From Arthrobacter sp. P2b (GTDB lineage: Bacteria > Actinomycetota > Actinomycetes > Actinomycetales > Micrococcaceae), in assembly GCF_900168295.1 (NCBI RefSeq), contig NZ_FVZL01000007.1:1-64000 (forward strand): 64,000 nucleotides of DNA, in the 5' to 3' direction. The notes beneath the pieces were generated by a model. The model ran no database searches, had not been told where the DNA came from, and saw only the letters and a program-made list of their open reading frames with translations. The translations under genes were made by a program, and so were the position numbers. Below, piece by piece: positions 1-64,000 of the stretch; position 1 is the stretch's first letter, and each line of letters begins with the position of its first letter.

Positions 1-29
1 ATCCGGTGCCGCTCCCGAGAACCACGCCG

Positions 30-83
30 CTACGCGGAGGTTTTCAAATGAGGCAACGAATCGGTCTACGCGGAGGTTTTCAA
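30..83. repeat. 18-bp direct repeat upstream of trxB
   Basis: The 18-mer CTACGCGGAGGTTTTCAA occurs exactly at 30-47 and 66-83, a 36-bp period. A TAGAAT box (124-129) lies between the repeats and trxB and could be a -10 element. The repeat pair may be an activator or repressor site, or may be the end of a longer array that starts before the window. Confidence 0.6.
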
Positions 84-162
84 CGAGTCAACGCGGGGGC
101 TGGAGGATCATGCGGGCAAGGGCGTAGAATCCGTCCGCCCAGTAACTCCAAAGGAGACCTCC

Positions 163-1140
163 ATGACGAACGAACAGTTGATCATTATCGGGTCCGGTCG
201 GGCGGGGTACACCGCTGCCATCTATGCCGCCCGGGCGGGTTTGGAACCTTTGGTGCTGGCGGGTTCGGTGACCGCGGGCGGCGCACTGATGAACACCACC
301 GAGGTGGAGAACTTTCCGGGGTTCCCGGGCGGGATCCAGGGGCCGGAGCTGATGGACGGGCTGCAGGAGCAGGCCGAGAAGTTCGGCGCGAAGGTAGTGT
401 TCGACGACGTCACTTCCGTTGACCTGAAGGGTCACCTGAAGACCGTGGTCACCGGGGGCGGGGAAACCCACCAGGCGCCGACGGTGATCCTGGCTACCGG
501 TTCGGCCTATAAGGAACTGGGTTTGCCGGAGGAGAAGAAGCTCAGCGGCCACGGGGTGTCCTGGTGCGCCACGTGTGACGGGTTCTTCTTCCGGGAACAG
601 GACATCATCGTGGTCGGCGGCGGTGATTCGGCGATGGAGGAAGCGACGTTCCTGACCCGGTTCGCGAAGTCCGTGACCGTCGTCGTCCGCCGCGAGGAGC
701 TCCGCGCCTCCCGCATCATGGCGCAGCGGGCCAAGGACAACCCGAAGATCAGCTTCGCCTGGAACTCCGCCGTCACCGCCATCCACGGCGACGGGAAGGT
801 CACCGGCGTGACCCTCACTGACACCCGCTCCGGGGAAGCCCGCCAGCACGCCGCGACCGGGATCTTCGTGGCGATCGGCCACGTCCCCCGCACCGAACTG
901 GTAGCCGGGCAGTTGGACCTGGACGCTGAGGGCTACATCATGGTGGATTCCCCCACCACGGTCACCAACATCTCCGGGGTCTTCGCCTGTGGGGACGCCG
1001 TGGACCACCGCTACCGCCAGGCCATCACCGCCGCGGGAACCGGCTGCGCCGCAGCCCTGGACGCCGAACGCTACCTCGCCGCCCTGGACGATGCGGACAG
1101 CATCGCCACGGCATTGGTCGAAGAACCGACCCACGCCTAA
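163..1140 (+). CDS. trxB: Thioredoxin reductase TrxB
   Basis: Cytosolic FAD/NADPH flavoprotein that reduces thioredoxin. The 325-residue product has the family's usual length. An N-terminal FAD-binding glycine motif (IIGSGRAG, about residues 8-15) is followed by the redox pair CATC at residues 135-138, an NADPH-binding [10 protein letters not shown] stretch and a C-terminal ACGDAVD FAD motif. The ATG has a strong ribosome binding site (AAAGGAG). It reads alone: the following genes are short and separated by about 145 bp with their own putative motif. A direct repeat and a TAGAAT box lie upstream. No thioredoxin gene is in the window. Some Arthrobacter TrxB-like proteins carry no partner gene nearby, so the physiological substrate is inferred. 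Confidence 0.95.
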
Positions 1141-1197
1141 AAACCAGGAATACGGAAGGTTCGACCCGGCCAAAATGCTTGGCCCGCCCCACATTCA

Positions 1198-1209
1198 TAA
1201 GTACACTTA
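1198..1209. promoter_or_regulatory. Near-palindrome TAAGT-AC-ACTTA
   Basis: Inverted pentamers TAAGT/ACTTA around a 2-bp centre lie 78 bp before the 74-codon gene. This resembles the perfect TAAGCATGCTTA before the manganese catalase gene (34906-34917) and sites before the Ala-rich protein, S1C protease and csbD genes. It is a possible shared operator. Confidence 0.35.
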
Positions 1210-1286
1210 GCATATTCACCGGGCGGGCTGGGGCCTGCAGTTTCGCTCCCCACGAGGGAGCCTGCGATGGCACGAAGGCGGCAACC

Positions 1287-1511
1287 ATGCACGGAGACCG
1301 GCAGCCCACCCGCAACATCTGCGCTGAAGTGGCACATCTGGGCCTGCAGCTGCAGGCCATGGAAATTATTGACGAGATTCTCAGTGGAACCGAGCCCTGC
1401 GAAGCGGACGTCCGGAGCTCGCTGACCTGGCATGTGGAGCACAACCCCGGCCAGCCGCAACGGGCACTTCTGATGCACATGCTGAACCTACGGCGCAGCG
1501 GCCACAGCTGA
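1287..1511 (+). CDS. Small hypothetical protein (74 aa)
   Basis: I do not recognise this protein. The ATG at 1287 follows GAAGGCGG, a plausible ribosome binding site; a longer in-frame reading from 1179 has no such site and crosses the TAAGT/ACTTA motif. The product is largely helical-looking and acidic in the middle (AMEIIDEILSG), with one Cys near residue 12 and another in TEPCEAD, and has no membrane segment or signal peptide. It is followed by two further small genes in the same orientation (1597 and 1905), which may form a short stress-related cluster with the GlsB-type protein. Coding status rests on the start context and the open frame only. Confidence 0.5.
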   Translation: MHGDRQPTRNICAEVAHLGLQLQAMEIIDEILSGTEPCEADVRSSLTWHVEHNPGQPQRALLMHMLNLRRSGHS

Positions 1512-1596
1512 CACAGAAAAAACACCCTCCTGAAACACTCCGGCAACCTCGCCACGGCAAGCTGTGCCTACGGGGATACAACAGCAGGAGGCAGCC

Positions 1597-1830
1597 ATGG
1601 AGGCACAACGAGTCAGTACCGGTCAGCTCCGCATCGGAGACCACATCGAGGCGTGGCACAGGGGCAAGCTGTTCCACCGGGGCCGGGTGACCGACGTCGT
1701 ACCAGCCCTTGAACTGTTCTGGATACTGGACGCGAGGACCGGCACTCGGAAGCTGCTGGACCCCGAAGCCCTGGAGATCCGGCACGTGGAGGACCCGGCC
1801 CAGCCGCTTAACCGGCTCTCACCCGCATAA
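1597..1830 (+). CDS. Small hypothetical protein (77 aa), beta-rich
   Basis: The start at 1597 is chosen because AGGAGG lies 6 nt upstream; an earlier in-frame ATG at 1564 lacks a site. The protein alternates hydrophobic and charged residues (GDHIEAWHRGKLFHRGRVTDVVPAL), as expected for a small beta-barrel such as an SH3 or KOW-like fold, but I cannot assign a family. It has no Cys and no membrane segment. It sits 85 bp after the 74-residue gene and 74 bp before the GlsB/YeaQ gene, all in one direction. Function is unknown. Confidence 0.6.
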   Translation: MEAQRVSTGQLRIGDHIEAWHRGKLFHRGRVTDVVPALELFWILDARTGTRKLLDPEALEIRHVEDPAQPLNRLSPA

Positions 1831-1904
1831 ACCCGAGGCGGCCGGGGTACGGCCAGTGCTAGGAATGCTGCCGTTGCGGCAGCAACACCACGAAGGAGCA
1901 CACC

Positions 1905-2168
1905 GTGATTGGATTCATCGTTGCCGGCCTGATCATTGGCGCACTGGCCCGCCTCATCAAACCCGGCAAGCAGAACCTTAGCCTGCTCGCCACCCTCCTG
2001 CTGGGCCTTGTGGGCTCGGTGATCGGCGGAGTGGTCGCGTCACTGCTGGGGACCGGGGACATCTTCGAGCTGAACTTCCTGGGCTTCATCGTGGCCGTCA
2101 TCGCCTCGGTGCTCCTGGTGGGCACGGCAGAAGCAGTCGCCGGCCGCCGGAAGTCCGTGCGGCGCTGA
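1905..2168 (+). CDS. GlsB/YeaQ/YmgE family stress-response membrane protein
   Basis: An 87-residue membrane protein of the transglycosylase-associated (GlsB/YeaQ/YmgE) family. Three hydrophobic segments are visible: about residues 1-14 (IGFIVAGLIIGALARL), 26-48 (LLATLLLGLVGSVIGGVVASLLG) and 56-75. The GxxxG-type glycine pattern is typical of the family. The GTG at 1905 follows GAAGGAG at a normal distance. Members are usually induced by general stress, and their biochemical role is not established. The gene ends 18 bp before a long palindromic repeat (2187-2253) and is convergent with nhaA. Confidence 0.85.
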   Translation: MIGFIVAGLIIGALARLIKPGKQNLSLLATLLLGLVGSVIGGVVASLLGTGDIFELNFLGFIVAVIASVLLVGTAEAVAGRRKSVRR

Positions 2169-2186
2169 CTTATCCAGCGCGACTAG

Positions 2187-2253
2187 AGCAACGCGGGGTC
2201 ACTCCCGGCCCAATCCGAAGCGAACATCGGGCAGGGAGTGACCTCGCGTTGCT
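2187..2253. repeat. Long palindrome, AGCAACGCGG family, copy 1
   Basis: The arms AGCAACGCGGGGTCACTCCC and its near reverse complement (ending CGCGTTGCT) flank a loop of about 17 nt, with inner GGCCC/GGGC pairs. It sits between two convergent stop codons (GlsB-type gene and nhaA), where it could end transcription from both sides. Related copies occur at 15676-15741 and 26795-26863, and half a copy at 62987-62999. Confidence 0.8.
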
Positions 2254-2257
2254 GTTG

Positions 2258-3613
2258 TCAGGGGCGGTTTTGGTAGACGTCCGGGATTCCGTCCCGGTCC
2301 GCGTCCACCTTTTCCAGCTCCTCGGCGGCGCGGTACTGGCGGTTCCTTGTGCGCAGCACCACTGTGGCCAGCAGGGCGGCAAGCAGGGACGCCGTGAGGA
2401 TTCCCACCTTGGCGTGGTCGTCATGCAGGCTTCCGTGGCCGAAGCTGAGCTCGGCCACCAGCAGTGACACCGTAAAGCCGATGCCTGCCAGGAGCGCCAC
2501 ACCAAACACGTCAATCCACTTGAATGAGCTGTCCAGGCTGGCCCTGGTGGCCTTCGTCAGGACCCACGTGGTGCCCAGGATGCCGATCGGTTTGCCCAGC
2601 ACCAGGCCAACGATGATGCCCAGGGCCACAGGGTCCGCGAGTGCCGAGCGAAGTCCTTCCCAGCCGCCCACGGCCACGCCGGCGGAGAAGAACGCGAAAA
2701 TGGGGACGGCAATGCCGGCGGAGATGGGCCGGAACCGGTGCTCGAAGATTTCAGCCAGTCCCGGGCCGGACCCGGGGCCGCCGCCCGCACGCGAGCGGAT
2801 CACCGGGACGGCAAAGCCCAGCAGCACACCAGCCACCGTGGCGTGGATGCCCGAGGCATGCACCAACGCCCACACAACAACTCCCAGCGGCAGCAGGATG
2901 AACCAGGCCGCGGCCGCCTTGCGCCCGAAGAAATGCCGGTACTTCTGGGCCAGGAAGGTGTACAGCGCCAGAGGAACCAGGGCGAGGAGCAGGGGCGTGA
3001 CCTGGATGTCGGTGGTGTAGAAGAACGCGATGATGCTGATGGCGATGAGGTCGTCCACCACGGCCAGTGTCAGCAGGAAGATCCGCAGTGCGCTGGGCAG
3101 GTGGGAACCGATGATGGCCAGCACGGCGACTGCAAAGGCGATGTCCGTGGCGGTGGGGATGGCCCAGCCGCGCAGCGTCTCCGGGCTGGTGAGATTCACG
3201 ACGGCGTAGATCGCCGCCGGGACCACCACACCTCCCGCGGCGGCGGCCACGGGGACGATCGACTTGCTGATCTGCCGCAGGTCCCCGGCCACGAATTCGC
3301 GCTTGAGTTCCAGGCCAACGAGGAAGAAGAAGATGGCCAGCAGCCCGTCGGCCGCCCACGCACCCAGGCTCAGCTCAAGGTGCCAGGGCTCGTAACCCAC
3401 CTTGAAGTCGCGAAGCGCGAAGTAGCTGTCCGATGCCGGGGAGTTGGCCCAAACCAGTGCGATCACCGCCGCGATCACCAGGAGGGCGCCGCCCACGGTT
3501 TCCTTGCGGAGGATCTCGCCGATGCGCAGCGCTTCGGCATAGGAGCCGCGGGACAGGATCGTGGATCCGCGGGGAGCGGCTGGCGGCGGTGTTGATGGCG
3601 GCGTGGAGCTCAT
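2258..3613 (-). CDS. nhaA: Na+/H+ antiporter NhaA
   Basis: Inner-membrane electrogenic Na+/H+ antiporter that expels sodium in exchange for protons. The 451-residue protein has about 11-12 hydrophobic segments starting near residue 38. Family signatures visible are GLELKREF (100-107), the ATDIAFA Asp at residue 157 (equivalent to E. coli D133) and the VVDDLIAI Asp pair at 187-188 (equivalent to D163/D164 of the ion site). The N-terminus has a Pro-rich leader of about 20 residues before the first helix, and the C-terminus ends in a charged tail ([15 protein letters not shown]). The start at 3613 follows an AGGA element. It is transcribed alone, towards the convergent palindrome at 2187-2253. 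No NhaR-like regulator is adjacent. Confidence 0.95.
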
Positions 3614-3756
3614 GAAGGCGTCCTAACATGTGGAGTCGGCAAAATCATGCCGACCAGACTTCCCGGCGCACCTTCCGTCCATAGTACGGGCCCTGCCGCC
3701 AGCATGAAAATGCCGGATCACGGAAGCGCCGCGGGGGGCAGTGCCGACGGTTCCGG

Positions 3757-4431
3757 CTAGCTCGCCCGGCGCCGGCCCGCTAGAGAGACCCGGCCCTCGG
3801 CCTGGATGGCCCTGACGGCGGTGTCCAGATAGGTCCGGGTTTCCGTGGAGTTGGCCAGCTGTACCAGCTCCGCGGCCACCACAACCAGCTTGACGTTCCT
3901 GTGGCTGCTGGTGCTCACGAGCATCTTGAAAGCGTCGTCGGCGCCCATCTTCAGCTGGCCCATCAAGATGCCGCGGGCCTGGTCGATGATGCTGCGGGTG
4001 GACGTGGCACCGAGGACGGCGTCCCGGGCGATCTGCTCCGTTTCGCGCTGCAAGGTGGTGGTGAGGTCCACCATGACCCCTTCGATCACGGTGACCACGC
4101 CTTTATCGTTCATGATTCCGTCGCCGGATGTGAGTACCCGACGGGTCCGTCCGCGGGCGTCAATGATGCGGTGGTACATGCAGAAGTAGCCGCCGGTCTG
4201 CGCCACCTGGGCGACGATGGCCTCGCACCTGGGCCGGTCCTCCGGGTGCTTGTGGGCGTACAGCAGGTCCAGGGTGGGGACCACCTCGCCCCGCTGGTAT
4301 CCGTGCAGCTGGTACATGCCGTCGGACCAGTGGATCTTCATCCCGTCCATGTCCACATGAAAAGTCCCCGCGACGCATTCGTTGTCACCAAGGGCACTCG
4401 AAAACGTATAAGGGCCGTTCAGGTCAGTCAC
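3757..4431 (-). CDS. PAS and ANTAR domain antiterminator-type regulator
   Basis: A 224-residue signalling protein. The N-terminal half (about 20-115) looks like a PAS fold of the PAS_3 type (HWSDGMYQLHGYQRGEVVPTLDLL, then HPEDR and a YHRIIDARGRTR strand). The C-terminal part (about 135-195) is an ANTAR RNA-binding module (RSIIDQARGILMGQLKMGADDAFKML). ANTAR proteins bind hairpins in nascent RNA and prevent termination, so this is expected to couple a small-molecule or redox signal to antitermination. I place the start at the GTG at 4431, because GGAGGTG precedes it at the right spacing; an ATG 21 bp upstream overlaps that site. It stands alone, head to head with the copper promoter. Such PAS-ANTAR proteins are abundant in Arthrobacter; the target RNAs are unknown. 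Confidence 0.85.
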   Translation of the reverse strand: MTDLNGPYTFSSALGDNECVAGTFHVDMDGMKIHWSDGMYQLHGYQRGEVVPTLDLLYAHKHPEDRPRCEAIVAQVAQTGGYFCMYHRIIDARGRTRRVLTSGDGIMNDKGVVTVIEGVMVDLTTTLQRETEQIARDAVLGATSTRSIIDQARGILMGQLKMGADDAFKMLVSTSSHRNVKLVVVAAELVQLANSTETRTYLDTAVRAIQAEGRVSLAGRRRAS

Positions 4432-4581
4432 GGGGCCACCTCCATGTAGCATCCAGCGCGCCCGCAGCAGGCCTGGTGGCTCCGTGGGCGTTCCTACCAG
4501 TATGGCCGGAGCGGGCCACAGTGGATAGGGCCGGACGCCCGCATGACGGGAACACCCGCCAGAAGCACGCCAATCAGAGCC

Positions 4582-4610
4582 TTGACTCAGATACCCCCCG
4601 GGGGTATATT
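4582..4610 (+). promoter_or_regulatory. Copper promoter with CsoR-type operator
   Basis: TTGACT (4582-4587) and TATATT (4605-4610) are separated by exactly 17 bp and form a near-ideal promoter. The spacer and -10 box contain a perfect 17-bp palindrome, ATACCCCC-C-GGGGGTAT (4591-4607), which matches the published form of CsoR operators (TACCCCC...GGGGGTA). A bound repressor would block polymerase. Copper-responsive derepression is inferred from this and from the copper ATPase downstream. No csoR gene is in the window. Confidence 0.85.
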
Positions 4611-4716
4611 CATGGTGTTGTCAGTGAAGTGGTATGTCCCGGCCGGTGCCCAGCACCGCCTTCACAGCCGTTCAACCCCAGCACCCATTAATCCTGCTCT
4701 AAGGAATGGAACTGAC

Positions 4717-4890
4717 ATGAACATCGAGAACCGCATCACCCTCCCCCTGGCTTCCTCCTCCGGTTGCAGCTGCTGTTCACCCGCAGCCCACGCACTCAAG
4801 CCGCCGGCCGCCGTCGGGATCCCCCGCGCCGCCGCCGAAACGCCCGACGCCGACACCCCCGCCCCGACGCTCTCTCACCTTTCGCAATAA
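4717..4890 (+). pseudogene. 57-aa Cys-rich remnant, probable truncated CopZ-like gene
   Basis: First gene after the CsoR-type promoter. The ATG at 4717 follows AAGGA. The product begins with a short leader and a GCSCC cluster near residues 17-21, then a Pro/Ala-rich stretch, and stops after PTLSHLSQ. From memory, Arthrobacter heavy-metal-associated (CopZ-type) proteins carry a similar SSGCSCC leader before an MTCGHC domain. Here no such domain follows in any frame before the ATPase. The last eight codons and the stop lie within the first unit of a 32-bp tandem repeat (4865-4950). I infer a CopZ-like gene whose metal-binding domain was lost or replaced; alternatively it is a genuine short copper-responsive peptide. 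Confidence 0.5.
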
Positions 4891-4950
4891 TCCGGGCGGC
4901 CCTCTCTCACTTTTCGCAGTGATCCGGCCGACGCTCTCTCACCTTCCGCG
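4865..4950. repeat. 32-bp tandem repeat array, copy 1 (2.7 units)
   Basis: Units at 4865-4896, 4897-4928 and 4929-4950 each contain CTCTCTCAC followed by CTTTCGC or a close variant. The first unit supplies the 3' end of the Cys-rich remnant gene. Related arrays with the same 32-bp period are at 7130-7186, 8412-8517 and 9833-9960. Confidence 0.85.
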
Positions 4951-4990
4951 TCGCTTCTGACAGCCGCGGCTGTCCTCCGAGGAGGAAACC

Positions 4991-7129
4991 ATGCAAGACC
5001 ATACGCAGCACCACCATCACGACGACGGCAGCCGGGAAAGCCGTACGCTCACCGAAGCGCGCGTGTCGTCAGTCCCTGCCGGACACATGCACGGCAGTCA
5101 CCCACAGCACAACGGCGATGACCACACCGTCCACACCCATGGCCAGCACGCCGGCCACAGCACCGCGATGTTCAAGAACCGGTTCTGGCTCACGCTGGCA
5201 CTGTCCGTCCCCGTGGTCTACTTCAGCCCCATGGTGGGCCACATCTTCGGCTACATGGCCCCGATGTTCCCCGGCTCCGCCTGGATCCCGCCCGTCCTGG
5301 GCACCGTGATTTTCCTGTACGGCGGGCAGCCGTTCCTGAAAGGCGGGCTGCAGGAGCTCAGGGACCGCCGGCCGGGCATGATGCTCCTGATCGGCATGGC
5401 CATCACCGTGGCGTTCGTGGCCTCGTGGATCACCAGCCTGGGTATCGGCGGCTTCGATCTCGATTTCTGGTGGGAGCTCGCCCTGCTGGTGGCCATCATG
5501 CTGCTGGGCCACTGGATCGAGATGCGGGCCCTGGGTTCGGCGCAGGGTGCTTTGGACGCCCTGGCCGCGCTGTTGCCGGATGAAGCGGAACGGATCACCG
5601 AAGGCGGCACGGAAACCGTCGCTGTCTCCGTGCTCCGGCCCGATGACCTTGTCCTGGTCCGCTCCGGTGCACGGATGCCGGCCGACGGGACCGTGGTTGA
5701 AGGACAGGCCGAGTTCGACGAGTCAATGATCACCGGCGAGTCCAAAACGGTCGCCCGCGGCCCCGGCGACACGGTTGTGGCTGGTACGGTGGCCACGGAT
5801 ACCAGTGTCCGCGTGCGGGTGACCGCCGTGGGCGATGACACTGCACTGGCCGGGATCCAGCGCCTCGTGGCGGAAGCCCAGGCCTCGTCCTCGCGGGCCC
5901 AGGCCCTGGCTGACAGGGCCGCAGCTTTCCTCTTCTACTTCGCCACCGTGGCCGGCGTCCTGACCTTCATCGCCTGGACCCTGCTGGGCAGTGTCCCGGA
6001 GGCCGTCACCCGCGCCGTCACCGTGCTGGTCATTGCCTGCCCGCACGCCCTGGGCCTGGCCATTCCGCTGGTGATCGCGATCTCCACCGAACAGGCAGCC
6101 CGGGCGGGCGTGCTGATCAAGAACCGGATGGCGCTGGAGCGGATGCGGACCATTGACGTTGTCCTCTTCGACAAGACCGGCACCCTCACCACGGGCGAAC
6201 CGGAACTTGTGGACATCGCCACTGCAGAGGGTGTGGATGCCGACCAGCTGCTGGCACTGGCCGCCGCCGTCGAATCCGACAGTGAGCATCCCGTGGCCCG
6301 GGCCATCGTGCGGGCCGCCGCCGCCCGCGGCCTTGAACTCCCCGCCGCCAGCGGCTTCAGCTCACTGACCGGTCGTGGAGTCCGGGCCGTGGTGGACGGC
6401 CGGACCGTGCACGTCGGCGGGCCCGCGCTCCTGCGCGAGCTTGCCGCCGTCGAACCCGCTGCCCTGGCCGCCACCACCCGCGGGTGGATGGACCGCGGTG
6501 CCGCCGTCCTGCACGTGATGGACGACGGCGGCCGCGTGCTGGGGGCGGTCAGCCTGGAGGATGCGGTGCGGGCGGAGTCGCGGCAGGCGGTTGCGGCGCT
6601 GCAGAACCGCGGCATCAAGGTGGCCATGGTCACCGGCGATGCCCGGCAGGTGGCAGAGGCCGTGGCTGCGGACCTGAAGATCGACGAGGTGTTCGCCGAG
6701 GTCCTGCCTGCGGACAAGGACAAGAAGGTGGCTGAACTCCAGGCCCGCGGCCTGAAGGTTGCCATGGTGGGCGACGGCGTAAATGACTCCCCGGCGCTGG
6801 CACGGGCCGAGGTGGGCATCGCGATCGGCGCCGGCACGGATGTGGCCATGGAGTCCGCCGGCGTGGTGCTGGCCGGCAACGACCCGCGGGCCGTGCTGTC
6901 CATGGTGGACCTGTCCCGGGCGAGCTACCGGAAGATGTGGCAGAACCTGGTGTGGGCCACCGGCTACAACGTGCTGTCCGTGCCGTTGGCCGCGGGCGTC
7001 CTGGCTTTCGCCGGGGTGGTCCTCTCCCCCGCGGCCGGTGCCGTGCTGATGTCCGCGTCCACCATCGTGGTGGCGCTGAACGCCCAGCTGCTCCGGCGCC
7101 TGAAACTGAACCCCGCGGCGGTACGTTAG
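4991..7129 (+). CDS. copB: CopB-type copper-translocating P-type ATPase
   Basis: A P1B-type ATPase of 712 residues that exports copper across the membrane using ATP. The N-terminus is His-rich (HHHHDD, then about ten more His by residue 55) instead of carrying CxxC metal-binding domains. The transmembrane metal site is CPH at residues 350-352, the mark of the CopB (P1B-3) subgroup, which is linked with Cu2+/Ag+. The phosphorylation motif DKTGTLT begins at Asp394, the actuator TGES is near residue 250, and GDGVNDSPAL marks the hinge. The ATG follows GAGGAGG. It is probably expressed from the CsoR-type promoter about 380 bp upstream, through the remnant gene. DUF6153 and DUF305 genes follow in the same direction. 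Confidence 0.93.
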   Translation: MQDHTQHHHHDDGSRESRTLTEARVSSVPAGHMHGSHPQHNGDDHTVHTHGQHAGHSTAMFKNRFWLTLALSVPVVYFSPMVGHIFGYMAPMFPGSAWIPPVLGTVIFLYGGQPFLKGGLQELRDRRPGMMLLIGMAITVAFVASWITSLGIGGFDLDFWWELALLVAIMLLGHWIEMRALGSAQGALDALAALLPDEAERITEGGTETVAVSVLRPDDLVLVRSGARMPADGTVVEGQAEFDESMITGESKTVARGPGDTVVAGTVATDTSVRVRVTAVGDDTALAGIQRLVAEAQASSSRAQALADRAAAFLFYFATVAGVLTFIAWTLLGSVPEAVTRAVTVLVIACPHALGLAIPLVIAISTEQAARAGVLIKNRMALERMRTIDVVLFDKTGTLTTGEPELVDIATAEGVDADQLLALAAAVESDSEHPVARAIVRAAAARGLELPAASGFSSLTGRGVRAVVDGRTVHVGGPALLRELAAVEPAALAATTRGWMDRGAAVLHVMDDGGRVLGAVSLEDAVRAESRQAVAALQNRGIKVAMVTGDARQVAEAVAADLKIDEVFAEVLPADKDKKVAELQARGLKVAMVGDGVNDSPALARAEVGIAIGAGTDVAMESAGVVLAGNDPRAVLSMVDLSRASYRKMWQNLVWATGYNVLSVPLAAGVLAFAGVVLSPAAGAVLMSASTIVVALNAQLLRRLKLNPAAVR

Positions 7130-7186
7130 ACACAACGCCCCATCACCTTCCGCCGCTATTCACACAACGCCCCATCACCCGTGGTC
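7130..7186. repeat. 32-bp tandem repeat array, copy 2 (about 1.8 units)
   Basis: Units start at 7130 and 7162, each with ACACAACGCCCCATCACC. The core GCCCCATCACCTTCCGC aligns with the CTCTCTCACCTTTCGC core of the other arrays, and its complement matches the third unit of the array at 9833-9960. It begins directly after the copB stop codon. Confidence 0.7.
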
Positions 7187-7221
7187 ACCAGACCCGCCCC
7201 TGCCGAAAGGAGGAACCGCCA

Positions 7222-7707
7222 ATGCCTGGATCCATGCACGGCCTGGCGGCCCTCCTGGGCAGGGCCGCACTGCTGGCAGGTCTTTTGGTGATCGTGGCCG
7301 GAATCCTCGGCATGCACGTCATGACGGCCAGCCATTCTGCGCACGCGTCGCACCCCGTTACTCACGGAACAGTGCTGCAGGATGCCGCCGTCCTGCATGA
7401 CCACAGCTCTGCACCGCGGCACACCTCTGCACACCACTCCACGGCCGGGCACTCTGCTGCGGACCGCCCGGGGCACGCGACGCAACCAAGCCTTGCACCG
7501 CCGTCGTGCGAAGGTTCCTGCCCGGGAATGCAAACCTCCGGTACGTCCTGCGTCCCGCTGGCCAAGGCCGGATCGCTCACCGTCGCTCCGCCCGAGCGAT
7601 CCGCCGCCGCCAGTCCGGTCCTTGCGGGTCGCCTCGGTGGGGCAGGCATCTACTCCTATGTCCCGGCGAGCCCCACGCCCTGCGAACTGTCCATCAGCCG
7701 GACGTAA
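7222..7707 (+). CDS. DUF6153 family membrane/secreted protein
   Basis: A 161-residue protein starting at the ATG at 7222, preceded by AAAGGAGG. Residues 7-31 form one hydrophobic segment (LAALLGRAALLAGLLVIVAGILGMHVM), which is either a signal anchor or an uncleaved signal. The exported part is His-rich (about a dozen His between residues 30 and 90) and contains a CEGSCPGM motif and two more Cys, which suggests metal binding outside the membrane. I assign DUF6153 from the MHGLAALLG start and the GILGMHVM segment. Its place between the copper ATPase and a DUF305 lipoprotein supports a role in copper handling. Function is not established. Confidence 0.7.
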   Translation: MPGSMHGLAALLGRAALLAGLLVIVAGILGMHVMTASHSAHASHPVTHGTVLQDAAVLHDHSSAPRHTSAHHSTAGHSAADRPGHATQPSLAPPSCEGSCPGMQTSGTSCVPLAKAGSLTVAPPERSAAASPVLAGRLGGAGIYSYVPASPTPCELSISRT

Positions 7708-7776
7708 ACGGGACTGCAGCGTGCTCCCGCACGCATTAACGACCCAGTCCAGTTACTTTCCTGAAGGACATTTCAC

Positions 7777-8397
7777 GTGAACACGAAGATCAAAACCCTG
7801 TCCATTGCTGCCGCCCTGGCAGCCTCGCTCGGCCTTGCCGGGTGCGCCGCCAACTCCGGAAATCCCGGCAGCAACGGCATGCACGGCAGCGGCCATGCCA
7901 GCTCCAGCCCGATGTCCAGCATGATGCCGGATGCCGGCGCCGAGCATAACCAGGCGGACATCATGTTCGCCCAGATGATGATTCCGCACCACGCCCAGGC
8001 CGTGGAGATGAGCGACATCGTCCTGGCCAAGCCTGGCCTGCCTGCCGAGATCACGGCCCTGGCAACCAAGATCAAGGATGCCCAGGCCCCGGAAATCGAG
8101 ACCATGACCGGCTGGCTCAAAAGCTGGAACGCGCCCGTGATGGGTGACCACTCCGGGCACGGGATGTCCGGCATGGTGGACGACGACGGTATCGATAAGC
8201 TCAAAGCCGCGTCGGGAGCGGACGCTGTCCGGCTGTTCCTGGAGCAGATGATCGGGCACCACGAAGGAGCCGTTGACATGGCACAACAGGAGATCGGCGC
8301 CGGCAAGTACCCCGAATCCATCCAGCTCGCCCGCGATATTGTCGCGGCCCAGGAATCCGAGATCGCCGAGATGAAGCAGCTCCTGGCCGGCCTCTGA
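7777..8397 (+). CDS. DUF305 family lipoprotein, probable copper binding
   Basis: A 206-residue lipoprotein with a GTG start at 7777 after CTGAAGGA. The signal peptide ends in a lipobox (LAGCA, about residues 19-23), followed by a Ser/Gly/Met-rich linker. Two DUF305 repeats follow, each with the family hallmark of an HH pair and Met: MMIPHHAQAVEM (about residues 67-78) and MIGHHEGAVDM (about 159-169). DUF305 proteins are four-helix-bundle-like, and one member, CopM, binds Cu+ outside the cell. The gene is the last of the copper block, and its 3' end runs into a repeat array that separates it from a convergent monooxygenase. Copper binding here is inferred from family and context. Confidence 0.85.
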   Translation: MNTKIKTLSIAAALAASLGLAGCAANSGNPGSNGMHGSGHASSSPMSSMMPDAGAEHNQADIMFAQMMIPHHAQAVEMSDIVLAKPGLPAEITALATKIKDAQAPEIETMTGWLKSWNAPVMGDHSGHGMSGMVDDDGIDKLKAASGADAVRLFLEQMIGHHEGAVDMAQQEIGAGKYPESIQLARDIVAAQESEIAEMKQLLAGL

Positions 8398-8411
8398 CCG
8401 GCCCTACCCCC

Positions 8412-8517
8412 GGACGCTCTCTCACCTTTTGCATCATTCCGGGCGACGCTCTCTCACTTTCGAGAAGAAAGCGAGAGAGCGTCGCTGCTTAACCTGCGAA
8501 AGGTGAGAGAGCGTCGC
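8412..8517. repeat. 32-bp repeat array, copy 3, with inverted halves
   Basis: Two units read forward (from 8412 and 8444, both with GACGCTCTCTCAC) and two read in reverse (GAGAGAGCGTCG at 8473-8484 and 8505-8516, again 32 bp apart). The facing inner units form a long hairpin around 8444-8484. The array lies between the convergent DUF305 and monooxygenase genes and probably blocks read-through both ways. Confidence 0.85.
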
Positions 8518-8533
8518 AGCGGCGCAAACAGGG

Positions 8534-9751
8534 TCAGGCGTCCCGGCTTTTGACGTGTTCGGGGAGGACGCCGATGCCGATGAAGCGGGCGGTGAAGCGG
8601 CGCAGCAGTGGTGAGGCGGCCCGGAGAAGCCGAACCGCCCAGCGGGGCGCGATCCGGCTGCCGGTGGTTGCCCTGACGATCACTCTGTGGGCGTTGCGTT
8701 GCAGCCGCTGCATGACCTTCACTGGCCATTCCCGCCGCCGTTGCACCCGGGCGAGTGTCGCCGTCGGGGCAGCTCCGGCCGCGAGGTCTGCCGCGATGGC
8801 GTTGGATAGGGCCACCGCGTCCTGGATCGCGAAGTTCACACCGACGCCGAACACTGGGGACATCGCGTGGGCGGCATCGCCGATCGCGATGAACCCGGGA
8901 CGGTACCAGCCCCGGAGCCGGTTAATCTGGACGGTCAGCAGCTTGACCTGCTCCCAGTCGGTGAGGCTGCCGACCACCGGCCGCAGTACGGGCGCAGCGT
9001 GGGTGATCTGCTCGCGAAGGCCTTCAATTCCCGCGCCGCGAAGCTTGTCAAAACCGCCTTTCCGAATGACCATGCCCGACTGGTATCTGTCGCCGCGGTC
9101 AATCGTCAGGACCATCCCCCGCCGGGACAGGTATCCCAGGGTTGGGGGCGGCGCCTCCGGCGGTTTGGGAAGGCCGAACCACAGCACATCGATGGGCACC
9201 CCGAACTCCTCCGGAACCAGTCCGGCGGCGGCACGGAGGGCCGAAGCGCGTCCGTCGGCGGCAACGGTGAGCGTTGCGCGGATTTCAAGCGGACCGCCAG
9301 GTGACGTGGCCCGCACCCCGCGCACCTGGCCGTCCTCGATGATCAGTCCGGTGGCCTCGGTGAGCATGCGCAGCTCGAAGTTGGGAAACACCGCCACCTC
9401 GCGGGCCAGGAAGTTCAGGAAGTCCCACTGGGGCGCGAGGACCAGGAAGTTGTCAGGCGCCGGAAGGGTGGAGAAGTCCACGATGGTGAGGCGCTGGCCG
9501 TCAATCACAGCGTCCATGGTCGGCAGGCGGGTGAGCGGCAGTTCCAGGAACTTTTCCCTGAGCCCGAGTTCGCCGAGAAGGGTCACGGTGGACGGGTGCA
9601 CGGTATCGCCCCGGAAGTCCCGCAAAAAGTCCGCATGCTTCTCAAGCACGGTGACACGCAGGCCGGCGCGCGCGAGCAGGTAACCGAGCACCATGCCCGC
9701 CGGCCCGCCGCCGGAAATTACGCAGTCGCGTTCGATACGGCTTGCAGTCAT
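8534..9751 (-). CDS. FAD-dependent monooxygenase (UbiH/PHBH-like)
   Basis: A 405-residue class A flavoprotein hydroxylase. The N-terminus has the FAD-binding motif SGGGPAGMVLGYLLARAG (about residues 13-30) and the acidic VLEKH end of strand 2. A DG motif is seen in VAADGRAS (about residues 150-160), and the second FAD motif FIAIGDAAHAMSPVFGVGVNFAIQDA lies at about 275-300. These enzymes use NAD(P)H and O2 to hydroxylate aromatic or related substrates. The RDFRGDTVHP segment is common in actinobacterial FAD-dependent oxidoreductases of unknown substrate. It is a single gene between two repeat arrays (8412-8517 and 9833-9960), convergent with the copper block. The substrate cannot be told from the sequence. 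Confidence 0.85.
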   Translation of the reverse strand: MTASRIERDCVISGGGPAGMVLGYLLARAGLRVTVLEKHADFLRDFRGDTVHPSTVTLLGELGLREKFLELPLTRLPTMDAVIDGQRLTIVDFSTLPAPDNFLVLAPQWDFLNFLAREVAVFPNFELRMLTEATGLIIEDGQVRGVRATSPGGPLEIRATLTVAADGRASALRAAAGLVPEEFGVPIDVLWFGLPKPPEAPPPTLGYLSRRGMVLTIDRGDRYQSGMVIRKGGFDKLRGAGIEGLREQITHAAPVLRPVVGSLTDWEQVKLLTVQINRLRGWYRPGFIAIGDAAHAMSPVFGVGVNFAIQDAVALSNAIAADLAAGAAPTATLARVQRRREWPVKVMQRLQRNAHRVIVRATTGSRIAPRWAVRLLRAASPLLRRFTARFIGIGVLPEHVKSRDA

Positions 9752-9832
9752 GTCATGGTGCCTTTCTCCGCATACTCCATGGTGGTGGGAGAGGAAATGA
9801 ATTGGTAGTGCGAGAGGATCCGGGAAAACGCT

Positions 9833-9960
9833 GCGAAAGATGATAGAGCGTCGCTGGTTTAGCCGCAGGAGGTGATAGAGCGTCCCGGGTTTGGCCGCGA
9901 GAGGTGATGGGGCGCAGGGGTGCGGGCCGCAGGATATGAGGGGGCGTTGGGGCGGGGCGT
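9833..9960. repeat. 32-bp tandem repeat array, copy 4 (four units)
   Basis: Units at 9833-9864, 9865-9896, 9897-9928 and 9929-9960 keep an exact 32-bp period and drift in sequence from left to right: GCGAAAGATGATAGAGCGTC, then GCAGGAGGTGATAGAGCGTC, GCGAGAGGTGATGGGGCGC and GCAGGATATGAGGGGGCGTT. The orientation is opposite to that of the arrays at 4865 and 7130. It fills most of the divergent region between the monooxygenase and the phosphatase genes. Confidence 0.88.
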
Positions 9961-10020
9961 GTTAAGTTGAAATGCACGGGCTGAACGGTCCGTGCACCGG
10001 CTGGGAAAAGAGAAATCTCC

Positions 10021-10683
10021 TTGGATACATCCGCACCAGTAAGAATCCTGACCGTCTGCACCGGCAACATCTGCCGCTCCCCCGTGGCCGAACGGCTGCT
10101 GCAGGCAGGGCTCAACCAGGTGGTGCCGGGCGGCTTCCAGGTGACCAGCGCGGGCACGCGGGCCATGGTGGGTGACCCCATGCAGCCCATCTCGGCCGAC
10201 ATCGTGCGCACCTTCGGCGGCGACCCGGAGAACTTCGTGGCCCGCCAGCTGAGCCCGAAGATCCTGCGAGGGGTGGACCTGGTGCTCACCATGACCTCCG
10301 GGCACCGCGGCGAAGTGCTGCAGCTGGACGCGTCGCTGCTGAAGCGGACGTTCACCATCCGGGAGTTCGCCCGCATGCTCGACGTCCTGGACGCCCGCGC
10401 GGAGACCAGCGCAGGCGGCCCGCCCGTTGTGGAGGAGTACGACGACGGCGACTGGCTGGGTGCCAACGCCGCCTTCTGGCGGGGCTTGCCGGCCCGGGCC
10501 GCCGGAGTACGGCACCTCGCCCTGCCGGCCGACGCAGCCGAGAACGACATCGTGGACCCCTACCGGCGCGCGCCGGAGGTTTACCGGCAGATGGAGGACG
10601 AGATGGCGCCCGCCATTGTTTCCATCCTCCGCCACGCCCGCCTCAACGCCCCGGTTCGCGGGAACGCGTCCACCACGCTGTAA
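10021..10683 (+). CDS. Low-molecular-weight protein tyrosine phosphatase
   Basis: A 220-residue phosphatase. The signature C-x5-R loop with the family form CTGNICRSP starts at Cys13 (Arg19), close to the N-terminus as usual, and the catalytic Asp is in the late DPYRR segment. The start appears to be a TTG at 10021, because no ATG or GTG lies between it and the active-site loop; a purine-rich GGGAAAAGAG stretch precedes it. The length exceeds the typical 150-160 residues, with an insertion in the middle (about residues 115-160, AETSAGGPPVVEEYDDGDWLG). LMW phosphatases of this type often reverse tyrosine kinase control of surface polysaccharide synthesis, which fits the LCP gene 195 bp downstream. 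The target is not known. Confidence 0.85.
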   Translation: MDTSAPVRILTVCTGNICRSPVAERLLQAGLNQVVPGGFQVTSAGTRAMVGDPMQPISADIVRTFGGDPENFVARQLSPKILRGVDLVLTMTSGHRGEVLQLDASLLKRTFTIREFARMLDVLDARAETSAGGPPVVEEYDDGDWLGANAAFWRGLPARAAGVRHLALPADAAENDIVDPYRRAPEVYRQMEDEMAPAIVSILRHARLNAPVRGNASTTL

Positions 10684-10878
10684 CGTTCCGGCGTCCACGC
10701 TCCGTTCCCGCGTCCCCGGCGGCACCCCGGCGGACGGGAAGACATCGTGTTGGCTGCCCACCATGACGTGGCGGGAATCTCCCTGGCATTCACAGGTGAC
10801 AGTTTGGATAAGTCTGTAGCCAACGGGGGGTTGGTGGGCGGACACTGATCCCACCCAACACGATGAGGTGACGGCACC

Positions 10879-12003
10879 ATGAGCATGCCAGGCGGCTCTG
10901 ACCCATCCGGGGCCACGGGACCCGGCCCTTCCGACACGCATCCGCACGGCCTCGCATGGGTGGCCCACGGCCGGCGGCGCTGGATCGCGGCACTGCTGGC
11001 GCTGGTGCTGGCGGCAGCGGCCGTCGTCGCCGTCGTCAGCCTGAACCGCACCGGGTCCGAAGCCCAGCCGGCGGCCACCCAAACGCAAAGCGAAACACCC
11101 AGCCCCACGCCGTCGGAGACGCAGACGGAAACCACCCCCGCGCCTCCGCCGCCTCCACCGCCGCCGCCACCCATCCCGGAGCTGCCCGCTGCACCCATGA
11201 ACGTGCTGGTGATCGGCAGCGACATGCGTGGAAATGCGAGAGAGGCAGCAGCCCACACGGCGGCAACCGGCCAGCCCCAGGACCAGCGCGCCGACACCCT
11301 GATGGTGGTCCACGTCCCGGCTGACCGGAGGGCACTCTATATCGTCTCGATCAACAGGGACACGTGGGTGGACATCCCCGGTTTCGGCGGGGCCAAGATC
11401 AATTCGGGCCTGCAGTACGGCGGCATTGACATGCAGACCGCCGCCGTCCAGTCGCTGCTGGGGATCGCCATCGACCACACCCTGATGATGGACTTCCACG
11501 GGCTCAAGGTCCTGATCGACGGGCTTGGTGGGATCGACGTCAACGTGCCCATCGCATTCCAGTCCACCCACGATACCGGGCACGTCTTCGCCGCCGGCGT
11601 GAACCATTTGGATGGGCAGTCCGCGCTGGAGTTCTCCCGGGAACGGTACGCGTTCGTGGACGGCGACTTCCAGCGGGTCCGCAACCAGCAGATCCTGCTC
11701 CGCGCCATCCTGGCCCGGCTCACGGCCGGCGGCGCCCTGAACGACGTCAACGCCGTCCGCGGGCTGGTGGATTTCGCCTCCTGCTGCCTTACCGTGGACA
11801 GGGCTTTTGACCCGGTCCAGGCCGCCATCCTCGCTTACAGCCTCCGCAACCTGGACGCGAATGCGATCGGCACCATGACCCTCCCGACGGCGGGTGCCGG
11901 GTTTGTTGCCGGGCAGTCCGTGCTGTTCCCCGATTACGGCGGCGTCGCAGCCGTCGGCGCGGCACTGCGGGAAGGCCGGATCGCAGAGTTCGCGAGGCCG
12001 TAA
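10879..12003 (+). CDS. LCP (LytR-CpsA-Psr) family cell-wall ligase
   Basis: A 374-residue membrane-anchored protein that probably transfers a lipid-linked glycopolymer onto peptidoglycan. A cytoplasmic N-terminal tail of about 36 residues is followed by one transmembrane segment (about 38-54, WIAALLALVLAAAAVVAVVSL). A Thr/Pro-rich linker with a run of prolines (about 85-100) then leads to the LCP domain from about residue 108 (MNVLVIGSDMR, DTLMVVHV, then YIVSINRDTWVDIPGFGGAKINS). The conserved Asp and Arg residues of these motifs bind the pyrophosphate head group. The ATG follows GAGGTG. An imperfect inverted repeat (10831-10859) lies just upstream. The gene ends 23 bp before a strong hairpin (12027-12069). 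Confidence 0.92.
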   Translation: MSMPGGSDPSGATGPGPSDTHPHGLAWVAHGRRRWIAALLALVLAAAAVVAVVSLNRTGSEAQPAATQTQSETPSPTPSETQTETTPAPPPPPPPPPPIPELPAAPMNVLVIGSDMRGNAREAAAHTAATGQPQDQRADTLMVVHVPADRRALYIVSINRDTWVDIPGFGGAKINSGLQYGGIDMQTAAVQSLLGIAIDHTLMMDFHGLKVLIDGLGGIDVNVPIAFQSTHDTGHVFAAGVNHLDGQSALEFSRERYAFVDGDFQRVRNQQILLRAILARLTAGGALNDVNAVRGLVDFASCCLTVDRAFDPVQAAILAYSLRNLDANAIGTMTLPTAGAGFVAGQSVLFPDYGGVAAVGAALREGRIAEFARP

Positions 12004-12026
12004 GACTATAGCCAGTGCAGTGAGCG

Positions 12027-12069
12027 CCGGGTTCAGTGCGCACGGACTGCCCCTGCGCACTGAACCCGG
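12027..12069 (+). terminator. 16-bp hairpin after the LCP gene
   Basis: CCGGGTTCAGTGCGCA (12027-12042) is exactly complementary to 12054-12069, around an 11-nt loop. A further partial repeat of the arm (TTCACTGCGCACGGACGCCC, from 12072) follows, so this may belong to a repeat family as well as act as a terminator. There is no T-run. Confidence 0.6.
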
Positions 12070-12184
12070 GCTTCACTGCGCACGGACGCCCGCTGTGGCG
12101 GGCCCGCGTCCTGTTCAACCCGGGCTTACCGGCCGTTCACCCGCGGGAAAGGATCCGTGCGCCGGGCGGCGACAGCCTGAGGGC

Positions 12185-13876
12185 ATGACGTCGAACTCCC
12201 GTACTGAAATTTCCCGCCGCACCATCGTTAAGGGCTCCGTCCTCGCAGCCGCCCTGGCCTCCGTTCCGGCCGCCGCACAGGCCCAGACCACCCGCCAGTC
12301 CCCCGCCGGCGTGGCCCTGGTCCGCAACCGGCTCACCCTTCCCAGCGGCATCGCCACCGGGGACGTGACGTCGGATTCGGCCGTGCTGTGGTCGCGTGCG
12401 TCGGGCGCCGGCAGGATGACCGCCGTCCTGCGGGCAGTGAACGACGGCGGGGAGATCCTGCGCGGGCGAGGCGCCTTTGAGCGCACCCTCCGCGGCCCGC
12501 GGGCCACCCAGGCGTCCGACTTCACCGCCAAGATCCACGCCGGGAACCTGCCGTCCAACACCCGGTTCGCGCTCGAGATCAGCTTCGAGGACGACGGCGG
12601 CGCGGCCGGCGAGACGGTCCGCGGCACCTTCCGCACGGCCCCCGACGCCGGGACGTACAACGGCAAGGGCCGCACCGGCGGGACGAGCGCTGGCGGCGAC
12701 GTCCCGCCGTCGTCCGCCCAAAGCTTTGTGTGGACCGGCGACACCGCCGGCCAAGGCTGGGGCATCAACGAGGACATCGGCGGGATGCGCGGCTACCGCG
12801 CCATGCACCAGACGCGGCCGGACTTCTTCATCCACTCGGGCGACACCGTCTATGCTGACGGGCCGCTGGCGGAGACTGTGGTGGAGAAGGACGGGCAGGT
12901 GTGGCGGAACCTGGTCACCGAGGAGGTGTCCAAGGTGGCCGAAACGCTCACCGAATACCGCGGCCGGCACCGTTACAACTCGATGGACGCCAACATGCGC
13001 GCGATGTTCGCCGACGTGCCCGTCATCGCCAACTGGGACGACCACGAGACCACCAACAACTGGTACCCCGGCGAAATCCTGGACGACCCCCGGTATACCG
13101 TCCGCGACGTCAACACCCTCGCCGCCCGCGGCCGGCAGGCCTGGCAGGAGAACATGCCGATCGCGGACTCCGCCGCGCTGTGGCGGCCGGGAACGTTCGA
13201 CGACGCCGGCCAGTACCATCCCGCCCGCATCTACCGGAAGATTTCCCGCGGCCCGCAGCTCGACATCTTCTGCCTGGACATGCGCACGTTCAAATCCCCC
13301 AACACGGACGGCAAGGAGCCGTACGCCACGTCCGTCCTGGGGCAGGAGCAGGTGGACTGGCTGATCCGTGAGGTGTCGGCGTCGAAGGCCACCTGGAAGG
13401 TCATCGCCGCGGACCTGCCGCTGGGCATCATCGTTCCAGACGGTGCCGTCAACCAGGAGAGCCTGGCGAACCGCGACGCCGGTGCGCCGCTGGGCCGTGA
13501 GCTGGAGATCGCCGGGGTGCTCAGCGCGTTCCAGCGGAACCGGGTGAAGAACGTGGTGTGGCTGACCGCCGACGTCCACTACTGCGCCGCCCACCACTAC
13601 TCGCCCGAGCGCGCTGCGTTCACCGACTTCGACCCGTTCTGGGAGTTTGTGGCCGGCCCCATCGCGGCCGGGTCCTTCGGCCCGAACGCCATGGACGGCA
13701 CGTTCGGTCCCGAGGTGGTGTTCTCCAAGGCCGGCCGTTTCCCGGGCGAATCACCGCGCGACGGCGAGAACCAGTTCTTCGGGCACGTCCAGCTGGATGA
13801 CGACACCTTTACCGTGAGCCTGCACAACGCCAACGGAGCCACGGTGTTCTCCAAGGTGCTGACGCCGGAACGGTAG
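12185..13876 (+). CDS. phoD: PhoD-type alkaline phosphatase (Tat-exported)
   Basis: A 563-residue secreted phosphodiesterase/alkaline phosphatase of the PhoD family. The N-terminus is a twin-arginine signal (SRRTIVKGSVLAAALA, about residues 9-24), ending near AQAQ. A PhoD N-terminal beta domain (from about 50, GIATGDVTSDSAVLWSRAS) precedes the metallophosphoesterase core. Visible metal-ligand motifs are HSGDTVYADG, NWDDHETTNNW and the late WLTADVHYCAAHHY. Tat export fits folding with Fe3+/Ca2+ in the cytoplasm. The ATG at 12185 is chosen because it starts the Tat signal; GAGGG lies close upstream. The gene is followed by a histidine phosphatase, and both may serve phosphate scavenging. No Pho box was identified. 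Confidence 0.92.
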   Translation: MTSNSRTEISRRTIVKGSVLAAALASVPAAAQAQTTRQSPAGVALVRNRLTLPSGIATGDVTSDSAVLWSRASGAGRMTAVLRAVNDGGEILRGRGAFERTLRGPRATQASDFTAKIHAGNLPSNTRFALEISFEDDGGAAGETVRGTFRTAPDAGTYNGKGRTGGTSAGGDVPPSSAQSFVWTGDTAGQGWGINEDIGGMRGYRAMHQTRPDFFIHSGDTVYADGPLAETVVEKDGQVWRNLVTEEVSKVAETLTEYRGRHRYNSMDANMRAMFADVPVIANWDDHETTNNWYPGEILDDPRYTVRDVNTLAARGRQAWQENMPIADSAALWRPGTFDDAGQYHPARIYRKISRGPQLDIFCLDMRTFKSPNTDGKEPYATSVLGQEQVDWLIREVSASKATWKVIAADLPLGIIVPDGAVNQESLANRDAGAPLGRELEIAGVLSAFQRNRVKNVVWLTADVHYCAAHHYSPERAAFTDFDPFWEFVAGPIAAGSFGPNAMDGTFGPEVVFSKAGRFPGESPRDGENQFFGHVQLDDDTFTVSLHNANGATVFSKVLTPER

Positions 13877-13977
13877 CCGCGGCAGGACGCCGTCGTCCGT
13901 TTATTTTTCCGGCCCCGTGGGTACGCCGCTGGTAGTGTTCCTGCATTCGGCAAGGCAAGCGGACGGGGTGGTTTTTC

Positions 13978-14754
13978 GTGAACGACGACGGGCTGACACA
14001 GGCAGTGCAGGAGGCCGGCGCAGTGGAACTGCTGCTGATCCGGCACGGCGAGAGCGAAGGCAACGTTGCCGCCACGGAGGCGCGGCTGGCCGGGGCTGAG
14101 GTCATCGATGTGCCCGCCCGGGATGCGGACGTGGACCTGTCCGATACCGGGCGGGACCAGGCCAAGGCGCTGGGGACGGCGCTGGCCCGGATCGCCGAGG
14201 AGTTCCGGCCGGATGCTGTGTTTTCCTCCCCTTATGCACGGGCACTGCAGACGGCGGAGATCGCGGTGGAAACTGCGGGCTGGCGTGCAAAAGTGCGGAC
14301 CGACGAACGGCTGCGGGACCGTGAACTGGGCATCCTGGACCGGCTCACCCGGCGGGGCGTCGAGGCGCGTTACCCGGAGGAAGCCGAGCGCCGGGAGTGG
14401 CTGGGCAAGCTGTACTACCGGCCGCCAGGCGGTGAGTCCTGGGCTGACGTGGCACTTCGGCTGCGCTCGGTCCTGGACGAACTGAACAACCTCGGCACCG
14501 GGCACCGGGTCATGCTGGTGTGCCACGACGCCGTGATCCTGCTGTTCCGGTACGTCCTGGAGGGCATGACCGAACGGGAAATCCTTGACCTCGCGGCCAG
14601 CACCTCGGTCCTCAACGCGTCCCTGACACGGTACGTGCGACCGTCCGGCGAGGGACCATGGACGCTTGAGAGCTTCAACGTGGCGGACCACCTGGCCGAA
14701 CAGGGTGTCACAGTCACCGAGCATGCGGGGGACGCCAGTGTCCACCCGAAGTGA
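13978..14754 (+). CDS. Histidine phosphatase family protein
   Basis: A 258-residue phosphatase of the phosphoglycerate mutase-like superfamily. The catalytic LLLIRHGESEGN motif places the nucleophile at about His23, with a second part of the site in SSPYARALQTAEIA and a late CHDAVI His. The start is a GTG at 13978 with a weak upstream site; the 15 residues before the first strand are dispensable-looking, so a slightly later start is possible. The 3' end overlaps the NAD(P)H-hydrate dehydratase gene by 17 bp, so the two are probably translated together. The substrate cannot be read from the sequence. Confidence 0.85.
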   Translation: MNDDGLTQAVQEAGAVELLLIRHGESEGNVAATEARLAGAEVIDVPARDADVDLSDTGRDQAKALGTALARIAEEFRPDAVFSSPYARALQTAEIAVETAGWRAKVRTDERLRDRELGILDRLTRRGVEARYPEEAERREWLGKLYYRPPGGESWADVALRLRSVLDELNNLGTGHRVMLVCHDAVILLFRYVLEGMTEREILDLAASTSVLNASLTRYVRPSGEGPWTLESFNVADHLAEQGVTVTEHAGDASVHPK

Positions 14755-15661
14755 TTCCGGTTCCCCTACCCTTGTGACCCCCTCGCTGCTGCGGGACTGG
14801 CCGCTGCCTGCGCCGGGCGAGGACAAGTACTCGCGCGGTTCGGTGCTGGTGGTCGGCGGGGCCCGGGCAACGCCGGGGGCTGCCCTGCTCGCCGGTACCG
14901 CAGCCCTGCGTGCGGGTGCCGGAAAGCTGACACTGGCCGTTGCGGAATCCGTGGCGGCGCAGGTGGGGGTTGCGCTGCCCGAATGCGGGGCCATGGGACT
15001 GCCGGAAACTGCCGATGGGTCCGTGACGGGTGAGGGCCTGGACCGCATCTCGTCCTACCTTGAGCGTGCCGATGCAATTCTTATTGGCCCGGGGCTGGAC
15101 GACCCGGACCTCGCGGAGGAGATGCTGCGGTTGCTCTTGGAGCGGGAGGAATCCGACGGCGGGCCGGACGGCTCAGGAGGCCCCGCCGTCGTACTCGATG
15201 CCTACGCCCTGGGCGGCCTGGTCAAGCTCGAAGATCAACTGGAGCCGTGGCGGGGCCGGCTGATCCTGACGCCGAACCCCAAAGAGGCGGCGGTCCTGCT
15301 GGGGCGGGACATCGAGGACCTGGAAGCTGATGTGGCGTCGGTGGCCCGCCGCTTCGACGCCGTGGTGAGCTGCCAGGGCCTGATTGCGCGGCCGCCCGGT
15401 GACGCTCCCGAGGAGTCCGAAATGTGGAAGATCACCACCGGGTACGGCGGGCTGGGGACGTCCGGCAGCGGCGATGTTCTGGCCGGTGCCATCGCCGGAT
15501 TGCGGGCCCGCGGAACCAGCGGCGCCCAGGCCGCGTGCTGGGGGACGCATCTGCATGCCGCGGCCGCCGACCGCCTGGCCAGTCGCCTGGGACCGCTCGG
15601 CTTCCTGGCCCGCGAACTCGCCGACGAACTTCCCGCACTGATGCTCGAACTCAACACCTGA
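14738..15661 (+). CDS. nnrD: ADP-dependent (S)-NAD(P)H-hydrate dehydratase
   Basis: Repairs hydrated NAD(P)H (NADHX/NADPHX) using ADP or ATP. The 307-residue protein has the ribokinase-like NnrD fold: SRGSVLVVGGARATPGAALLAGTAALRAGAG (about residues 30-60), NPKEAAVLLGR (about 180) and the catalytic TSGSGDVLAG (about 245). The GTG at 14738 is preceded by GGGGG at 5-6 nt and lies inside the upstream histidine phosphatase gene. The epimerase partner (NnrE) is not fused here and is not in the window, unlike the bifunctional Nnr proteins. The gene ends 14 bp before a long palindrome (15676-15741). Confidence 0.9.
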   Translation: MSTRSDSGSPTLVTPSLLRDWPLPAPGEDKYSRGSVLVVGGARATPGAALLAGTAALRAGAGKLTLAVAESVAAQVGVALPECGAMGLPETADGSVTGEGLDRISSYLERADAILIGPGLDDPDLAEEMLRLLLEREESDGGPDGSGGPAVVLDAYALGGLVKLEDQLEPWRGRLILTPNPKEAAVLLGRDIEDLEADVASVARRFDAVVSCQGLIARPPGDAPEESEMWKITTGYGGLGTSGSGDVLAGAIAGLRARGTSGAQAACWGTHLHAAAADRLASRLGPLGFLARELADELPALMLELNT

Positions 15662-15675
15662 CGCCCCCTCACGAA

Positions 15676-15741
15676 AGCAACGCGGAGTCACTTTTGGCCC
15701 AATATCCCGACCGTATTGGGCCGGGTCTGACTCCGCGTTGC
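15676..15741. repeat. Long palindrome, AGCAACGCGG family, copy 2
   Basis: AGCAACGCGGAGTCACTTTT followed by GGCCCAATA pairs with TATTGGGCC and GACTCCGCGTTGC on the other side. The outer arm matches the copies at 2187 and 26795, and the inner GGCCCAAT/ATTGGGCC box is shared with copy 3. It lies between convergent genes (nnrD and hsp20). Confidence 0.85.
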
Positions 15742-15767
15742 GTTCTCCAGCGGGGCTTCACATGGGA

Positions 15768-15793
15768 TGGCCCCCGGACGGATCCGGGGGCCA
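15768..15793. terminator. Perfect 11-bp hairpin between nnrD and hsp20
   Basis: TGGCCCCCGGA (15768-15778) and its exact complement (15783-15793) flank the 4-nt loop CGGA. There is no T-run on either strand. Its position between convergent genes suggests bidirectional termination. Confidence 0.65.
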
Positions 15794-15917
15794 CCGTATC
15801 GGGAAGTTCAGGCGTAACCTGCCGGTGCGCATAAGCGCTGTGGCGTGCTCAGAATGGCAATCCGCCCAAAGAGGCAGTCAACAATCAGTACCCGACGTCC
15901 CGATCCTGGGGTCGAAA

Positions 15918-16340
15918 CTAGGCGGCGATCTCTTGCTTTGCCCCCTTCGTTTCGATCTCGATCTTGCGCGGCTTGGCCTTCTCGGCGACAGGAATCCGCA
16001 GCGTCAGGACACCGGCGTCGTAGCTGGCCTTGACGTTGTCCGTATCCAGGGTGTCCCCGAGGATCAGCTGGCGGCTGAACACGCCGCGCGGCCGCTCGGA
16101 GGCGATCAACTCGGTGTCCTTGCCCGCGGGGTCCGGACGCTCGGCCCGCACCGTCAGGACATTCCGTTCCACATCCAGATCCACTGAATCCGCTGCGACG
16201 CCGGGCAGATCAAAGGCGACAACAAATTCCTGGCCCTCACGCCATGCGTCCATCGGCATGGCTGCCGGACGCGCTGCCGTACCGAGGACCTGCTGGGCCA
16301 GCCTGTCCAGCTCGCGGAACGGATCGGTTCGCATCAACAT
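15918..16340 (-). CDS. Hsp20/alpha-crystallin small heat shock protein
   Basis: A 140-residue ATP-independent holdase chaperone. The N-terminal region begins [17 protein letters not shown], a common start of actinobacterial Hsp20 proteins. The alpha-crystallin domain spans about residues 30-125, with the family's [26 protein letters not shown] segment and the conserved [11 protein letters not shown] near residues 113-123. The start at 16340 has an excellent site (GAGGAGGG). A near-palindrome (16386-16403) lies in the AT-rich region about 50 bp upstream and may be an operator; I do not see a canonical HspR (HAIR) or CIRCE element. Confidence 0.93.
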
Positions 16341-16385
16341 GGCTTCCCTCCTCGTAAGAGACGGTCCAACACATTTTTGGTTACC

Positions 16386-16403
16386 AGCCGATCTGTATTG
16401 GCT
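16386..16403 (-). promoter_or_regulatory. Near-palindrome upstream of hsp20
   Basis: AGCCGAT and ATTGGCT are inverted repeats with one mismatch around a 4-bp centre. They lie in the unusually AT-rich leader of the hsp20 gene, beside a TATATC box read towards that gene. A heat-shock operator is possible, but it is not a known consensus. Confidence 0.3.
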
Positions 16404-16492
16404 GATATAGATTTTTTAGCACCGCAGAAGGAGATCCGCAAGCGGTCCGGCAGGGAATTTTGGAAGATTTTTCGGCTGCTGCAGACGTGGCT

Positions 16493-16525
16493 GAGGGGCC
16501 CTTCACTGAGAGTGAAAGGCCCCTC
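16493..16525. terminator. Hairpin downstream of the Pro-rich peptide gene
   Basis: GAGGGGCC-CTTCACT pairs with AGTGAAAGGCCCCTC around a GAGA loop, a stem of about 14 bp with one bulge. It is 14 bp past the stop of the minus-strand gene at 16539 and is the likely end of that transcript. AAAAG follows on the plus strand. Confidence 0.55.
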
Positions 16526-16538
16526 AAAAGGTGCGCTT

Positions 16539-16727
16539 CTAGCTCCTGGTGGGGTCCGGGCGGAGCGGTGCAGGACCTGGGTCCGGCACCGGCAACGGGC
16601 CCGGCGGCTCAGGAGTGGGGAACGGATTCGGAGCCGGCGGCCCGGGATGGCCAGGCTGGGTGGGATCAGGAGATGGCCCGGGCTCGGGCGGGAACGGCTC
16701 GGGTTCATGCACTGGCGGGATGGTCAT
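16539..16727 (-). CDS. Small proline-rich protein (62 aa)
   Basis: A short protein, about one third to 40 percent Pro, with a repeated P-x-P and PEP/PDP character (PEPFPPEPGPSPDPTQPGHPG). It has no hydrophobic segment, Cys or signal. The start at 16727 follows GAGGGGAAG at a good spacing, which is the main support for its being a gene. A hairpin lies directly after its stop. It is divergent from the S9 peptidase gene, across a perfect 17-bp palindrome (16835-16880). Function is unknown. Confidence 0.55.
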   Translation of the reverse strand: MTIPPVHEPEPFPPEPGPSPDPTQPGHPGPPAPNPFPTPEPPGPLPVPDPGPAPLRPDPTRS

Positions 16728-16834
16728 AAACTTCCCCTCTCACGCTGGGCGGATGTGCCTTGGCGTGAACAGGATACGCCTGCCGCCTGAACCCCACTAG
16801 GGCAGGTACGACGGCGGCGTGTTGTGGGATCCGC

Positions 16835-16880
16835 TGTCACTTATCGTCGTTCACGGCGCCGGGAACGACGATAAGTGACA
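16835..16880. repeat. Perfect 17-bp-arm palindrome
   Basis: TGTCACTTATCGTCGTT (16835-16851) is exactly complementary to 16864-16880, around a 12-nt loop. It sits between divergently transcribed genes, so a terminator role is unlikely. It resembles in size and placement the palindromes at 31702, 62151 and 28998, but the arm sequence is its own. Confidence 0.8.
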
Positions 16881-16968
16881 GGGCAATGGGGCGTGGGAGG
16901 GTTTGGTGCCGCTCCCCCGGTAGCGAACGGCCCCGCCCATTGTCCGGGCTGGTGGCTATATTGAAGGA

Positions 16969-19209
16969 ATGACCCAGACTCCGCTGCAGGATTCCGCCAG
17001 CACCCCCGCGTCCGCCACGGCCACGCCGCCGGTGGCCAAGAGAGTTCCCCTCGAACGGACGCATCACGGGGACACCTTCGTGGACAACTACGAGTGGCTG
17101 CGGGACAAGGAATCGGCCGAGGTAGTGGAGCACCTGAAGGCTGAGAACGCCTACCAGGAAGCCGTCACCGCGCACCAGGAACCGCTCCGCGAGGCCATCT
17201 TCCAGGAGATCAAGGGCCGCACCCAGGAGACCGATCTTTCCGTGCCGCACCGCAAGGACGGCTGGTGGTACTTCAGCCGGTCCGTCGAAGGCAAGGAATA
17301 CGGGATCCAGTGCCGGGTCAGGGCCGCCGACACCGACGACAAAATCGCCGATTGGACCCCGCCCGCCGTCGAGCCCGGTGTGGAGATCCCGGGCGAGGAA
17401 GTCCTCCTGGACGGGAACGTGGAAGCGGAAGGCAAGCCGTTCTTCTCGGTGGGCGGCACGGCCGTGACCGTGGACGGCAACCTGTACGCCTACGCCGTGG
17501 ACAACTCGGGGGACGAGCGTTTCACGCTCCGGATCAAGGACCTCCGCACGGGCGAACTGCTGCCGGATGTCATCGAGAACGTGTTCTACGGCGTCTCCTT
17601 CGCCCCCGACGGCACACGCATCTTCTACACCGTGGTTGATGATTCCTGGCGGCCGTACCAGGTGAAGGCCCACGTTTTGGGCACGCCCGTCACCGATGAC
17701 GTGGTGGTCTACCAGGAGGACGACGCCGCCATGTGGCTGGGCTTCGAACTTTCCGCCGACCGCCGGTACCTGGTGCTGGGGATCGGCTGCTCCGAATACA
17801 GCGAGACCCGCCTGCTCCGGTTCGACGATCCCACGGGCACTGTCACCACCGTCATCTCCCGCAACGAACGGGTCCTCTACGAGGCCGAGCCGTTCCTGCT
17901 CGACGGCCCGGACGGCCAAACAACAGAGCGCATCCTCCTCACTCACAACCGCGGCGCCATTAACTCCATGGTCTCCCTGACGGACCCGGCCGAGCTGCAG
18001 AAGCCGCTGTCCGAGCAGCAGTGGCAGACCGTCGTCGAGCATTCCGACGATGTCCGCGTCAACGGCGCCGGCGTCACCTCCACGCACCTCATCGTCTCCA
18101 TCCGCAAGGACACCATCGAGCGGGTCCAGGTCATGGGGCTGGCCGGGCTGGGCACGCCGGCCCAGCAGGCACCGGTGGAACCGGCATTTGACGAGGAGCT
18201 GTACACCGCCGGCGTGGGCGGTTCCGACTACGAAGCGCCGGTTATCCGGCTGGGCTACACCTCCTACTTCACGCCGTCCCGGGTGTATGACTTCGTGCTG
18301 CCCACCGCGGAGCGGCCCGCCGGCGAGCTGCTGCTGCGCAAGGAGAGCCCGGTCCTGGGCGGCTACGACGGCAGCGACTACGTGGCCACCCGCGAATGGG
18401 CGGTGGCCGGGGACGGCACCCGCATCCCGCTGTCGGTACTGCGCCACAAGGCCGTACAACAGGACTCGACGGCGGCCGGCCTGGTCTACGGGTACGGCTC
18501 CTACGAGCTGAGCATGGACCCCGGCTTCGGCATCGCCCGGCTGTCCCTGCTGGACCGCGGCGTGGTGTTCGTGATCGCACACATCCGCGGCGGCGGCGAA
18601 CTGGGCCGGCACTGGTACGAGGACGGGAAGAAGCTAACCAAGAAGAACACCTTCACGGATTTCGTGGACGCCACCGACTGGCTGGCGAACTCTGGCTGGG
18701 TGCATCCTGCCCGGATTGCAGCCCTTGGCGGCTCCGCGGGCGGGCTTTTGATGGGTGCAGTGGCGAACATGGCCCCGGAAAAGTACGCCGCAATCGTGGC
18801 GCAGGTGCCCTTCGTGGACCCGCTCACCAGCATCCTTGACCCGGACCTGCCGCTGTCCGCACTGGAGTGGGAGGAGTGGGGCAACCCGATCACGGACCCC
18901 CAGGCCTACTCCTACATGAAGTCCTACTCCCCCTACGAGAACGTGCGGGAGGTGGCCTACCCCAAGATCGCCGCGGTCACGTCCTTCAACGACACCCGGG
19001 TGCTGTACGTGGAGCCGGCCAAATGGGTCCAGGAGCTGCGGAACAGGACCACCGGTTCCGAGCCCATCCTCATGAAGATTGAGATGGACGGCGGCCACGG
19101 CGGCGCCTCAGGCAGGTACGTGCAGTGGCGCGAACGGGCATGGGACTATGCCTTCATCGCCGACTCGCTGGGCGCCACCGAGCTGCTGCCTGGCGCGGGC
19201 CTGAAGTAG
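16969..19209 (+). CDS. S9 family peptidase (oligopeptidase B-like)
   Basis: A 746-residue serine oligopeptidase expected to cleave short peptides in the cytoplasm. The N-terminal beta-propeller (about residues 20-450) begins LERTHHGDTFVDNYEWLRD, typical of oligopeptidase B/prolyl oligopeptidase. The C-terminal alpha/beta hydrolase domain holds Ser589 in GGSAGG, Asp675 in FNDTRVLY and His710 in GGHGG. There is no signal peptide. The ATG at 16969 has no useful ribosome binding site, but TATATT (16957-16962) ends 6 nt before it, suggesting a leaderless transcript. The family's basic-residue preference cannot be confirmed by eye. Confidence 0.92.
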   Translation: MTQTPLQDSASTPASATATPPVAKRVPLERTHHGDTFVDNYEWLRDKESAEVVEHLKAENAYQEAVTAHQEPLREAIFQEIKGRTQETDLSVPHRKDGWWYFSRSVEGKEYGIQCRVRAADTDDKIADWTPPAVEPGVEIPGEEVLLDGNVEAEGKPFFSVGGTAVTVDGNLYAYAVDNSGDERFTLRIKDLRTGELLPDVIENVFYGVSFAPDGTRIFYTVVDDSWRPYQVKAHVLGTPVTDDVVVYQEDDAAMWLGFELSADRRYLVLGIGCSEYSETRLLRFDDPTGTVTTVISRNERVLYEAEPFLLDGPDGQTTERILLTHNRGAINSMVSLTDPAELQKPLSEQQWQTVVEHSDDVRVNGAGVTSTHLIVSIRKDTIERVQVMGLAGLGTPAQQAPVEPAFDEELYTAGVGGSDYEAPVIRLGYTSYFTPSRVYDFVLPTAERPAGELLLRKESPVLGGYDGSDYVATREWAVAGDGTRIPLSVLRHKAVQQDSTAAGLVYGYGSYELSMDPGFGIARLSLLDRGVVFVIAHIRGGGELGRHWYEDGKKLTKKNTFTDFVDATDWLANSGWVHPARIAALGGSAGGLLMGAVANMAPEKYAAIVAQVPFVDPLTSILDPDLPLSALEWEEWGNPITDPQAYSYMKSYSPYENVREVAYPKIAAVTSFNDTRVLYVEPAKWVQELRNRTTGSEPILMKIEMDGGHGGASGRYVQWRERAWDYAFIADSLGATELLPGAGLK

Positions 19210-19224
19210 GCACCGGCCTGCCGG

Positions 19225-19677
19225 TCAGGCGTCCGGGTGCTCCTCCAACAGCTCGGCCAGGTTCTCGAGGTTGGCCCGGACCGTCCGGCCCTGTGCCCGC
19301 TCCACCAGGGGATCGGCCAGCTTTCCAAAGATGCCGCCAAGGCCGGACGCGGCTTCGATCCGCTGCGTGAGGCGGGTGCCGCCGTCGGACGGTTCCATGG
19401 TCAAGGAAACGGTGAAGTCCAGCTTTCCCTCGACGGATCGTGACACCAGGCGTCTGGGCCGATCGAACTCGATGATCTCGGTGGTCCAGTCAAAAGTCCG
19501 TCCCATGACCTTGCTGGTGCCGCGGCCCCTGGACCCCATCCCGACGGGACCGTCGCCCACCTGTTCGGAGGACGTGACGGAAGCGTCAAAGACGGCGGTA
19601 TTTTCAAACTTGGCGAGGAAATCAAAGACCTCCTGCGGCGGACGGGCGATGACGACGGATTCCTCTACTACAGGCAT
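19225..19677 (-). CDS. SRPBCC family protein
   Basis: A 150-residue START-like (polyketide cyclase/CoxG-like) protein with a single hydrophobic-pocket domain. It opens with PVVEESVVIARPPQEVFDFLAKFENTAVF, a standard SRPBCC start, and ends with the long C-terminal helix (ANLENLAELLEE). The ATG at 19677 follows GAGGAG; an in-frame start 60 bp upstream lacks a site. It is convergent with the S9 peptidase, with only 15 bp between stops, and divergent from the Ala-rich protein gene. The ligand is unknown. Confidence 0.85.
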   Translation of the reverse strand: MPVVEESVVIARPPQEVFDFLAKFENTAVFDASVTSSEQVGDGPVGMGSRGRGTSKVMGRTFDWTTEIIEFDRPRRLVSRSVEGKLDFTVSLTMEPSDGGTRLTQRIEAASGLGGIFGKLADPLVERAQGRTVRANLENLAELLEEHPDA

Positions 19678-19982
19678 CGGATTCTCCTCAAACAGTGCCT
19701 GATGCCGGCGCGGTTCTGCGGGCATGGGGGCGGGCACAGCGACAGCTTGGACCCCGGGCCAGCCACTGTCAATGCCCTGTTGTTAGTGGCCGTGGCCCCA
19801 GCCGGCGGAACCACAAAAGGGCCTCCGCGGCAATGCTGAAACGATCTTGACCTGCGGTAACACTCCCTTCCTGGCAAGCGGGTTCGGTTCCGAAAAAAAG
19901 CTAATCATGCTTACTATTGGCTGGTGCCGGGCTGCCCGCTGGGGGCAGACCAACCCGTGCCGGACCCGGAGGTTGCATCAGC
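19678..19982. other. 305-bp divergent intergenic region
   Basis: No gene is visible. It contains the leader of the SRPBCC gene, and on the right an AT-rich stretch (A7 run at about 19893-19899, the TAATC-AT-GCTTA motif at 19902-19913 and TACTAT at 19912-19917) that is the likely promoter area of the Ala-rich protein gene, about 65 bp before its start. GGAGG at about 19967 serves that start. Confidence 0.5.
19902..19913. promoter_or_regulatory. TAATC-AT-GCTTA motif before the Ala-rich protein gene
   Basis: One mismatch from the perfect palindrome TAAGC-AT-GCTTA seen before the manganese catalase gene. TACTAT overlaps its right end and could be the -10 box, which would place the operator within the promoter. 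Confidence 0.4.
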
Positions 19983-20738
19983 ATGGAACATGACATGCGT
20001 CCCCTGACGGACGACGAACTGATGTCGGAGCAGGCCACAGCTTTGCCGGACAAGGAAGTCGCGTCCGTCCTCGACCTGAACGCGGACCTGGACCTGGGGA
20101 TTGATGCCGCGGCACCCATCGATTTGGCGGTTGCCGCCAACGCCAACGTAGCTGCCCCGATCGACGCGGCCGCCTCGGCGAACATCCTTTCCTTTGGCTC
20201 GGAGGCCCAGGCATTGGCGGACCAGGGCGTGGTCATCGAGCAGGGCATCGAGGCTGACGCGAACGCGGAATCCACCCAGGACAGCACCATCGACCAGGCT
20301 AATGACACGGTCGACGACGGCGATACCGCGGCAGACACCGGAACCACTGAGGCGGGCAGCGCAGCAGGAACGGCCGACGGCGGGAGCCTCCTTCCTGACG
20401 GCACCCTTCCCGATGGCACGCTTCCGGACGGCGTCCTTCCCGAAGAGAGCCTGCCCGACGTCGGTGCGCTGCCGGTGGACCCGGCGGCCGCCCTCGACGG
20501 GGACCTGCTCAACGTCAACGTGGACCTGGCCGCGGACGCGGACATCGCCGCCCCGATCAACGGCGCCGTGGCAGCAAATGCCAACGTGGCCGCCCCGATC
20601 GACGCCGCCGTGGCAGCGAACATCGGCTCCATCGACAGCCAGGCCTACGCCGTGGCCGAGCAGGACGCCATCATTTCGCAGCACATCGAGGGCCAGGCCA
20701 ACGCCTCTGCCGACCAGCAGTCCAACCTCGAACAGTAA
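19983..20738 (+). CDS. Ala/Asp-rich protein with two similar modules
   Basis: A 251-residue acidic protein I cannot assign to a characterised family. The start at 19983 follows GGAGG. Residues 1-28 (MEHDMRPLTDDELMSEQATA...) contain no signal peptide. Two similar modules follow: about 29-105 and 175-250. Each runs LNaDLD/VNVDLA, then AAPI-D/NG-xAVAANANVAAPIDAA, a short S-x-x-S-x-A-xA segment, and an acidic end rich in Asn, Ala and Gln (IEADANAEST; IEGQANASAD). Between them, LPDGT-like units are repeated (about 136-159). The module pattern suggests a beta-helix-like or coiled surface. It lies 6 bp before a PqqD-M50 metalloprotease gene, and a role as substrate or partner of that protein is inferred. 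Confidence 0.75.
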   Translation: MEHDMRPLTDDELMSEQATALPDKEVASVLDLNADLDLGIDAAAPIDLAVAANANVAAPIDAAASANILSFGSEAQALADQGVVIEQGIEADANAESTQDSTIDQANDTVDDGDTAADTGTTEAGSAAGTADGGSLLPDGTLPDGTLPDGVLPEESLPDVGALPVDPAAALDGDLLNVNVDLAADADIAAPINGAVAANANVAAPIDAAVAANIGSIDSQAYAVAEQDAIISQHIEGQANASADQQSNLEQ

Positions 20739-20744
20739 GCACGG

Positions 20745-23123
20745 ATGAGCCACGCCACCGGCGGGCCGCGCCCCGAGGCCGGCCCGCCGTCGTCCCATGC
20801 CTCCCTCGCCGAGCGCCCGCTGCAGGTCCCCGTGCGCGCCGACGGCGTCCAGTTGCTGGGCCAGTCCGAGGGATCCGGTTACCGGGAAGCTCCCTCGCTG
20901 GTCCGCCGGGCCGACGGCCAGACCCTGCAGCTCACCCGGCTGCTTTATCTGGTGCTGGAAGGTGCTGACGGAACCCGGGACGTGGAGGAGATCGCACAGC
21001 ACGCCACCCAAGGGTCGGGGCGGCTGGTCAGCGCGGAGAACGTGCGCACGCTGATGGACTCCCAGCTGCTGCCGATGGGACTGCTCCGCCTGGCGGACGG
21101 CTCCCAGCCGGAGGTGAAGAAAGCAGACCCGCTCCTCGGTATGCGGTTCCGGTACACCGTGACGGACCCCGAACGCACCAGGAAAATCACGGCCCCCTTC
21201 GCGGCACTGTTCAACCCGCTGATCGTGGTGGCCGTTACTGCCGCATTCCTGGCTGCCTGCTGGTGGGTGCTGATGGTGAAGGGCCTGGGCTCCGCCACGC
21301 ATGAGGCGTTCGCCAATCCAGCGCTGCTGCTGCTGATTTTTGCCATCACCGTCCTATCGGCCGGCTTCCACGAGTTCGGCCATGCCGCGGCCGCGCGCAA
21401 GGGCGGCGCAACGCCGGGCGCCATGGGTGCGGGCCTGTACCTCGTGTGGCCTGCCTTTTTCACGGACGTCACTGACTCGTACCGGCTGAGCAGGGGCGGC
21501 CGCCTCCGCACGGACCTCGGCGGCCTGTACTTCAACGCGATTGTGGCTGTGGCCATCATGGGGCTGTGGTGGGCCACCGGCTTTGATGCGCTGCTGCTGG
21601 TGGTGGTCACCCAGATCCTGCAAATGGTCCGGCAGTTGCTCCCGCTGGTGCGGTTCGACGGGTACCACATCCTGGCGGACACCACCGGAGTGCCCGACCT
21701 CTTCCAGCGCATCAAACCCACCCTCCTGGGCCTGCTGCCCTGGCATTGGGGGAGGCCCGAAAACAAGGTGCTCAAGCCGTGGGCCCGAGCCGTGGTGACT
21801 GTATGGGTGCTGGTCACCGTGCCGCTGCTGCTGTTCAGCCTGGCCATGATGGTGCTCGCCCTGCCGCGGCTGCTGGCCACCGCCTGGGATAGCGCCAGCA
21901 GACAGCAGGACATGCTCGCTGCCAGCCTCTCCGACGGGGATCTGGCCGGCGCTGCCGTGCGCGCATTGGCGATCGCCGCCGTCGCGCTGCCCATGCTCGG
22001 GATGCTGTACATCCTGTTCCGGCTGCTGCGGCAGCTGGTGACCGGCCTCTGGAAGAAGACCCGGGGCAAGGTCCTCCAGCGGACCGCCGCCATGGCCGCC
22101 GTGGCGGCACTGCTGGCCGGGCTCGGCTGGGCATGGTGGCCCGACGGCGGCACGTACCGTCCCGTGCAGCCTTACGAACGCGGCACGCTGGCTGACGCCA
22201 CCTCGTCAATCGTTCCGCAGGGCAGCACCGTGCTGCGTGAAGGCCGCAGCGGCACAACCGTTGCACTCTGGCCGGAAGACGCCGCCAAGCCGACCCGGGA
22301 GAACCCCCAGCTGAGCATGGTGCTGGTGCCGGCGGAGAAGAGCGGCTCCGGCACCGCGTCCGCTGCAACTGCTGCGGGCACCGCGGCACCGTCCTGGGTG
22401 TTCCCGTTCGACCGGCCGGCCGCGCCGGAGGAGGACGGGAACCAGGCGCTGGCGGTGAACACCACCGACGGTTCGGTGACGTACAGTGTGGCTTTTGCGC
22501 TGGTGTGGGCCGAGGACGGCGAACCCGTAGATACCCGGAACGAGGCCTACGCCTTCGCCAACTGCACCGGGTGTGCCGCCGTGGCGGTGGGTTTCCAGGT
22601 GGTGCTCATCGTTGGCGAGGCGGACGTCATCGTCCCGGAAAACCTGTCGGCCGCGGCAAATTACAACTGCGTGGACTGCCTCACGTATGCGCTGGCCAGC
22701 CAGCTGGTCCTCACCATGGACGGGCCGCTGGGCACGAGCAGCCTTGAACAGCTCAATGCCTTGTGGGCCGAGATCGCTGAATACGGCCGGAACATCCAGA
22801 ACGTTCCCCTCTCGGAAATCCAGGCCCGGATCGCCGCGTACAAGGAGCAGATCACCGCAATCATCAAGGCGGATCCCAGCGCCACCAGGACCACAGGGAC
22901 GCCAGCTCCCACGGGAACAGCCGCACCTACCGGAACTAACGCCCCGGGCGGCGCGCCCACAGGTCCCGCTTTCCAGGCGCCGGGCGGAGGGGCACCGGCA
23001 ACACAGCCCTCCGTGGGTGACCCGCCGCCGTCGTACGCCCCCATTGAGACGCCGCTGCCAACGGCGGATACTGGGGGCACGGCCCCCGCCGTGGAGCCCC
23101 AACCCACCGCCAACCCCAGCTAG
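20745..23123 (+). CDS. PqqD-domain M50-like membrane zinc metalloprotease
   Basis: A 792-residue integral membrane protein. Residues about 47-115 match a PqqD-like winged-helix domain (LQLTRLLYLVLEGADGTRDVEEIAQ, then a GLL end), the fold used as RiPP recognition element. The membrane part starts near 155; HEFGH at 209-213 is the zinc-binding HExxH, and RFDGYHIL at 303-310 the M50-type second motif. Further helices follow up to about 460. The exported C-terminal region carries two NCxxC motifs (C607/C610 and C642/C645) in similar settings, then a Thr/Pro/Gly-rich tail from about 710. This resembles the putative peptide zinc metalloprotease class (YydH-like). It starts 6 bp after the Ala-rich gene, probably by translational coupling. 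Cleavage or export of that protein is a hypothesis. Confidence 0.8.
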   Translation: MSHATGGPRPEAGPPSSHASLAERPLQVPVRADGVQLLGQSEGSGYREAPSLVRRADGQTLQLTRLLYLVLEGADGTRDVEEIAQHATQGSGRLVSAENVRTLMDSQLLPMGLLRLADGSQPEVKKADPLLGMRFRYTVTDPERTRKITAPFAALFNPLIVVAVTAAFLAACWWVLMVKGLGSATHEAFANPALLLLIFAITVLSAGFHEFGHAAAARKGGATPGAMGAGLYLVWPAFFTDVTDSYRLSRGGRLRTDLGGLYFNAIVAVAIMGLWWATGFDALLLVVVTQILQMVRQLLPLVRFDGYHILADTTGVPDLFQRIKPTLLGLLPWHWGRPENKVLKPWARAVVTVWVLVTVPLLLFSLAMMVLALPRLLATAWDSASRQQDMLAASLSDGDLAGAAVRALAIAAVALPMLGMLYILFRLLRQLVTGLWKKTRGKVLQRTAAMAAVAALLAGLGWAWWPDGGTYRPVQPYERGTLADATSSIVPQGSTVLREGRSGTTVALWPEDAAKPTRENPQLSMVLVPAEKSGSGTASAATAAGTAAPSWVFPFDRPAAPEEDGNQALAVNTTDGSVTYSVAFALVWAEDGEPVDTRNEAYAFANCTGCAAVAVGFQVVLIVGEADVIVPENLSAAANYNCVDCLTYALASQLVLTMDGPLGTSSLEQLNALWAEIAEYGRNIQNVPLSEIQARIAAYKEQITAIIKADPSATRTTGTPAPTGTAAPTGTNAPGGAPTGPAFQAPGGGAPATQPSVGDPPPSYAPIETPLPTADTGGTAPAVEPQPTANPS

Positions 23124-23131
23124 GAGAACAC

Positions 23132-23338
23132 ATGTCATTGAGCAAGGGAACATCCGTGGAGTGGAATACGTCGCAGGGCAAGACGCACGGCAAGATCATC
23201 GAGAAGAAAACCGCCGACTTCGAACTGGACGGCCACACGCACCGGGCCAGCGAGGATGAGCCGCAGTACGTTGTGGAATCCGCCAAGACCGGCGCCCGTG
23301 CCGCACACAAGGCCTCCGCCCTGACAGAGAAGAAGTAG
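23132..23338 (+). CDS. DUF2945 family protein
   Basis: A 68-residue protein with a tudor-like small beta-barrel of the DUF2945 (hypervirulence-associated) family: KGTSVEWNTSQGKTHGKIIEKKTADF, then the conserved A-S-x-x-E-P-Q-Y-V-V-E-S stretch and a K-rich tail. The ATG follows TAGGAGA. It is 8 bp after the metalloprotease gene and 4 bp before the sulfide:quinone oxidoreductase gene, so it is probably in one transcript with both. Members are small and widespread in actinobacteria; the function is not known. Confidence 0.85.
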   Translation: MSLSKGTSVEWNTSQGKTHGKIIEKKTADFELDGHTHRASEDEPQYVVESAKTGARAAHKASALTEKK

Positions 23339-23342
23339 CGGC

Positions 23343-24539
23343 ATGGCCACCCAGCACGAGGTCCTCATCATCGGCGGCGGGAATGCCGGCGTCTCCCTCG
23401 CCGCCCGGCTGGAACGCTACGGCGTCAAGGATGTGGCGTTGATCGAACCCAGGGACCACCACCTTTACCAGCCGCTGTTCTCCCACATCGCAGGTGGCCG
23501 GGCGCAGGCCAAGGAAGCAGTCCGGACCCAGCAGTCGGTAACCCCCAAAGGCGTGACCTGGATCCGCGACGCGGCAGTGGACGTCGACGCGAATGCCAAC
23601 ACCGTCACCCTCGCCTCGGGAGGCACGGTGGCCTACGGGCAGCTGGTGGTATGCCCGGGGCTGCAGTACGACTGGGACGCCGTGCCCGGGCTGGCCGCGG
23701 CCGTGCACTCCCCGCACGGCGCCTCGCACTACGAGTTCGAACTGGCGCCCAAGGCCTGGACCCTGCTCAGCGGACTGACGTCCGGCACCGCCGTGTTCAC
23801 CATGCCTGCCGGGCCCATCAAGTGCGGCGGGGCCAGCCAGAAGCCCATGTACCTGGCTTGCGACTACTGGAAGGAACAGGGTGTCCTGGACAAGATCCGC
23901 GTGGTGATGGTCCAGCCCTACCCCACCGTGTTCGGCGTGCCGGAAGTGGACCGGGAGCTGGACCGCAAGATCGCCGAGTACGGGATCGAACTGTGGACCA
24001 ACAGCGAGCTGGTCTCGGTGGATGCCGCCGGCCAGGCCGCCACTATCCGGAACACCGAAACCGGCGCCGAGGAAGTTCTGCACTACGACGTGCTCAACGG
24101 CGTCCCGCCGCAGTCGGCCCCGGACTGGCTCAAGGCCACGGACCTGCCTGCCGCCAGCGACAAAGGCGGTTTTGTGGAGGTGGACCGGCAGACGCTGCGG
24201 CACCTCCGGTTCTCCAACGTCTGGTCGCTTGGCGATGCCGCCGGCACCACCAACTCCAAGTCGGGCGGGGCACTGCGCAAGCAGACCAAGGTGCTGGCGA
24301 AAAACCTGGTGGCGGCGCGGAAGGGCAAGCCGTTGCCCGAGAAGTACAACGGCTACTCGGTGTGCCCGTTTACGGTGTCGCGCGACACGGTGGTGTTCGC
24401 CGAGTTCGACGACCGCTATCGGCCCATGCCCACCATCCCCCGGGTGCCCACGTGGAACGAGAGCCGGCTGTCCTGGGTGGTGGACCGGGACATGTTCCCG
24501 CAGGTGTACTGGAACCTGATCCTCAAGGGGCGCGCCTAG
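23343..24539 (+). CDS. sqr: Type II-like sulfide:quinone oxidoreductase
   Basis: A 398-residue FAD enzyme that oxidises sulfide and passes electrons to the quinone pool at the membrane. The FAD motif is IIGGGNAGVSLAARL (8-22). The two redox cysteines of type II SQR are present: Cys161 in IKCGGASQK and Cys341 in YSVCPF, 180 residues apart; human SQOR has the same contexts (IKC-GxPQK and SCP) at a similar distance. A late VWSLGDAAG motif (293-301) closes the FAD site. There is no transmembrane helix, as expected for a monotopic protein. No persulfide dioxygenase, rhodanese or CstR-like regulator is adjacent, so it may protect against sulfide rather than support growth. The alternative is a generic NDH-2-like oxidoreductase. 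Confidence 0.8.
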   Translation: MATQHEVLIIGGGNAGVSLAARLERYGVKDVALIEPRDHHLYQPLFSHIAGGRAQAKEAVRTQQSVTPKGVTWIRDAAVDVDANANTVTLASGGTVAYGQLVVCPGLQYDWDAVPGLAAAVHSPHGASHYEFELAPKAWTLLSGLTSGTAVFTMPAGPIKCGGASQKPMYLACDYWKEQGVLDKIRVVMVQPYPTVFGVPEVDRELDRKIAEYGIELWTNSELVSVDAAGQAATIRNTETGAEEVLHYDVLNGVPPQSAPDWLKATDLPAASDKGGFVEVDRQTLRHLRFSNVWSLGDAAGTTNSKSGGALRKQTKVLAKNLVAARKGKPLPEKYNGYSVCPFTVSRDTVVFAEFDDRYRPMPTIPRVPTWNESRLSWVVDRDMFPQVYWNLILKGRA

Positions 24540-24585
24540 GGGTACCGGGGGTCCTGGGTTTCGACGGGCTCAACCACCGGCGCGC

Positions 24586-25161
24586 CTAGGGGTTCCGGCT
24601 GTCCAGTTCCCTGCCCACGTGCCACTCATCGGCGAGGATCGCGTAGATCAACTCCGTGGCCCACTGGCCCTTGTAGTGCCACTTATCAACGTGGCGTGCC
24701 TCCAGCCGCATGCCCAGGCGGCAGCACAGGGACGCCGACGCCGTGTTGAGTTCGTCCAGGCGCGCCTCGATCCGGTGCAGGCCGAGCTCCCCGAAGCCCA
24801 GTTCGAGCATCGCCGCCGCGGCTTCGGTGGCATAGCCCTTGCCGCGGGCCACGGGCGCCAGCGTCCAGCCCACTTCGCCCTGCAGGTGCCCGGGCAGCCA
24901 CTTGAGCACCACCTCGCCCTGGAGCCCGGGCTCGTCGTCGGCCTCGATGGCCAGGGCCACCCAGTCCCCCGCTTTCTCGAAAACGAAGTTGGCGTACCGG
25001 CCTACGCGTTCCATGGACTGCGTGTACGTCTTCGCAGGCCCGGGCAGGAAGCGCGCAGTTTCCGGGAGCGAATGGTACGCATGGAACGCGTCCAGGTCGC
25101 CGCCGTCGAAGCGGCGCAGGACCAGCCGTTTGGTACGGATGGGCAGGCGGATGTCAGGCAC
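24586..25161 (-). CDS. GNAT acetyltransferase (RimJ/RimL type)
   Basis: A 191-residue acetyltransferase. It has the RimL-like start IRTKRLVLRRFDGGDLDAFHAYHS and the acetyl-CoA binding motif A as VGWTLAPVARGKGYATEAAAAMLELGFGELGLHRIEA (about residues 97-130), followed by NTASASLCCRLGMR. The start is a GTG at 25161, 14 bp after the ackA stop, with no clear ribosome binding site of its own. This places it downstream of ackA in one transcript. Acetylation of a protein N-terminus or small molecule cannot be distinguished. Its pairing with acetate kinase may be incidental. Confidence 0.85.
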   Translation of the reverse strand: MPDIRLPIRTKRLVLRRFDGGDLDAFHAYHSLPETARFLPGPAKTYTQSMERVGRYANFVFEKAGDWVALAIEADDEPGLQGEVVLKWLPGHLQGEVGWTLAPVARGKGYATEAAAAMLELGFGELGLHRIEARLDELNTASASLCCRLGMRLEARHVDKWHYKGQWATELIYAILADEWHVGRELDSRNP

Positions 25162-25175
25162 TGACCGCGCCCGGG

Positions 25176-26336
25176 CTACTGGGCGGAACCGACGACGGCG
25201 GCCGTCGCCTCCGCGATGGCGCGTTCCTCGTCAGTGGGCACCACCAGGACAGGGATGGCTGACTGCGGCCTGGAAATAACGCGCGGTTCCTTGGACCGCT
25301 CGGCGTTCAGGCCGCCGTCGAGCTCGATGCCCAGGGCGCCCAGCCTGTCGGCCACCAGCGCGCGGAACTGGTGCGAGTTCTCGCCGATCCCCGCCGTGAA
25401 CACCAGTGCCTTGGCCCCGCCGACGGCCACGTGGTAACCGCCGATGTACTTGGCCAGCCGGTAGGAGGTGACAGCGAGCGCGGTGGCCGCCTTGGTATTG
25501 CCGTCCTCGGATGCTTCCACCACGGAGCGCATGTCGTTGTTGCCGGCCAGGCCCTTCAGCCCGGACTCCCTGTTGAGCATGGTGTCGATGTCCTCCGGGG
25601 TCCAGCCGGCACGGCCCAGGAACACCAGGATGGAGGGGTCCAGGTCACCGGAGCGGGTGCCCATCACCAGGCCCTCGAGCGGCGTGAAGCCCATGGAGGT
25701 GTCCACCGACTGGCCGCCCCGGATCGCCGTCACGGAGGCGCCGTTGCCCAGGTGGGCGATGACGCCGTCGAACTCCCCTACCGGGAGGTCCAGCAGGGCG
25801 GCGGCCCGCCGGGTGACGTACTCGTGCGAGGTGCCGTGGAAGCCGTAACGGCGGATGCCGTGGTTGGTGTACAGCTCGTCGGGGACGGCGTAGCGCCAGG
25901 CGTGCTCCGGAAGGGTGCGGTGGAAGGCGGTATCGAAGACGGCCACCTGCGGCATGTCCGGCCACTTCTTGGTGATGGCCCTAATGCCCAGGACATTGGC
26001 CGGGTTGTGCAGGGGCGCCAGCGGGTTGAGCCGCTCGATGGCGCGGGTGATTTCATTGTCGATCAGCACCGGCTCGGCGAACCGTTCCCCACCGTGCACA
26101 ACGCGGTGCCCCACGGCGCCGAGCTCCAGGTCGCCCAGCTCCCGGTGGATGGCCGCGTCCACCTGCTCCAGCGCCGCTGCATGGTCCCGCGGGCCCTCGA
26201 TCTCGCCGTCGCCGTCGCCCCCGTTGCCCATGCCGATCTTCTCGATCAGCCCCTCCGTCAGGACGGTCCCGGCGGCAACGTCGCGCACCTGGTACTTGAG
26301 CGAGGACGAGCCGGAGTTGATGACGAGCACGAGCAT
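25176..26336 (-). CDS. ackA: Acetate kinase AckA
   Basis: Converts acetyl phosphate and ADP to acetate and ATP, in reverse with phosphotransacetylase for acetate use. The 386-residue product shows the ASKHA-fold signatures: VLVINSGSSSLKYQV at the N-terminus, HRVVHGGERF, FDTAFH, HLGNGASVTAIRGGQSVDTSMGFTPLEGLVMGTRSGDLD, and FTAGIGENS near the C-terminus. The start follows TCAGGAGG. The gene is in the same direction as pta but separated from it by a small oppositely oriented gene, so the two are not a simple operon here, unlike in many bacteria. GNAT follows. Confidence 0.97.
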   Translation of the reverse strand: MLVLVINSGSSSLKYQVRDVAAGTVLTEGLIEKIGMGNGGDGDGEIEGPRDHAAALEQVDAAIHRELGDLELGAVGHRVVHGGERFAEPVLIDNEITRAIERLNPLAPLHNPANVLGIRAITKKWPDMPQVAVFDTAFHRTLPEHAWRYAVPDELYTNHGIRRYGFHGTSHEYVTRRAAALLDLPVGEFDGVIAHLGNGASVTAIRGGQSVDTSMGFTPLEGLVMGTRSGDLDPSILVFLGRAGWTPEDIDTMLNRESGLKGLAGNNDMRSVVEASEDGNTKAATALAVTSYRLAKYIGGYHVAVGGAKALVFTAGIGENSHQFRALVADRLGALGIELDGGLNAERSKEPRVISRPQSAIPVLVVPTDEERAIAEATAAVVGSAQ

Positions 26337-26407
26337 GTGGGGCCTCCTGAGCCTTGCGTCTGCGGTTCAAACCCCACTATATGTGCCGCGGCGCGGCGCC
26401 CAATTCC

Positions 26408-26437
26408 TTGCGGATGCGGACCGTCTGTGCCTAGAGT
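26408..26437 (+). promoter_or_regulatory. Promoter of the 101-aa disordered protein gene
   Basis: TTGCGG (26408-26413) and TAGAGT (26432-26437) are 18 bp apart and point at the gene starting at 26476. The TAGA-type -10 resembles others in this window. Confidence 0.45.
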
Positions 26438-26475
26438 CGGCGGACAGGCTGGACCACGCCCGAGAGGACATTCCA

Positions 26476-26781
26476 ATGACGAACGAGACCACGTCGATCG
26501 ACGAGAACGACCCCACCAACACCGGCTCCAGCAGCACCGCGCCCCTTAATGCGCAGGCGGACAGCGACGCCGGCGCCGGATCCGGAAGCAAGGACCCCAC
26601 CGGTGTGGAGGGCGCGAACCCGGCCCTTGACGACACCGGCAACGTCAAGGCCGCCGAAGCGGGAGAGGCCCCGCAGGCCCCCGAGAACACCGAGGATCTC
26701 GACCTCACGCCGCAGGGCCTGTCCGACGAGCCCGCCAAGCAGGAGGACAAGGAAAGCCTGGCCAAGCCGGACAACAGCTGA
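26476..26781 (+). CDS. Acidic disordered protein (101 aa)
   Basis: A highly charged, low-complexity protein without hydrophobic core, Cys or signal (ENDPTNTGSSSTAPLNAQADSD..., ending EDKESLAKPDNS). The ATG follows GAGAGGA. It is divergent from ackA and convergent with pta, across palindrome copy 3. Similar small acidic disordered genes occur at 33035 and 39078, with a comparable Pro/Asp/Gly-rich make-up. I do not recognise a family. Confidence 0.6.
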   Translation: MTNETTSIDENDPTNTGSSSTAPLNAQADSDAGAGSGSKDPTGVEGANPALDDTGNVKAAEAGEAPQAPENTEDLDLTPQGLSDEPAKQEDKESLAKPDNS

Positions 26782-26794
26782 CGGGGCCACTCAG

Positions 26795-26863
26795 AAGCAA
26801 CGCGGGGTCACTAAATGCCCAATCTGGCGCCGTTATTGGGCCGGGAGTGACCACGCGTTGCTT
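26795..26863. repeat. Long palindrome, AGCAACGCGG family, copy 3
   Basis: AAGCAACGCGGGGTCACT and an inner GCCCAAT pair with ATTGGGCC and AGTGACCACGCGTTGCTT. The right arm overlaps the first bases of the pta stop codon (26862-26864), so the element ends the pta gene exactly. It lies between convergent genes. Confidence 0.85.
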
Positions 26864-28940
26864 AGGAAGCCGGCACCTGCGCCTGGATCGCGGTGATGGC
26901 CACCGTGTTGACGATGTCCTCCACCGTGCAGCCGCGGGAGAGGTCGTTGACCGGCTTCCGAAGCCCCTGCAGGACGGGCCCGACGGCGACTGCACCGGAG
27001 CTTTGCTGCACCGCCTTGTACGTGTTGTTGCCGGTGTTCAGGTCCGGGAAGATGAACACCGTCGCCTGCCCCGCCACTGAAGAGCCCGGCATCTTGGACT
27101 CGGCGATGGAGGCGTCCACGGCGGCGTCGTACTGGATGGGGCCTTCGACGGCGAGGTCGGGGCGGCGCTCCCGCACCAGTTCGGTGGCCTGCCGCACTTC
27201 GTCCACGGCCTCCCCCGAGCCCGAGCCGCCGGTGGAGTAGGACAGCATGGCAACCCGCGGCTCCACGCCGAACTGCGCGGCAGTTTCGGCTGAGGCGAGC
27301 GCGATGTCCGCCAGCTGCTCCACGTTGGGGTCCGGGTTCACAGCGCAGTCGCCGTACACCAGCACCCGGTCCGGCATCAGCATCAGGAACACCGAGGACA
27401 CGATCTTCACGCCCTCGCGGGTCTTCACGAACTCCAGGGCAGGGCGAATGGTGTGCGCGGTGGTGTGGGCGGCCCCGGACACCATGCCGTCCACCACGCC
27501 CAGCTGGACCATCATGGTGCCGAAGTAGCTGACATCCTGCATGATCTCCAGCGCCTTGGGCAGGTCAACGCCCTTGTGCGCCCGCAGCTCCGCGTACTGC
27601 TCTGCGAACTTCTGCCGCAGGTCCGAGGTGGCAGGGTCCACCACGTTGATGCCGGTGAGGTCGATGCCCCGGGCGGCGGCCAGTTCGCGGACGTCGGATT
27701 CGGGTCCCAGGACGGTCAGGTCGCAGACGTCTCGGCGGTGCAGGATTTCCGCAGCGCGGAGGATCCGGACGTCGGTCCCCTCGGGCAGCACCACGTGCCG
27801 GCGCTGCGCGCGGGCCCGCTCGATGAGGTCATGCAGGAACCGCAGGGGCGTCATCCGCTCGGCCCGGGGCAAGTGCAGGCGCTCCATGAGCTCGGCCTCG
27901 TCCACCTGCCGCGACCACAGGCCCAGGGCCGAGGCAACCTTCCGACGGTGCCCGGACCAGATCTCGCTCCGGACCTCCGAGACGCGCCGGGCCGTGGTGT
28001 AGGTGTCCTCCCGCGCCGCGAACACAGGGAACGGCGCCTGCGCCAGGAGCGGGTAAATGTTGGCGTCCGGTGCCAGGCCGCCGGTCAGGATGAGGGCGGA
28101 CGCCACCGGGAACTCGGGTGAGAAGGACGACGCAAGGCACGCGACCATCACGTCCGCGCGGTCCCCCGGCACGATCACCAGGGCGCCCTCGTCCAGCACG
28201 TTCAGGAAGTTACCCACGTTCATCGCGGCAACCTTGATGTCCCTGACGTCGCGCTCCATGTCCGCCCGGCCTGCAATCTGCCGCACGCCCAGGGCGGCGG
28301 CCACCTCGCCGGTGGTGGGGCGGGCGATCTCCTCAAGCTCGGCGAGGACATACACGGGCCGTCCGGAGGCGCCCGGCTTCACGGCGGCGGCGATAGCCTC
28401 GACGTCGTCCGGGTCAGCGCGGTTGACCATGATGGCCAGCAGCGAGCACTTCTCCGCGGACAGTTCCTTGCGGGCTACCTCGACGGCGGCCGCGGCCTCG
28501 GCGACGGTGCGCCCCTTGGCGCCCACCACCGCCACCACGGGGGCGGCCAGGTTGTTGGCAAGGCGGGCGTTGAGGTCGAATTCGACGGCGGCGTCCTGGC
28601 CGGTGAGGTCCGTTCCCTCCACGATCACCACGTCGCAGTGGCGGGAGATTTCGGCGAAGATCTCCACGCAGCGGGCGTCGATGTCGGCGCGTTTTCCCTC
28701 GGCCAGCAGGGTCCGGACCTCTTCATGGGTGAGGCCGCCGCGGCAGCGCTCATCCTCCAGCGCGAAGCGGGATTTCATCAGGGCAACCATGGGGTCGTCA
28801 TTCGCGTCCGGGCCGTGGACCACGGGTTTGAAGAAGCCGATCCTGTCCGCATGGCGGTGCAGGGTGTCCGCCAGGCCCAGGGCCACAAGCGACTTGCCCG
28901 ATCCGGGGGTGGTTGCGCTGACGTAGATGCCTTTGGCCAT
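26862..28940 (-). CDS. pta: Phosphate acetyltransferase Pta (long form)
   Basis: Interconverts acetyl-CoA and acetyl phosphate. The 692-residue product is the long type: an N-terminal P-loop region (MAKGIYVSATTPGSGKSLVALGLADTL, about residues 1-27) related to BioD-like NTPases, a middle DRTGG-type regulatory domain (about 215-330), and the C-terminal catalytic PTA_PTB domain from about 365 (HDLIERARAQRRHVVLPEGTDVRILRAAE), including LVYGDCAVNPDPN. The start at 28940 is chosen for an AAAGGG site and the typical MAKGIYV opening; an in-frame upstream extension to 29027 crosses a palindrome and is unlikely. It works with ackA, about 500 bp downstream. The stop codon lies within the repeat at 26795-26863. 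Confidence 0.96.
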   Translation of the reverse strand: MAKGIYVSATTPGSGKSLVALGLADTLHRHADRIGFFKPVVHGPDANDDPMVALMKSRFALEDERCRGGLTHEEVRTLLAEGKRADIDARCVEIFAEISRHCDVVIVEGTDLTGQDAAVEFDLNARLANNLAAPVVAVVGAKGRTVAEAAAAVEVARKELSAEKCSLLAIMVNRADPDDVEAIAAAVKPGASGRPVYVLAELEEIARPTTGEVAAALGVRQIAGRADMERDVRDIKVAAMNVGNFLNVLDEGALVIVPGDRADVMVACLASSFSPEFPVASALILTGGLAPDANIYPLLAQAPFPVFAAREDTYTTARRVSEVRSEIWSGHRRKVASALGLWSRQVDEAELMERLHLPRAERMTPLRFLHDLIERARAQRRHVVLPEGTDVRILRAAEILHRRDVCDLTVLGPESDVRELAAARGIDLTGINVVDPATSDLRQKFAEQYAELRAHKGVDLPKALEIMQDVSYFGTMMVQLGVVDGMVSGAAHTTAHTIRPALEFVKTREGVKIVSSVFLMLMPDRVLVYGDCAVNPDPNVEQLADIALASAETAAQFGVEPRVAMLSYSTGGSGSGEAVDEVRQATELVRERRPDLAVEGPIQYDAAVDASIAESKMPGSSVAGQATVFIFPDLNTGNNTYKAVQQSSGAVAVGPVLQGLRKPVNDLSRGCTVEDIVNTVAITAIQAQVPAS

Positions 28941-28997
28941 GGGTCTGCCCTTTGCTGTCTGCTGGTGCCGGTCCTCCCATCCTTGCACTTCCCACCC

Positions 28998-29058
28998 CGC
29001 GAGATGGCACTTCGCGGCAGTATCCACCCCCGGGACTGCCGTGAAGTGCCATCTCGCG
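28998..29058. repeat. 24-bp-arm palindrome between pta and paaI
   Basis: The arms 28998-29021 (CGCGAGATGGCACTTCGCGG...) and 29035-29058 are complementary over 24 bp with one mismatch, around a 13-nt loop. The genes on both sides are divergent, so it lies in a promoter region rather than after a gene. It would form a very stable cruciform or RNA hairpin. Confidence 0.8.
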
Positions 29059-29096
29059 AAGCCCGCATGGCCTTGACACCGGACCCCCTGATGGGA

Positions 29097-29118
29097 TTAC
29101 CTAATGAACATTCGGTAA
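29097..29118. promoter_or_regulatory. PaaR-type operator before paaI
   Basis: TTACCTAA and TTCGGTAA form an inverted repeat with one mismatch, with 6 bp between them. It lies 22 bp before the paaI start, where a bound TetR protein would block transcription. The same half-sites appear at 31017, 41517 and 51514. Confidence 0.65.
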
Positions 29119-29140
29119 ATAAAGCTGGAGGCAATGACGC

Positions 29141-29605
29141 ATGGCTGAAACAACCCTTTCCGGGCCCCATCACCAGATCCTGGAGAACGACTACGCCTCC
29201 GAGTGGATGGGCATCGAGGTCCTCTCGCTGAGCGACGGCCACGCCACCATCCGGATGACCCTCCGGCAGGAAATGCTCAACGGCTTCGGCATGGCCCACG
29301 GTGGAATGATCTTCGCCTTCGGGGATACGGCGTTTGCGCTCGCATGCAACCCGGCCGTCCCGGCACCCGGTGAGGAAAACAACATCACCGTGGCCTCCGG
29401 CGTGGACATCAACTTCCTCAAGCCCGCCTTCCGCGGCCAGGTGCTGACCGCCGTCGCGGACCGCCGTTCCAGCGCCGGGCGCAGCGGCCTGTACGACATC
29501 CAGATCTTCGCCGCCGACTCCCCCCAGGCAGAAGCCACCTCCGGCACCCCCGGCGAACTCATTGCCGAGTTCCGCGGACGCAGCCGCACCATCCCCAAGA
29601 AGTAG
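29141..29605 (+). CDS. paaI: Hydroxyphenylacetyl-CoA thioesterase PaaI
   Basis: A 154-residue hotdog-fold thioesterase of the PaaI family that releases CoA from stalled phenylacetate-pathway intermediates. The family signature LNGFGMAHGGMIFAFGDTAFALACN (about residues 45-69) contains the catalytic Asp in its usual place. The start at 29141 follows GGAGG. paaK begins 7 bp after its stop, and a PaaR-type operator lies just upstream, so paaI-paaK is an operon induced by phenylacetyl-CoA (inferred). Confidence 0.92.
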   Translation: MAETTLSGPHHQILENDYASEWMGIEVLSLSDGHATIRMTLRQEMLNGFGMAHGGMIFAFGDTAFALACNPAVPAPGEENNITVASGVDINFLKPAFRGQVLTAVADRRSSAGRSGLYDIQIFAADSPQAEATSGTPGELIAEFRGRSRTIPKK

Positions 29606-29612
29606 GTAGACC

Positions 29613-30986
29613 ATGACCCTGCACGCCCCCGAAACCCCCGCCGCCGCAACCTCCGCCGCAACTTCCACGCAGACGGACGCCGTCCTGGACCGCGAGGAGA
29701 CCATCTCCCGCGACGAACTCGAGGCGCTCCAGCTCAGCCGCCTGCAGCACACGGTGGCCTACGCCTACGAGCGCGTGCCGCTGTACAAGCGCAAGTTCGA
29801 CGACGCCGGTATCCACCCCTCCGACCTGCGCGAACTCAGCGACCTGGGCAGCTTTCCCTTCACCACCAAGGAGGACCTGCGCGCGGAATACCCGTTCGGC
29901 ATGTTCGCCGTGCCGCAGCACGAGGTGGCCCGCGTCCACGCCAGCTCCGGCACCACCGGCCGGCCCACCGTCGTCGGGTACACCAAGCAGGACCTGGCCG
30001 ACTGGGCCAAGCTCGTGGCCCGCTGCTTCCGCGCCTCCGGTATCCGCCCCGGCATGAAAGTCCACAACGCCTACGGCTACGGCCTGTTCACCGGCGGCCT
30101 GGGCGCGCACGCCGGCGCCGAGGCACTGGGCTGCACTGTCATCCCCATGTCCGGCGGGCAGACCGAACGCCAGATCCAGCTGATCCAGGACTTCCAGCCG
30201 GACGCCATCCTGGCCACGCCCACCTACCTGCTGACCATCGCCGACGCCATGGCGCACATGGGCATCGACCCCACCTCCACGTCCCTGAAATACGCGGTGC
30301 TGGGCGCCGAGCCCTGGACGCAGGAGATGCGGCACGAGCTCGAAGTCACCATGAACATCAAGGCCTGCGACATCTACGGCCTGTCCGAAGTGATGGGCCC
30401 GGGCGTCGCCGGCGAGTGCGTGGAGACGCAGGACGGCAGCCACATCTGGGAGGACCATTTCCGCCCCGAGATCATCGATCCCTTCAACCCCGTGGCGGGC
30501 AAGGAAAACGTGCTGGGCGACGGCGAGCACGGCGAACTCGTCTTCACCTCGCTCACCAAGGAAGCACTGCCGATCATCCGCTACCGCACCAAGGACCTCA
30601 CCCGCCTCCTCCCGGGCACAGCCCGCCCCGCGCACCGCCGGATGGGACGCATCACCGGCCGCAGCGACGACATGATCATCCTGCGCGGCGTGAACCTGTT
30701 CCCGTCGCAGATTGAGGAAATTGCCCTGCGGATCCCGGAGCTCAGCCCGCACTTTCAGCTCGAGCTCACCCGGCCGGAGGGCCAGCGGATGGACCAGTTG
30801 ACCGTCCGGATCGAGCGCCGGGACAACGTTACCCCCGAGCAGAGCACGACGGCGGCGCGCGCCTTGAAGGAGCAGATCAAGATCCACGTGGGTTCTTCGT
30901 GCGCGGTGGACGTGGTGGAGCCGGGCTCGCTTGAGCGGTCCAACGGCAAGCTGCGCCGGATCTACGACCTTCGGCCGAAGGGATAG
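29613..30986 (+). CDS. paaK: Phenylacetate-CoA ligase PaaK
   Basis: Activates phenylacetate to phenylacetyl-CoA with ATP, the entry step of the aerobic hybrid phenylacetate pathway. The 457-residue product is an ANL-superfamily ligase: LQHTVAYAYERVPLYKRKFDDAGI near residue 45, the AMP-binding SSGTTGRPTVVGYT (about residues 110-123), YGLSEVMGPGVAGEC (about 250-264) and RGVNLFPSQIEE (about 356-367) in the hinge to the C-terminal domain. It is the second gene after paaI. The multicomponent epoxidase (paaABCDE) and paaG are not in this window, while paaZ and beta-oxidation genes are 8-20 kb away. Confidence 0.95.
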   Translation: MTLHAPETPAAATSAATSTQTDAVLDREETISRDELEALQLSRLQHTVAYAYERVPLYKRKFDDAGIHPSDLRELSDLGSFPFTTKEDLRAEYPFGMFAVPQHEVARVHASSGTTGRPTVVGYTKQDLADWAKLVARCFRASGIRPGMKVHNAYGYGLFTGGLGAHAGAEALGCTVIPMSGGQTERQIQLIQDFQPDAILATPTYLLTIADAMAHMGIDPTSTSLKYAVLGAEPWTQEMRHELEVTMNIKACDIYGLSEVMGPGVAGECVETQDGSHIWEDHFRPEIIDPFNPVAGKENVLGDGEHGELVFTSLTKEALPIIRYRTKDLTRLLPGTARPAHRRMGRITGRSDDMIILRGVNLFPSQIEEIALRIPELSPHFQLELTRPEGQRMDQLTVRIERRDNVTPEQSTTAARALKEQIKIHVGSSCAVDVVEPGSLERSNGKLRRIYDLRPKG

Positions 30987-31016
30987 CAGGACCGATGGTG
31001 CGGGGCCGTCCCGGAC

Positions 31017-31034
31017 TTACCGACCGTTCGTGAG
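31017..31034. promoter_or_regulatory. Degenerate PaaR-type operator before the TetR gene
   Basis: TTACCGACCGTTCGTGAG lies 13 bp before the TetR start codon. The left half-site is exact and the right half is degenerate and closer than in the other copies. It probably gives autoregulation. Confidence 0.5.
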
Positions 31035-31046
31035 AAACTAGCCACT

Positions 31047-31685
31047 ATGCCCAGCACCACTGAAACCTCCAGCCCCGGCAGTCCAGCGAGCAGCGCCGGC
31101 ACCAAGCGCGGGCGCCCCGGCTATGACCAGCAGTCAGTGCTGCGCATCGCCGTGGACGTCTTCAACCGGCACGGCTACGACGCCACCTCCATGGGGATCC
31201 TGGCCGAAAACCTGGGCATCTCCAAGTCCGCCATCTACCACCACGTGCCGTCCAAGGGTGATCTCCTCAAGCTCGCCCTGGACCACGCACTGGGCGGCCT
31301 CGAGGCGATTCTGGAGGAGCCGGAGGCGACGTCCGGAGCCGCCGACGCACGGCTGGAGTTCGTCCTCCGGCAGACCGTGGCCGTGCTGGTGGACCGGCTG
31401 CCCTTCGTCACGCTGCTGCTGCGCCTGCGCGGCAACACCGAGATCGAACGTGACGCGCTGGAGCGGCGGCGCACGTTCGACCACAAGGTGGCCGGACTGA
31501 TTTCCGCGGCCCGCGACGAGGGCTCGCTGCGCCAGGACATCGATCCGCGGACCGTCACCCGGCTCCTGTTCGGCATGATCAACTCGATTGTGGAGTGGTA
31601 CAAGCCCGGCGGTCCGCTCTCGCCCACAAGGCTTGCCGACGACGTGATCACCATGGCGTTCGACGGCCTCCACGGCCACTCCTAG
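31047..31685 (+). CDS. paaR: TetR family regulator, probable PaaR
   Basis: A 212-residue repressor. The N-terminal helix-turn-helix region is visible at about residues 25-75 (VLRIAVDVFNRHGYDATSMGILAENLGISKSAIYHHVPSKGDLLKLALD), and the rest is the helical ligand domain. It lies 60 bp after paaK, with a TTACCGA-type site just before its start, and in many actinobacteria the PaaR repressor of the phenylacetate regulon is of this TetR type and responds to phenylacetyl-CoA. The assignment as PaaR rests on position, family and matching operator sites elsewhere in the window. Confidence 0.82.
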   Translation: MPSTTETSSPGSPASSAGTKRGRPGYDQQSVLRIAVDVFNRHGYDATSMGILAENLGISKSAIYHHVPSKGDLLKLALDHALGGLEAILEEPEATSGAADARLEFVLRQTVAVLVDRLPFVTLLLRLRGNTEIERDALERRRTFDHKVAGLISAARDEGSLRQDIDPRTVTRLLFGMINSIVEWYKPGGPLSPTRLADDVITMAFDGLHGHS

Positions 31686-31701
31686 GCTCTCCGAACCAAG
31701 T

Positions 31702-31747
31702 AGCGCCAATTGTCGTTATGGAGCCGCATAACGACAGTTGGCGCTAT
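31702..31747. repeat. CGTTATG/CATAACG palindrome, copy 1
   Basis: TAGCGCCAATTGTCGTTATG (31702-31721) pairs with 31728-31747 with one mismatch, around a 6-nt loop. Partially complementary flanks (AACCAAG and CCAGTTGGG) extend it. A second copy is at 62151-62192. It begins 16 bp after the TetR stop and precedes the S1C protease gene in the same direction. Confidence 0.85.
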
Positions 31748-31816
31748 CCAGTTGGGCTGCCGCCCCCCCTTCGGCTGCCCCGCGCGCTGCCAGGCACGAC
31801 CCAGTTCCGCAGATAC

Positions 31817-31828
31817 TAAGTGTGCTTG
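31817..31828. promoter_or_regulatory. TAAGT-GT-GCTTG motif before the S1C protease gene
   Basis: Related to the TAAGC-AT-GCTTA palindrome, with two mismatches. It lies 62 bp before the S1C protease start, in an AT-rich patch. Confidence 0.3.
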
Positions 31829-31889
31829 GTATTTCAGCCGCTCCCCGGCTACGGTGGTAGGAAAGCCACCATCTGCAGGGAGGTTGAGA

Positions 31890-33008
31890 ATGAGCCCGGA
31901 CACACGTCCAACGCGTCCCGGCCGATGCAGGACCGCCGCCGCAGCGGCTGCCGTAAGTGCCGCCGTCGTTCTTTCCGCCTGCACCGGCGGCTCTCCTCCT
32001 CCCCCGGCCCCGAGCGAAACCGCCGCGACAGCCACGAACACCGGGACTGCCGGCCCGGCGGCATCAGCCCCGGCAACCGGCGCGCCGGCAACGGACAGCG
32101 GCGCGGATGCGGCCGGAAACATCCCCCAGCTGGTGGAGAATCTTTCGCCATCGGTGGTCACCATCTTCACTGACGGCGGGCTGGGCAGCGGTGTGGTCTA
32201 CTCCGAGGACGGCCTCATCCTGACCAACGAGCACGTGATCCGCGGCAACACCACGGTGGAAGTGGCATTCGCCGACGGCCAGCGGGTGGAGGGCACGGTC
32301 CGGGCCACCGACGCCGTGACGGACCTCGCCCTGGTCCAGGCCAACCGCACCGGCCTGCCGAAGCCGACGTACCAGACCAACCTGCCGAAAGTCGGCGAGG
32401 GCGCACTGGTGCTGGGCTCCCCGCTCGGCTTCGAAAACACCGCCACCGCCGGCATCATTTCCGGGCTCCACCGCTCCATCCCGGGCTCAGCCTCCAACAG
32501 CCTGTCCCTGGTGGACCTGATCCAGACCGACGCGCCCATCAGCCCGGGCAACTCGGGCGGTGCCGTGATCAACATGCGCGGCGAGATCATCGGGATCAGT
32601 GAGGCCTACCTCCCGCCGTCCACCGGCGCGGTGGCGCTGGGCTTTGCCATCCCCGCGGCCACGGCAGTGGAAGTCGCGGAGGAGCTTTTGGCCGACGGCA
32701 CCGCCGAGCACGCCTATGTGGGACTGACGCCGGGCGAACTCACGCGGCAGATCGCCGAGCAGCTGGGCATCGACGCAAGCACCGGCGTCGTGGTTCTGAA
32801 CGTTGACGAGGACGGCCCGGCCGGACGTGCCGGCATCCGACCCGGCGACGTCCTGGAATCCATGGAAGGCGTGGAGCTGGACGCGCCGGAAAGGCTCCTG
32901 GCCGAACTACGCAACCGCAATCCCGGCGACTCGGTCGGGTTCAAGGTCAAGCGGGGAGACGAGAACCTGGACATCAAGGCGGAACTCACCGAACGGCCCG
33001 CAAGTTAG
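31890..33008 (+). CDS. S1C (HtrA/DegP-like) secreted lipoprotein protease
   Basis: A 372-residue trypsin-fold serine protease with a C-terminal PDZ domain, expected to handle misfolded envelope proteins. The signal peptide ends in a lipobox-like LSAC (about residues 28-31), giving a lipid-anchored exported form, and a Pro/Ser/Thr-rich linker follows. The triad is visible: His in ILTNEHVIRG (about residue 116), Asp in DAVTDLALV (about 145), Ser in PGNSGGAVINM (about 225). The PDZ domain starts near residue 275 and contains GPAGRAGIRPGDVLESM. The ATG at 31890 follows GGGAGGTTGAG. A small disordered gene follows 26 bp later and may be co-transcribed. Confidence 0.92.
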   Translation: MSPDTRPTRPGRCRTAAAAAAVSAAVVLSACTGGSPPPPAPSETAATATNTGTAGPAASAPATGAPATDSGADAAGNIPQLVENLSPSVVTIFTDGGLGSGVVYSEDGLILTNEHVIRGNTTVEVAFADGQRVEGTVRATDAVTDLALVQANRTGLPKPTYQTNLPKVGEGALVLGSPLGFENTATAGIISGLHRSIPGSASNSLSLVDLIQTDAPISPGNSGGAVINMRGEIIGISEAYLPPSTGAVALGFAIPAATAVEVAEELLADGTAEHAYVGLTPGELTRQIAEQLGIDASTGVVVLNVDEDGPAGRAGIRPGDVLESMEGVELDAPERLLAELRNRNPGDSVGFKVKRGDENLDIKAELTERPAS

Positions 33009-33034
33009 CACCACCCCGACAGGAAGGTAAGACA

Positions 33035-33340
33035 ATGAGCCACCCCAAAGATGAAGCAGACGCAGGATTCATCATTCCGGACCCGTCCAAGGTCCGCGAG
33101 GACGTACCCGGCGACGCCGGCGACGAAGCGAACGTGATCCGCTTCAGCGAAGAGCAGGCCCTTATTGAGGAGCAGGCCCACGGCATCCGGCCGGACACGT
33201 ACAGCGTGCCCTCGGGCGGACCCACCATGGACGAGGCCCGCGGCAACATGGACCTCTCGGACCAAAGCCAGGGCGGGCGCGGGACCGGCCCCGAGGACGA
33301 CAGCAGTGACGACGGCCTGCACGGCGGCGCCGAGTCCTGA
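33035..33340 (+). CDS. Acidic disordered protein (101 aa)
   Basis: Hydrophilic and rich in Asp, Glu and Gly, with a possible short amphipathic helix (NVIRFSEEQALIEEQAHGI) in the middle and a GTGPEDDSSDDGLHGGAES tail. The ATG follows CAGGAAGG. It comes 26 bp after the S1C protease gene and ends before a textbook terminator (33360-33405). I do not recognise it; co-transcription with the protease suggests an envelope or stress link only. Confidence 0.6.
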   Translation: MSHPKDEADAGFIIPDPSKVREDVPGDAGDEANVIRFSEEQALIEEQAHGIRPDTYSVPSGGPTMDEARGNMDLSDQSQGGRGTGPEDDSSDDGLHGGAES

Positions 33341-33359
33341 CTTCTTAGCTCACCACACC

Positions 33360-33405
33360 GGCAGGGGCGCCCCGGATGATCCGGGGCGCCCCTGCCGTCT
33401 TTTTG
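33360..33405 (+). terminator. Intrinsic terminator
   Basis: A 17-bp perfect stem (GGCAGGGGCGCCCCGGA and its complement) with a 3-nt loop is followed by GTCTTTTTG, the clearest rho-independent terminator in the window. It ends the S1C protease transcript and lies just beyond the stop of the convergent VOC gene. Confidence 0.95.
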
Positions 33406-33410
33406 TTCTG

Positions 33411-33818
33411 TTAGAGCTGGTACTCCATGGTGCTGCCCAGGCCTTCATGGACGCACAGGATGTTGTGCTCGGTGTCCATGAACCAGGCAGACTTCTCCGA
33501 GTCCCTGGTGCAGATGTGGTTTTCGGTCTTGAGGTTCGGCAGGTCGTAGTCCTGGAACTGCACCCCCATCGATTCCATGTCCCGCACCGTCTTCTCGATG
33601 TCCGTCACTTCGAAGCTCAGGGCGGTGTGCTCGGAGTGTTTGCCGTCCGAGACATGCATCAACTGCAGCATGGGGCCGCCGTTGCTGCCGAGTAGTTCGC
33701 TGCCATCGTCAGCCGTGCCGCAGTGCGGGAGTCCGAGCTTTTCCGTATAGAAACTGTGGGCGCGGGCGGGGTCATCGACTGGCAGGATGGTTGTGGCTGT
33801 GTTCATTTTAAGGCTCAT
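33411..33818 (-). CDS. VOC family protein
   Basis: A 135-residue vicinal-oxygen-chelate (glyoxalase/bleomycin resistance-like) protein with one pair of beta-alpha-beta-beta-beta motifs: TATTILPVDDPARAHSFYTEKLGLPHCG at the start, then EHTALSFEVTDIEKTVRDMESMGVQFQ, with an ICTRDSEKSAWFMDTEHNILCVHE end. The GTAGGAGG site precedes the ATG at 33818. It is 69 bp downstream of the manganese catalase gene in the same direction. The substrate is unknown; the metal ligands of a classic glyoxalase are not obvious by eye. Confidence 0.85.
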   Translation of the reverse strand: MSLKMNTATTILPVDDPARAHSFYTEKLGLPHCGTADDGSELLGSNGGPMLQLMHVSDGKHSEHTALSFEVTDIEKTVRDMESMGVQFQDYDLPNLKTENHICTRDSEKSAWFMDTEHNILCVHEGLGSTMEYQL

Positions 33819-33887
33819 GTGGCCACCTCCTACGGGCAGAATCTTACGCCTGCGGCACCGGGAAAGAACCCCGGATTTTCGGGCCGA

Positions 33888-34835
33888 TTACTTCGGCTCT
33901 TTGGGGTTGTTGGCTTCCGCCAGTTCCACCTCGGCCGTGGCCTGGATGAGGGCCAGCAGTTCGGGGTCCAGGCCCGGGGCAAACTCCTCTTTCCGCTCCG
34001 GCGACATGGTCATGGGGAAACCTTCGGGCATGACCTCGGTGGTCAGCTCGGTTCCGTCGTTCGAGGGTGACGCCCCACGGAACAGCTTGCCCGCCTGGCT
34101 GAGGTTGTCCGCGCCAAAGGTGTACTGGATGCTCTGCAGCCCCGTATCCAGAAGCTTCTTCACCTCGGGGAACTGTTCGGCGTTGGTCTTGGGGATGGGC
34201 AGGACCTTGCCCCAGTTCACGCCCAGGCTTTCCAGTGCCTTCGCGAAGGCGTTCTCGTGGGCCTGGTCCCGGACAATGAGGTAGGCGATGGTGGAACGCG
34301 CTGTCTTGTTGTCCGTCATCTCGTAGATACGGCACTTCTGCAGGCGGCCGGTGGATTCGAGCATCAGGTTGTAGAGCAGGTCCAGGACCAGGTTGCCGCT
34401 GTTGTAGACGTAGGAGCCGCTCCACGGATTGCCCGCCGCGTCCACGGGCAGGGCACCCTGCGCGCCCACCAGGTAGTGGTGGATGTTGCTGGTGTCGAGC
34501 GCGATCTTGAGGGGCGTGGCACCCTTGGCGCCGGGCTCGTCCACGGGGTCGGTCTTTTTGCCCTGGTAGCGCGGGGATCCGTCCAGGAGCTGCGAAATGG
34601 TGGTGCCGATCAGTTCAACGTGGCTGATCTCCTCGGTTCCCACGCCCTGCAGGAGGTCCTTGTAGGGCTTGGACGAAGGGTCGCCACGGAAGTTCATGCT
34701 CTGGAAGAGGTACTGCATCATGGTGCGCATCTCGCCGAACTGGCCGCCCAGTCCTTCCTGCAGGGCGTTGGCTGCAGCCGGATCCGGCTCGTCGGCGGCA
34801 ATTTCATTGATCAGAAGCTGGGTATGCAAGTACAT
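33888..34835 (-). CDS. Manganese catalase family protein
   Basis: A 315-residue non-haem catalase with a dimanganese site in a ferritin-like four-helix bundle; it breaks down H2O2 without haem. Typical segments are MYLHTQLLINEIAADEPDPAAANALQEGLGGQFGEMRTMMQYLFQSMNFRG (residues 1-51, with the first Glu ligand), GTEEISHVELIGTTISQLL (about 66-84, ligands Glu and His) and RDQAHENAFAKALESLGVNW (about 188-207, ligands His and Glu). The ATG at 34835 follows GAGGAAA. A perfect TAAGC-AT-GCTTA palindrome lies 70 bp upstream and is a likely operator. A VOC gene follows. Confidence 0.93.
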   Translation of the reverse strand: MYLHTQLLINEIAADEPDPAAANALQEGLGGQFGEMRTMMQYLFQSMNFRGDPSSKPYKDLLQGVGTEEISHVELIGTTISQLLDGSPRYQGKKTDPVDEPGAKGATPLKIALDTSNIHHYLVGAQGALPVDAAGNPWSGSYVYNSGNLVLDLLYNLMLESTGRLQKCRIYEMTDNKTARSTIAYLIVRDQAHENAFAKALESLGVNWGKVLPIPKTNAEQFPEVKKLLDTGLQSIQYTFGADNLSQAGKLFRGASPSNDGTELTTEVMPEGFPMTMSPERKEEFAPGLDPELLALIQATAEVELAEANNPKEPK

Positions 34836-34905
34836 GGGCCATTTCCTCGTTTCGCTGGTTTGCTCTCACCGAAGGTCCTGCTCAGGTGAATGGATGCCAC
34901 CACCG

Positions 34906-34917
34906 TAAGCATGCTTA
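34906..34917 (-). promoter_or_regulatory. Perfect palindrome TAAGCATGCTTA before the Mn catalase gene
   Basis: A 12-bp perfect palindrome in an AT-rich stretch upstream of the catalase start; the half-site ACTTAC recurs at 34935-34940. It is the best copy of a motif found before other stress or envelope genes in the window. The phnD gene is divergent, so the site could serve either. Confidence 0.55.
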
Positions 34918-35069
34918 GCTTTAATCGCAAGGGTACTTACTACTTTTCGCCTCCCATTGTTAACCTGCCGTTTCTTTTGCAGTACGGCGTTCTCGTAATT
35001 TCCCGTTGTCTGGCGGAGTTTGGATATCGGTGTTCTCGATAATCCCCCTCATCTTCCGCGAAGGACATC

Positions 35070-35974
35070 ATGCGTTATCCCACTCCTCCTGCCCTTGGCA
35101 TCCTGGCTGTCAGCACCCTCCTTGCACTCACGGGCTGCCAGGCAGCCGCTTCCGAGCCTGCGGACCCTGCAAGCGCCCCGATCACCATCGCCACCATTCC
35201 CCTCGGCGATGACCCCACCCAGGCGAACCCCATCGAGGCTTTCGCGGAACTGCTGGAGGCCGAAACCGGCCGCGAGGTGGAGGTCACGGACGTTCCCGAC
35301 TACCTCAGCGTTGTGGAAGCCATCCGTGGCGACCACGTGGACATCGGCATCATGAGCGGTTTCCCGTCGGCCCTGGCTGTGAACACCGGCGAGGTCGACT
35401 CCCTGATGGCGTGGGCCGGCAGCGACGACCCCGTCTCCACCTGCGTGGTGCTGGACGGCTCCCCGGTCGAGAAGCTTGAAGACCTGCGGGGCAAGACCGT
35501 CGCCTTCGCAGACCAGGCGTCGAGTTCCGGCTACTTCATGCCGGTCTACATGCTGCACGAGGCAGGACTGAAGAAGGGCCAGGATTACGAGGCCATCTTT
35601 GCCGGCGGGCACGAGGGCAGCTTCGCCGCACTGAAGCAGGGCCAGGTGGACGCCGCCTGCACCTCCGTTATGCTCACCGAGCTCGGCGCACCCATGTTCC
35701 CCTTCGCGGAGGGTGAGTGGCGCGGCATTGGCAAGAGCCCCGCGATGGACGTCATGGGCAGCGTGCTTGCCCGCCAGTCGCTGGACAACGAGACCCGGCT
35801 GCAGCTGCAGGAGGCGCTGCCCAAGGTGTTCTCTGAGAACAACGCCGAGGCGCTGGGTGCACTCGGCAAGGGCTTCATCGGTCTCGAGGAAGTCATGGAT
35901 CCGGAACCGGCCATCTTCGACTCCTTCGCCGAGATCGCCGCGGTGGCCGACGTGAAGCTTGAGGACCTGGGCTG

Positions 35975-35975
<1 letters not shown>
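35070..35975 (+). CDS. phnD: PhnD-type phosphonate/phosphite substrate-binding lipoprotein
   Basis: A 301-residue periplasmic-binding-like protein, lipid-anchored outside the membrane (lipobox LTGC, about residues 18-21). It has the PhnD-family core: ITIATIPLGDDPTQANPIEAFAELLEAETGREVEVTDVPDYLSVVEAIRGDHVDIGIMSGFPSAL and ADQASSSGYFMPVYML, which forms part of the anion site. The ATG follows GAAGGAC. phnC starts at its stop codon (TGATG). The ligand could be phosphonate, phosphite, phosphate or a phosphate ester; no C-P lyase, phosphonatase or phosphite dehydrogenase gene is near, and a phosphatase gene in the same operon suggests a phosphorylated compound. Confidence 0.88.
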
Positions 35976-36776
<801 letters not shown>

Positions 36777-36793
<17 letters not shown>

Positions 36794-37628
36794 AACCACG
36801 GCGTCCCGCGGAGCCTCATCAGCGGCCCCGCCCCTGGACCCGGCAGAACGGCTGCGCCTCGAGCGTGCTTTCCGGGTGCCCCGCGCACGGTTCCTTACGG
36901 GCATTCCGCTGGCGCTCATCGTGCTGGCCTGGTCCTTCTGGGGCGCCGAATTCAACTTCGCCAAACTCGGCGAAGGAACGGTCAACATGGGCGAGTTCCT
37001 GTCGCGGCTCTTCCCGCCTGACTTTTCGAAATTCGGCACCATCGTGGCGTTGCTGGTTGAAACGCTGCAGATGGCCATCGTCGGAACCGTGCTCGGCGCG
37101 GTGCTGTCCCTGCTGGTCGCCTTTACCGCGGCGTCCAACATCGCCCCGCCCTGGCTCTACTACCCGGCGCGCTGGGTCATGAACATCATCCGGTCGGTGC
37201 CCGACCTGGTGTTCGCGCTCTTGTTCGTCTCCGCCGTCGGCCTGGGACCGTTCGCTGGAATCCTCGCCATGACACTGGGCTCCCTCGGCTCGATTGGCAA
37301 GATTTTCGCCGAGGCGATGGAGTCGGTGGACCGCGGGCCGGTCACCGCCATGGAGGCGGTGGGCGCGTCGAAGCGCCAGGTCATCCACTACGGCATCGTC
37401 CCGCAGGCAGCACCGCTGCTGGTCTCGTACACGCTCCTGCTGTTCGAGGGCAATGTTCGCGGAGCCACCATCCTGGGCCTCGTGGGCGCCGGCGGCATTG
37501 GCCTCGAACTCACCACGGCGATGCGGATGTACGACTACGGACACCTCAGCGCCATCATCATCTGCATCATCGCGCTCGTCACGGTCATCGACCAGGGCAG
37601 CGCACTCATCCGAAGGAGAATCACATGA
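36777..37628 (+). CDS. phnE: PhnE-type ABC transporter permease
   Basis: The 283-residue membrane subunit. It begins at a TTG (36777), which has a strong AAGGAG site inside phnC; earlier in-frame codons belong to the phnC overlap. Six hydrophobic segments are visible from about residue 40. The ABC-interacting EAA-type loop is about EAMESVDRGPVTAMEAVGASKRQVIHYGIVPQ (about 178-209). Its stop overlaps the next ATG (ATGA). The last helix is followed by RRRIT. Confidence 0.9.
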
Positions 37629-38389
37629 CAGCCCCCATCATCGACATCGAGCTCAGCGCTCCGGTCAACCTCCGGGACCTCGGCGGCATCCCCATCGAGG
37701 GCGGTGTCCTGCGGGAGGGTCTGGCACTGCGCGCCGACGACCTCTCCGTCATCACCGACGGGGACGCACGCCTGCTCGTGGACAACGGGCTCGCCGCCGT
37801 CATCGACCTGCGCACCGCTGACGAGGCCGCGCTCACGGGCCGGGGCCCGCTCGCCAACTATGCGGTGGCCTACCATCACCTGCCCCTGATGGAGAGCATC
37901 AGAGCGGGAATGCCCGACGGCGGCACTCCAGTGATCGAGCACGTCGCCATGGGCGAGATGTACGCCCGGATGGTGGAAACCGCGGCGCCGCAGCTCGCCA
38001 GCGCCCTGGGAATCATCGCCCTTGCCCCCGGGGCCACCGCCTTCCATTGCGCCGCAGGCAGGGACCGGACGGGCGTCCTGGCCGCGGCGCTGCTGCTGGC
38101 ACTGGGTGCCGGCGATGACGCCATCGTCGCCGACTACGCCCGCACCCACTCCAACATGGCCGCCATCCTGCAGCGCCTGCGGCCCACCATGGGTGCGCTG
38201 ATGGCCCGCCTCGGTTTCGACCTGGACGCGATGACCGCGGTGACCTTCTCCGACGAACCCATGGACATCTCGATGCTGACGATGCTCGCCAGACTCCGGG
38301 AACGCCACGGAGACGCACTGGCTCCCCTCCGCGCCGCCGGGCTAAGCAACGGGACCATCACCCGCCTCCGCCAACGGGCCCTTGCATGA
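37625..38389 (+). CDS. Tyrosine-specific protein phosphatase-like enzyme (Y_phosphatase3)
   Basis: A 254-residue Cys-based phosphatase. The active-site loop is HCAAGRDRTG, with nucleophile Cys142 and Arg148, and the N-terminal NLRDLGGIP plus RADDLSVIT segments are typical of the actinobacterial Y_phosphatase3 family. It overlaps phnE by 4 bp and the TetR gene by 4 bp, and is preceded by AAGGAG. Membership of a phn-type transporter operon suggests that it may act on an imported phosphorylated molecule rather than on proteins. A paralogue with the same loop is at 44310-45029. Confidence 0.88.
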   Translation: MTAPIIDIELSAPVNLRDLGGIPIEGGVLREGLALRADDLSVITDGDARLLVDNGLAAVIDLRTADEAALTGRGPLANYAVAYHHLPLMESIRAGMPDGGTPVIEHVAMGEMYARMVETAAPQLASALGIIALAPGATAFHCAAGRDRTGVLAAALLLALGAGDDAIVADYARTHSNMAAILQRLRPTMGALMARLGFDLDAMTAVTFSDEPMDISMLTMLARLRERHGDALAPLRAAGLSNGTITRLRQRALA

Positions 38390-39081
38390 CCGCTCTTGCC
38401 ACCGGGACTCCTGCCACCGGGACTCTGGCCATCGGGACGGAGGAGGCCCCGGCGCGTACCCCGCGCCGGGGCCCCGGCCGGCCACGCAACGAGGACATCG
38501 ACGCCCAGGTCCTGGCAGCCGTCCTGGAACTCATTGACGACAAGCAGGACGTGACCGCGGCGCGGATCGTGGAGCGCAGCGGAGTCAGCCGTGCCGCCCT
38601 GTACCGGCGGTGGCCCTCGCTGACCACCCTCATCGCTGCCGCACTCGACGTGGGGCGTGAAATGCCTCCCGCGATACCTGCTGACGGAAACCTGCGGGAC
38701 GCCATCCTCGAAACCCTGCTGGGCGCCACGGCCGGGACCGGGCCGGTGGACTACCCCGACGAGCGGTTCCGGCAGAGGATCCGGCTGGCCTTGGCGGACC
38801 GTGAACTGCAGAAGGCGTACTGGACATCCCACGTATCCCGGCGGCGGGCGCCCATCGAGAATGCGCTCCGGACAGGCATCGAGCGGGGCGAACTCCGGGC
38901 CGACCTCGATCCGGAAGCCTGTTTCGACCTCATCGCCGGCGTGTTCTACTACCAGCTGGTGGTCCGCGGCGATCACCTCGACGACGGGCATACCAGGGCC
39001 CGCTGCCGGTCCGCCCTGGACGTGGCTTGGCGGGGCATGGTGTCCGGCGGCCAGCCGGGCACCTCCCCCTTCGGCGGCTAG
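38386..39081 (+). CDS. TetR family regulator of the phn-type operon
   Basis: A 231-residue regulator. A Thr/Gly-rich N-terminal stretch (TALATGTPATGTLAIGTEEAPA) precedes the DNA-binding region GRPRNEDIDAQVLAAVLELIDDKQDVTAARIVERSGVSRAALYRRWPSLTTLIAAALD (about residues 28-85); the rest is helical. It starts in the phosphatase stop (ATGA), so it is the last gene of the five-gene operon and probably autoregulates it. It is convergent with, and overlaps by 4 bp, the small gene at 39078. Confidence 0.86.
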   Translation: MTALATGTPATGTLAIGTEEAPARTPRRGPGRPRNEDIDAQVLAAVLELIDDKQDVTAARIVERSGVSRAALYRRWPSLTTLIAAALDVGREMPPAIPADGNLRDAILETLLGATAGTGPVDYPDERFRQRIRLALADRELQKAYWTSHVSRRRAPIENALRTGIERGELRADLDPEACFDLIAGVFYYQLVVRGDHLDDGHTRARCRSALDVAWRGMVSGGQPGTSPFGG

Positions 39082-39302
39082 ATCGGGTTGTTGCTGTCGT
39101 CCCGCTTGTCGGGGTCCTGGCCGTCCCCGTAGCCGGTGGCCGAGGCCAGTCCGCCAACCTGCTGGCCGGCATTGGTCTGGCCGGGCAGGAAGTGTCCGTC
39201 CGGGGAGGCTGCCTGTTCCTCCCCGGACCCCGGTGCGATGTCCTCGCGCAGATGCTCGTCAGTGGGAAGATCCTGGTTGCCGGGGGTTTCCTTGTCGCTC
39301 AT
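39078..39302 (-). CDS. Acidic hydrophilic protein (74 aa)
   Basis: A small disordered-looking protein (SDKETPGNQDLPTDEHLREDIAPGSGEEQAASPDG..., ending DKRDDSNNPI). GGAGG lies immediately before the ATG at 39302. The stop overlaps the convergent TetR gene. It resembles in composition the small acidic genes at 26476 and 33035. I do not recognise a family. Confidence 0.55.
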   Translation of the reverse strand: MSDKETPGNQDLPTDEHLREDIAPGSGEEQAASPDGHFLPGQTNAGQQVGGLASATGYGDGQDPDKRDDSNNPI

Positions 39303-39358
39303 CCCTCCAGCGAATCATCCTCTTGCGGCGACGGCAACCGCCGGCCCTGGTGCCTCGG

Positions 39359-41470
39359 CTACTTTTCCACGAGGGTGAGGACATCGTAGGTGGCCACGAT
39401 CTCGTCGTTCTGGTTGGTGAGGACGGCATCCCAGGACACCTCGCCGTACTCGTCGGTCTCGCGCGGCGTGATTTTTTTGGCGGTGAGGGTCACCCGGATC
39501 GAATCGCCTGCGGCAACAGGGGTGATGAAGCGCAGGTTTTCCAGCCCGTAGTTGGCCAGAACGGGGCCCGGCGCGGGCTCCACGAACAGGCCGGCCGCCC
39601 AGCTCAGCAGCAGGTAGCCGTGCGCCACGATGCCCGGGAAGAACGGGTTGGCCTCGGCGGCTTCCTGGTTGGTGTGGGCGTAGAAGGTGTCGCCGGTTGA
39701 GTTGGCGAACGCCGTGATGTCCTCCAGCGTGACCTGCCGCAGGTCGGAGCGGACGGCGTCGCCGATGCGCAGCGTCTCCAGGGTTTTCCGGAACGGGTGC
39801 GTTCCTTCCGTCTCAACGGTGAAGTTCCGGTCTGCCCCGGCATGCCAGACGCCGGTGATTGCGGTGAGCATGTTCGGCGAACCCTGGATGGCGGTGCGCT
39901 GCATGTGGTGCATGACGGACCGGATGCCGCCCAGCTCCTCGCCGCCGCCGGCCCGTCCGGGACCGCCGTGGACCAGGTGCGGGACAGGTGAGCCGTGGCC
40001 GGTGGAGCTCCTGGCGTCCTCGCGATTGAGCATCAGGACGCGTCCGTGGTGCGCGGCGATGCCGGTCACGAGTTCGCGGGCAACGTCAGGATCGTTGGTG
40101 CACACCGTGGCCACCAGGGAGCCGCTGCCGCGGGCGGCGAGGCGGACGGCGTCGGCGGTGTCTTTGTACCCGATCACGGACGAGACCGGCCCGAACGCCT
40201 CCAGCGAGTGGACTTCCTCCGCCTCGGGGTTGTTCCAGTTCAGGAGGACCGGCGCCATGAAGGCGCCGCCGTCCACCACCCCGGTGGAACCGTTCGCGGA
40301 GGTGACCGACGGCGAATCAAGCGTTCCGTACGCAAGCTCACCGCCGGCGTCGAGCATTGACTGCACGGCCGCGCGGACGTCCTTAAGCTGTTCCACGGAG
40401 GCCAAGGCGCCCATGGTGACGCCGTCCGCGCGGGGATCACCCAGCACCACTCGTTCGGTGAGCCGCTGGCCGATGGCCTTGCTGACCGCGGAAACCAGCG
40501 CTTCGGGAACGATGGCCCGGCGGATGGCGGTGCATTTCTGGCCCGCCTTGGCCGTCATTTCGGTGACAACAGACCGGACAAAAGCATCGAATTCGGGCGT
40601 GCCTTCCACGGCGTCGGGGCCCAGGATGGCCGCGTTCAGGGAGTCGGTTTCCGAGGTGAAGCGGACGCCGCCCTGGACCACGTTGGGGTGGGACTTCAGG
40701 GACAGGGCCGTGGACGCAGAACCGGTGAAGGCCACCAGGTCGCGGTAGTCCAGCACGTCCAGCAGGCCGCGGACGGAACCGGAGATCAGCTGCAGCGAGC
40801 CCTTGGGCAGGATGTTGGATTCAACGATGGCCTTGACCACGGCCGCGGCGACATAGCCGGTGGGTGTTGCAGGCTTGACGATGGTGGGTACGCCGGCCAG
40901 GAACGCGGGCGCGAATTTCTCCAGCATGCCCCAGACCGGGAAGTTGAAGGCGTTGATCTGCACGGCCACGCCGGGAATGCGGGTGTAGATGTGCTCGCCG
41001 GCGAAGGAGCCGTCCTTGGACAACACCTCCATGGGCCCGTCCACCACAACCTGCGAGTTGGGCAGTTCGCGCCGGCCCTTGGAACCGAAGGTGAAGAGGA
41101 CGCCGATGCCGCCGTCGATATCGATCAGGTTGTCGATTTTGGTGGCGCCGGTCTGTGCAGAGAAAGCGTAGAAGTGTTCCCGCCGGGCGTGCAGGTACTG
41201 CGCCAGTTCCTTGAGCTTCAGGGCGCGCTGGTGGAAGGTGAATTGCCCCAGTTCCGCCTGGCCCGTGGTGCGGCCGTACTCCACGACGGCGGCCAGGTCC
41301 AGCCCTTCCGTGCTCACCTTGGCCAGGATCTCCCCGGTGCTGGCGTCACGGACAGGCACGGCTGACGCCGTTGATCCGGCGTCGGGCGTCCACCAGGAAT
41401 CCATGATGAAGCTGGGCACCGTTTCCACGGTGTCGAGCGTGGCGTGGGGAGCTGTGGCAGTGGTGGTCAT
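39359..41470 (-). CDS. paaZ: Bifunctional PaaZ (aldehyde dehydrogenase / MaoC hydratase)
   Basis: Opens the oxepin-CoA ring and oxidises the resulting aldehyde in the phenylacetate pathway. The 703-residue product has an N-terminal aldehyde dehydrogenase domain (about residues 25-540; catalytic Cys313 in [11 protein letters not shown]) and a C-terminal MaoC-like hotdog domain (about 570-700, [23 protein letters not shown]). The start at 41470 follows GGAAGGA; an earlier ATG (41509) lacks a site and approaches the operator. A PaaR-type site lies 47 bp upstream, shared with the divergent thioesterase gene. Confidence 0.94.
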
Positions 41471-41516
41471 CGTTGACGGTCCTTCCAACAAGGGGGCAGG
41501 AAACGGCATCCGATCA

Positions 41517-41538
41517 TTACTGACCGTCCGTTCGGTAA
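41517..41538. promoter_or_regulatory. PaaR-type operator between paaZ and a thioesterase gene
   Basis: TTACTGAC and TTCGGTAA form an inverted repeat with 6 bp between them. It lies in the divergent region, so one site could control both genes. TAAGTACCTTAC follows directly at 41541. Confidence 0.65.
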
Positions 41539-41634
41539 TATAAGTACCTTACATGAATGTGCCGCCGTGCACACTAGAACGGACCACACCATCACGCTGC
41601 ACACTGGAAGCACATCAGCCCCGAAGGAGAGCAC

Positions 41635-42084
41635 ATGAACGCCGCATCCCCGAACGAATCAGCCACCCAGGCAAGTCCCGCCGCCGAGCATGAGCTGTGG
41701 AAGATCCACCTCGGCGAGCTGGACGAGAAGATGGGCGTCAAGATCGTCGAAGAGTCGGTGGAGCGCGTGGTGGCTACCATGCCTGTGGAGGGGAACAGGC
41801 AGTCCTTCGGGCTGCTGCACGGCGGGGCGTCGCTGGCTGTCGGCGAGGCTGTGGGTTCGTGGGCGGCGGTCATCCATGCGAGCACCATGGGCAAGACCGC
41901 CGTGGGAGTGGACGTTTCCGCCACCCACCACCGCTCCGCGCGCGAGGGCCAGGTGACCATCACGGCCACGCCCATCCACCTGGGCGGCACGCTCACCACG
42001 CACGAGGTGGTCATCGCCAACGAAGCCGGGCAGCGGCTTTGCACCATGCGCATCACCAACCTGCTGATGCGGCGCCATAAGTAG
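41635..42084 (+). CDS. PaaI/YdiI-type hotdog thioesterase
   Basis: A 149-residue acyl-CoA thioesterase. It has the SFGLLHGGASLAVGEAVGSWAAVIHA segment (about residues 57-82) with catalytic Glu, as in the YdiI/MenI subgroup rather than Asp of PaaI. The ATG follows GAAGGAGA. It is divergent from paaZ across a PaaR-type site, suggesting it serves phenylacetate breakdown. By sequence type it might also act in menaquinone synthesis (DHNA-CoA thioesterase), so the choice is open. Confidence 0.85.
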   Translation: MNAASPNESATQASPAAEHELWKIHLGELDEKMGVKIVEESVERVVATMPVEGNRQSFGLLHGGASLAVGEAVGSWAAVIHASTMGKTAVGVDVSATHHRSAREGQVTITATPIHLGGTLTTHEVVIANEAGQRLCTMRITNLLMRRHK

Positions 42085-42111
42085 CCGCACCGGGGTTAAG
42101 CCTGTCGAGAC

Positions 42112-44313
42112 CTACCCGTTGCGCTTCCTGCGCCTGACCAGCGCCATCAGGACTCCCCCGACGGCGATCGCTGCCGCGGCAGCGATCGCAGTCGGCAGCA
42201 GCACCGACGAACCGGTGAAGGCCAGGTAGCCGGCACCCGCCGGGGCACGTGAGCCGTTCCCTGTGTTGGCGAGATCAGCCGGAGGCGTGCTGGCAGCGGG
42301 CGGTACGACGACGGCGGGGGCGCCGTCCGAAGGATCTGCCGGCGCCGCCGGGGCCGGGTCAGCCCGGGCAGGGTCAGCCGGAACGGATGCGGGGTTTGTC
42401 GGCGCTGAGTCGGCGGGAGCAGGTGCCGGATCAGCCGGAGCGGGTGCGGGGTCAGTCGGCGCCGCCGGGGCCGGGTCAGCCGGAACGGGAGCCGGGTCAG
42501 CCGGAACGGGAGCCGGGTCAGCGGGAGCAGGCGGTCCCGGATCAACTGGCGCCGGCGGCTTAGGATCGGACGGTTCAGCCAGCGCAAACTCAAAGCTGCT
42601 TATCCCGGAAACACTGAACCCATTCACAGTTTCCGCGGTAAACCGAAGCGCCTTATCGCCGTCAGGCGCCGGGAAGCTCCAGTTTCCCTCGGTATCAACC
42701 TGGACTTCGAAAGGATCCTCTCCGTCCAGCCTGATCCGGACTTTCGACCCCGCGGCGACGGCGGACGCGGGAGCCGCAGGAACCGTCCCGGCGACACGCT
42801 GCCCCGGCTCATAAGTAGCGCCAGGCGCAGGCGTGGTGACGGTGGGCTTGTTGAGGAAGAGTTCCAGCTCATAGCCGGGCAGGACGGCCAGGCTGTCCCT
42901 GAGGGTTGCGGCGATAGCCATGTTTTGGATGACATTGCCGTTCTCGTCAGGGGTATCCCCTGCCGCATGTGTCCCCACCGCGTAGTTGCCGCTGATGTAG
43001 GGGCCGCCGGAGTCACCACCGCTGGACTGCACGGCGTAGGAGAGGAAGCCGCGGAAGGCGCGAAGGTCTGTGGGGTCGGCCGCGTAGCCGGGGCCTGGAA
43101 CAACAAAGATGCCCACCGCGTCGATCGTCCCGCAGGACCAGAAGGACGACCGCCCGGACCGGCACACCGGCATTCCCGCCACTGGATCCGCGCTGCCGAT
43201 GATCTTCACGTCGGGACCGGGCTCGGACTGGTTGCCCCAGGTACTGGCCGCCGGCAGCGGGTCAATGTCCGGTCGCAGGGACTCGATCACGGAGATGTCG
43301 GTGCCCACGTTCCCGGGATTATCCGGGTCCAGCGGATTTTCGATGATGCGGGAATTGCCCGGGCCACCGTACTGGCTGAACCCAAACCTGCCCAGCAGCC
43401 CTACCTGGTTGAACTGGAATTCCAGGGTCGCCGTTTCGGCTGCACCATCCGACGCGCAGTGTCCCGCAGAGAGGACGGCGGGCAGGCCGGCGGGGTCGAA
43501 GGCAGAGAAGCCGGTGGAGCAGATCCAGCCGGTGTCGGCAATGTAGCCGACTCCCCCGGGAACGTCAGCTTCAGGCGCAAGGGAAGCGCCGCCGTCGAGC
43601 TCCACGTTGGCGTACCGTGCCACGAACTCCGCGGGCGACACCTTTCCGGAACCGGCGGCCGGAGCACTGGCGCGCGCGTCCGACGTCGATTCCGGTGTGT
43701 TGATGCCGCCGGTCCGGATGACAAATTTGCCGTCGGAGGCCACCACGGACTGCAGGCCTTGGGGGCCCACCTCGCGCAGGTACGCCTGGAACAGTTGGTC
43801 GGCGCTCACCGCGAGCTCTGCACCTTCGGTGGAGCGGGACTCCGGTGAAACGCCAGCACCGGATCGCCCAGCCTCCGCTGACGACGCAGGAGCCGGCGCA
43901 GGGGGCGACGCTTCAAGGGCCAGCTCAGGCATCGTGACGGCAAGGGCCGCCACCTTCTCGAGCAGCTCTGCTCCCGACCCCGAGACCACAATCTGCCCGG
44001 CTTCCAGCCTGATGCCGGTGTATCCCGCCACGCTACGCAACTGGCTTGCCGCATCGGCGGCTTTGGCGCCCAGCGCTCCGGCAGCAGCGAACTCCTCCGG
44101 GGTAAGCCCGAGGTCGCGCTGCACCGCTCCCGCAAGCGCACGCTCGGACAGGCCGGAGCCCGAGGCATCCGGACCTTCGGTGTTGGCACCGGCAGGCTGG
44201 CCGGTTGCGGGTTCGCCCGTTCCCCACGCCGGCGGGGCCACATATGCGGACGACGCCAAAACCCCGGCGACGGCGCCCAGCGAGAGGAACCGCCGGAGGT
44301 TGCGTGCCCTCAT
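42112..44313 (-). CDS. S1 family serine protease with cell-wall sorting signal
   Basis: A 733-residue secreted protease. A signal peptide (about residues 1-35, RRFLSLGAVAGVLASSAYV) is followed by a pro-region (about 60-230) typical of alpha-lytic protease-like enzymes. The chymotrypsin-fold domain has His285 in SAGHC, Asp in DISVIES and Ser435 in GDSGGP. A beta domain (about 500-590) and a Pro/Ala/Asp repeat region (PADPAPVPADPAP, about 595-680) follow. The C-terminus has LAFTG (about 697-701), a hydrophobic helix and RRRKRNG, a sortase signal of the LAxTG form used by class E sortases. The ATG at 44313 overlaps the phosphatase stop by 4 bp. Confidence 0.9.
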   Translation of the reverse strand: MRARNLRRFLSLGAVAGVLASSAYVAPPAWGTGEPATGQPAGANTEGPDASGSGLSERALAGAVQRDLGLTPEEFAAAGALGAKAADAASQLRSVAGYTGIRLEAGQIVVSGSGAELLEKVAALAVTMPELALEASPPAPAPASSAEAGRSGAGVSPESRSTEGAELAVSADQLFQAYLREVGPQGLQSVVASDGKFVIRTGGINTPESTSDARASAPAAGSGKVSPAEFVARYANVELDGGASLAPEADVPGGVGYIADTGWICSTGFSAFDPAGLPAVLSAGHCASDGAAETATLEFQFNQVGLLGRFGFSQYGGPGNSRIIENPLDPDNPGNVGTDISVIESLRPDIDPLPAASTWGNQSEPGPDVKIIGSADPVAGMPVCRSGRSSFWSCGTIDAVGIFVVPGPGYAADPTDLRAFRGFLSYAVQSSGGDSGGPYISGNYAVGTHAAGDTPDENGNVIQNMAIAATLRDSLAVLPGYELELFLNKPTVTTPAPGATYEPGQRVAGTVPAAPASAVAAGSKVRIRLDGEDPFEVQVDTEGNWSFPAPDGDKALRFTAETVNGFSVSGISSFEFALAEPSDPKPPAPVDPGPPAPADPAPVPADPAPVPADPAPAAPTDPAPAPADPAPAPADSAPTNPASVPADPARADPAPAAPADPSDGAPAVVVPPAASTPPADLANTGNGSRAPAGAGYLAFTGSSVLLPTAIAAAAAIAVGGVLMALVRRRKRNG

Positions 44314-45029
44314 CGGGCAACTCCCGCTCCGCACAGTGACAGGACGGCGTCCAGCTCATGGGAAGCCAGGCCGTTCCGCAGGAGGAAGTTCCGCGTATCA
44401 AGGGTGCGTACGAAGTCCACCACCGCCAGGCCACGCTGCTCCAGTAGGGGTTCAAGCTCGGCGTCCTCCACGTACCGTTCCCGATCGTGTGGCGGGCCGT
44501 GGGTGCGGTAGCGCTCGTTGATGCCGCGGGCCGCCCGACGGTAGCCCTCCGCGATATCCTGGTCGGAGTCCCCTGCCAGGTCCTGCACCATGGCGGCGAC
44601 CATGCCGCTGCGGTCGCGGCCGGCCGCGCAGTGCAGCACTACGTCGCCACGGCTTGCTGCCGCGGCCAAGGCCTGGAAGACGCCGACGAGCTTTTCCGGG
44701 AAGATCCGGGCATTGTCGGCATAGTACGCGGGGTCGTTGAGGTAGGGGCCAGTGACGGCGGTCAGGCGAGGATCGCCGGGCTCCTCGGTGGGCGCTGCGA
44801 CCACTGCCATGCCCTGAAAGGCCGCCCGGGAGACGACGGGATCCGTGTCCCGGCGCCGCGCTTCCGCTGCGTTCCTAAGGTCAAGAACGGTGCGGATGCC
44901 GGCGTTGTACGCCTGTTGCCATCCCGCCTCCGTCAGCCATTCCCGGCGTCCCATCCGATAGACACCGCCGGCCACATGCCAAGCGTTGACAGCACCATCC
45001 CAGTCCATGGACCTGCCCGGTTTGCTCAT
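44310..45029 (-). CDS. Tyrosine-specific protein phosphatase-like enzyme (paralogue)
   Basis: A 239-residue Cys-based phosphatase. The loop is HCAAGRDRSG with Cys134 and Arg140, and the N-terminal GGVYRMGRREWLTEAGWQQAYNAGIRTVLDLRNAAEA matches the Y_phosphatase3 pattern. It is related to the enzyme at 37625, but shares little outside the loop. The start is either 45029 or the ATG at 45011; neither has a strong site. It overlaps the start of the cell-wall protease gene by 4 bp (ATGA), so the two are co-translated. Why an intracellular phosphatase is coupled to a secreted protease is unclear. Confidence 0.85.
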   Translation of the reverse strand: MSKPGRSMDWDGAVNAWHVAGGVYRMGRREWLTEAGWQQAYNAGIRTVLDLRNAAEARRRDTDPVVSRAAFQGMAVVAAPTEEPGDPRLTAVTGPYLNDPAYYADNARIFPEKLVGVFQALAAAASRGDVVLHCAAGRDRSGMVAAMVQDLAGDSDQDIAEGYRRAARGINERYRTHGPPHDRERYVEDAELEPLLEQRGLAVVDFVRTLDTRNFLLRNGLASHELDAVLSLCGAGVAR

Positions 45030-45189
45030 TCGGACAGCTAATCACATCAGTCACAGGAGCCGCACGTCACAAACAGGTACAGGTTCGCAAAGATGAGTAC
45101 GTGAGGCCGGTGACCGGCGCGGAGGGTAAGCGTACTCTGGCTCCTAGATGATGCCTGAGCCCACAGTTGATGTTCAAAGGAGAACCCCA

Positions 45190-46098
45190 ATGGGAAACAC
45201 AGCAGTACGACGGCGTCACGCAGGTTTTGCCGCCGGCCTCGCCAGCCTGGCAATGGCACTTGGCTTTACCGCCGTTCCCGCAGACGCGGCGCCGCGGCCG
45301 AAGGTTGATTACGTGGCGGTAGGTGATTCGTACACTGCGGGCACCGGGGCGGGCCCCTTCCAATTTTCATTCCCTTGCGATCAGACGCCAGGAGGTTATG
45401 TTGACCTGGTGGGCGCAATGGGCCGGGTGACGCTTATAGCGAACGCTGCCTGTCACGGTGCCCTTTTGAGCCACGAGAGTACAGTTCCCCATTCGCTGGA
45501 CATCCCAAGTGTGCAGGAGCAGATCCAGCGACTCACTGACTCGCTAGCTCTATCAGAAGGCACGGAATTGGTAAGCATTACGGCCGGTGCTAATGACGTT
45601 GGAGTCACCGGTGTCCTCATTGCCTGCCTAACACAACTGCCTGAAGTCTGCCTCTTGCAGGTAAAGGAAGCCGAAACCAGGTTCCTTGAGCTTTATCTAA
45701 ATCTCAAGGAAGCCTACGTCGACATCCAAGGCTCTGCTCCCGAAGCTACTATTGCCGTCCTTGGCTACCCCAGACTGTTCGACCCGAGCAGACCGTTTGC
45801 TGGCGTAGACCCTGCGATATTAAGGACAATCAACGCAGCGATCGATGGTTTGAACACCACCATCGCGAGGGCCGTAGAGGATTCAGAAACTAACGCAGTA
45901 TTTATCGATGTGAACCGGCGTTTCGCCGGACATGAGGTGAATTCCGAAGAGCCGTGGATTTTCTTTTCACCTCCGACCATATCCGACGGAAATCTCGTAT
46001 TCGATGATCGCAACTTCCACCCCACGCCCGCAGGACATCAGGCCTATGCGTCCGCTCTTATCAGCACGATCAAACCGGCGCAATTGGTTCGGCCGTAA
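45190..46098 (+). CDS. Secreted SGNH/GDSL hydrolase
   Basis: A 302-residue lipase/esterase-like enzyme. The ATG at 45190 follows AAAGGAGA. A signal peptide (about residues 1-36, ending near ADA) precedes the SGNH core: block I GDSYTAG (about 45-51), block III GAND (about 136-139) and block V HPTPAGH (about 280-286), giving Ser, Gly, Asn and His. The spacing fits the Streptomyces-type SGNH lipases. Base composition is clearly lower in GC than its neighbours (about 50 percent in the stretch 45541-45600), and A/T-ending codons are common, which suggests acquisition by transfer. Confidence 0.88.
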   Translation: MGNTAVRRRHAGFAAGLASLAMALGFTAVPADAAPRPKVDYVAVGDSYTAGTGAGPFQFSFPCDQTPGGYVDLVGAMGRVTLIANAACHGALLSHESTVPHSLDIPSVQEQIQRLTDSLALSEGTELVSITAGANDVGVTGVLIACLTQLPEVCLLQVKEAETRFLELYLNLKEAYVDIQGSAPEATIAVLGYPRLFDPSRPFAGVDPAILRTINAAIDGLNTTIARAVEDSETNAVFIDVNRRFAGHEVNSEEPWIFFSPPTISDGNLVFDDRNFHPTPAGHQAYASALISTIKPAQLVRP

Positions 46099-46101
46099 TC
46101 A

Positions 46102-46710
46102 CTACCCCCGCTTAGCCAGCCGGTACTCCAGCCCGGCGCGGACCATTGGCCACTCGTGCTCTGGGATCGAGAACACCACAGTGTCCCGCAGGAGTCCGTC
46201 GCGGGTTCGGGAGTGGTTGCGCAGGATGCCGTCCTGCTTGGCCCCGAGCCGCGCGATGGCCTCACGTGACTGGTGGTTGAGCCAGTGCGTGCGGAACTCG
46301 ACCGCCGGGCAGCCGATGGTTTCGAACGCGTGCCGCAGCAGCAGAAGCTTCGAGTCCGGGTTGGTCCCGGTCCCCTGCACGGACGCGGCGTTCCAGGTGG
46401 AGCCGATCTCCACGCGTGGCGTGCCGGCGTCGATGTTCATATAGGTGGTCATGCCGATGATCCTGCCCGGGCCGCCGGTGGCCGGGTCGATCAGCCTCGT
46501 AGTAAAGGGCAGCATGGAGCCCTCCTCCTGCAGGGCGAGCCGCCGCCGGATTTCGGCAGCCATCTCTTCCGGCGCTGGAACGGACGTGTACCAAAGCTTC
46601 CACAGTTCGCCGTCCTTGGCGGCCTCGACCAGGCCGTCGTGGTGTCCGGCGGCCAGAGGCTCGAGGATTACATGGCGCCCGGTCAGGGTAAGGGGTTCAA
46701 GGAAAGTCAC
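46102..46710 (-). CDS. GNAT family acetyltransferase
   Basis: A 202-residue acetyltransferase with FLEPLTLTGRHVILEPLAAGHHDGLVEAAKD at the start and a GxxG-type CoA region spread over VEIGSTWNAASVQGTGTNPDSKLLLLRHAFETIGCPAVEFRTHWLN (about residues 95-143), as in the RimJ-like enzymes of actinobacteria. The start is a GTG at 46710 with TAGGCT 6 nt upstream and no ribosome binding site, hence probably leaderless. It is convergent with the SGNH hydrolase (3 bp between stops). The substrate is unknown. Confidence 0.85.
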   Translation of the reverse strand: MTFLEPLTLTGRHVILEPLAAGHHDGLVEAAKDGELWKLWYTSVPAPEEMAAEIRRRLALQEEGSMLPFTTRLIDPATGGPGRIIGMTTYMNIDAGTPRVEIGSTWNAASVQGTGTNPDSKLLLLRHAFETIGCPAVEFRTHWLNHQSREAIARLGAKQDGILRNHSRTRDGLLRDTVVFSIPEHEWPMVRAGLEYRLAKRG

Positions 46711-46785
46711 TGCACCAGCCTAGGCCCCGCAATCATGGCCGGTTACGCTGGGGGCAGCACCAGGACGACGAGCAAGGGAGTTGAC

Positions 46786-47019
46786 GTGTCAGGAACCAAC
46801 CCGGATCCGGAGGACGACAAGATCACAGGCCTGGAACCGGGCGGCGGAGTCCCTCCCGGCGAAACTCCTCCAGGTGAAGGTTCGGTGGCAGGCACCCGGG
46901 AGCCCAGGCAGTCGGGATCGGGGAAGGCCCAGCAGGTCTTCTGGATCGGTGCCATCGGAGCCGGTGTGCTGCTCTTCCTCCTGTACTTCATCGGTTACAT
47001 CGTGGGCTTCTTCGACTAG
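46786..47019 (+). CDS. DUF6480 family small membrane protein (77 aa)
   Basis: A 77-residue protein. The N-terminal half is hydrophilic with the family string NPDPEDDKITGLEPGGGVPPGETPPGEGSV (about residues 5-34), and the C-terminal half ends in one transmembrane segment (about 52-75, VFWIGAIGAGVLLFLLYFIGYIVGFF). I assign DUF6480 from these features. The GTG at 46786 follows AAGGGAG. It is convergent with the DUF222/HNH gene, 7 bp apart. Confidence 0.75.
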   Translation: MSGTNPDPEDDKITGLEPGGGVPPGETPPGEGSVAGTREPRQSGSGKAQQVFWIGAIGAGVLLFLLYFIGYIVGFFD

Positions 47020-47026
47020 AAACTGC

Positions 47027-48487
47027 TCAGCCGCGGGAGTACAGGATTTGTTCCAAGGCGTCTTCTCCCGGGGACAGCCCAAGGTGCACCAAGTCCGGGT
47101 AGCCGCCCACGGCATCACGCAGCGTTTCCGGCCAGTGTGGTGGTTCCCAGTCCTGGTGTTCGCTTTTGTATCTTCTGCCTGAGGGTGAGATCCAGCCGGG
47201 TGGTTCGTGTTTCGTGGCCGGGGTGGGTGTCCAGCCGCTGGTGTGCCTGAGGCGGTGGTGTTTGCGGCAGGGCTGGCCCAGGTTGCTGATCCCGGTGGTC
47301 CCGCCGTGATGCCAGGCCAACAGGTGGTCTGCTTCGTTGTCCAGGGAGTTGTTGGAACAGCCGGGGAAGGGGCACTTCCCGTCCCTCAAGCGCAGCCACC
47401 GCCGGATAGCTTTGGTGACCCGGTAGCTGGTGCGGCCGATTTCCAGGGGCGCCCCGTCCCGCGGGTCCACCAGCACCCGGTAAAACGAGCCAGCCCCGTC
47501 CGCGACCAGCTTCCGCGCCATCGATGCGGGGATGGGGCCGTAGCCGTCAAGCATCGCCGGTTCATCCGTCAGCCCCATGAGCGAGAACACGGGCACCGTA
47601 ACCAGGACCTCCGCGTGCGGAGTGCGGACCTCCGCAACCATACCGGGGCTCTGCCCGTGCTGCCCGTCCTGTCCGTTGCTGAGGACGGCGTCGGCGAAGA
47701 TGTCGGCGCAGAGCTGGGGCAGGGTGCGGGACTCGTCCGGGCCTTGCAGTCCCCGGGCGAGGGCGGTAGTGCGGTTCCACATCGCCGACGCGGTATCGGC
47801 AGGGAGGTAGGCGTGGAACCAGGCCATCCCGTCCATGTCCGGGCGGTGTTCGACCCGCCGCTCCGCAACACTCCTGGCGTGGCGCTTTTCAAGGGATTCG
47901 GGGTGGTGGCGTTCCCGCCAGATCCGGGCCTTGTGCCGGAACCGGTGCGGCACCAACTCCCCCGGCCCCGCACACCCGCGGGCCGGCCCCGGTGCCTCCG
48001 GCCCCAGAAAGTGCGCCTCCAACGCCGCGGCCCCGGCCCGATCCAGGGTGGCGGTTTCCTCCACCATGGCCTTCGCGTGCGCCCACGACAGGCTCCCGTC
48101 CTGCAACCCCGCCAAGGTCAACGGCAAAACATCGGCCAGCACCTGCGACTGCTCCAGCAGCACACCGGCAGCCCGCGCACCAATAGTCAACACACCCGCG
48201 ACCTCGGCGACCATCGACGCTTCCTGCGCCATCGCCCCGCACGGCACCATGGCCCGTGCCGCCACAGCCTTGGCCGCTTCTGCATACCCTGCGGCCAGAT
48301 GCACCTTCAACGCAGCGGTCCCGGCCTCAAGCCGGGCGACCCCGGCGAGCCCGTCCAGACTCCGATCAGCCTGCTCCCGCAACGGATCAAAACCCTCACA
48401 GGTCCCACGCAGCACAACACCCAGCTCAGCAAGGGACGCCTCAAGGACCTCCAACGCTTCCAATGCCGCCCTGCCCGCCATACCCAC
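47027..48487 (-). CDS. DUF222 / HNH endonuclease protein (13E12-type)
   Basis: A 486-residue protein with an N-terminal DUF222 region (about residues 20-330) and a C-terminal HNH nuclease motif: CPFPGCSNNSLDNEADHLLAWHHGGTTGISNLGQPCRKHHRLRH (about 383-425), where the Cys pairs and His form the zinc/metal site. This is the actinobacterial 13E12 repeat-family architecture, usually in many copies per genome. The start is a GTG at 48487 or the ATG 6 bp later. The function is not established; mobility or defence is often suggested, and here it does not border inverted repeats. Confidence 0.88.
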   Translation of the reverse strand: MGMAGRAALEALEVLEASLAELGVVLRGTCEGFDPLREQADRSLDGLAGVARLEAGTAALKVHLAAGYAEAAKAVAARAMVPCGAMAQEASMVAEVAGVLTIGARAAGVLLEQSQVLADVLPLTLAGLQDGSLSWAHAKAMVEETATLDRAGAAALEAHFLGPEAPGPARGCAGPGELVPHRFRHKARIWRERHHPESLEKRHARSVAERRVEHRPDMDGMAWFHAYLPADTASAMWNRTTALARGLQGPDESRTLPQLCADIFADAVLSNGQDGQHGQSPGMVAEVRTPHAEVLVTVPVFSLMGLTDEPAMLDGYGPIPASMARKLVADGAGSFYRVLVDPRDGAPLEIGRTSYRVTKAIRRWLRLRDGKCPFPGCSNNSLDNEADHLLAWHHGGTTGISNLGQPCRKHHRLRHTSGWTPTPATKHEPPGWISPSGRRYKSEHQDWEPPHWPETLRDAVGGYPDLVHLGLSPGEDALEQILYSRG

Positions 48488-48546
48488 ATCATGACAGGGG
48501 GGTCTGACAATGTGCGGCCGAGGGTCAGGCCACGGCGACGGACAGC

Positions 48547-49437
48547 CTAGCTGGGCCAGTCAAAAAAGCCCTTGCCGGTCTTACGGCCCAGCTCGCCCCG
48601 GGCCACCTTGTCCTTGAGGATCTGCGGCGGGGCGAAGCGCTCCCCCAGGGTGGAGTGCAGGTATTCCGCGATCCCCAGCCGTACGTCCAGCCCCACAATG
48701 TCGGTGGTCTTGAGCGGCCCGGTGGGGTGCTTGTAGCCCAGGACCATGGCGGCATCGATGTCCTCCGCAGACGCCACGCCCTCCTCCACCATGCGCATCG
48801 CCTCCAGGGCGATGGCCACGCCGAGCCGTGAGGAGGCGAATCCGGGGGCGTCATTAACGACGACGGCGGTCTTGCCAAGTGCCTCAACCCACCCCTTTGC
48901 CGCGGTGGCGAGCGCGGGGGATGTCCGTTCGCCGAGCACCACTTCGATGAGCGTGGACGCCGGAACCGGGTTGAAGAAATGCAGGCCCAGGAAGTTCTCC
49001 GGCCGCTTCAGCTCCCGGGCCAGGCCATTAACGGACAGCGATGACGTGTTGGACGCCAGGTACGCATCGTCGGCCAGCCGCTCCTCGATGCCGCGCAGGG
49101 CAGTGACTTTGAGGTCCCAGTCCTCCGGCACGGCCTCGACCACGAGCTGGCGCCCGGCAAAGGCGTCATAATCCACACCCACGGTCAGCCGCGAGACCAT
49201 TTCATCCAGGTTGGCGTCCACCACGCCGCGCTCAATGCTCTTCACAGCCGCCGATTCAACCCGTTCACGCGCGGCTTCGGCAGACTGTTCGTCGCGCTCG
49301 ATGACCAGAACGTCGGCGCCCTTGACCAGGAAGGCGTGGGCGATACCGGCACCCATGCGGCCGCCGCCCAGGACGCCCACCGCTGCGGGCAATCCGGAAT
49401 CTGCGGGCAGGCCGGAAGGAGGGAAGGAGTCGTTCAT
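48547..49437 (-). CDS. 3-hydroxyacyl-CoA dehydrogenase (PaaH/Hbd type)
   Basis: A 296-residue NAD-dependent enzyme that oxidises 3-hydroxyacyl-CoA. The Rossmann motif is VGVLGGGRMGAGIAHAFLVKG (about residues 20-40), the catalytic His is in FLGLHFFNPV and the partner Glu near VEVVLGERTSP; the C-terminal helical domain follows, ending GRKTGKGFFDW. Its ATG overlaps the enoyl-CoA hydratase stop (TGATG), making it the last gene of a three-gene operon. In the phenylacetate pathway this would be PaaH (3-hydroxyadipyl-CoA dehydrogenase); butyrate-type oxidation is the alternative. Confidence 0.9.
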   Translation of the reverse strand: MNDSFPPSGLPADSGLPAAVGVLGGGRMGAGIAHAFLVKGADVLVIERDEQSAEAARERVESAAVKSIERGVVDANLDEMVSRLTVGVDYDAFAGRQLVVEAVPEDWDLKVTALRGIEERLADDAYLASNTSSLSVNGLARELKRPENFLGLHFFNPVPASTLIEVVLGERTSPALATAAKGWVEALGKTAVVVNDAPGFASSRLGVAIALEAMRMVEEGVASAEDIDAAMVLGYKHPTGPLKTTDIVGLDVRLGIAEYLHSTLGERFAPPQILKDKVARGELGRKTGKGFFDWPS

Positions 49438-50225
49438 CAGTTCTTCTTTCCAGGCGTCTTGTCGGCTTTTTTGTCCAGGAATTTCTGCATCCGGTCGAAC
49501 TTGGCCTGTGACTCGAAGAGGATGCCTTGGGCCAGCTGGTCGATCAGGGGGTGGGCCTCCGCCGGGGCATGGAACACGGACTTGGTGATCCGGACAGCCA
49601 GCGGGTCCTGCCGGCCAATGCGGTCCGCCAGGCTGTGTGCTGCGTCCAGGAGGCCAGCCGCGTCATGGATTTCGGTGATGAGGTTGACCGCCAGCGCTTC
49701 GTCGGCGCCAAGTACCCGCCCGGCCAGGAGGATCTGTTTGGCCACGGGTTCCCCCACCAGTTCCTTGAGCCGCCAGCTGGCACCGGCGGCCGCGAGAATG
49801 CCAAGTCCGGTTTCCGGGTTGCCGATCCGGACGTCCGGCGTGCCGATCCGAAAATCCGCGGCGTACGCGAGTTCCGCTCCGCCGCCCAGGCAGTACCCGT
49901 CCAAGGCGGCGATCACCGGCATGGGCAGTTTGGCGATCCGCACGAAGATGGTGGAGTTAATGCCCTGGAGGGCGTCATCCCTGCGCCGCTCGCGCAGCTG
50001 GGCGATGTCGGCACCGGACGCGAAAACGCCGTCGACGCCCGCCAGGATCAGCACCTTGGGGTTCTGTTCCAGGGCGGCGCACACGGTATGCAGTTCATCC
50101 ACCATCTGCTGGTCGATCGCGTTGCGCACCTCGGGCCGGTTGAGCAGCACCACCACGCGGTCGCCGCGTTCCTCCACCAGGAGGGCGTGGAACTTCTCCG
50201 CCGCCAGGTCCACGGCGCCCGGCAT
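49437..50225 (-). CDS. Enoyl-CoA hydratase/isomerase (PaaF-like)
   Basis: A 262-residue crotonase. Visible are NRPEVRNAIDQQMVDEL, the oxyanion-hole segments VFASGADIAQLRER and DGYCLGGGAELAYAADFRIG (about residues 100-120), and the catalytic glutamate region PETGLGILAAAGASWRL. The ATG at 50225 shares a base with the thiolase stop (TGATG); a reading from further upstream within the thiolase gene is unlikely. It lies between thiolase and 3-hydroxyacyl-CoA dehydrogenase. Identity as PaaF is inferred from the operon and the operator at 51514. Confidence 0.9.
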   Translation of the reverse strand: MPGAVDLAAEKFHALLVEERGDRVVVLLNRPEVRNAIDQQMVDELHTVCAALEQNPKVLILAGVDGVFASGADIAQLRERRRDDALQGINSTIFVRIAKLPMPVIAALDGYCLGGGAELAYAADFRIGTPDVRIGNPETGLGILAAAGASWRLKELVGEPVAKQILLAGRVLGADEALAVNLITEIHDAAGLLDAAHSLADRIGRQDPLAVRITKSVFHAPAEAHPLIDQLAQGILFESQAKFDRMQKFLDKKADKTPGKKN

Positions 50226-51451
50226 CAGACTTTCTCCAGCAGCATTGCGGTGCCTTGGCCCACACCAATGCACATGGTGGCGAGGCCCACCTTGGCGTCC
50301 TCGCGCTCCATGCGGCCCAGCAGGGTGATGGCGATCCGTGCCCCGCTGGAACCCAGCGGGTGTCCCAAAGCGATGGCGCCGCCGTCGAGGTTAACAATGT
50401 CCGGTTCCAGTCCAAGCCGGCGGATGCACGCCAGGGACTGAGTGGCAAAGGCTTCGTTAAGTTCGACGGCGGCAAGGTCGCCTACGCTGAGTCCGCTCCG
50501 CTTGAGGACTTTCTGGGTGGCGGGCACCGGGCCGATGCCCATGATTTCCGGTTCGCAACCGGCCGACGCGCCGTCAATGATGCGCGCGCGGGGTGTCAGG
50601 CCGAGCCGCTCAATGGCCGCTTCGGACGCGACGATGATGGCTGAGGCGCCGTCATTGAGGGACGAGGAATTCCCGGCGGTCACCACAGACCCGCCGTGCG
50701 CCACGGGCTTCAGCCCGGCGAGGACGTCCATGGTGGTCCCGGGCCGTGGGCCCTCGTCGGTATCCACTACGGTTTCCGACTTGCGGCCCTTAACGGTCAC
50801 GGGCACGATCTCGTCCTTGAACCGGCCTGCTTCAATAGCCGCCAGGGAACGTTCATGCGAGCGGACCGCGAAAGCGTCGGCGTCCTCCCGGGAGATGTTG
50901 TCAACGCGGGCCACTTCCTCCGCGGTTTCCGGCATGGAGTACGTCATCTTGCCGTCGCGCGACAGCCCGCCGTGCTGGAACTGGGGATTGGTGAAGCGCC
51001 AGCCGATGGAGGTGTCGAAAATATGGCCGGGCTTGGCGAAGGCGCTGGTGGGCTTTTCCTGTACCCAGGGGGCACGGCTCATGGATTCCACCCCGCCTGC
51101 GATCACGATGTCCGCGGCGCCGGCTTTGATCATGTGGCTGGCCTGGATGATGGCGCTGAGCCCAGAGGAACAGAGCCTGTTGACGGTGATGCCGGGGATG
51201 TGAAGCGGCAGCCCGGCCAGCAGGGTGGCCATGCGTGCCACATTGCGGTTCTCCTCGCCGGCACCGTTGGCGTTGCCCAGGATGACTTCATCGATACTGT
51301 CCGGATCAAGGCCCGCACGCTGCACTGCCTCCCTGACCACCAGGGCCGCAAGGTCGTCGGGGCGGACTGACGACAGCGCGCCGCCGTATTTGCCCACCGG
51401 CGTTCGGACCCCGCCAACAAGGAAAGCCTGCGGACCTGCGGTTGCAGCCAT
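50225..51451 (-). CDS. Acyl-CoA thiolase (PaaJ/PcaF/FadA family)
   Basis: A 408-residue thiolase that cleaves 3-oxoacyl-CoA with CoA. The acylated cysteine is Cys94 in NRLCSSGLSAI; the second site is GGAIALGHPLGSSGAR, and the C-terminal catalytic Cys lies in TMCIGVGQGTAML. The start at 51451 follows AAGGGTG. It is the first gene of the thiolase-hydratase-dehydrogenase operon and has a PaaR-type site 63 bp upstream, which fits a role in the lower part of phenylacetate breakdown (3-oxoadipyl-CoA thiolase); a general thiolase role is the alternative. Confidence 0.9.
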   Translation of the reverse strand: MAATAGPQAFLVGGVRTPVGKYGGALSSVRPDDLAALVVREAVQRAGLDPDSIDEVILGNANGAGEENRNVARMATLLAGLPLHIPGITVNRLCSSGLSAIIQASHMIKAGAADIVIAGGVESMSRAPWVQEKPTSAFAKPGHIFDTSIGWRFTNPQFQHGGLSRDGKMTYSMPETAEEVARVDNISREDADAFAVRSHERSLAAIEAGRFKDEIVPVTVKGRKSETVVDTDEGPRPGTTMDVLAGLKPVAHGGSVVTAGNSSSLNDGASAIIVASEAAIERLGLTPRARIIDGASAGCEPEIMGIGPVPATQKVLKRSGLSVGDLAAVELNEAFATQSLACIRRLGLEPDIVNLDGGAIALGHPLGSSGARIAITLLGRMEREDAKVGLATMCIGVGQGTAMLLEKV

Positions 51452-51513
51452 GGAAACACCCTTCACGGATAAACAGCACTGTCATCGGCGCCCGGCACAG
51501 CGGATTCCTCCAC

Positions 51514-51535
51514 TTACCGACCGTTCGTTCTGTAA
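51514..51535. promoter_or_regulatory. PaaR-type operator before the thiolase operon
   Basis: TTACCGAC and TTCTGTAA are inverted repeats around 6 bp (CGTTCG). The half-sites match the sites at 29097, 31017 and 41517, with the same spacing as two of them. Confidence 0.65.
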
Positions 51536-51582
51536 ATAGTACACGGCAGGGCTGCCGTTGCGTACCTCCGGGCGAAGGCCGG

Positions 51583-52269
51583 TTACAGGACCGTCACGCC
51601 AAGGTGAGCTGCGAGCAGGGGTGCCAGAAGGCCCAGCTGGTAGTCGTCAATGACGATTCCGGCCATGCTGCCGAGTCCGCTGATGGTGCGGAAATCGGTG
51701 CCGCGAACGTCGAAATCCTTGAGCTTGGCTCCGTTCAGGTCCAGCGTGCCGATGGTGCAGTTCTTCAGGGCCACCCGCGTTCCGGCCGCCGAGCCGAGGT
51801 CCAGTTCGTTGATGATGCAGTCGCTGATCAGGACGTCCGTCAGCTTGGCGCCGCGGAGGTTGAGGAAGTCGAGCTTGCCGCCGTCGATCCGGACAGACTG
51901 CCAGCCGCTCTCGTAAAGTTCGGCAGATCCCAGCCGGGGATTGCGGAATTCGACGTCCCGCCACGCGGTCCTGGCTGCCCGAAAAACCGGGGCATACAGC
52001 TCACCCAGGATGCAGTCGCGGAAACCTGCCCCGCGCAGTTGGGTGTCATTAAAGGACACGCCCGCAAACTCACACTCGGCGAAATCTGCGCCGCTCAACT
52101 CCAAACCGTCGGCGGCCGCACGGCTGTACCGCCCGCCGTCGTACTTTCCACCACGCTCGAAGTCAGGAGCCGGCCGGTCCGCCAAGTCCTCCAGCACCAC
52201 CGGCGAAAGCCGGGGCGCGGCCACTTTCAGGCCGGCACTTTTCCCCGTCCCCGCCCGCGCGCCCGCCAC
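51583..52269 (-). CDS. Pentapeptide-repeat protein
   Basis: A 228-residue protein with about 20 loosely spaced A(D/N)LxX-type pentapeptides (LSGADFAECEFAGVSFNDTQLRGAGFRDCIL; LDLNGAKLKDFDVRGTDF), expected to fold as a right-handed quadrilateral beta-helix. The first 30 residues are basic and lack repeats. A GTG at 52269 starts it and shares its first base with the upstream SRPBCC stop (TAG followed by TGG), so the two are coupled. Some family members protect DNA gyrase, but nothing here shows that. Confidence 0.88.
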   Translation of the reverse strand: MAGARAGTGKSAGLKVAAPRLSPVVLEDLADRPAPDFERGGKYDGGRYSRAAADGLELSGADFAECEFAGVSFNDTQLRGAGFRDCILGELYAPVFRAARTAWRDVEFRNPRLGSAELYESGWQSVRIDGGKLDFLNLRGAKLTDVLISDCIINELDLGSAAGTRVALKNCTIGTLDLNGAKLKDFDVRGTDFRTISGLGSMAGIVIDDYQLGLLAPLLAAHLGVTVL

Positions 52270-52727
52270 TACAGCGATTCCGCTTTGGCAGCGATTTCCG
52301 AAAGGTCCTTCGCGAGTGCTTTGCGCGTGGCCGCCATGCCCAACTTTCCGAAAAGCGCCATCATGATGCGGCTCGCGGCGTTGGGTTTAGTAACCTCAGC
52401 CCCGAACGTGAGGGTCAGATCGGTTCCGTCGCCGCGCGGGGCAAGGCTAAAGCGCGCACTGTAATCCGCGCCGCCCTGGACTGCCTTCACTGTGGTGCTC
52501 AGCGGCGGGTCAGCCTGGGCCACCCACATCTCCACGGTCTCTGACCGGCCCAGCATTTTCCGGGTCTCCTTCCACCGCGTGCCCTCCCCGTACGGGCCGT
52601 CCGTGAGGAGCTGCACCGCCTGCACACCGGACAATGTTGCGGCCGAACCGGGGATGTCGGTGATCACGGACCAGACCTTTTCGGGCGGAGCCTGGACGTG
52701 CTGGGTGAGGCTTGTGCTGTTCTCCAT
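52269..52727 (-). CDS. SRPBCC family protein
   Basis: A 152-residue START-like domain protein: STSLTQHVQAPPEKVWSVITDIPGSAATLSGVQAV at the start and a C-terminal helix ALAKDLSEIAAKAES. The ATG at 52727 has no ribosome binding site, but TAGGCT lies 7 nt upstream, consistent with a leaderless transcript. An in-frame start further upstream would read through that box. It is coupled to the pentapeptide gene. The ligand is unknown. Confidence 0.85.
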   Translation of the reverse strand: MENSTSLTQHVQAPPEKVWSVITDIPGSAATLSGVQAVQLLTDGPYGEGTRWKETRKMLGRSETVEMWVAQADPPLSTTVKAVQGGADYSARFSLAPRGDGTDLTLTFGAEVTKPNAASRIMMALFGKLGMAATRKALAKDLSEIAAKAESL

Positions 52728-52819
52728 GAATTCGAGCCTAGCCGCGGGCAACGACATTCAACAGGCGCCCGCCCGCCAACCGCCAGCCCCACCTGCCGGA
52801 TCAGTTGGACTTGAAATAG

Positions 52820-52831
52820 TAAGCAAGCTTC
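52820..52831 (+). promoter_or_regulatory. TAAGC-AA-GCTTC motif before csbD
   Basis: A near-palindrome related to TAAGC-AT-GCTTA. TTGAAA (52811-52816) and TAGGGT (52836-52841) flank it as possible -35 and -10 boxes with a 19-bp spacer, so the motif would lie inside the promoter. Confidence 0.4.
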
Positions 52832-52886
52832 GTGTTAGGGTGAAAAGGCATTGTTTGATCAACGGAAACGAAAGGAGGCCACCACC

Positions 52887-53063
52887 ATGGGCCTCGGAGA
52901 CAAGATCAGTAACGCAGCAGAAGATATGGGCGGCAAGGCCAAGGAAGCTGCGGGCAACGCAACCGACAACGACCGCCTGAAGGCAGAAGGCCAGACCGAC
53001 CAGGTCAAGGCAGACGCCAAGAAGGTCGGCGAAAGTGTCAAGGACGAGTTCAAGCGCGACTAG
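52887..53063 (+). CDS. CsbD family stress protein
   Basis: A 58-residue hydrophilic protein of the CsbD-like family: MGLGDKISNAAEDMGGKAKEAAGNATDNDRLKAEGQ, then KADAKKVGESVKDEF. The start at 52887 follows AAAGGAGG; an in-frame reading from 52851 has no site. Family members are general-stress-induced and of unknown biochemical role. It is followed by a 15-bp hairpin (53110-53143) and is convergent with dinB. Confidence 0.92.
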   Translation: MGLGDKISNAAEDMGGKAKEAAGNATDNDRLKAEGQTDQVKADAKKVGESVKDEFKRD

Positions 53064-53109
53064 TCCTTCCTGATGCAGCCGCAGCGAACGGCGTGCTGCA
53101 GCAGTCAGA

Positions 53110-53143
53110 AATGGCGGTGGATCCCACGGGATCCGCCGCCATT
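53110..53143. terminator. 15-bp hairpin between csbD and dinB
   Basis: AATGGCGGTGGATCC and GGATCCGCCGCCATT pair over 15 bp with one G-U type mismatch, around a CACG loop. It lies after csbD and just beyond the dinB stop, so it may serve both. Confidence 0.75.
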
Positions 53144-53159
53144 CTGGTATCCAACCACT

Positions 53160-54230
53160 TCACCATCCGCTGCGGGTGGGCGTATGCCCTTCCCGGGAGT
53201 CTGCGGGCATGGTCATTTCTGCCCGCAGCCCAAGGAGCCGGATGGGACGGTCCGGCTCGATTTTCGCCATCAGGTCGAGGGTGCGGGCCAGCACTTCCGC
53301 GGGATCGGACGTCTCGGGGATCTTCCGGGCGTACGTCTTGGTGATGAACGGGACGTAGCGGACCTTGAGTGTCAGCCCGATGACCGGCCGGCCCTCGCCC
53401 GCGACATCCTCCAGGACGTGCGCTGCCAACTCCCGGACGGCGTCGTCAATCTGCCCGGGCTCCGTCAGATCGTGCTGGAAGGTGGTTTCCCGGCTGTGCC
53501 CGCGTGCCACCCAGGGCGTGTCATCGACTGTCCGTGAACCGTCGCCCCGTCCGAGCTGCGCGTACCAGGGGCCCATCTTCGGGCCGAACTCGGGAACCAG
53601 GTCATCAGGATTGGACGCCGCAAGCTGGGCAACAGTCTTGATGCCGAGCGTGGCCAGGCGGCGCGACACCTTGGTTCCCACACCCCACAGCTCAATGGTG
53701 AGCCTGCTCCCCATGACGTCCAGCCAGTTGTCTTCGGTAAGCCGGAAGACACCGGCAGGCTTGCCGAACGTGGTGGCTACCTTGGCGCGGACCAGAGTGT
53801 CACCGATGCCAACGCTGCAGTGCAGCCGGGTTTCCTCGAGGACGGCCTGCTGCAGTTGCCGGGCGTAGGCCTCCGGATCCGTTGCCTGCACGCCAATGAA
53901 CGCTTCATCCCAGCCGAGCACCTGGACCGTGGCGCCCGGCTGCGAGCGCAGCACCGCCATGACCTGTTCGGATGCAGCGAGGTAGGCGTCCTGGTCGACG
54001 GGCAGGATGATGGCGTCGGGTACTTTCCGCGCGGCGATGCGCAGCGGCATTCCCGAGCCGACGCCGTACGCCCTGGCTTCATAGGACGCCGTGGACACAA
54101 CTGCCCGCTCGGTGGGATCCCCGCGGCCGCCAACGATCACCGCTTTGCCCGCGAGCTCGGGCCGCCGGAGCACTTCGACGGCCGCAATGAACTGGTCAAG
54201 GTCCACATGGAGCACCCAGGGTTCGGTCAC
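53160..54230 (-). CDS. dinB: DNA polymerase IV (Y family)
   Basis: A 356-residue translesion polymerase. The palm shows LHVDLDQFIAAVEV with Asp10 and Asp12 as metal ligands, the SYEARAYGVGSGM segment and WDEAFIGV (the second acidic pair; many homologues have DEAYLD). The helix-hairpin-helix region is LWGVGTKVSRRLATLGIKTVAQLAASNPDDL (about residues 185-215). I start it at the GTG at 54230, 9 codons before the first Asp; CAGACT 7 nt upstream is a possible leaderless -10. A longer in-frame reading extends past 54230 but crosses a hairpin. It has no beta-clamp motif visible by eye at the C-terminus (PDRPIRLLGLR is a weak candidate). Confidence 0.9.
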   Translation of the reverse strand: MTEPWVLHVDLDQFIAAVEVLRRPELAGKAVIVGGRGDPTERAVVSTASYEARAYGVGSGMPLRIAARKVPDAIILPVDQDAYLAASEQVMAVLRSQPGATVQVLGWDEAFIGVQATDPEAYARQLQQAVLEETRLHCSVGIGDTLVRAKVATTFGKPAGVFRLTEDNWLDVMGSRLTIELWGVGTKVSRRLATLGIKTVAQLAASNPDDLVPEFGPKMGPWYAQLGRGDGSRTVDDTPWVARGHSRETTFQHDLTEPGQIDDAVRELAAHVLEDVAGEGRPVIGLTLKVRYVPFITKTYARKIPETSDPAEVLARTLDLMAKIEPDRPIRLLGLRAEMTMPADSREGHTPTRSGW

Positions 54231-54291
54231 ATGCCCCAGTCTGCCCCGGCGGGCCGCTGCGCACCACCGCTGAATGCAAGGAAACGCCAAC

Positions 54292-54321
54292 GGCGGGCCA
54301 CCCCCTCGAGGGTGACCCGCC
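54292..54321 (-). terminator. Hairpin after the permease gene
   Basis: GGCGGGCCACCC pairs with GGGTGACCCGCC (12 bp, one G-U) around a 6-nt loop, 21 bp past the permease stop. On the minus strand GTTGGCGTTTCC follows, a weak T-rich tail. Confidence 0.6.
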
Positions 54322-54342
54322 GCCGTCGTACTGGCAAGGAGC

Positions 54343-55803
54343 CTAGCTGTACAGCACGTTCTTGGGCTCGTTGTTCTTGACCTTCTGCCAGCCCAGCCAC
54401 AGGACCACAGCGAAGAACGGGATGGTGGCCAGGGTCCACAGGCCCAGGTAGAACACCTCACCGCTCTTGCTGGTCATGGTGTCGAAACCGATGAGCACGG
54501 TGATGGCCAGCAGCCCGATCAGTCCCGCCCAGCTGGTCCACGGCGAACCGGGCATCGGCAGGCTGGAGGTGACGCCCTTGCGGTGGCGCAGCGCGATCTG
54601 GCTGGCGAAGATGGCACCCCAGGTGAAGATCACGCCGATGGAGGCCGTGTTGAGCGCCAGGTCGAACGCGTGGGAGCCGCCCAGCCAGATGTTGAGCAGG
54701 ATGCCCACCAGGTAGAAGGCTGCGATGGCGAGGATGGCCGCGTACGGGACGTGCCGCTTGGACATCCGGGTGAGCCACTGGGGTGCGTGGCCGTTGTTGG
54801 CCATGGTGCGGAACACGCGGCCGATCGAGTACAGGCCCGAGTTGCAGGAGGACAGGGCTGCGGTGATAACGATCATGTTCATCACGTCGCCCACCCAGGC
54901 CAGGCCCATCTGGCCGAAGACCGTGACGAACGGCGAGGTTCCCGCCACGTACTGGTCGGACGGCAGCAGCATGGCCAGCAGGGTGACCGAACCAACGTAG
55001 AACACCACGATGCGGAGGACGACGGCGCGGATCGCCTTGGGCACTTCGCGTTCCGGGTTCTGCATCTCGCCGGCGGTGATGCCCACCAGTTCGATGCCGT
55101 TGTAGGCGAAGATCACGGCGTTGAGGACCAGGACCATCACCAGGGCACCCTTGGGGAACATGCCACCTTCCGCGGCGAACAGGTTCGCCACCGATGCGTT
55201 GCCGTCGCCCACCTGGGCGTTGGTGATGACCATGAACGTGCCCACGGCCAGGAAGATGAGGATGGCGCCCACCTTGAGGCAGGAGGCCCAGAATTCGAAT
55301 TCACCGAATGCCTTGACGCTCAGCAGGTTCACTGCCACCAGGAGCGCCAGCGCTGCGATGGCGGAGGCTTCCACCGGGACGTTGGGGAAGAAGAACTGGA
55401 AGTACAGGCCGATCGCGATGAGTTCGGCGATGCCGGTCATGCCCCAGTTAATGAAGTACATCCAGCCGGACAGGAACGCACCCTTCTTGCCGAACATTTC
55501 GCCTGCGTAGCTGACGAAGGAGCCGGAGGTCTGGCGGTACATGATGAGCTCGCCCAGGGCCCGCATGAGGAGGTAGGCGATGACGCCGGCAATGGCGTAG
55601 GAGAAAATCAGGGCCGGGCCGGTGGAGGCAAGGCGGCCGCCGGCACCCATGAAGAGGCCGACGCCGATGGCGCCACCCATGGCGATCATGGTGACATGGC
55701 GCCTGCCCAGCGTCTTGCTGTAGCCCTCGGCGCTGAGGGAGGAGTCGACGGCGCTGGATGGTGCCGTGCTGTTCTGGAGATCTGTGGGGGTACTTTGAGG
55801 CAC
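54343..55803 (-). CDS. APC-family amino acid permease (AnsP/GabP-like)
   Basis: A 486-residue amino acid/proton symporter with 12 hydrophobic segments. The APC signature GRRHVTMIAMGGAIGVGLFMGAGGRLASTGPALIFSYAIAGVIAYLLMRALGELI (about residues 34-90) resembles AnsP-type asparagine permeases, but the substrate is not fixed by sequence. I prefer the GTG at 55803, which has AAGGA at 6 nt; an in-frame ATG at 55836 lacks a site. A 9-bp inverted repeat (55856-55901) in the AT-rich leader may be an operator. It stands downstream of nirD in the same direction but with 174 bp between, so it is probably a separate unit. Confidence 0.88.
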   Translation of the reverse strand: MPQSTPTDLQNSTAPSSAVDSSLSAEGYSKTLGRRHVTMIAMGGAIGVGLFMGAGGRLASTGPALIFSYAIAGVIAYLLMRALGELIMYRQTSGSFVSYAGEMFGKKGAFLSGWMYFINWGMTGIAELIAIGLYFQFFFPNVPVEASAIAALALLVAVNLLSVKAFGEFEFWASCLKVGAILIFLAVGTFMVITNAQVGDGNASVANLFAAEGGMFPKGALVMVLVLNAVIFAYNGIELVGITAGEMQNPEREVPKAIRAVVLRIVVFYVGSVTLLAMLLPSDQYVAGTSPFVTVFGQMGLAWVGDVMNMIVITAALSSCNSGLYSIGRVFRTMANNGHAPQWLTRMSKRHVPYAAILAIAAFYLVGILLNIWLGGSHAFDLALNTASIGVIFTWGAIFASQIALRHRKGVTSSLPMPGSPWTSWAGLIGLLAITVLIGFDTMTSKSGEVFYLGLWTLATIPFFAVVLWLGWQKVKNNEPKNVLYS

Positions 55804-55855
55804 AACGGTTCCTTGTGGGTTGGGGGTTGGCCGCATCCGGGATACGAATGATTTA

Positions 55856-55901
55856 GCTCACAAAATTCGGTCTTTTACTTCTTGAGCAACCGTTTGTGAG
55901 C
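55856..55901 (-). promoter_or_regulatory. Inverted repeat upstream of the permease gene
   Basis: GCTCACAAA (55856-55864) and TTTGTGAGC (55893-55901) are perfect 9-bp inverted arms 28 bp apart, and inner CGGT/ACCG extend the symmetry. The region is AT-rich. It may be an operator for two dimers. Confidence 0.45.
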
Positions 55902-55977
55902 GTAATTCTCCGTACAGCCGAAGCTTCGCGCGGCTCGTCCATCCTACAAGACGTGAGGGGGTGCTACGTGACGTGCA

Positions 55978-56322
55978 CTACACGGCCCCCGTCTCCAGCA
56001 CCAGATTCTGCTCGCCATCCAGGCTCACGCGGTAGGTGGCCAGCGGTTCCGTCCCGGTGGTTGAGCACCCGCTGAGGAGGTCGAAGGCGTGCTGGTGCAG
56101 CGGGCAGATCACCACCTGCTGGTCGATGGTGCCGTCCGCGAGTGGTCCCCCGCGGTGCGGGCAGACCGCAGACACTGCCCGCAGGGACCCGTCCCGCAGC
56201 CGGAAGACGGCCACCTGTTTCCCGTTGACGGCGAAGGCCCGCCCCTCCCCCGGCGGGATCTGGTCAGCCGGGCCCAGGTTGTGCGACCGGACGCTGCCCA
56301 TGCCGCTCATCATTCCGCTCAT
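55978..56322 (-). CDS. nirD: Nitrite reductase small subunit NirD
   Basis: A 114-residue Rieske-type protein, the small subunit of assimilatory NADH-nitrite reductase. The ligands of the [2Fe-2S] centre are present as CPHRGG (Cys54, His56) and CPLHQH (Cys73, His76); many NirD proteins lack them, so this one may bind a cluster. The start at 56322 overlaps the nirB stop by 4 bp (ATGA). The opening MSGMMSGMG is short and unusual and may not be the exact start. Confidence 0.93.
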   Translation of the reverse strand: MSGMMSGMGSVRSHNLGPADQIPPGEGRAFAVNGKQVAVFRLRDGSLRAVSAVCPHRGGPLADGTIDQQVVICPLHQHAFDLLSGCSTTGTEPLATYRVSLDGEQNLVLETGAV

Positions 56323-58835
56323 CGGACCGGCACCTGCGGCAGGACCGTCAGCGGCAGCGAGGTGCGGAACTGGCCGGGCGTCAGCGGGTCATCGCGCTCC
56401 CGCCACGGGTCCACGTAGCCGTCCACGGAGGCCTGCATGGCGGCGTCCAGTCCGGCTGCACGGCCTTCCGCATCCTCCACGATCACGGCGCGAAGGTGCT
56501 CGATGCCCACCCGCGGCACAAACGCGTACGTCCGCTCCAGCCAGTTGGCGCGCTCGCGGTAGTACTGCATGAACCGGCCGGTAAGGACCTGGACCTCTTC
56601 GGGGCTGTCCACGGTGGCCAGCAGGTCACCCTTGCGGATGTGGGCTCCGGCCGCTCCCCCTACATAGATTTCCCAGCGGCCGCCCTCCACGGCCACAACG
56701 CCCACGTCCTTGACCAGGGATTCGGCGCAGTTCCGCGGGCAGCCGGACACCGCCAGCTTCAGTTTGGCCGGTGACTCGAGGCCCTGGAAACGGGACTCGA
56801 TGTCGATGCCGAGCTTTGTGGAATCCCCTGTGCCGTAACGGCAGAAGTCCTGGCCCACGCAGGTTTTGACGGTGCGGAAGCTCTTGCCGTACGCGTAGCC
56901 GGAGGGCATGTCCAGGTCCGCCCACACCTGCGGCAGGTCTTCCTTCCGGATCCCCAGCAGGTCAATCCGCTGCCCGCCGGTCAGCTTGATCAGCGGAACC
57001 TTGTGCTTCTCGGCCACGTCAGCAATCCGGCGGAGCTGCTGGACGCTCGTCACTCCGCCCTTCATCTGCGGCACCACGGAGAACGTGCCGTCACGCTGGA
57101 TGTTGGCGTGAACCCGGTCGTTGATGAACCGGGCGTCGCGTTCGTCGATGTACTGGTCCGCGAGCATCATCTTCAGCAGGGACGCCAGCCCCATCTTGGA
57201 CTTGGCGTCCTCGGCGCTGCCGGGACCCAGCGCCTGGAACACCTGGGAGACCGACCGGAGCCCGCGTTTCCGGATCTCGGCCATCAGGGCCGGCTTGTCC
57301 AGCGGGATACCCGGGACGTAGTAGCTGGCGGCCGGGTCTTCCTCCACTGCTCCGCCGGCCGCCCATTCCACCACCTGCTGCACCAGCAGCTTGCAGGACC
57401 CGCAGCCCTTCCCGGCACGGGTGGCGTCCATGGCTCCGGCCACGGTGGTGCACCCGCCCCGTACGGCTCCGGCTAGCGCCTTCTTACTGACGCCGTTGCA
57501 GTTGCAGACCTGGGCGTCGTCGTCGAGCTCTGCCACTCCCACGTCGTCCCCGGGGGTGCCGAGATCGAACATCAGGCTGAGCCGTTCCTCCGGCAGCGGC
57601 AGCCCCCGGTCGAAGGCCTGGGTCAGGTAGGCCACCTTGCGGCTGTCGCCCAGGAGCGTGGCGCCCACCATTTTGTTGTCGCGGACCACGATGGATTTGA
57701 AGACGCCGCGGCTGGGCTCGGAGAAAACGATGTGTTCGTCGGTGTCCAGTTCGGGCCCGTGCAGGCCCATGGAGGCCACTTCCACGCCGGCGACCTTCAG
57801 CTTGGTGGCTGTCCGGGAGCCGAGGTAGGCGGCACTGGTGTCGGCGCCGGTGACGTGGTTTGCCAGCACCACGGCCTGTTCCCAGAGCGGGGCCACCAGC
57901 CCGTACACCTCGCCCCGGTGCTGGACGCACTCCCCCACCGCGTAGATGTCGTCCTCGTCCTGGACCCGGAGCTGGTCGTCCACCACGATGGCGCGTTCCA
58001 CGGGCAGGCCGCTGAGCACCGCCAGGTCCACGTTGGGGCGGATTCCGGCGGCCACCACCACCATGTCGCAGCTGATGTCGGGCTTGTCCCGGAGGCGGAC
58101 CCCGGTCACCCTGTCGGTTCCCAGCACGGCCGTGGTGCGGCTGCCCGTGTGCACCCCGATCCCAAGTGCCTCCACGCTCCTGCGGAGCACCGCGCCGCCG
58201 TCGGGCCCCATCTGCGCACTCATCAGGTGGCCGCCGGAATGGATCACCTCCACCTCGATCCCGTGGCTGCGGAGGCCGTACGCGGCCTCAAGCCCCAGCA
58301 GTCCGCCGCCGATCACCACGGCCCGGCGGTGGTGGTCCTCCTTCGCGTGGGCCACCATTTTCCGGGTGTCGTCGATGGTGCGGAACCCGAACACCCCGGG
58401 TTTCACTGATCCGGCGGGCGTGTGCAGCCCGTCCATGGGCGGCATGTGCGAGCGGCTGCCCGTGGCGATGATGAGGGTGTCGTATGGCGTCACGCGGCCG
58501 TCGCTGGAAAAGACGTGCTTGGTAAAGCGGTCGATCCGCTCCACCCGCACCCCGGCGTGCAGGTCGATGCCGTTGTCCCGGTACCAGGGAAGGGAGTTGA
58601 GGAAAATGTCGGCGTCGGACTCCTCTCCGGAGAGGACGTGGCTGAGCATGATCCGGTTGTAGTTTCCGTAGGGCTCGTCGCCGAACATGGTGATGCTGAA
58701 CTGATCCGCGCCGCCCCGGGCCAGGATCTCCTCCACCGTCCGGGCTCCTGCCATCCCGTTGCCGATGACCACGAGGCGCCGGCGCGGGTCCCTGCCGGTT
58801 TTCCGGGCCCGGGGCGTGTCCAGGACGCTGGTCAT
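56319..58835 (-). CDS. nirB: NADH-dependent nitrite reductase large subunit NirB
   Basis: An 838-residue cytoplasmic enzyme that reduces nitrite to ammonium. The order is: FAD/NADH domain (VVIGNGMAGARTVEEIL, about residues 21-38, and YDTLIIATGSRSHMP), BFD-like [2Fe-2S] domain (VCNCNGVSKKALAGAVRGGCTTVAGAMDATRAGKGCGSC), then two nitrite/sulfite reductase domains. The sirohaem/[4Fe-4S] cysteines are Cys659, Cys665, Cys699 and Cys703 (CVGQDFC and CPRNC). The start shares a base with the upstream gene's stop (TGATG). Nitrogen control is expected, but no clear GlnR site was found. Confidence 0.96.
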   Translation of the reverse strand: MTSVLDTPRARKTGRDPRRRLVVIGNGMAGARTVEEILARGGADQFSITMFGDEPYGNYNRIMLSHVLSGEESDADIFLNSLPWYRDNGIDLHAGVRVERIDRFTKHVFSSDGRVTPYDTLIIATGSRSHMPPMDGLHTPAGSVKPGVFGFRTIDDTRKMVAHAKEDHHRRAVVIGGGLLGLEAAYGLRSHGIEVEVIHSGGHLMSAQMGPDGGAVLRRSVEALGIGVHTGSRTTAVLGTDRVTGVRLRDKPDISCDMVVVAAGIRPNVDLAVLSGLPVERAIVVDDQLRVQDEDDIYAVGECVQHRGEVYGLVAPLWEQAVVLANHVTGADTSAAYLGSRTATKLKVAGVEVASMGLHGPELDTDEHIVFSEPSRGVFKSIVVRDNKMVGATLLGDSRKVAYLTQAFDRGLPLPEERLSLMFDLGTPGDDVGVAELDDDAQVCNCNGVSKKALAGAVRGGCTTVAGAMDATRAGKGCGSCKLLVQQVVEWAAGGAVEEDPAASYYVPGIPLDKPALMAEIRKRGLRSVSQVFQALGPGSAEDAKSKMGLASLLKMMLADQYIDERDARFINDRVHANIQRDGTFSVVPQMKGGVTSVQQLRRIADVAEKHKVPLIKLTGGQRIDLLGIRKEDLPQVWADLDMPSGYAYGKSFRTVKTCVGQDFCRYGTGDSTKLGIDIESRFQGLESPAKLKLAVSGCPRNCAESLVKDVGVVAVEGGRWEIYVGGAAGAHIRKGDLLATVDSPEEVQVLTGRFMQYYRERANWLERTYAFVPRVGIEHLRAVIVEDAEGRAAGLDAAMQASVDGYVDPWRERDDPLTPGQFRTSLPLTVLPQVPVR

Positions 58836-59182
58836 CAGTGTTCCACCATGCCCAGGTCGATCACCACGGAACCATGGACACCTTCCGGCGCCGCCACATA
58901 CAGCTCGATGACGGAGCCGCCCTCGATGTCCTCCACCACCCGGAGCGGAACGTGCACCTCGCTCTTGGCGCCGATGGGAAAGTACCGCATGGGGACGCCG
59001 TTGCGCAGGAGCACCACGGCGATCAGCTCGGCGCTGGAGTTGCCGCCGCGGAAGTAGAGCGTCTGGTTGATGACGCCGTCCGGGACGTAGTGCGAGAGCT
59101 CACTGTGGATGGGCACGGGCTTTTCCATCCCCACGCCCTGGAAATGGTAGATGCCCTGCAGGAAAAGGTTCTTGGTGAGCAC
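58835..59182 (-). CDS. Hypothetical protein of the nirBD operon (115 aa)
   Basis: I do not recognise this protein. From the GTG at 59182 (AAAGGA upstream), it reads LTKNLFLQGIYHFQGVGMEKPV..., then a run of beta-strand-like segments (NQTLYFRGGNSSAELIAVVLLRNG; SEVHVPLRVVEDIEGGSVIELYV) and ends HGSVVIDLGMVEH. It has no Cys, signal or membrane segment, and looks like a small all-beta domain. Its stop overlaps the nirB start, so it is co-translated with nitrite reductase. A role in assembly, substrate delivery or sensing is possible but unproven. Confidence 0.75.
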   Translation of the reverse strand: MLTKNLFLQGIYHFQGVGMEKPVPIHSELSHYVPDGVINQTLYFRGGNSSAELIAVVLLRNGVPMRYFPIGAKSEVHVPLRVVEDIEGGSVIELYVAAPEGVHGSVVIDLGMVEH

Positions 59183-59311
59183 GGGGCGGGGTCCTTTCGG
59201 CCGGCAAACAACTGGCACAGCCCATCCTGCGCCGCCGATGTTTCCGCCCGCCGGTTCCCCGGTAAAGATCCCTTAACGCAAACCTCACCGATTTTCGGGG
59301 GTGGCCGCTTA

Positions 59312-59365
59312 GACGGTTCCCTGCAAGGTCGACGGCGGGCAAAATCGAGTGCCCAGGGAACCGTC
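59312..59365 (-). terminator. Long-loop inverted repeat after the metal permease gene
   Basis: GACGGTTCCCTG (59312-59323) and its exact complement (59354-59365) flank a 30-nt loop; GCCG/CGGC outside extends the symmetry to about 59305-59374. It follows the permease stop on the minus strand and may end that transcript or be a repeat element. Confidence 0.5.
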
Positions 59366-59391
59366 GAATCGGCTGCTAATAAACTGGCCTG

Positions 59392-60255
59392 CTAAGCCGC
59401 TGCGACAGTCCGTCTACGCCGGGCCTTGGCCATGCGGGTCCCGATCAGGCCCTGCCGGGGGCTGAACAGGTAGACCAGCGCGAACACCACTCCCTGCGTC
59501 AGCACCACCATGGCGCCCGACGCCGTGTCCAGGTAGTAGCTGATGTAGATGCCGGCGATGGAGCACACGGCCGACACCGTGGGGGCGATGACCAGCATCC
59601 GGGAGAACCGGTCCGTCAGCAGGTAGGCCGTGGCACCGGGAATGATGAGCATGGCCACCACCAGCACCACGCCCACGGTCTGCAGCGCCACCACCGATGT
59701 AAGGGCGAGCAGGCCAAGCAGCAGAGCCCCGAGCCGTTTCGGCGACAGCCCGATGGCGTGCGCGTGCGTGGGGTCGAAGGCGTAGAGGGTGAGGTCCCGC
59801 CGCTTCAGGATCAGGATGGCGAACGCCACCACACCCAGGACCAGCACCTGGATGAGGTCCGGGACGCTGACGCCCAGCAGGTTTCCGAAGATGATGTGGT
59901 TGAGGTCCGTCTGGCTGGGCGTGACCGAGATCAGCACCAGGCCGAGCGCGAACAGCGAGGAGAACACGATGCCGATGGCGGCGTCCTCCTTGACCCTGCT
60001 GGTGTTCCGGACCACCCCGATCAGGGTCACCGCAACCAGGGCAAACACCAGGGCCCCCAGGGCGAACGGGGCGCCCACGATGTACGCCAGTACGACGCCG
60101 GGAAGCACCGCGTGCGAGACGGCGTCACCCATGAGGGACCAGCCGATCAGGACGAGCCAGCAGCTGAGCACGGCACAGACGACGGCGGCGAGCGCGGTGG
60201 TGACGATGGCGCGCACCATGAAGTCGTAGGTCAGGGGCTCGAAGAGGAGTTCCAT
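59392..60255 (-). CDS. Metal (Mn/Zn) ABC transporter permease
   Basis: A 287-residue permease of the ABC-3 family with about 8 hydrophobic segments. Typical features are VLSCWLVLIGWSLMGDAVSHAVLPGVVLAYI (about residues 29-59) and the conserved DPTHAHAIGLSPKR loop (about 167-180) facing the ATPase. It overlaps the ATPase gene (TGATG at 60255), and ends in a basic tail (RMAKARRRRT). The ion is set by the binding protein; see the gene at 61082. Confidence 0.9.
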   Translation of the reverse strand: MELLFEPLTYDFMVRAIVTTALAAVVCAVLSCWLVLIGWSLMGDAVSHAVLPGVVLAYIVGAPFALGALVFALVAVTLIGVVRNTSRVKEDAAIGIVFSSLFALGLVLISVTPSQTDLNHIIFGNLLGVSVPDLIQVLVLGVVAFAILILKRRDLTLYAFDPTHAHAIGLSPKRLGALLLGLLALTSVVALQTVGVVLVVAMLIIPGATAYLLTDRFSRMLVIAPTVSAVCSIAGIYISYYLDTASGAMVVLTQGVVFALVYLFSPRQGLIGTRMAKARRRRTVAAA

Positions 60256-61085
60256 CAGACGGCCTGCCTTCCGCCGTTGGCGGGCTGGCCGTCGCGGGGC
60301 TGGCCGTCGCGGGTTTGGGTGCCGGGATGAGGTTTCGTTTCGCTGCTTGCGGTGTCCCGGTTCAGCACGTCCAGGCCGAAGGCCATCGCCAGGTTTTCCG
60401 GCTGCAGCACCAGTTCCGGGGGCCCGTGCATCAGGACCTTGTGCATCAGGAGGACGGCTTCGTCACAGAGCTGCGGCAAGGCGTGCAGGTCGTGGGTGGA
60501 GACCAGGATGGTGCAGCCGTCTCCCGCGAGCTCACGGAGGAGCCGGGTGATGGTGGCTTCGGATCTTTTGTCCACGCCTGCGAAGGGTTCGTCCAGGAGC
60601 ATGGTGGTGGCTCCCTGGGCGATTCCCCGGGCTACGAAGGCGCGCTTCTTCTGGCCGCCGGACAGCTGGCCGATCTGCCGCCCGGCATAACTTCCGAGCT
60701 CCACCCGGTCCAGTGCTTCGTCCACGGCTGCGCGGTCCGCCTTGGAGGCGCGGCGGGTGAAGCCCTGGTGGCCGTACCTGCCCATCATCACCACGTCGCG
60801 GACGGAGAGCGGGAACTGCCAGTCCACGTCCTCGCTCTGCGGCACATAGCCGATCCCGCCTTCCCTGCGCGTCCGCGAAGGTGACTGTCCATTGATGCGG
60901 ACGGTGCCGGCGTCGGGCTTGATCATTCCCATGATCACCTTGAACAGGGTGGACTTGCCGGAGCCGTTCATGCCCACCAGCCCGCAGATCCGCGCCGGAT
61001 CCAGGGACAGGGACGCCGCATCAAGGGCCAGGACCTCGCCGTAGTGGACGGTGACGTTGTCCACCAGGATGGCGGGGGTGGTCAT
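60255..61085 (-). CDS. Metal (Mn/Zn) ABC transporter ATPase
   Basis: A 276-residue ATPase with Walker A GMNGSGKSTLFKV (about residues 38-50), signature LSGGQKKRAFVARGI (about 139-153) and Walker B MLLDEPFAGVD. It overlaps the binding-protein gene by 4 bp and the permease gene by 1 bp. The C-terminal tail is hydrophilic with two DGQP repeats (RDGQPRDGQPANGG). Confidence 0.92.
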   Translation of the reverse strand: MTTPAILVDNVTVHYGEVLALDAASLSLDPARICGLVGMNGSGKSTLFKVIMGMIKPDAGTVRINGQSPSRTRREGGIGYVPQSEDVDWQFPLSVRDVVMMGRYGHQGFTRRASKADRAAVDEALDRVELGSYAGRQIGQLSGGQKKRAFVARGIAQGATTMLLDEPFAGVDKRSEATITRLLRELAGDGCTILVSTHDLHALPQLCDEAVLLMHKVLMHGPPELVLQPENLAMAFGLDVLNRDTASSETKPHPGTQTRDGQPRDGQPANGGRQAV

Positions 61086-62056
61086 GACCCCGCTCCGGTC
61101 AGCGCCTTGGTGATGACCTCCGCGTCGTGGCGGATCAGGTCCAAATAGGTGGGAACCGGACCGTCGGCTTCGGAGAGCGAATCGACGTAAAGCGTGCCGC
61201 CGAATTTGGTGCCGGTGGCGCCCACCACCTGCTGCATGGGGGCGTCGGAGACGGTGGATTCGCAGAAGACGGCAGGCACGTTGTTCGCCTTGACGTATTC
61301 GATGGCCCGGGTGATCTGCTGCGGCGTGGCCTGCTGCTCGGCATTAACTGCCCAGATGTAGAGCTCGTTCAGCCCGGCGTCGCGGGCCAGGTAGGAGAAG
61401 GCCCCTTCGCAGGTGACCAGGGCGCGCTGGTTTTCCGGAACACCGGCAAGGCTGGACGTCATCTGGTCCTGCACAGCCTGCAGCTCGGCCTTGTAGGCCT
61501 CACCGTTGGCCTTGAAGGTTTCGGCATTGTCCGGATCCAGGTCTGAGAATGCCTTCACCATGTTGTCCACGTACACCTTGACGTTCAGCGGCGACATCCA
61601 GGCGTGCGGGTTGGGTCTGCCTTGGTAGGCGTCCTCGCTGATGGACATGGGCTCCACGCCCTCGCTGACCACTGCGTGGGGCACATCCAGGCCCTCCACG
61701 AACTGGCCAAACCACGCTTCCAGGTTCAGGCCGTTGTCCAGGATCAGGTCCGCCTTGGACGCCTTCCGGATGTCTCCCGGAGTCGGCTCGTAGCCGTGGA
61801 TCTCGGCGCCGGCCTTGGTGATGGACTCCACGGTGAGCTTGTCCCCCGCAACGTTCCGGGCGACGTCGGCCAAAACCGTGAAGGTGGTCAGGACTACCTT
61901 CTTGCCATCGTCGCCGTTGCCCTCAGCCCCGCCTCCGCAGGCGGTCAGGAGGAGGGAAAGCACGACGGCGGCAACGGCTGCGGCGCGGAAGCGCACCGTC
62001 CGCGCGGCGCTGGTCCGGGCGGCTACTTTGGCGCACCGAAACATAGATTTAGGCAT
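61082..62056 (-). CDS. Metal (probably Mn) ABC transporter binding lipoprotein
   Basis: A 324-residue ZnuA/MntA-type binding protein. A signal region with lipobox LLTACGGG (Cys near residue 40) is followed by the metal-site segments AGAEIHGYEPTPGDIRKASKADLILDNGLNLE, PHAWMSP and a late Asp/Glu pair. There is no His-rich loop of the ZnuA kind, which favours Mn over Zn. The start at 62056 has TAGAAT 7 nt upstream and no ribosome binding site, so it is probably leaderless; an ATG 12 bp later is the alternative. An MntR-like box covers the start codon. It is the first gene of the three-gene transporter operon. Confidence 0.88.
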   Translation of the reverse strand: MPKSMFRCAKVAARTSAARTVRFRAAAVAAVVLSLLLTACGGGAEGNGDDGKKVVLTTFTVLADVARNVAGDKLTVESITKAGAEIHGYEPTPGDIRKASKADLILDNGLNLEAWFGQFVEGLDVPHAVVSEGVEPMSISEDAYQGRPNPHAWMSPLNVKVYVDNMVKAFSDLDPDNAETFKANGEAYKAELQAVQDQMTSSLAGVPENQRALVTCEGAFSYLARDAGLNELYIWAVNAEQQATPQQITRAIEYVKANNVPAVFCESTVSDAPMQQVVGATGTKFGGTLYVDSLSEADGPVPTYLDLIRHDAEVITKALTGAGS

Positions 62057-62063
62057 ACCGAAT
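62048..62063 (-). promoter_or_regulatory. MntR-like (DtxR family) box at the transporter start
   Basis: TTTAGG-CATA-CCGAAT fits the TTTAGG-N4-CCTAAA pattern of DtxR-family manganese regulators at 10 of 12 positions. It covers the start codon and the likely transcription start, where a repressor would act. No mntR gene is in the window. Confidence 0.55.
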
Positions 62064-62150
62064 ATTCTAGGCGAAGCACGTTTTCTTGACCAACGTTCCC
62101 CGGAACACCCGGCGCCATCCCGCCTCGCGACGCACCCGCCCAACTAGGTC

Positions 62151-62192
62151 GCGCTAACTGTCGTTATGAGGCCCCATAACGACAGTTAGCGC
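62151..62192. repeat. CGTTATG/CATAACG palindrome, copy 2
   Basis: GCGCTAACTGTCGTTATG (62151-62168) is exactly complementary to 62175-62192 around a 6-nt loop; CCAACTAGGT and ACCTGGTTGG outside extend it imperfectly. It matches the copy at 31702-31747. Here the genes on both sides are divergent. Confidence 0.9.
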
Positions 62193-62219
62193 TACCTGGT
62201 TGGGAGGCTAGGCTGAAGT

Positions 62220-62981
62220 ATGGCCACCGTCCACCGCGTACCGCCCGCACCGCAGCCACAGCTGTACCGCTTCTCGCCCCTGGATTTCGCCACGCTGGCG
62301 ATGTACGTGGCGATCGCCGGGTTCTTCACCGTGGCCGGGAACCTCCTGGCACCCTTCCTGCGGCAGGTGGCCCCGAGTCCGGCGGCTGCGTCCTACGCCG
62401 TGAACCTGCTCTTCTACGGTTCGGTGGGCATCCTGGCGCTGCTCGCCGCGCGCCGGGTCGTGGCGCGCGACCTGAAGGTCCTCGCCACCCGGCCGTGGTT
62501 CACGCTGATGATGGTGCCCGCAGCAGTGGTGGCCATGCTGATCCTGACGGCGATCGTGGTGGCGATTGGCGGCGAGGTGCAGACGTCGGAAAACCAGGCC
62601 GGACTGCAGCAACTGATGCAGCAGGTCCCCGCCTGGCTGATGGTGCCGGTGGTGGTGGTGGTTGGCCCATTCGTGGAGGAGTACATCTTCCGGCACCTGC
62701 TGATCGGCAAGCTCAGCCGGCGCGTCAACATCTGGGTGTGCTGTGCCCTGTCCGTCGTCCTGTTCGCAAGCATCCACATCGCGGGACAGGAAGCCATCAC
62801 GCTCACCGCCCTGCTGCCGTACCTTGCCATGGGTGCAACCCTGGTGTTCGTCTATGTCTGGACCGGCAGGAACCTGATGTTCTCCTACTTCGTCCACGCC
62901 GCCAAGAACCTGCTGGCCGTCGTCTTCATCTATGCCATCCCGCCGGAACTCTTCGAGCAGATCCAGCAAGTGCCTGCCTAA
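62220..62981 (+). CDS. CPBP family intramembrane glutamic protease
   Basis: A 253-residue membrane protein with about 7 hydrophobic segments. The CPBP motifs are EEYIFRHLL (about residues 155-163, with the Glu pair and Arg), FASIH (about 181-185) and the late HAAKN. Members are Rce1-like intramembrane proteases or bacteriocin-immunity-type proteins. The ATG at 62220 has TAGGCT 5 nt upstream and no ribosome binding site, suggesting a leaderless transcript. The downstream flank carries half a copy of the AGCAACGCGG repeat. Confidence 0.88.
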   Translation: MATVHRVPPAPQPQLYRFSPLDFATLAMYVAIAGFFTVAGNLLAPFLRQVAPSPAAASYAVNLLFYGSVGILALLAARRVVARDLKVLATRPWFTLMMVPAAVVAMLILTAIVVAIGGEVQTSENQAGLQQLMQQVPAWLMVPVVVVVGPFVEEYIFRHLLIGKLSRRVNIWVCCALSVVLFASIHIAGQEAITLTALLPYLAMGATLVFVYVWTGRNLMFSYFVHAAKNLLAVVFIYAIPPELFEQIQQVPA

Positions 62982-62986
62982 GCACC

Positions 62987-62999
62987 CAACGCGGGGTCA
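62987..62999. repeat. Half copy of the AGCAACGCGG palindrome
   Basis: CAACGCGGGGTCA matches the left arm of the palindromes at 2187 and 26795, but no right arm follows. It is a possible decayed or rearranged copy. Confidence 0.5.
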
Positions 63000-63054
63000 G
63001 GCACGTTTCCTCAAGCATCTATCGCCGGGGCACCTGCCGCCGTACCTTGGGTGG

Positions 63055-63495
63055 ATGGGACTGAACATCCAGATTGTCATCGACTGCCAGAAGCCGCACG
63101 AGCTTGCCGACTGGTGGGCCGAAACCCTGCAGTGGTCGGTGGAGCCGCAGGACGCCACATTTATCCGGTCCATGATCGACCAGGGCTTCGCCACCGAGGA
63201 CCAGACCATGACGCACCGCGGAAACCTGGTGTGGCGGGACGGTGCCGCTATCCGGCCGCCCGAGGAAATCGAGGCGAAAGCCCCGGCACGGCGCCTCCTG
63301 TTCCAGACCGGTGAGGACGAAAAGGTGGTCAAGAACCGGGTGCACTGGGACGTGAACCTCGCCGGCCGGGACAAGGACGAGGTGCGCAGCGAGCTGGAAG
63401 CGAGGGGCGCCTCCTTCCTGTGGACGGCCAACCAGGGCCCGCATTCCTGGCACACCATGGCCGACCCCGAGGGGAACGAGTTCTGCATCAGCTGA
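63055..63495 (+). CDS. VOC family protein
   Basis: A 146-residue glyoxalase-like protein: MGLNIQIVIDCQKPHELADWWAETLQW at the start and a GPHSWHTMADPEGNEFCIS end, with VHWDVNLAGRDKDEVRSELEARGA between, as in many actinobacterial VOC proteins of unknown substrate. The start at 63055 has TACCTT 6 nt upstream and no ribosome binding site, consistent with leaderless expression; longer upstream readings have no site. It precedes menB by 22 bp. Confidence 0.87.
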   Translation: MGLNIQIVIDCQKPHELADWWAETLQWSVEPQDATFIRSMIDQGFATEDQTMTHRGNLVWRDGAAIRPPEEIEAKAPARRLLFQTGEDEKVVKNRVHWDVNLAGRDKDEVRSELEARGASFLWTANQGPHSWHTMADPEGNEFCIS

Positions 63496-63517
63496 GCCCG
63501 ATTACTAGACTTGGACG

Positions 63518-64000
63518 GTGAGCAACCAAATCCCCGCCCCGGTGTCCGACGTCTTCGATCCCACCCGCTGGCGGGTGGTGTCCGGGTTCGAGGACTTCCA
63601 GGACATGACCTACCACCGCCAGGTGGAGCGCGACGCCGACGGCACCTGGGTGCGTGACCTGCCCACCGTGCGGATCGCGTTCAACCGGCCCGAGGTCCGC
63701 AACGCGTTCCGGCCCGGCACGGTGGATGAGCTCTACCGGGCCATGGACCACGCCCGCATGACCCCGGACGTTGCCACCGTGCTGCTCACCGGCAACGGCC
63801 CCTCCCCCAAGGACGGCGGCCACTCGTTCTGCTCCGGCGGCGACCAGCGGATCCGGGGCCGGGACGGCTACCGCTATGCCGACGGCGAGACGCAGGAGAC
63901 CATCGACCCCGCCCGCGCCGGCCGGCTCCACATCCTGGAAGTCCAGCGGCTCATGCGCACCATGCCCAAGGTGGTCATCGCCGTCGTCAACGGCTGGGCT
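63518..64000 (+). CDS. menB: 1,4-dihydroxy-2-naphthoyl-CoA synthase MenB (partial)
   Basis: Closes the second ring of the menaquinone precursor from o-succinylbenzoyl-CoA. The window holds the first 161 codons; the gene runs past the end. Visible features are DMTYHR (about residues 29-34, a MenB hallmark), IAFNRPEVRNAFRPGTVDEL and HSFCSGGDQRIRGRDGY (about 107-123), which contributes to the active site. The GTG at 63518 follows TAGACT (63506-63511) with 6 nt between and no ribosome binding site, so it is probably leaderless. Confidence 0.93.
   Translation, partial: MSNQIPAPVSDVFDPTRWRVVSGFEDFQDMTYHRQVERDADGTWVRDLPTVRIAFNRPEVRNAFRPGTVDELYRAMDHARMTPDVATVLLTGNGPSPKDGGHSFCSGGDQRIRGRDGYRYADGETQETIDPARAGRLHILEVQRLMRTMPKVVIAVVNGWA

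Follow-up and report, generated by a model that had tools for sequence, protein, structure and literature searches.

A putative RRE-guided site-2 protease encoded beside a two-module repeat protein in Arthrobacter, with related gene sets in other actinobacteria

RRE domains are the leader-binding parts of peptide natural-product pathways. What might such a domain do when it appears to be fused to an intramembrane protease and encoded next to a large repeat protein? This question is raised by two genes in the window, the 64,000-nt stretch of DNA that we analysed from the soil bacterium Arthrobacter sp. P2b. P0001 (positions 19983 to 20738, ATG at 19983) encodes an Ala/Asp/Asn-rich, precursor-like protein of 251 aa with two modules, and P0002 (20745 to 23123, ATG at 20745) encodes a predicted fusion of 792 aa that joins an RRE domain, a site-2 protease and a CxxC-repeat domain. 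These genes and all features described below lie on the forward strand. Six bp separate the stop of P0001 from the start of P0002 in the window sequence, and an initial annotation of this DNA gave the coordinates, lengths and spacing correctly.

P0001 has a putative leader (residues 1-30, positions 19983 to 20072), module 1 (residues 29-105, 20067 to 20297), an LPDGT-type linker with a 15-nt tandem repeat whose length differs among relatives (20391 to 20465), and module 2 (residues 175-251, 20505 to 20735), which aligns with module 1 and has no leader of its own. The similarity of the two modules, already remarked upon in the initial annotation, amounts to 56% identity over 77 aa (E = 2e-7). 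P0001 is a protein under strong purifying selection: between the window and 12 homologues, changes at codon positions 1, 2 and 3 number 189, 165 and 1032, codons with a single change are synonymous in 848 cases and non-synonymous in 142, and a crude dN/dS-like ratio is 0.056. A chance low-complexity open reading frame is ruled out because substitutions concentrate at third codon positions. P0001 matches no family in Pfam (even at E ≤ 10), NCBIfam or PHROGs, and the ~70-aa precursors and CxxC proteins that we scanned gave only weak stray matches, none above the Pfam or NCBIfam cut-off, which agrees with the earlier description of the modules as unlike known RiPP cores. The protein has a net charge of -46, a peak hydropathy of only 1.25 and, by eye, no signal peptide, and its structure model is unreadable (mean pLDDT 48.6). 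Its counterpart in other genomes is a set of up to three ~70-aa genes with a common leader; an HMM of 14 of these short precursors, built without any window sequence, matched P0001 with E = 4.6e-16 (database size set to 5000).

The initial annotation had proposed surveying genomes for the adjacent pair, and linkage across close, distant and held-out genomes rules out adjacency by coincidence. A leader-bearing ORF adjoins the protease gene in 49 of 49 close loci and lies beside it in 28 of 33 regions from other orders or classes, a set made up of the stronger protease matches plus L127, with weaker matches (other M50 proteins) and fragments of G210 left out. In four of the five exceptions (L108, L123, L125, L126) the contig stops upstream and truncates the region, and the fifth, L127 (27% identity), has no precursor. 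G178, which lies at a contig end and outside the 33, has the protease-precursor pair (L162). L115-L120 score weakly (E from 2e-7 to 6e-2), and their precursors were recognised by eye from the leader motif next to the protease gene. Held-out regions also carry the pair. In other classes 8 of 9 such regions have it, with three weak matches (L167, L169 and L170; E 0.001-0.004) and L171 (36% identity, internal TGA), which has no precursor, as the sole exception; at genus level it is present in 13 of 13, chosen places from 68 matching genomes. Both of two Streptomyces plasmids have the pair as well. Precursors lie on the strand opposite to the protease in L165, and a sister subtype has two different short precursors in 10 of 11 loci. 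Of 148 class genomes, 34 have a protease match at E ≤ 1e-6, and every genome matched by the precursor profile (21) or by the CxxC profile (22) is one of these; p-values for this co-occurrence take no account of kinship between the genomes.

The P0001 leader contains LTDDELM and LPDKEVAS and can be aligned with the leaders of ~70-aa precursors from other families and classes; L21, P22, D23, K24, E25 and V26 are invariant in 28 close sequences. Many cores are near-identical across classes (INANLAAPVNAAVAANVLSDNS and similar). The initial annotation took this N-terminus to be a recognition leader. Sequence comparison supports a leader that is separable from the core, because the same leader type sits on unrelated cores, beside the protease in L167, L169 and L170 and away from it in L160; that the leader is bound is a step that we infer. 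The L160 leader was recovered (E = 4.2e-6) by a search whose profile left out the L160 row, whereas the leader-only alignment includes this leader, making its re-finding of L160 circular.

The N-terminus of P0002 (residues 26-118, 20820 to 21098) is predicted to adopt an RRE/PqqD-type fold. AlphaFold places three strands ahead of three helices, with block pLDDT of 80-90 over residues 61-120 and 54-83 over residues 31-60. VIA-align aligns 84 of 88 residues with the TbiB1-leader complex (5v1v; Z 7.5, rmsd 3.0), the joint top row, and also returns TruD (4bs9, Z 6.1), 4v1t (Z 5.9) and ThcOx (5lq4, Z 5.7). Unrelated, non-RRE proteins rank equally high (PKMT2, 7.5; Rv2067c, 7.3; an ESX-5 chain, 7.0 over the membrane part), and all structural Z values for P0002 are below 8, scores that, according to the tool, may reflect just a common arrangement. 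The RRE fold is described with its helices first in one report (PMC7470986), whereas the P0002 domain begins with strands. The PqqD-like N-terminus claimed initially is supported by the predicted fold and by an NCBIfam model whose match extends into this region (daptide_HExxH, NF041824; residues 48-322, E = 5.7e-31), with Pfam PF05402 (PqqD) giving no match to the N-terminus.

Downstream of this domain, P0002 has a predicted M50-like site-2 protease core (21312 to 21662). The HEFGH and second M50-type motif picked out initially correspond to residues 209-213 and to DGYH from D305, and both are invariant in a 49-sequence alignment, which omits L038 on account of its interrupted ORF, present as two pieces. 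Residues 190-306 align with the Methanocaldococcus S2P 3b4r (VIA-align Z 6.6, 100 residues, rmsd 3.4), and hydropathy tentatively suggests six or seven segments ahead of the CxxC domain (by eye) and another at 612-630 within it. Sequence and model point to an HExxH and a distal Asp in a membrane core, the combination by which a site-2 protease is recognised. Pfam PF02163 matched with E = 0.2 only, NCBIfam YydH/LiaK (NF058609) matched residues 183-314 (E = 8.5e-9), and PHROGs gave no family; Foldseek with the whole P0002 model returned nothing at E ≤ 0.001, and sequence searches of the PDB gave no relevant match.

The C-terminal part of P0002, its split or fused distribution and its similarity to the P0001 modules were absent from the initial annotation. 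Residues ~556-715 (22410 to 22889) form a domain with two CxxC repeats, followed by a Pro/Thr/Gly/Ala-rich low-complexity tail that varies among relatives (22890 to 23123). Elsewhere, the homologue of this domain is a separate protein adjoining the protease, with a signal-peptide-like N-terminus (by eye). The CxxC partner is apparently secreted in these split systems, and the domain in P0002 is thought to face outward. In a tree of 52 rows, 17 of which fall outside both of its groups, the fused form makes a single clade that holds 21 of 21 such rows (support 100/100). A core-peptide HMM scores at least 8 bits in 9 of 25 CxxC sequences and in none of 1500 shuffles that preserve composition only, with the other 16 sequences below 8 bits, and a comparison of core and CxxC profiles gave E = 2.4e-4 with a probability of 44%. 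These scores suggest that core peptides weakly resemble CxxC repeats beyond composition.

Chaplins, rodlins and curli are built from short repeats, and in curli a related minor subunit seeds assembly; P0001 shares the short repeats but, unlike these proteins, has no Pfam match at E ≤ 10 and no signal peptide. The daptide protease MpaP (NF041824) is, like P0002, an RRE-fused intramembrane metalloprotease encoded beside precursor genes. However, P0002 scores 108 bits where the cut-off is 300 and carries the extra CxxC domain, the C-terminal Thr that is invariant in daptide precursors is not shared by these precursors (P0001 ends in LEQ, its relatives in GN, SN, ST, DM, QG or QQ), and neither aminotransferase nor alcohol dehydrogenase is among the 25 most frequent of 112 Pfam families in 87 neighbours. 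Daptide membership was rejected on the cut-off and the lack of a shared Thr. For the S2P-type protease EpeP, a role in both cleavage and export of a small peptide is proposed (PMC10885120). P0002 resembles EpeP/YydH and LiaK in a match that excludes the RRE, at 35.4 bits against the NF058609 cut-off of 225, so membership of the epipeptides (YydF/EpeX) was also rejected; radical SAM, unlike in epipeptide loci, is not among the same 25 families. TmcP, a leader peptidase of the S2P clan, serves a membrane-set RiPP, the TMcin; it belongs to the DUF3267 family, its system also draws on an ABC transporter together with a DsbA-like protein, and the term RRE is absent from the text of that paper (PMC13252029). 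We found no description of the P0001/P0002 system in open-licence PMC papers, which miss most subscription journals, consistent with the initial annotation of a possible undescribed system.

We propose, as a reading that is probable by a modest measure, that an RRE-guided intramembrane leader peptidase matures repeat peptides, which then form an assembly with a surface domain related to them. P0001 would be a ribosomal precursor with an N-terminal leader and two repeat modules. Its leader would be bound by the RRE domain of P0002 and cut off at the membrane by the fused site-2 protease, and the modules would probably be passed outward by P0002. Outside the cell, the CxxC-repeat domain displayed by P0002, a relative of the acidic modules, would be the partner or the platform for their assembly, which would give the protease a second role as surface anchor or nucleator. 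Other lineages would share out this work between the protease, one to three precursors of ~70 aa and a CxxC protein that is secreted. We infer each of the steps of leader binding, cleavage, export and assembly. The system combines a predicted RRE domain with a conserved leader, as in RRE-dependent RiPP systems, and related proteases are described as acting on leaders: MpaP, an intramembrane peptidase, is stated to remove the daptide leader in an RRE-dependent manner (PMC10036551), and mutation of the catalytic motif in TmcP abolishes leader removal (PMC13252029). Several observations count against the proposal. The P0001 model cannot be read, the structural scores of P0002 are low and equalled by unrelated proteins, the likeness of cores to CxxC repeats is weak, and hydropathy gives only a tentative topology for P0002. 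A leader-only profile gave no match at E ≤ 0.05 in the window's own genome, although it matches 17 of 20 genomes. The weak hydropathy peak of P0001 sits awkwardly with an encounter with an S2P in the membrane, and systems guided by an RRE do not usually yield a product of ~220 aa that includes ~70 aa of acidic linker.

The protease could instead free daptide- or epipeptide-like antimicrobial peptides that act on the membranes of competitors, given that daptide_HExxH and YydH/LiaK are its nearest curated families and that the paired precursors of the sister subtype recall two-peptide bacteriocins. We judge this improbable: many cores hardly differ from class to class, whereas antimicrobial cores diversify, P0001 is long and strongly acidic, radical SAM, YcaO and lanthionine families are all missing from the 25 most frequent of the 112 neighbour families, and ABC_tran occurs in 3 of 87 neighbours. 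More generally, no modification enzyme is apparent in those 25 families (methyltransferase domains occur in 2 of 87 neighbours). Alternatively, the leader may bring P0001 to P0002 only to be retained or folded there, with no cut and with the modules remaining intracellular. The lack of a signal peptide on P0001 and its weak top hydrophobic stretch are in keeping with such an arrangement, to which we give little credence, since the catalytic motifs do not vary across the 49 aligned sequences and the CxxC partner of split systems looks secreted, placing a co-occurring partner outside the cell.

Site-2 proteases act in signalling, and cleavage of P0001 could yield a signal that the producing cells or their kin perceive, making the genes a regulated-proteolysis or peptide-signalling pair. 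A BTAD regulator lies close to sister-subtype precursors: Pfam identifies it in L195 and L200, a similar arrangement was recognised by eye in L196, L113, L114 and L121, and BTAD was found in 4 of 87 neighbours. In 41 distant regions, however, the largest clusters besides protease and precursors are a putative regulator family, present in 7 regions, and an ABC transporter, present in 6, and therefore there is no constant receptor or regulator; split CxxC proteins join the protease cluster via fusions in this clustering and are not counted. The P0001 product is also large and repetitive, and of the accounts considered here we find signalling the least credible.

A bolder form of the proposed maturation pathway, which we regard as rather unlikely, is an undescribed leader-addressed route in which the RRE-site-2 protease draws leader-tagged repeat proteins to the membrane, cuts them and lets them out of the cell with neither a Sec signal nor an ABC transporter, templating their assembly on its own paralogous CxxC domain. 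If so, RRE recognition would serve protein secretion and polymer assembly, beyond peptide chemistry. The arrangement matters in that a predicted RRE fused to an intramembrane protease neighbours a large repeat protein, with no recurring modifying enzyme seen, in several actinobacterial classes, and these genes may together produce some cell-surface structure. If processing is real, RRE-guided maturation would extend to structural proteins or unmodified peptides, and the pair would offer a compact tagged-export module and a clean test of outward release by site-2 proteases. The common leader may be a handle for finding more substrates.

Re-reading both genes bore out the two-gene layout of the initial annotation: P0001, an Ala-rich precursor-like protein (19983-20738, + strand), is followed 6 bp downstream by P0002, a 792-aa protease (20745-23123, + strand) with a predicted N-terminal RRE/PqqD-type domain (RRE, the leader-binding domain of RiPP pathways), a predicted site-2 protease (S2P, M50-like) core and, in addition to what that annotation described, a C-terminal CxxC-repeat domain. 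P0001 is 251 aa long with a net charge of -46, lacks Cys and has a single Lys and a single Arg; its two modules (residues 29-105 and 175-251) are 56% identical. An Hva1_TUDOR gene (23132-23338 of the window) begins 8 bp past P0002, and we saw no tie between it and the pair.

The initial annotation called for a survey of the adjacent pair in other genomes, and the linkage proved to be kept. A P0001 homologue (identity 59-90%) lies directly upstream of the protease in 49/49 relatives on genome contigs, which belong to Arthrobacter, Pseudarthrobacter, one Blastococcus and one MAG labelled Microbacterium. Distant proteases occur in 15 of 99 genomes sampled from the order, 34 of 148 from the class (both E<=1e-6) and 14 of 149 from the phylum (E<=1e-10), these samples overlapping and including the window's own genome. 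A leader-bearing ORF adjoins the protease in 28 of the 33 regions fetched from the order and class samples; a contig end interrupts four of the remaining five, and the fifth holds a remote relative without such an ORF. Models built from these regions detected precursors in held-out regions, in 13/13 from the same genus and in 8/9 from other classes (three detections being weak, one precursor set lying on the opposite strand, and L171 lacking any; L numbers denote compared regions); two Streptomyces plasmid loci likewise carry precursors. Of 121 genomes from the genus, 68 have a protease at E<=1e-60, and the system is therefore common, not universal. Among the 148 class genomes, the precursor profile matches 21 and the CxxC profile 22, with 20 matched by both, and every one is among the 34 protease genomes. 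Eleven protease genomes match neither profile: five (G134, G182, G193, G203, G222) have divergent ELLPxRxTL precursors, judged by eye, and six (G115, G151, G152, G155, G167, G202) have only weak protease relatives (E 1e-7 to 1e-14).

The AlphaFold model of P0002, built from 49 sequences, is weak as a whole (mean pLDDT 56.1); its N-terminal domain, which is fairly confident, has three strands and then three helices. RRE-containing proteins are near the top of the structural ranking (VIA-align; TbiB1 with bound leader, Z 7.5; TruD, 6.1; 4v1t heterocyclase, 5.9; ThcOx, 5.7), PKMT2 (7.5) and Rv2067c (7.3), to our knowledge not RRE proteins, rank equally high, and residues 190-306 align with the site-2 protease of Methanocaldococcus (100 residues at rmsd 3.4, Z 6.6) and with an ESX-5 chain (Z 7.0); by the tool's own note, Z < 8 is no proof of relationship. 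The proposal of a PqqD-like N-terminus survives as an RRE-like predicted fold, at Z < 8, but P0002 has no match to Pfam PqqD. Two NCBIfam models match P0002 below their cut-offs, daptide protease (residues 48-322, E=5.7e-31) and YydH/LiaK (E=8.5e-9), and HEFGH and D305 are invariant across the 49 sequences.

Short precursors mostly have a leader reading LTxEELxxxxxExLPDRExMSL, followed by a core of the typical form INANLAAPVNAAVAANVLSDNSxAYANAxQxxxIxQ. An HMM of 14 short precursors, none from the window, matched P0001 (E=4.6e-16 for a database size of 5000) and aligned its leader and both modules; from sequence, P0001 therefore resembles a fusion of short precursors in which a single leader was retained. 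An unrelated core stands behind the shared leader, adjoining the protease, in L167, L169 and L170; the L168 core is divergent, and in L068 and L120 the leaders ELLPERAVL and VEMLPTRETL precede cores rich in Gly, Ser and Asn. One leader on unrelated cores would be the behaviour expected of a recognition element. The Streptomyces plasmid precursors at L068:3903-4145 and 5780-6076 have an ELLPERAVLS leader and Gly-rich cores. A 61-aa gene at L160:3652-3837 joins the shared leader LSDAELAAEAAAEALPDREAMSL to an unrelated core; it and the protease are on different contigs (G107), and a protein of the BNR/Sortilin type, whose start resembles a signal peptide, is close by. Small basic leaderless peptides with a core-like Ala/Val/Asn stretch adjoin precursors at L163:3830-3991, L164:7828-8055 and L166:4240-4488.

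P0002 residues 556-715 hold two repeats with the spacing A-x-A...C-x-x-C...A...Q-x-V. In split systems, with precursors, protease and CxxC protein as separate genes, the N-terminus of the CxxC protein is signal-peptide-like by eye. In a tree of 52 rows (21 fused, 14 split, 17 ungrouped), a single branch sets the fused form apart on one side (21/21 fused rows, 100/100). Comparison of the core and CxxC-repeat profiles gave E=2.4e-4 and a probability of 44%, and the core HMM reached at least 8 bits in 9/25 CxxC sequences versus 0/1500 composition-preserving shuffles, with 16/25 below 8 bits; these results indicate a weak resemblance between precursor cores and CxxC repeats. Extra stand-alone copies of the P0002 C-terminal part lie upstream of the precursor at L008:4349-5143 (48% identity) and L010:4242-5096 (56%).

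We propose that the P0002 RRE would bind the P0001 leader and that the S2P core, which as in site-2 proteases generally would lie in the membrane, would cut P0001, whose modules would leave the cell and then meet the CxxC domain outside. We infer this topology more from the secreted look of split CxxC proteins than from the hydropathy count. A passage in PMC10885120 describes EpeP as thought to cleave and export alike, and this serves as precedent for transporter-free export. RRE and S2P leader peptidase are known pieces; so far as the open-licence PMC literature shows, their combination with a large repeat protein that has no obvious modification and with a paralogous, putatively outward-facing domain is undescribed.

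Gene calling in 41 distant and 18 near regions gave 605 genes, of which the protease and the precursor alone recur widely. A Pfam scan covered 87 of 240 neighbours within 4 kb; these came from the closest 130, from which precursors, CxxC proteins, probable false ORFs and two very long frames had been removed by eye. The 25 families listed, of 112, include no RiPP modification enzyme that recurs. Eleven same-genus regions (L192-L202) form a sister subtype, with proteases 39-45% identical to P0002 and ELLPxRETL-type precursor leaders; 10/11 have two precursor kinds, and L201 has one precursor and a displaced remnant. This truncated leader-bearing ORF (L201:1453-1626) and the intact precursor lie ~2.8 kb apart, as though the locus had taken up an insertion. 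By sequence reading, the protease C-terminus has a MinD/ParA-like P-loop stretch in L195, L196 and L193 (L195 in Pfam, E=0.015, below cut-off), and in L121 and L113, related to the sister subtype, the protease carries a MinD/ParA-like ATPase part above the Pfam cut-off (AAA_31, E=3.5e-11; CbiA, E=5.3e-10). The L202 protease frame stops early, at 622 aa. A BTAD regulator is near the L195 and L200 precursors, and BTAD-like proteins were seen by eye in four more loci. A weak protease relative at L059:57-1376, adjoining a gene that we take to be YcaO-like, represents a different RRE-M50 context. In Arthrobacter sp. OVS8 (L038:6040-8369), the P0002 homologue is spread over two frames, possibly a broken gene or a sequencing error.
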